Of a DNA stretch of 10,006 nucleotides, positions 1 to 10,006 are shown piece by piece. The stretch lies in the NCBI GenBank assembly GCA_012513515.1, contig JAAZCA010000011.1, forward strand, positions 1-10,006, written 5' to 3'. Each line of letters opens with the position of its first letter. Position 1 is the stretch's first letter. The position numbers and the translations under genes are program-made. This DNA is from Myxococcales bacterium (lineage in GTDB: Bacteria; UBA10199; 2-02-FULL-44-16; JAAZCA01). The notes beneath the pieces were generated by a model. That model had not been told where the DNA came from, did not search any database, and worked only from the letters and a program-made list of their open reading frames with translations.

Positions 1-1
1 C

Positions 2-67
2 AGGACCCCGATGCAAACGCTCTTGGACAATTTACCGGCTGCGAGAGAAAAACTGATCGCGGCTTAA
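2..67 (+). CDS. C-terminal tail of a transposase/integrase-core protein (partial)
   Basis: This frame is open from the window edge to a TAA at 65-67 and encodes 21 residues ending TPMQTLLDNLPAAREKLIAA. The 'RTPMQT(F/L)LD' pattern resembles the last residues of IS481-type DDE transposases, where a short helix follows the catalytic core. The catalytic residues lie upstream of the window. The other two frames give less protein-like tails. The stop codon sits two bases before a strong hairpin, which is compatible with the end of a transposase gene close to the IS terminus. Very short, so the identification is tentative. Confidence 0.42.
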   Translation, partial: RTPMQTLLDNLPAAREKLIAA

Positions 68-68
68 A

Positions 69-101
69 CTGACAGACACCCGGGAGGGTGCCGACTGTCA
101 G
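69..101. terminator. strong imperfect hairpin, possible bidirectional terminator / IS-end structure
   Basis: CTGACAG (69-75) pairs with CTGTCAG (95-101). Inside it CACCC (77-81) pairs with GGGTG (86-90) around a GGGA loop. The hairpin begins two bases after the transposase-like stop codon. In the opposite direction it lies about 50 nt past the end of the queD-like gene and is followed on that strand by TTTAAG, so it could stop transcripts from both sides. There is no long T tract on either side, so terminator activity is inferred from the stem only. Confidence 0.45.
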
Positions 102-154
102 ATCAAGTCTTGGCTACTACATATAATTATCTGATTAGATTTTGATTTGTTCTG

Positions 155-559
155 CTAAACTCTGTACGTCGCTTTGGAGCTTTCCGACTCCCATAGATCG
201 ACTTTCGCCACCGGAAGTCCCATGGACTTTGTCCGATCGAATATGAAATGCGCTATCATCTCTGCAGTCGGGTTTGATTCTAGTGCAAGATATCGTTCAC
301 CATTCTCGTCAAGATACTTCTTTATCGGATCTCGCGCGCTGACGATAAGGGTGTGATCAAGATTTTCAGATATCCATTCTCCGATCGTTTTTTTCAGATT
401 TTCGAAATGCACCACCATTCCGTTTTCATCTACTGAATCGCTCTCCAGATGGATCGTCACCTTTGCCGTATGCCCGTGAATGTTTTTACATTTGCCCGGA
501 TCATTTAGAAGCCTGTGGCCGTAGCAGAAACGAAATGTTTTGGATACGCTGTATGTCAT
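155..559 (-). CDS. queD: QueD / 6-pyruvoyl-tetrahydropterin synthase family protein
   Basis: This 134-residue protein matches the T-fold family that acts on dihydroneopterin triphosphate. QueD makes 6-carboxy-tetrahydropterin for queuosine; PTPS makes 6-pyruvoyl-tetrahydropterin. Visible residues: zinc ligands His15 (YGHRL) and His28/His30 (HGH); catalytic Cys24 in CKNIHGH, which is the CxxxHGH spacing of QueD; Asp68-His69 (LDHT); the NPTAE helix start at 96; and substrate-anchoring Glu124 (WESE). Length is normal. Oddity: the usual 'GMVxDF' strand reads GMVVHF, with His51 where Asp is common. The ATG start overlaps the stop of the upstream SDR gene by 4 bp, so the two are translationally coupled. 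The SDR partner suggests a reduced-pterin role as an alternative to queuosine; no other que genes are in the window. Family is certain, exact product less so. Confidence 0.85.
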   Translation of the reverse strand: MTYSVSKTFRFCYGHRLLNDPGKCKNIHGHTAKVTIHLESDSVDENGMVVHFENLKKTIGEWISENLDHTLIVSARDPIKKYLDENGERYLALESNPTAEMIAHFIFDRTKSMGLPVAKVDLWESESSKATYRV

Positions 560-1284
560 TTGAGAAGCCTTCCTCCGTCAACCGTGATTATTTCGCCGGT
601 CATGGTTTTGCTTTCGGTTATGATGAACTTTGCCAGCTCAGCGAGTTCTTCCGGCGCGGATTTCTTTTTTAGGAGCGTGCGTGAAATAATTTTTTTCCAC
701 TCGGCAGGGCCTTCTTTGTCGGAGCTCGCCGAAGCGTAAGGAGCTATTGCGTTGACACGAATTTTTGGGGCAAAGCTCTTCGCAAGACCTTTTACCACCG
801 CTTCGAGCCCTGCCTTTGCTATGCTGTACGGAAGAAAGCCGACGTACGGAATTCTTGCGGCGACATCAGAGAAAAGAAGTATGGAGCCGCCATTTTCTTT
901 CATCATTTCCGCCGCGCGTCGTGCGCAGAAAAATGGTGCGGCGAGGTTTATGTCGAGCGTTTTCCTCCACATCTTTTCGGATATTTTTTCGATCGGCGAA
1001 CGTTCGAAATAGGCAGCGCAGAATATCATGGCTTCCAGGCCGCCAAGTTTTTTGGCCGCTTTACAAACGACCCTCTCAGATCCGGCGATGTCGGAGAGAT
1101 CGCCATGAATCACAATTGCCTCGGCGCCATTGGCCTCGACCGCTTTAACAAGCCTTTCGGCTGCGGTTTTGTTGCTTCCATAATGAAGCGCGAGCCTCGC
1201 TCCTTTAGCGGAGAGGGTCTTTGCTATCGCGGAGCCGATCTTTCCCGTAGCGCCGATTATCAGTATCTTGGCTTTTTTATTCAC
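556..1284 (-). CDS. short-chain dehydrogenase/reductase, pteridine-reductase/FolM-like
   Basis: A 242-residue classical SDR. The Rossmann dinucleotide motif is GATGKIG at 11-17. HYGSN (34-38) resembles the NADPH-selecting 'HYxxS' of pteridine reductases. GDLSD (61-65) is the adenine-contact strand. FCAAYFERSP (88-97) replaces the usual NNAG and resembles the NAS-x-F-x-T-P of PTR1/FolM. The catalytic set is Ser139, Tyr153 and Lys157 (YSIAK), and the C-terminus carries TGEIITVDGG. Expected chemistry is NADPH-dependent reduction of a pterin or similar carbonyl/imine. The start is GTG (complement of 1282-1284) with AGGCGG just upstream; an in-frame TAA lies a little further upstream and the Rossmann strand follows at the expected distance. 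It is the first gene of a two-gene operon and overlaps the QueD-like gene by 4 bp. A generic FabG-like reductase cannot be excluded. Confidence 0.82.
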   Translation of the reverse strand: MNKKAKILIIGATGKIGSAIAKTLSAKGARLALHYGSNKTAAERLVKAVEANGAEAIVIHGDLSDIAGSERVVCKAAKKLGGLEAMIFCAAYFERSPIEKISEKMWRKTLDINLAAPFFCARRAAEMMKENGGSILLFSDVAARIPYVGFLPYSIAKAGLEAVVKGLAKSFAPKIRVNAIAPYASASSDKEGPAEWKKIISRTLLKKKSAPEELAELAKFIITESKTMTGEIITVDGGRLLK

Positions 1285-1397
1285 TCCGCCTCTAGTACTA
1301 TGCGATTAAAGGCTATTGCCAGAGAAAAACCGCCTCCCTCATAGGCATTTTGGCGCATTTTTTAAAAATAATATAGCTCCACCGGGCGAAGGGGGCC

Positions 1398-1459
1398 GCC
1401 TAATAAATTAGTTAATAATATCAAATAGTTAGATTTTTGAACGATATCCTATATTAGGC
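1398..1459. repeat. 8-bp inverted repeat in the divergent intergenic region
   Basis: GCCTAATA (1398-1405) is repeated in inverted form as TATTAGGC (1452-1459), with 46 AT-rich bases between. It lies between the divergent SDR and TSP3 genes, about 45 nt before the latter's start. It may be an operator pair or the ends of a small element; chance is possible at this length in AT-rich DNA. No convincing sigma-70 promoter with proper spacing could be assigned in this gap for either gene. Confidence 0.28.
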
Positions 1460-1504
1460 ATGAAGATTGCAGTTGTCAGAAGCTGCTTCAACAGGAGGTT
1501 TTAA

Positions 1505-2140
1505 ATGGGTATTTTTAGAAAATTTGTTTTTTTGACATGCCTGTTTTTTTTCATGACAATTTCCTCTTCAGCGGCAGATGGAGGAACAAATGCAGTAACA
1601 TCAAAAGCATTATCTATATCTATCAATAATGAGGTAAATATAACAGTACCTGTCCCTGAATTGAGAAGCCAACCAGGTTTTGGCAGTCTCGACCACACTG
1701 CTATCGAAACGCTGGGCATCGATTACGCTCGGCTGCATGAGCTGCGTAAGATATATTGCATTGTAAATCCTGATCACTGCGTGGTCGATTGCGAAAAAAA
1801 TCCAGATGCCGATGAGTGTGACAAGGATGGTGACGGAATTATAAACAAGGATGATTCCTGCCCCGACGAGGCTGAAGTTTACGATATCGATGGTGAGACG
1901 CCGGTGGATGGGGTTTTGGATGGGTGTCCGACGGAGATCGGCACTTCTGATTCAGTTGACCCAGCTGAAAATTTATCTGCGCAGATGTCCGAAGGGGGCG
2001 CCTGTACGCTGATCAGATCGGAGAATGGTTTTAATTTTATAGCGATCCTGCTTTTATCTTCCCTTCTCCTGCCACTTTTCATTAGCCGTCTCTCGGCCGT
2101 TAAAATTAGAAGTCGCATTAGGAGAGATCTTAAAAAATAA
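1505..2140 (+). CDS. secreted protein with one TSP3-type repeat and Cys-type C-terminal sorting tail
   Basis: A 211-residue exported protein not assigned to a named family. Residues 1-24 form a signal peptide: basic MGIFRK, a Phe/Leu-rich core, and probable cleavage at SSA/ADG. Residues 25-90 are a region of unknown function. Cys85, 92 and 96 precede a single calcium-type loop, DKDGDGIINKDD (106-117) followed by SCP, the core of a thrombospondin type 3 repeat. A second, looser acidic stretch (127-141) ends in DGCP. The tail reads EGGACTLIR (163-171), then a hydrophobic helix (about 176-194) and a long basic end (KIRSRIRRDLKK). That layout matches the two following genes and suggests sorting by an intramembrane protease acting near Cys167. 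AGGAGG at 1493-1498 lies 6 nt before the ATG and fixes the start. It lacks the GCCGATAA promoter box of its two neighbours. Confidence 0.75.
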   Translation: MGIFRKFVFLTCLFFFMTISSSAADGGTNAVTSKALSISINNEVNITVPVPELRSQPGFGSLDHTAIETLGIDYARLHELRKIYCIVNPDHCVVDCEKNPDADECDKDGDGIINKDDSCPDEAEVYDIDGETPVDGVLDGCPTEIGTSDSVDPAENLSAQMSEGGACTLIRSENGFNFIAILLLSSLLLPLFISRLSAVKIRSRIRRDLKK

Positions 2141-2349
2141 CGTAAATCACACCTTCTAAAAACATGCTGCATGATGTTGCCTGCCTCGGAAAATTTTTGA
2201 GTCTGGAACGAGCTTCATTTCTAAACCGTATCGATCCACCATCTCCAATAATATCAATTTTATAACAATCCGGTGGCAGAATTGTGGGGATTATTTTTTC
2301 CTCCGCAATTAATCAAATAAAGTCAGATATTTACAGTATTAAAAAGCTA
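2141..2349. other. non-coding gap between the first two TSP3 genes
   Basis: The 306-bp gap before the next start codon holds no plausible gene. Seen in it: a short perfect palindrome CATGC-T-GCATG shortly after the stop codon, a weak terminator candidate (2265-2299), and an AT-rich run leading into the promoter at 2350-2376. The rest shows nothing I can assign. Confidence 0.5.
2265..2299 (+). terminator. weak candidate terminator after the first TSP3 gene
   Basis: AATCC (2267-2271) can pair with GGATT (2288-2292), directly followed by A and six T residues (2294-2299). A competing stem, ACAAT (2265-2269) with ATTGT (2281-2285), overlaps it. The stem is short and the loop long, so only the T tract argues for termination. 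Confidence 0.28.
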
Positions 2350-2376
2350 GCAACCTTTCTCTAAAATTGCCGATAA
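2350..2376 (+). promoter_or_regulatory. sigma-28-like promoter of the second TSP3 gene
   Basis: GCCGATAA (2369-2376) is identical to the classical -10 element of FliA/sigma-28 promoters (consensus TAAA-N15-GCCGATAA). At the matching -35 place stands GCAA(C) (2350-2354), two of four matches. The gene 3 promoter has the same GCAAC-N14-GCCGATAA layout. The box lies 70 nt before the ATG. Downstream, the leader can form TGGAA-ggggtt-TTCCA (2383-2398) and GCTC-gggg-GAGC (2411-2422). Confidence 0.5.
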
Positions 2377-2446
2377 CTACAGTGGAAGGGGTTTTCCAAA
2401 CTACGGATATGCTCGGGGGAGCGTGACATAAAGAAGGAGCTCGGTC

Positions 2447-3499
2447 ATGAAGAAGTTATCCGCCATCTTTATAATAACCGCCGGTTTTCTCATCTCTACA
2501 GCCGCTTTTGCCCAAACCCAACTGTCAGGCAGTGCTGTCACCCAGCCGCGGCATATATACCTCCCGTCTAGGACTGATTTTACCACCATACCGCGCCATG
2601 GATACTCAATGGATATGCCCGATCTTGCTCCTATCACCTTGCATGCATACCTAGGGGATAGCGCTGAAATCTCATGTATCGGCGAGGAAAGAAATAAGTA
2701 CGCATGTGAATTCGTTGCGATATTTGACCTGGCGAAAACAATATCAAAGATGCATTACGATAATCTTTCCAAGAGCATGAGTGAGTATAGCAAGAAATTC
2801 CTCCTCTTCGATGCCTCCGGGGCTGAGCTTGAATCCCAGGATGTCGAATGTTTTGATAATGGCAAGGGCGTGATCTCCTGCGAAATAGATCTCGACAAGT
2901 ATATGAGCAATGCCGGAGGAGTTGCCCCACAATTTCTAAGCGCGACTGGCAGGGTACAGATAGCCATGCCGGAAAGCGTTCTCTCCTATAATAGCCCGAA
3001 AGTTTCACTTTCCCGCGCAAAGATAAATCTTGGGGAGGATTCCGATGGAGATGGCATCCCCGATGTGATCGATAATTGTCCCAACTATCCGAATGCTGCT
3101 CAGCGCGATTTCGACGGGGATGGAGTTGGAGATCTGTGCGACAACTGCATGATAGTTTTCAATCCGGATCAAAAGGATTCCGATGACGATGGGTACGGCG
3201 ACGCGTGTATGAAGGATTACGACGGCGATGGCATCCCGGACAGCGAGGACAACTGTCGCATAGTTGCGAACCCGGATCAGGCCGATTCTGACGGTGATGG
3301 TCGCGGCGATGCGTGTGACCCGGCCATCCGTACCAACCCGGGAGAGAATCTGCCGCAGGTTCCCGGCTCGTATTTGATACCAGGAGATGGCAGCTGCACG
3401 CTTGTTGCCTCTGCCGGTGGAGCCTCGACCCCTTCGATCGCTTTGGCGCTGATGCTTATCCCGATGGCAATTACCGCTATAAGTAGGCGTAAAGAATAG
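2447..3499 (+). CDS. secreted TSP3-repeat protein with Cys-type C-terminal sorting tail
   Basis: 350 residues. A signal peptide (1-22) ends in a clear AFA/QTQ cleavage site. Residues 23-195 form an unrecognised domain with four cysteines (77, 87, 135, 145) and strand-like character. Residues 197-292 are TSP3-type calcium repeats: [54 protein letters not shown] and [11 protein letters not shown], in the standard alternating C- and N-type order. A short linker with PGENLPQ follows, then GDGSCTLV (313-320, Cys317), a hydrophobic helix (about 330-345) and SRRKE. Such repeats form rigid calcium-filled stalks in extracellular or outer-membrane proteins. The final tail suggests processing and anchoring at the Cys. 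AAGGAG at 2434-2439 lies 7 nt before the ATG. The promoter is sigma-28-like. The C-terminal half is clearly paralogous to the next gene; the N-terminal domain is not. Confidence 0.82.
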
Positions 3500-3555
3500 T
3501 ATTTACCGATAAAAGTGGGCTCCTTTGCCTTCCCATGAACGTCAACAAAAACGCC

Positions 3556-3582
3556 GCAACAAATTTGCGCTTATGCCGATAA
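3556..3582 (+). promoter_or_regulatory. sigma-28-like promoter of the third TSP3 gene
   Basis: GCCGATAA (3575-3582) with GCAAC (3556-3560) exactly 14 nt before it gives the same arrangement as at 2350-2376. The intervening bases are unrelated, which argues for a functional pair of elements over simple duplication. The box ends 66 nt before the ATG. As in gene 2, a small hairpin presenting GGGG in its loop follows: TCGT (3583-3586) with ACGA (3596-3599). Confidence 0.5.
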
Positions 3583-3648
3583 TCGTGTAGGGGATACGAC
3601 GCTTGGGTGTCCTGCCCCTGTTTGGGATAGTTGGCAAAGGGAGCTCTT

Positions 3649-4464
3649 ATGACAAAAATTTTGAGGCCTTCAATTTTTATCTCGGCGTTGGCTTTGGCCA
3701 CGCTTTTTGTGTCAGGCATAGCCCACGCCTGTTTCTTCGATTTTAATGGAACTCAGATTCAAGATTCCGATTGCGATGGTTACGCTGATCCTATCGAAGG
3801 GCTTCCGGAGGGCGTGCCGGTAGACAATTGTCCTCTGGTGCCAAATGGCGATTGTTATGCTGATCCATGGCACTGCAATGCAGATGGAAGCTACGATGGG
3901 AACGATCCCGATTCCTTGAGCGAGGCAGCGTTTCGAGGCGGATTCCAGATGGACTGGAACAGAAACGGAATAGGGGACGCGTGCGAGGATTCCGACGGCG
4001 ACGGTGTCCTGGATTATATCGACAACTGCAAGGCTGTCCCAAATCCAAATCAGGATCCCGGATATTGTCATGATACCGACAACGATGGGTTCGATGATGC
4101 GGCCGATAATTGTCCCACGGTTTATAATCCAACGCAAAACGATAGCGACGGAGACGGAGTCGGCGATGCCTGCGATAACTGCATACTGATCTATAATCCC
4201 GACCAGGCCGACTCTGATGGAGATAAGGTGGGGGATGCTTGTCCTCCATCGTTAAGCGGAGGAGGCGGAGGTGGAGGAACTCCCGGAGGCAGTACATTTC
4301 CTCCAGGGGCATCGAATGGCTTCTATCTCGGTCCCGATCGGACGAAGGGAAATGGCGGATGCAGCATGATGGCTGGCGGAGCCGGATCTTCCTCCGGAAT
4401 TCTGGCAATGATATCGCTTGCCGCGAGCGTTCTTATCTTCAGGCGTTCGAATAAAAACCGATAA
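3649..4464 (+). CDS. secreted TSP3-repeat protein with Gly-rich linker and Cys-type C-terminal sorting tail
   Basis: 271 residues from the ATG at 3649, chosen over an in-frame TTG at 3631 because AAGGGAG (3637-3643) sits 5 nt before it. The signal peptide (1-27) ends AHA/CFF; the cysteine at +1 lacks a proper lipobox, so it is read as signal peptidase I cleavage. TSP3-type repeats fill residues 39-198: DSDCDGYADPIE, NRNGIGDACEDSDGDG, DTDNDGFDDAADNCP, DSDGDGVGDACDNC and DSDGDKVGDAC. The first repeat is separated from the rest by about 50 residues (51-102). A run of seven glycines begins a flexible linker (204-220). The tail is GNGGCSMMAGG (234-244, Cys238), a hydrophobic helix (about 250-264) and RRSNKNR. 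The protein is almost wholly a calcium-binding stalk, with no separate head domain seen. It is likely co-regulated with the preceding gene through the shared promoter type. Confidence 0.82.
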   Translation: MTKILRPSIFISALALATLFVSGIAHACFFDFNGTQIQDSDCDGYADPIEGLPEGVPVDNCPLVPNGDCYADPWHCNADGSYDGNDPDSLSEAAFRGGFQMDWNRNGIGDACEDSDGDGVLDYIDNCKAVPNPNQDPGYCHDTDNDGFDDAADNCPTVYNPTQNDSDGDGVGDACDNCILIYNPDQADSDGDKVGDACPPSLSGGGGGGGTPGGSTFPPGASNGFYLGPDRTKGNGGCSMMAGGAGSSSGILAMISLAASVLIFRRSNKNR

Positions 4465-4494
4465 TACATTTTTATCTCTTCGTCCTCTAACTTG

Positions 4495-4561
4495 CGGTCA
4501 AACTTGCTTGTGCCGGGCTGCCGTGTTAGTAATTGCAGTACCCTGAAAGGCGGCTTGACCG
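4495..4561 (+). promoter_or_regulatory. possible structured mRNA leader of the methionine synthase operon
   Basis: CGGTCAA (4495-4501) is fully complementary to TTGACCG (4555-4561), whose last base is two bases before the proposed GTG start. Nested inside are GCC (4512-4514) with GGC (4549-4551), GGG (4515-4517) with CCC (4541-4543) and CTGC (4518-4521) with GCAG (4535-4538), around a 13-nt loop. The fold would bury the AAAGGCGG ribosome-binding region (4546-4553), a layout typical of translational control. I do not recognise the B12 box, SAM, SAH or THF riboswitch consensus. The reading frame stays open through this stretch, so it might instead be coding. Confidence 0.33.
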
Positions 4562-4563
4562 GC

Positions 4564-7056
4564 GTGTTCGATAAAATTATCAAAAAAAGACCTGTCATCA
4601 TGGATGGAGCCATAGGGACGACTCTCGCCCTCATGGGATCCGATTCCCCGTGCAGCGTCCTGCTCAATCTTTCAGATCCTGAACTCGTGAAGAAACTGCA
4701 TGTAGATTACCTCAAGGCCGGCTCCGATATCGTACTCACCAACACCTTCGAGGGTTCGAGCATTGCGCTTGCCGAGCATTCTGCCTCGGCCGAGTTTGAA
4801 AATATCAATCGCGAAGCGGTGAAAATCGCCAGAAAGGCGCTTTCCGATTTTGGAGGTAACGATAAATTTATAGCGGGAGATATCGGTCCCACTTCGAAGC
4901 TGCCGACCATTTCGCACATATCTTTTCACGATCTCTATGAATCATACCTCAGCCAGGCATCAATAATGATAGATGAAGGGGTCGACCTCATCTATATTGA
5001 AACCTGTCAAGACCCGCTGCAGTTCAAGGCCGCGTTGGCGGCATCGCGGGCCGCTCTCGCGAAGTACAAAAAAAACATTCCGATCCTTGTTTCCATCACA
5101 ATCGAATCCTCTGGGAAGATGCTTCTGGGGACGGAGATAGATGCAGCGCTTTACTGCGCGTCGCCGTATCGGCCATTTGCATTCGGCCTGAATTGCGGCC
5201 TCGGCCCTCAGGGAATGAGACAACACCTTGCCGGTTTATCCGAGCGCTCCCCTTTTCATCTGATATGCAAGCCCAACGCAGGGACGCCGGGAAGCGAAGG
5301 TGGCAGGGCGATATACAGGATGTCAGCAGCTGACTTTGCCTCGGAGCTGTATGATTATGCGCTGAGATACAAGGTGTCCTTCGTAGGCGGATGCTGTGGA
5401 ACTACCCCGGATCATATCGCTAAACTTTCGAGCCTTGTGAAAGGTTGCGGCAGATTTTCAGCGAGGCGCAATTACCCTGAGGTTATCGCAGGGGTCTCCA
5501 GCCTTTACCGGGCCCTTGACTTTGATCAGGAACCACCCCCTTTCATAGTGGCGGAGCAGACGAATGTTAACGGGTCCAAAAAATTTAGAGAGATGCTGGA
5601 GCACGATAATTTCGATGCGATGGTGTCGATGATAGGTGAAGCTGCGGCATCCAGCCACGCGCTTGATATATGTCTTGAGCTGCCGGGCAGAGATGAAGTT
5701 CAGGGTTTTTGCAGGCTCGTTCCGCAGGCGGCTTTGAAATCGGAAATCCCCTTCATGATAGATTCCACAAATCCGGATGTTATCGAGGAGGCCCTTTCCA
5801 GGATACCTGGCAGATCGATAATCAATTCGATCAATTTGGGAGATGGAGGTGGAAAGGCCTCCCATATTTTAAGTCTTGCTAAAAAATATGGGGCCGCTGT
5901 TGTCGCATTGGTCATAGATGAAGATGGGATGGCAACTGATGCCAAGAAAAAAATTGCGGTGGCGCAGAGGCTTGTAAAAATTTGCGAGGATCATGGCCTT
6001 GGAAGGGAGTCTCTTTTCATAGACCCGCTGACATTTACCCTGGCCAGCGGAGATGCGGGGCTTGTAAAGTCGGCCAGCGAGACGTTGGCTGCAATTCCGC
6101 TTATCAAAAAGAAATTGAAAGGCGTCAGGACGATTCTTGGCGTCAGCAACGTATCCTTTGGGTTGAGGCAGCCTGGCAGAAAATATCTAACCAGTGTATT
6201 TCTCTACCGCGCCATCAGGGCTGGTCTCGATGCCGCAATCATAAATCCGTCTGGCATACTTCCTTACGCTTCAATCCCAAAAGAAAAGACAAGGTTGTGC
6301 GATTCTTTGATAGACGGAAAAAAGGCGTCTGCGCTTTCTGACTTTATGAAAGGAATGGGCGACGTAGTTCCAAGTGAAGTTGTTTTGCAAGGGACTTCGA
6401 AAAAAATCAGCAAAGAGGATCGCCTCAGGGGTAAGATAATTTCCGGAGACAGGTCTGAAATAGTGGAGATAGTCGATGATCTTGTGGCATCCGGAACAGA
6501 TCCTCAGCATCTGATAGGATCGGTTCTGCTTCCAGCTATGGAGGGAGTAGGCAAAAGGTTCGGTGCAGGTGAGATCCCCCTTCCGTTCGTGCTTCAGTCT
6601 GCAGAGGTGATGAAGAAGGCTATAGATGCTGCAACTAAATTTCTATCAGGAAAAACTTTTGAAAAGAAAGGCAAGATCGTTCTGGCGACGGTTATGGGGG
6701 ATGTCCACGACATAGGTAAAGACCTTGTCGATGCGATTCTCAGCAACAATGGATATGAAGTCATAAATCTAGGCATCAAGCAGCCTGCCTCGGCAATAAT
6801 GGAGGCTATCGAAAAAAGTGGCGCCGATGCGATAGGTCTCTCCGGCTTGCTCGTCAGTTCTACCGAAATCATGCGCGAAAATCTGGCGGAGTTTCGTAAA
6901 AACGGAATTTCCGTCCCCGTCCTATGCGGCGGAGCTGCGCTTAAAAGTTCATTCGTAAACGAGGTACTGGCCCGCGAATACAGCTCCAGAGTCTATTACT
7001 GCAAGGATGCATTTGCTGGCTTTGAGGCGATGGAAAAAATTATGGGAAGAAGGTAA
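4564..7056 (+). CDS. metH: cobalamin-dependent methionine synthase lacking the AdoMet-reactivation domain
   Basis: Transfers a methyl group from methyl-tetrahydrofolate to homocysteine through enzyme-bound cobalamin, in the cytoplasm. From the GTG at 4564 it has 830 residues. Homocysteine domain (about 1-295): DGAIGT near 14-19 and zinc ligands Cys211 (NCGLGP) and Cys277/Cys278 (GGCCGTTPDHI). Pterin-binding domain (about 318-575): EQTNVNGSKKF at 331-341, where most MetH read GERTNxTG, and DSTNP at 400-404. B12 cap (about 612-695). B12-binding domain (about 702-828): GDVHDIGKD with cobalt-ligand His715, then SGLLVSS and CGG at 788-790. It stops there; the roughly 300-residue C-terminal AdoMet domain of E. 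coli MetH is absent and is encoded by the next gene, 12 nt away. The start is uncertain: TTG at 4555 or 4492 are in frame, but GTG 4564 follows AAAGGCGG and gives a normal N-terminus. Confidence 0.93.
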   Translation: MFDKIIKKRPVIMDGAIGTTLALMGSDSPCSVLLNLSDPELVKKLHVDYLKAGSDIVLTNTFEGSSIALAEHSASAEFENINREAVKIARKALSDFGGNDKFIAGDIGPTSKLPTISHISFHDLYESYLSQASIMIDEGVDLIYIETCQDPLQFKAALAASRAALAKYKKNIPILVSITIESSGKMLLGTEIDAALYCASPYRPFAFGLNCGLGPQGMRQHLAGLSERSPFHLICKPNAGTPGSEGGRAIYRMSAADFASELYDYALRYKVSFVGGCCGTTPDHIAKLSSLVKGCGRFSARRNYPEVIAGVSSLYRALDFDQEPPPFIVAEQTNVNGSKKFREMLEHDNFDAMVSMIGEAAASSHALDICLELPGRDEVQGFCRLVPQAALKSEIPFMIDSTNPDVIEEALSRIPGRSIINSINLGDGGGKASHILSLAKKYGAAVVALVIDEDGMATDAKKKIAVAQRLVKICEDHGLGRESLFIDPLTFTLASGDAGLVKSASETLAAIPLIKKKLKGVRTILGVSNVSFGLRQPGRKYLTSVFLYRAIRAGLDAAIINPSGILPYASIPKEKTRLCDSLIDGKKASALSDFMKGMGDVVPSEVVLQGTSKKISKEDRLRGKIISGDRSEIVEIVDDLVASGTDPQHLIGSVLLPAMEGVGKRFGAGEIPLPFVLQSAEVMKKAIDAATKFLSGKTFEKKGKIVLATVMGDVHDIGKDLVDAILSNNGYEVINLGIKQPASAIMEAIEKSGADAIGLSGLLVSSTEIMRENLAEFRKNGISVPVLCGGAALKSSFVNEVLAREYSSRVYYCKDAFAGFEAMEKIMGRR

Positions 7057-7068
7057 CAGGGTCCGAGT

Positions 7069-7797
7069 ATGGCAGACGTACCGTTCATAGGAAGCAGGAT
7101 CGTAGATTCGATATCATTCGAAGATATCGAACCTCTGATGGATAAGGAAAGACTCTTCGCCGCGCGTTGGGAATTTAAGAAAGGCCTCCTTTCTGAACAG
7201 TGGGATGATTTCAAAAAAAACAAGGTTGAGGCTCTCTATGAAAAGACGCTGGCAAAATGCAGGGCAGGTTCCGTCATAGAACCAAAAGTCGTATACGGAT
7301 ATTTCAAATGCAGGAGGTCATTCAGCGCGCTGATAGTAGAGGGGGAGCACAAGAGCTTTCGCTTTGAATTTCCGAGGGAGAAAAGACCGCCGCACAGGTC
7401 CGTTGCCGATTATTTTACGGAAGGGTTTGCGGCCTTCCAGATAGTCACGGTCGGCAAAAATGTTACCGATGTTGCCGCCAGGATGTTTTCTAGGGGCATG
7501 TACAGCGACGCCTTTTATATAAAAGGGCTTGCAGCTGAAGCGGCTGAGGCGCTGGCTGTTTTGATGAACAAGAAAATTCTGGCTGAGCTTGGTTTTGACG
7601 ATGATCGTGGAGCTAGGTTTAGCCCCGGTTACCCTTCTTTCCCGGATCTTCTCGATCAGAAGAAGATAGTGGCGTTGCTAGGTCCGGCAAGGATAGGCGT
7701 GTCGCTTACTAAGACATGCATATTTGTACCGGAATATACCACTTCGGCCATCATATCGGCCGATCCGAATGCTGTTAACTTTAATCCAAATTTGTAA
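7069..7797 (+). CDS. stand-alone methionine synthase reactivation (AdoMet-binding) domain protein
   Basis: A 242-residue cytoplasmic protein matching the C-terminal activation module of MetH (PF02965 type). That module binds S-adenosylmethionine and, with a reductant, re-methylates cobalamin that has been oxidised to the inactive cob(II)alamin form. Visible features: VYGYFKC (75-81), the start-of-core strand; FPREKRPPHRSVADYF (101-116), equivalent to the 'FPRQ...CLADF' segment; LAAEAAEALA (154-163), the conserved helix; the signature R-F-S-P-G-Y-P at 183-189, equivalent to RPAPGYP of E. coli MetH with its AdoMet-contacting Arg and Tyr; then LLGPARIGVSLTKT (203-216) and DPNAVNF (232-238). It lies 12 nt after metH and 14 nt before the haem gene, so it is co-transcribed. 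A comparable split is known in Thermotoga maritima. The partner reductase is not in the window. Confidence 0.9.
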   Translation: MADVPFIGSRIVDSISFEDIEPLMDKERLFAARWEFKKGLLSEQWDDFKKNKVEALYEKTLAKCRAGSVIEPKVVYGYFKCRRSFSALIVEGEHKSFRFEFPREKRPPHRSVADYFTEGFAAFQIVTVGKNVTDVAARMFSRGMYSDAFYIKGLAAEAAEALAVLMNKKILAELGFDDDRGARFSPGYPSFPDLLDQKKIVALLGPARIGVSLTKTCIFVPEYTTSAIISADPNAVNFNPNL

Positions 7798-7811
7798 TAG
7801 GGTTTGCGAAT

Positions 7812-9188
7812 ATGGAAAGAGCCGAAGCCTTTCGGAGGAAAAAGGTGATAATAATCGGAGCCGGAATATCAGGGCTCACGATAGCCTACTATCTGAAAAA
7901 ACGCGGAATAGAGATCGACCTGATTGAGAAAAGCCCGGTGGTAGGAGGTAACGTAAAAAGCGCCCTCAGGGAAGAGGCCTACATAGTAGAGCACGGCCCC
8001 CAGTTTTTCTCCTATGATTCGGACGCGATACTGCGACTGGCCAGAGAACTTTCGATAGATCCTCAGATAGTAGAATGCAGATCAGATCCTAGAAAGAATT
8101 ATATTTTCAAGAACGGATCCCTTCATCTTATACCCCGCAGCATCTTTCAGGCAGTTTCAAGCGATGTGCTTTCGCTGTCTGGAAAGATGCGGCTCGCCTC
8201 CGAAATTTTCAAGAAGGGGATGGAATGCGAATCAGAATCATTTGCCGAATTTGCGGTGAGAAGGCTCGGCAGGGACGCTCTCGACGCCTATGTCGATCCA
8301 TTCGTCACAAGAGGGTTTGCAGGGGATCCTCTTCAGCTTGAGGTAAAAAGTGCATTTCCATTTCTCGCCGATATAGAACGAAGGAACGGGAAGGTTCTTA
8401 CGAAGATAAAAAATCTGATGAGCAAGCTTGCGATCAGAAATCCAGTGTCGTTTAAATGGGGGATGGGGACGCTCACCGCGCGCCTCGAGGAAGAGCTTCG
8501 AAGAAATCTGATGCAGGGAGTTTCTGCACTCGGCATCTTTCGAGACGAGTCGAACAGACCGTGCGTTCGAATAGATGTTTCTGCCAGAGTTATATCTGCC
8601 GACGCAGTCGTAGTTACAACGCCGGCGCCGGTTGCAGGAGAGCTTCTCGTAGAGATCGATCCGGAGATAATTGCGCCGATAATGGCTATACCATATGTTC
8701 CTATAGCGATCGTTTACACGGCTTTCAGGCTGAAAGATCTGAAAAGTGTTCCCGAGGGCATAGGCTTTGTAGTCCCGCGTTCGGAAGGACAGCGGGGGCT
8801 TGGCACCATTTTTTCCTCTTTGCTATTTGCTGATCGCTGTCCATCGACGGAGATTCTCATCACGAGCTATTTCGGAGGAGCCACGGACCCTGCTTTCATA
8901 GATCTCCCAGATGAGGAGATCAGGAATCAGACGTCAGCCTATCTCGACGATACCTTGGGGATAGATGTCGAGCCGGTCTTTTTTCACATCAAAAGGTGGA
9001 GACAGGTGATTCCCCAGTACAACATAGGCCACAGGCTAAGGGTTGCCGAGATAGAGGATAAAATCGCAAAACAGCCGGGGATATTCATGGCTGGGAGTTT
9101 TTCAGGAGGAATATCCTGCAACGATGTCATCGCAACTTCACGAATGAAGGTCGAGGAGATTCTGAAATATTTGAGAAGAACGGTTTGA
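7812..9188 (+). CDS. hemY: protoporphyrinogen/coproporphyrinogen oxidase, FAD-dependent (HemY/HemG type)
   Basis: 458 residues, the usual length for this flavoprotein family. It removes six electrons from protoporphyrinogen IX (or coproporphyrinogen III in the coproporphyrin-dependent route) late in haem synthesis. N-terminal FAD fold: GAGISG (16-21), acidic Glu39 closing the second strand, GGN (45-47), and EHGPQFF (60-66). Middle: GFAGDPLQLEVKSAFP (168-183), a pattern specific to porphyrinogen oxidases rather than other amine oxidases. Late: RWRQVIPQYNIGH (395-407), the family's W-x-x-x-x-PQY-x-x-GH element, then GIFMAGSFSGGISCNDVI (423-440), the C-terminal FAD contact. No signal peptide; probably membrane-associated. 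The ATG has AGGG about 9 nt upstream and follows the reactivation gene by 14 nt. No other haem genes are in the window, and protoporphyrinogen versus coproporphyrinogen use cannot be told from the sequence. Confidence 0.87.
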   Translation: MERAEAFRRKKVIIIGAGISGLTIAYYLKKRGIEIDLIEKSPVVGGNVKSALREEAYIVEHGPQFFSYDSDAILRLARELSIDPQIVECRSDPRKNYIFKNGSLHLIPRSIFQAVSSDVLSLSGKMRLASEIFKKGMECESESFAEFAVRRLGRDALDAYVDPFVTRGFAGDPLQLEVKSAFPFLADIERRNGKVLTKIKNLMSKLAIRNPVSFKWGMGTLTARLEEELRRNLMQGVSALGIFRDESNRPCVRIDVSARVISADAVVVTTPAPVAGELLVEIDPEIIAPIMAIPYVPIAIVYTAFRLKDLKSVPEGIGFVVPRSEGQRGLGTIFSSLLFADRCPSTEILITSYFGGATDPAFIDLPDEEIRNQTSAYLDDTLGIDVEPVFFHIKRWRQVIPQYNIGHRLRVAEIEDKIAKQPGIFMAGSFSGGISCNDVIATSRMKVEEILKYLRRTV

Positions 9189-9415
9189 TGTCGCTTTGCA
9201 TCAGCCATCCTATTCCTGTTTCAATAAATCCGATAGTTATTCGTTGGTAAATACGGAATAAAAAGACAACATAGCTGACATTCTCAAAATTGGCACAAAA
9301 TCTTCAAGTAAAACAGAGTTGGCCCCCGCAATTTACCGTCATTCTTGGGCTATCCAGATAGTTTCATTAGGGCTGGACAAAACAGCTAAGTCGTTGTAGT
9401 AGCAGCAAGTTTCCG
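9189..9415. other. non-coding gap after the metH-hemY operon
   Basis: No credible gene, RNA or terminator was found in this part of the 271-bp gap. A short inverted repeat TTATTC (9237-9242) with GAATAA (9256-9261) is followed by AAAAG rather than T residues, so it is not a plus-strand terminator. Composition is mixed and slightly AT-rich. Confidence 0.4.
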
Positions 9416-9443
9416 GCCCCCGCCGCAAGTGATGTAAGGGGGC
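9416..9443 (+). repeat. single C-rich/G-rich hairpin upstream of the GIY-YIG gene
   Basis: GCCCCC (9416-9421) pairs with GGGGGC (9438-9443) around a 16-nt loop, 16 nt before the GIY-YIG start codon. The stem is like that of the first hairpin of the downstream array (GCCCCCC/GGGGGGC), but the loop sequence and length differ, so it is a relative in style rather than a copy. On the message it would sit where a ribosome-binding site is expected. Confidence 0.42.
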
Positions 9444-9459
9444 GTCATTCGGTTAAGAT

Positions 9460-9708
9460 ATGCATTTCGTTTATGTGTTAAAGAGTAAGAGGGATTCAAG
9501 GCATTATATCGGCGTAACTGCTGATCTTGCGAGAAGAGTCGAAGATCACAATGCTGGAAAAGTTTCCTCAACCAGCGGCAGGAGACCCTTTGAGCTGATA
9601 TATTTTGAAGAGTTTGAAAAGAAAGATATTGCAGAGAAGAGAGAACGGTTTTTCAAGACGGGTAAGGGCTTTGATACATTGAAAAATTTATTAAGGCTAC
9701 CGCGCTGA
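9460..9708 (+). CDS. small GIY-YIG nuclease-superfamily protein
   Basis: 82 residues, a complete minimal GIY-YIG domain of the short UvrC-N-terminus-like/YhbQ-like class. Visible: FVYVL (3-7, the 'GIY' strand), HYIGVT (15-20, 'YIG'), the arginine pair RR (25-26) after DLA, EDHNAGK (28-34), RRPFELIYFE (41-50), and RERFFKTGKG (61-70) with the expected catalytic Glu62 in an R-E-x-x-x-K context. Members are predicted metal-dependent DNA nucleases. Short forms are abundant in uncultured lineages, and their roles are mostly unknown. The ATG has no good Shine-Dalgarno sequence; the nearest G run belongs to the hairpin 17 nt upstream. It lies between that hairpin and the 171-bp hairpin array that starts 15 nt after its stop, so a link with the repeats is likely but unproven. 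Confidence 0.85.
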   Translation: MHFVYVLKSKRDSRHYIGVTADLARRVEDHNAGKVSSTSGRRPFELIYFEEFEKKDIAEKRERFFKTGKGFDTLKNLLRLPR

Positions 9709-9722
9709 ATCTTGTTGGATAA

Positions 9723-10006
9723 TGTGCCCCCCACTAATACTTTGGGGGGCTGAACCCACCGGCGATTTAGTGGTGGGCTCCCCCGTATAAATAGCGAGGG
9801 GTGGCCCCACATTAAGACGTTGTGGGGTACGGGGCCCCACCAACGGTTTAGTGGTGGGGGAGTTGTTTCCTTTGAAAATATTACGGCTTTTGTTGTGCCC
9901 CCCACTAATACTTTGGGGGGCTGAACCCGCCGGCGATTTAGTGGTGGGCTCCCCCGTATAAATAGCGAGGGGTGGCCCCACATTAAGACGTTGTGGGGTA
10001 CGGGGC
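9723..10006 (+). repeat. tandem array of C-rich/G-rich hairpins, 171-bp period, cut by the window end
   Basis: Bases 9723-9835 recur at 9894-10006 with one difference (A9758 against G9929), giving a 171-bp period. One unit holds five stem-loops. H1: GCCCCCC (9726-9732) with GGGGGGC (9744-9750). H2: CCCACC (9755-9760) with GGTGGG (9772-9777). H3, weaker: CCCC (9781-9784) with GGGG (9798-9801). H4: CCCCAC (9805-9810) with GTGGGG (9822-9827). H5: CCCCACC (9835-9841) with GGTGGGG (9853-9859). Loops of H1, H2, H4 and H5 are each exactly 11 nt. A less structured spacer (9861-9893) separates the units. The second copy repeats H1-H4 and is cut at H5. No protein-coding signal is convincing on either strand. 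Not a CRISPR: no short repeats with unique spacers. Confidence 0.85.

Follow-up and report, generated by a model that had tools for sequence, protein, structure and literature searches.

What are the hairpins crowded at the 3′ end of this stretch of DNA, and how did they come to stand in tandem beside a nuclease gene? The best-known small palindromic repeats are those of cultured bacteria, which carry a tag and are accompanied by a RAYT transposase. The stretch analyzed here (the window) is the entire contig C11, 10,006 nt long, of a 1.79-Mb genome in 42 contigs; a sequence-only reading had proposed for its hairpins a structured RNA, a protein-binding array, or a repeat spread by the neighboring nuclease. 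Our analysis points instead, with a probability of roughly 0.7, to a new family of loop-tagged, REP/RPE-like palindromes, here duplicated in tandem along with the 3′ end of a GIY-YIG gene that is associated with a tRNA.

Structure of the array

The features that bear on this question are the following (CM, covariance model).

9460..9708, + strand: GIY-YIG nuclease ORF, 82 aa, a stand-alone domain (Pfam PF01541, E 9e-16)
9723..9893, + strand: array unit 1, 171 nt, h1(+) h2(-) h3 h4(+) h5(-) plus spacer
9726..9750, + strand: h1, GCCCCCC-actaatacttt-GGGGGGC, loop ACTAATACTTT, element forward; CM 39.5 bits (in training set)
9754..9778, - strand: h2, CCCACC-ggcgatttagt-GGTGGG, minus-strand loop ACTAAATCGCC, element reverse; CM 33.3 bits (in training set)
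9780..9801, no strand assigned: h3, CCCC(C)-gtataaatagcga-GGGG, also drawn CCCCC-GTATAAATAGCGA-GGGG; from sequence and fold
9804..9828, + strand: h4, GCCCCAC-attaagacgtt-GTGGGGT, loop ATTAAGACGTT, element forward; CM 33 bits (in training set)
9835..9859, - strand: h5, CCCCACC-aacggtttagt-GGTGGGG, minus-strand loop ACTAAACCGTT; CM 38.4 bits (in training set)
9861..9893, + strand: inter-unit spacer, TTGAAAA...TATTACGGCT, resembling a diverged, shortened copy of the GIY-YIG gene 3′ end
9894..10006, + strand: array unit 2, truncated where the contig stops and apparently continuing on contig C31 to tRNA-Ser(GCU)
9897..9921, + strand: h1 of unit 2, covariance-model match
9925..9949, - strand: h2 of unit 2, covariance-model match, one base unlike unit 1
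9975..9999, + strand: h4 of unit 2, covariance-model match

Comparison of the window with itself places positions 9723-9835 again at 9894-10006, as a direct repeat of 99% identity and a spacing of 171 nt; this bears out the near-perfect 171-bp repeat, continuing past the window, that had been described from the letters. The contig ends inside unit 2, and the array runs off it with at least two copies of the unit. Five hairpins per unit, four of them with loops of exactly 11 nt, likewise hold up. Tandem Repeats Finder, run on the window, did not report the array, probably because just 1.7 units are present.

It is extremely improbable that the array is an assembly artefact or a chance run of GC-rich hairpins. 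The contig does end within the repeat, and the assembly is fragmented and of metagenome type; however, the two unit copies are separated by a single base (CCCACC vs CCCGCC) and so are no simple assembly duplication. Copies in a second array of the same genome differ too, and both contig ends fit the arrangement in another genome of the class (G035, below). Against chance hairpins stands an exact-pattern scan, described below, that limits the pattern to five named groups.

Folding of the unit is stronger than that of shuffled sequences, both as RNA (-82.7 kcal/mol, z -4.3) and as DNA (z -3.6). Because the elements alternate in orientation, the best RNA fold merges the five hairpins into a single long one, with h1 paired to h5 and h2 to h4; h3, at the center of this unit-long palindrome, is not recognizable as a family member. 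Regularly spaced palindromes of alternating orientation, here h1(+) h2(-) h4(+) h5(-) within 171 nt, are also the arrangement that characterizes a BIME.

A scan of the window against Rfam 15 gave no match above gathering score. No T-run follows any of the five hairpins, and copies precede tRNA genes and start codons, which is inconsistent with intrinsic terminators; nor does the array resemble a CRISPR, as the whole 171-nt unit repeats with no unique spacers and the window ORFs read as genes of other kinds. The sequence-only reading was right to recognize in it neither a terminator, nor a CRISPR, nor a known REP family.

Two further features of the window lie outside the array. Positions 1505-4464 encode three adjacent small proteins that look secreted and carry repeats of a calcium-type motif, DxDGDGxxDxxDNCP. 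A palindrome of ~70 nt (GTAGTAGCCAAGACTT...AAGTCTTGGCTACTAC) occupies positions 64-133, its left arm incomplete, and is found also 3′ of tRNA-Ser on contig C31 (L004, about 9715-9792).

A conserved loop and a covarying stem

The hairpins had been described as related by shape more than by sequence. This is wrong once h2 and h5 are reverse-complemented: after re-orientation the loops of h1, h2, h4, and h5 agree on the consensus A(C/T)TAA-N-N-C-N-T-T, that is, A(C/T)TAAANCNTT, and h2 and h5 are the same element as h1 and h4 on the opposite strand. The element is ~25 bp long and consists of a GC-rich stem of 6-7 bp, variable yet complementary, around a conserved 11-nt loop (for example, GCCCGCC-ACTAAANCNTT-GGCGGGC).

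Standard pairs fill 96.3% of the pair cells over 35 distinct copies, and six of the seven pairs show changes on both sides. The covariation score, computed over loci that were partly picked by a covariance model that includes the stem, is 0.371 vs 0.147 in shuffled data (0/500), and slid pairings reach at most 0.076. These data support selection on pairing without independently proving it; template-switch correction of palindromes could produce the same stem pattern.

Distribution across genomes

The sequence-only reading had called for a search of this and related genomes and for a covariance model. Both were carried out, and the element recurs well beyond this one locus. Within its own genome, a pattern search returned 23 forward and 21 reverse matches, vs 5 and 6 for the reversed control, though many of the weak matches represent a different repeat, CCCCGATTAAAGCACTCGGGG. 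The covariance model, trained on 11 copies with the window's own hairpins among them, detected the element in 20 of the 46 genomes of the class, which are mostly fragmented assemblies. G033 has the most copies among them, with about 50 matches, while G023 and G042, from the same family, have 3 and 1. An exact IUPAC scan of about 85,000 species identified 41 stretches, confined to Omnitrophota, Elusimicrobiota, Desantisbacteria, Deltaproteobacteria-like MAGs, and one Gracilibacteria; fewer than one match would be expected by chance, as estimated from base counting. The same scan gave no match in viral contigs. Most copies elsewhere are single hairpins, and Elusimicrobiota also hold pairs in opposite orientation (e.g., L175 in HisH). 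No description of the family was found in the open-access literature, subscription papers falling mostly outside that coverage.

Another dispersed repeat of the window's genome, GGATCCCCGATTAAAGCACTCGGGGATGAC, is present in over a dozen near-identical copies (e.g., C5:13298, C8:17997, C29:67234); its loop likewise measures 11 nt if drawn with a CCCCG stem.

Genomic positions of the copies

In G033, nine copies precede a detected tRNA by 20-75 nt, each in the sense of the tRNA, and most are followed by another hairpin that reaches to tRNA +1. A general rule by which hairpins abut +1 at all tRNAs is unsupported; the loose test for it fires at 30% of random positions. About sixteen G033 copies sit just 5′ of a Shine-Dalgarno site, several of them directly after the preceding stop codon; the housekeeping genes recognized from sequence among those they precede are rplL, dnaN, recA, gdh, and peroxiredoxin. 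Beside start codons in this genome, 20 copies are sense vs 4 antisense. One G033 leader module, in which the element hairpin is followed by GTAAGAACGCCTAA...TTAAGGCGTTCTAACGGAGG and ends in the Shine-Dalgarno site, is common to at least six unrelated genes (L136, L139, L141, L142, L215, L216).

Copies are also found within stable RNA and protein genes. In RNase P RNA, G033 has a copy in helix P3, G002 one in the P12 region, and G040 one in a 3′ peripheral part of the molecule; in the sister genomes G042 and G023, P3 is short and lacks the copy seen in G033. A further copy makes up one helix of a group I intron, and another lies in a 23S-5S rRNA spacer. The element is read in frame in LepA, HisH, MoeA, and NuoN; the homologue of solved structure 2ywe has a gap at the hairpin peptide of LepA, and 4gud, likewise solved, has one at that of HisH. 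The element runs antisense to NuoN and to the RNase P gene of G040, and in G035 its orientation is mixed, as in the window array. Identical flanks recur in G033 (ATAAGAATGGAGG several times), which suggests that a longer module was copied.

One account of these positions is that the element is primarily a functional RNA: a leader stem-loop whose loop is recognized by a protein or an RNA and which protects or processes transcripts, its tRNA and mRNA placements being regulatory. Loop and stem structure are conserved, as this would require, and in G033 the copies stand sense, just before the Shine-Dalgarno sites of housekeeping genes or at the above distance before tRNAs, often with the second hairpin ending at tRNA +1. 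A leader role is, however, impossible for the copies in LepA, HisH, NuoN, RNase P RNA, and the group I intron; the mixed orientation in the window array and in G035, like the antisense copies in NuoN and the G040 RNase P gene, does not fit it; and placement is not conserved, given the 3 and 1 matches in G023 and G042. We regard a primary RNA function as a possibility well behind that of a mobile palindrome family. The strong sense orientation in G033 is nevertheless unexpected for a purely neutral DNA insert and counts against our preferred reading, as do the recurring identical flanks in that genome. Because of this orientation in transcript leaders, a structured RNA is retained as a possible secondary role, which may represent a later use of the element.

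The far end of the array and GIY-YIG genes

The contig extension that had been proposed reveals the far end of the array. Contig C31 of the same genome starts inside a unit, shares 77 nt with it, and then runs straight into tRNA-Ser(GCU), where the 3′ arm of the last h5 copy ends on nucleotide +1 of the tRNA; the units still number at least two. From the shared sequence we infer the C11-C31 join and with it the order GIY-YIG, hairpin units, tRNA-Ser. The closest relative in the class of the window GIY-YIG protein (67%, in G035) is likewise encoded in the order GIY-YIG, hairpins, tRNA-Ser(GCU), and the hairpins there also reach tRNA-Ser(UGA) on the other side.

An independent array in the window's own genome comprises three units of 143 nt directly before tRNA-Ser(CGA), and part of its unit reads as a GIY-YIG C-terminus (MKCERFLKTGEGRKVVENLLKE). 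In the window array, local alignment of the spacer (9861..9893) with the 3′ end of the window GIY-YIG gene gives a shuffle p of about 0.002-0.003. This similarity is modest by itself, and the second array strengthens the case that the spacer may derive from the gene.

Proximity to tRNA genes is common among GIY-YIG loci of the class: for about 15 of 30, a tRNA or tmRNA is no more than 300 nt away, and upstream there is often an incomplete copy of that tRNA comprising its 5′ part. A partial tRNA-Ser copy 5′ of the window GIY-YIG gene, such as many relatives have, was looked for and is absent. The tRNA-adjacent loci with a partial copy of the same tRNA are L075, L078, L080, L082, L083, L087, L088, L095, L096, and L097; in L082, the copy corresponds to tRNA-Gln 1-55 at 100%. 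Partial tRNA copies near GIY-YIG genes often carry small inserted hairpins. In G003, helix P3 of RNase P RNA is extended, with arms TGAGCACTCAACATATATTTCAGGA / TCCTGAAATATATGTTGAGTGCTCG, and its loop contains a GIY-YIG ORF (L318, G003:C8, reverse complement about 1210-1560); other GAGCACTCAAC palindromes, without an ORF, occur elsewhere in the same RNase P RNA gene.

The sequence-only reading had suggested a repeat spread by the neighboring nuclease. In its fullest form, hairpin-flanked nuclease genes would be autonomous and the dispersed hairpins nonautonomous, both homing into structured RNA genes. The arrangement of GIY-YIG, hairpins, and tRNA-Ser in the window and in G035 is what such mobilization would predict, as are the frequent proximity of GIY-YIG genes to tRNA or tmRNA with partial 5′ tRNA copies and the G003 ORF within a P3-loop palindrome whose ORF-less relatives sit elsewhere in that gene. 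A strong flanking hairpin on at least one side is also commoner at GIY-YIG genes (12/30) than at control genes (9/60). For hairpins on both sides, however, enrichment is not clear (4/30 vs 3/60), and a GIY-YIG gene is present in just 2 of 133 hairpin-bearing loci, some of which overlap. Among the 46 genomes, nuclease and hairpin occur together little more often than expected (11 genomes with both, 8.3 expected), and G033, the genome richest in copies, has no close GIY-YIG relative. As a general rule, spread by the nuclease is thus unsupported, and we consider it unlikely that GIY-YIG enzymes mobilize the element.

Comparison with known palindromic repeats

REPs are comparable to the element in size, palindromy, alternating orientation, intragenic copies, and stem covariation (PMC3733652, PMC2817692), a match that would favor a conventional REP/BIME family spread by a RAYT (Y1) transposase; Y1 transposases are present in 38 of the 46 class genomes. 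Like GTAG REPs and BIMEs, the element belongs to the class of 20-40 bp palindromes with compensatory stem changes and intragenic copies, and its opposite-orientation dimers can fold as one larger structure. Unlike them, it lacks the GTAG tetranucleotide that tags one foot of such palindromes and a flanked RAYT gene, its loop is conserved, and many of its copies lie at stable RNA genes. GTAG, CGTC, or their complements occur within 6 nt of the stem in just 2 of 88 distinct copies, the conserved part being the loop and not a tag; none of the 22 Y1 loci examined carries the element within the stretches covered; and G004, G039, and G040, all incomplete genomes, carry the hairpin with no Y1 gene detected. 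Membership in a RAYT-spread family was rejected for the missing tag and the missing flanking hairpins at Y1 genes, and we consider it very unlikely.

A second comparison is with the CGTC REP or Rickettsia palindromic element (RPE), which is defined by a CGTC tag, a stem of 8-9 bp, and a loop of 4-5 nt (PMC3733652); the element does not show this combination. RPEs are palindromes that lie between genes and also in frame within protein genes, leaving the frame unbroken (PMC3767692, PMC3733652). The element resembles them in being both intergenic and in frame inside protein genes, with in-frame insertions at sites missing from homologues (LepA vs 2ywe, HisH vs 4gud). RPEs are 100-150 bp long, CGTC-tagged, with 4-5 nt loops, and belong to other hosts, whereas the element is 25 bp long, tagless, and has a conserved 11-nt loop. 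Another parallel is the repetitive hairpin-forming elements (RHE) of sponge mitochondria, which reportedly invaded genomes more than once (PMC2800124). RHE and the element are alike in being families of hairpin-forming repeats; their genomes are unrelated.

A model for the array and its implications

Taken as a family, the element looks like a small mobile repeat that probably persists through tolerated insertions. Transposition, excision, and target-site duplication were not seen for any of the copies, and no spreading enzyme was found. The element would insert, or be copied, where an extra stem-loop does little harm. Such sites include positions directly 5′ of tRNA genes, where the leader is removed by RNase P, and peripheral helices of RNase P RNA, as well as intergenic gaps just before Shine-Dalgarno sites and, in frame, surface loops of proteins. 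In the window, four copies in alternating orientation would have filled the leader of tRNA-Ser(GCU), and this hairpin-filled leader, with the adjacent GIY-YIG 3′ end, would then have been duplicated in tandem.

The duplication may have followed DNA cleavage by the tRNA-associated GIY-YIG nuclease, as for SegB. This free-standing GIY-YIG endonuclease of phages T4/T6 has its gene beside tRNAs, and tandem amplification of a tRNA with a truncated segB depends on it (PMC13096335). The window system is similar in its GIY-YIG gene beside a tRNA and in a tandem unit with a truncated nuclease gene (PMC13096335); it differs in lying on a bacterial chromosome with a hairpin-filled leader, and what is seen of it is gene adjacency and unit content. 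Because GIY-YIG genes and hairpins have a common niche, and given the SegB precedent, the arrays probably arose when a tRNA leader targeted by the nuclease, with dispersed hairpins already in place, was duplicated in tandem.

A broader and rather doubtful extension is a nuclease-linked hairpin class that colonizes structured RNA genes, in which GIY-YIG genes would home into tRNA, tmRNA, and RNase P RNA and the loop-tagged hairpins of several phyla would be their nonautonomous partners. In the genomes in which it occurs, the element can cause tRNA leaders, rnpB, and protein loops to be misannotated. As a family recognized by its loop, present in several uncultured phyla and with no obvious transposase, it offers a test case for the spread of tagless palindromes. 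The tandem arrays next to GIY-YIG genes raise the possibility that tRNA loci of bacteria, too, undergo the nuclease-driven amplification shown in phages.
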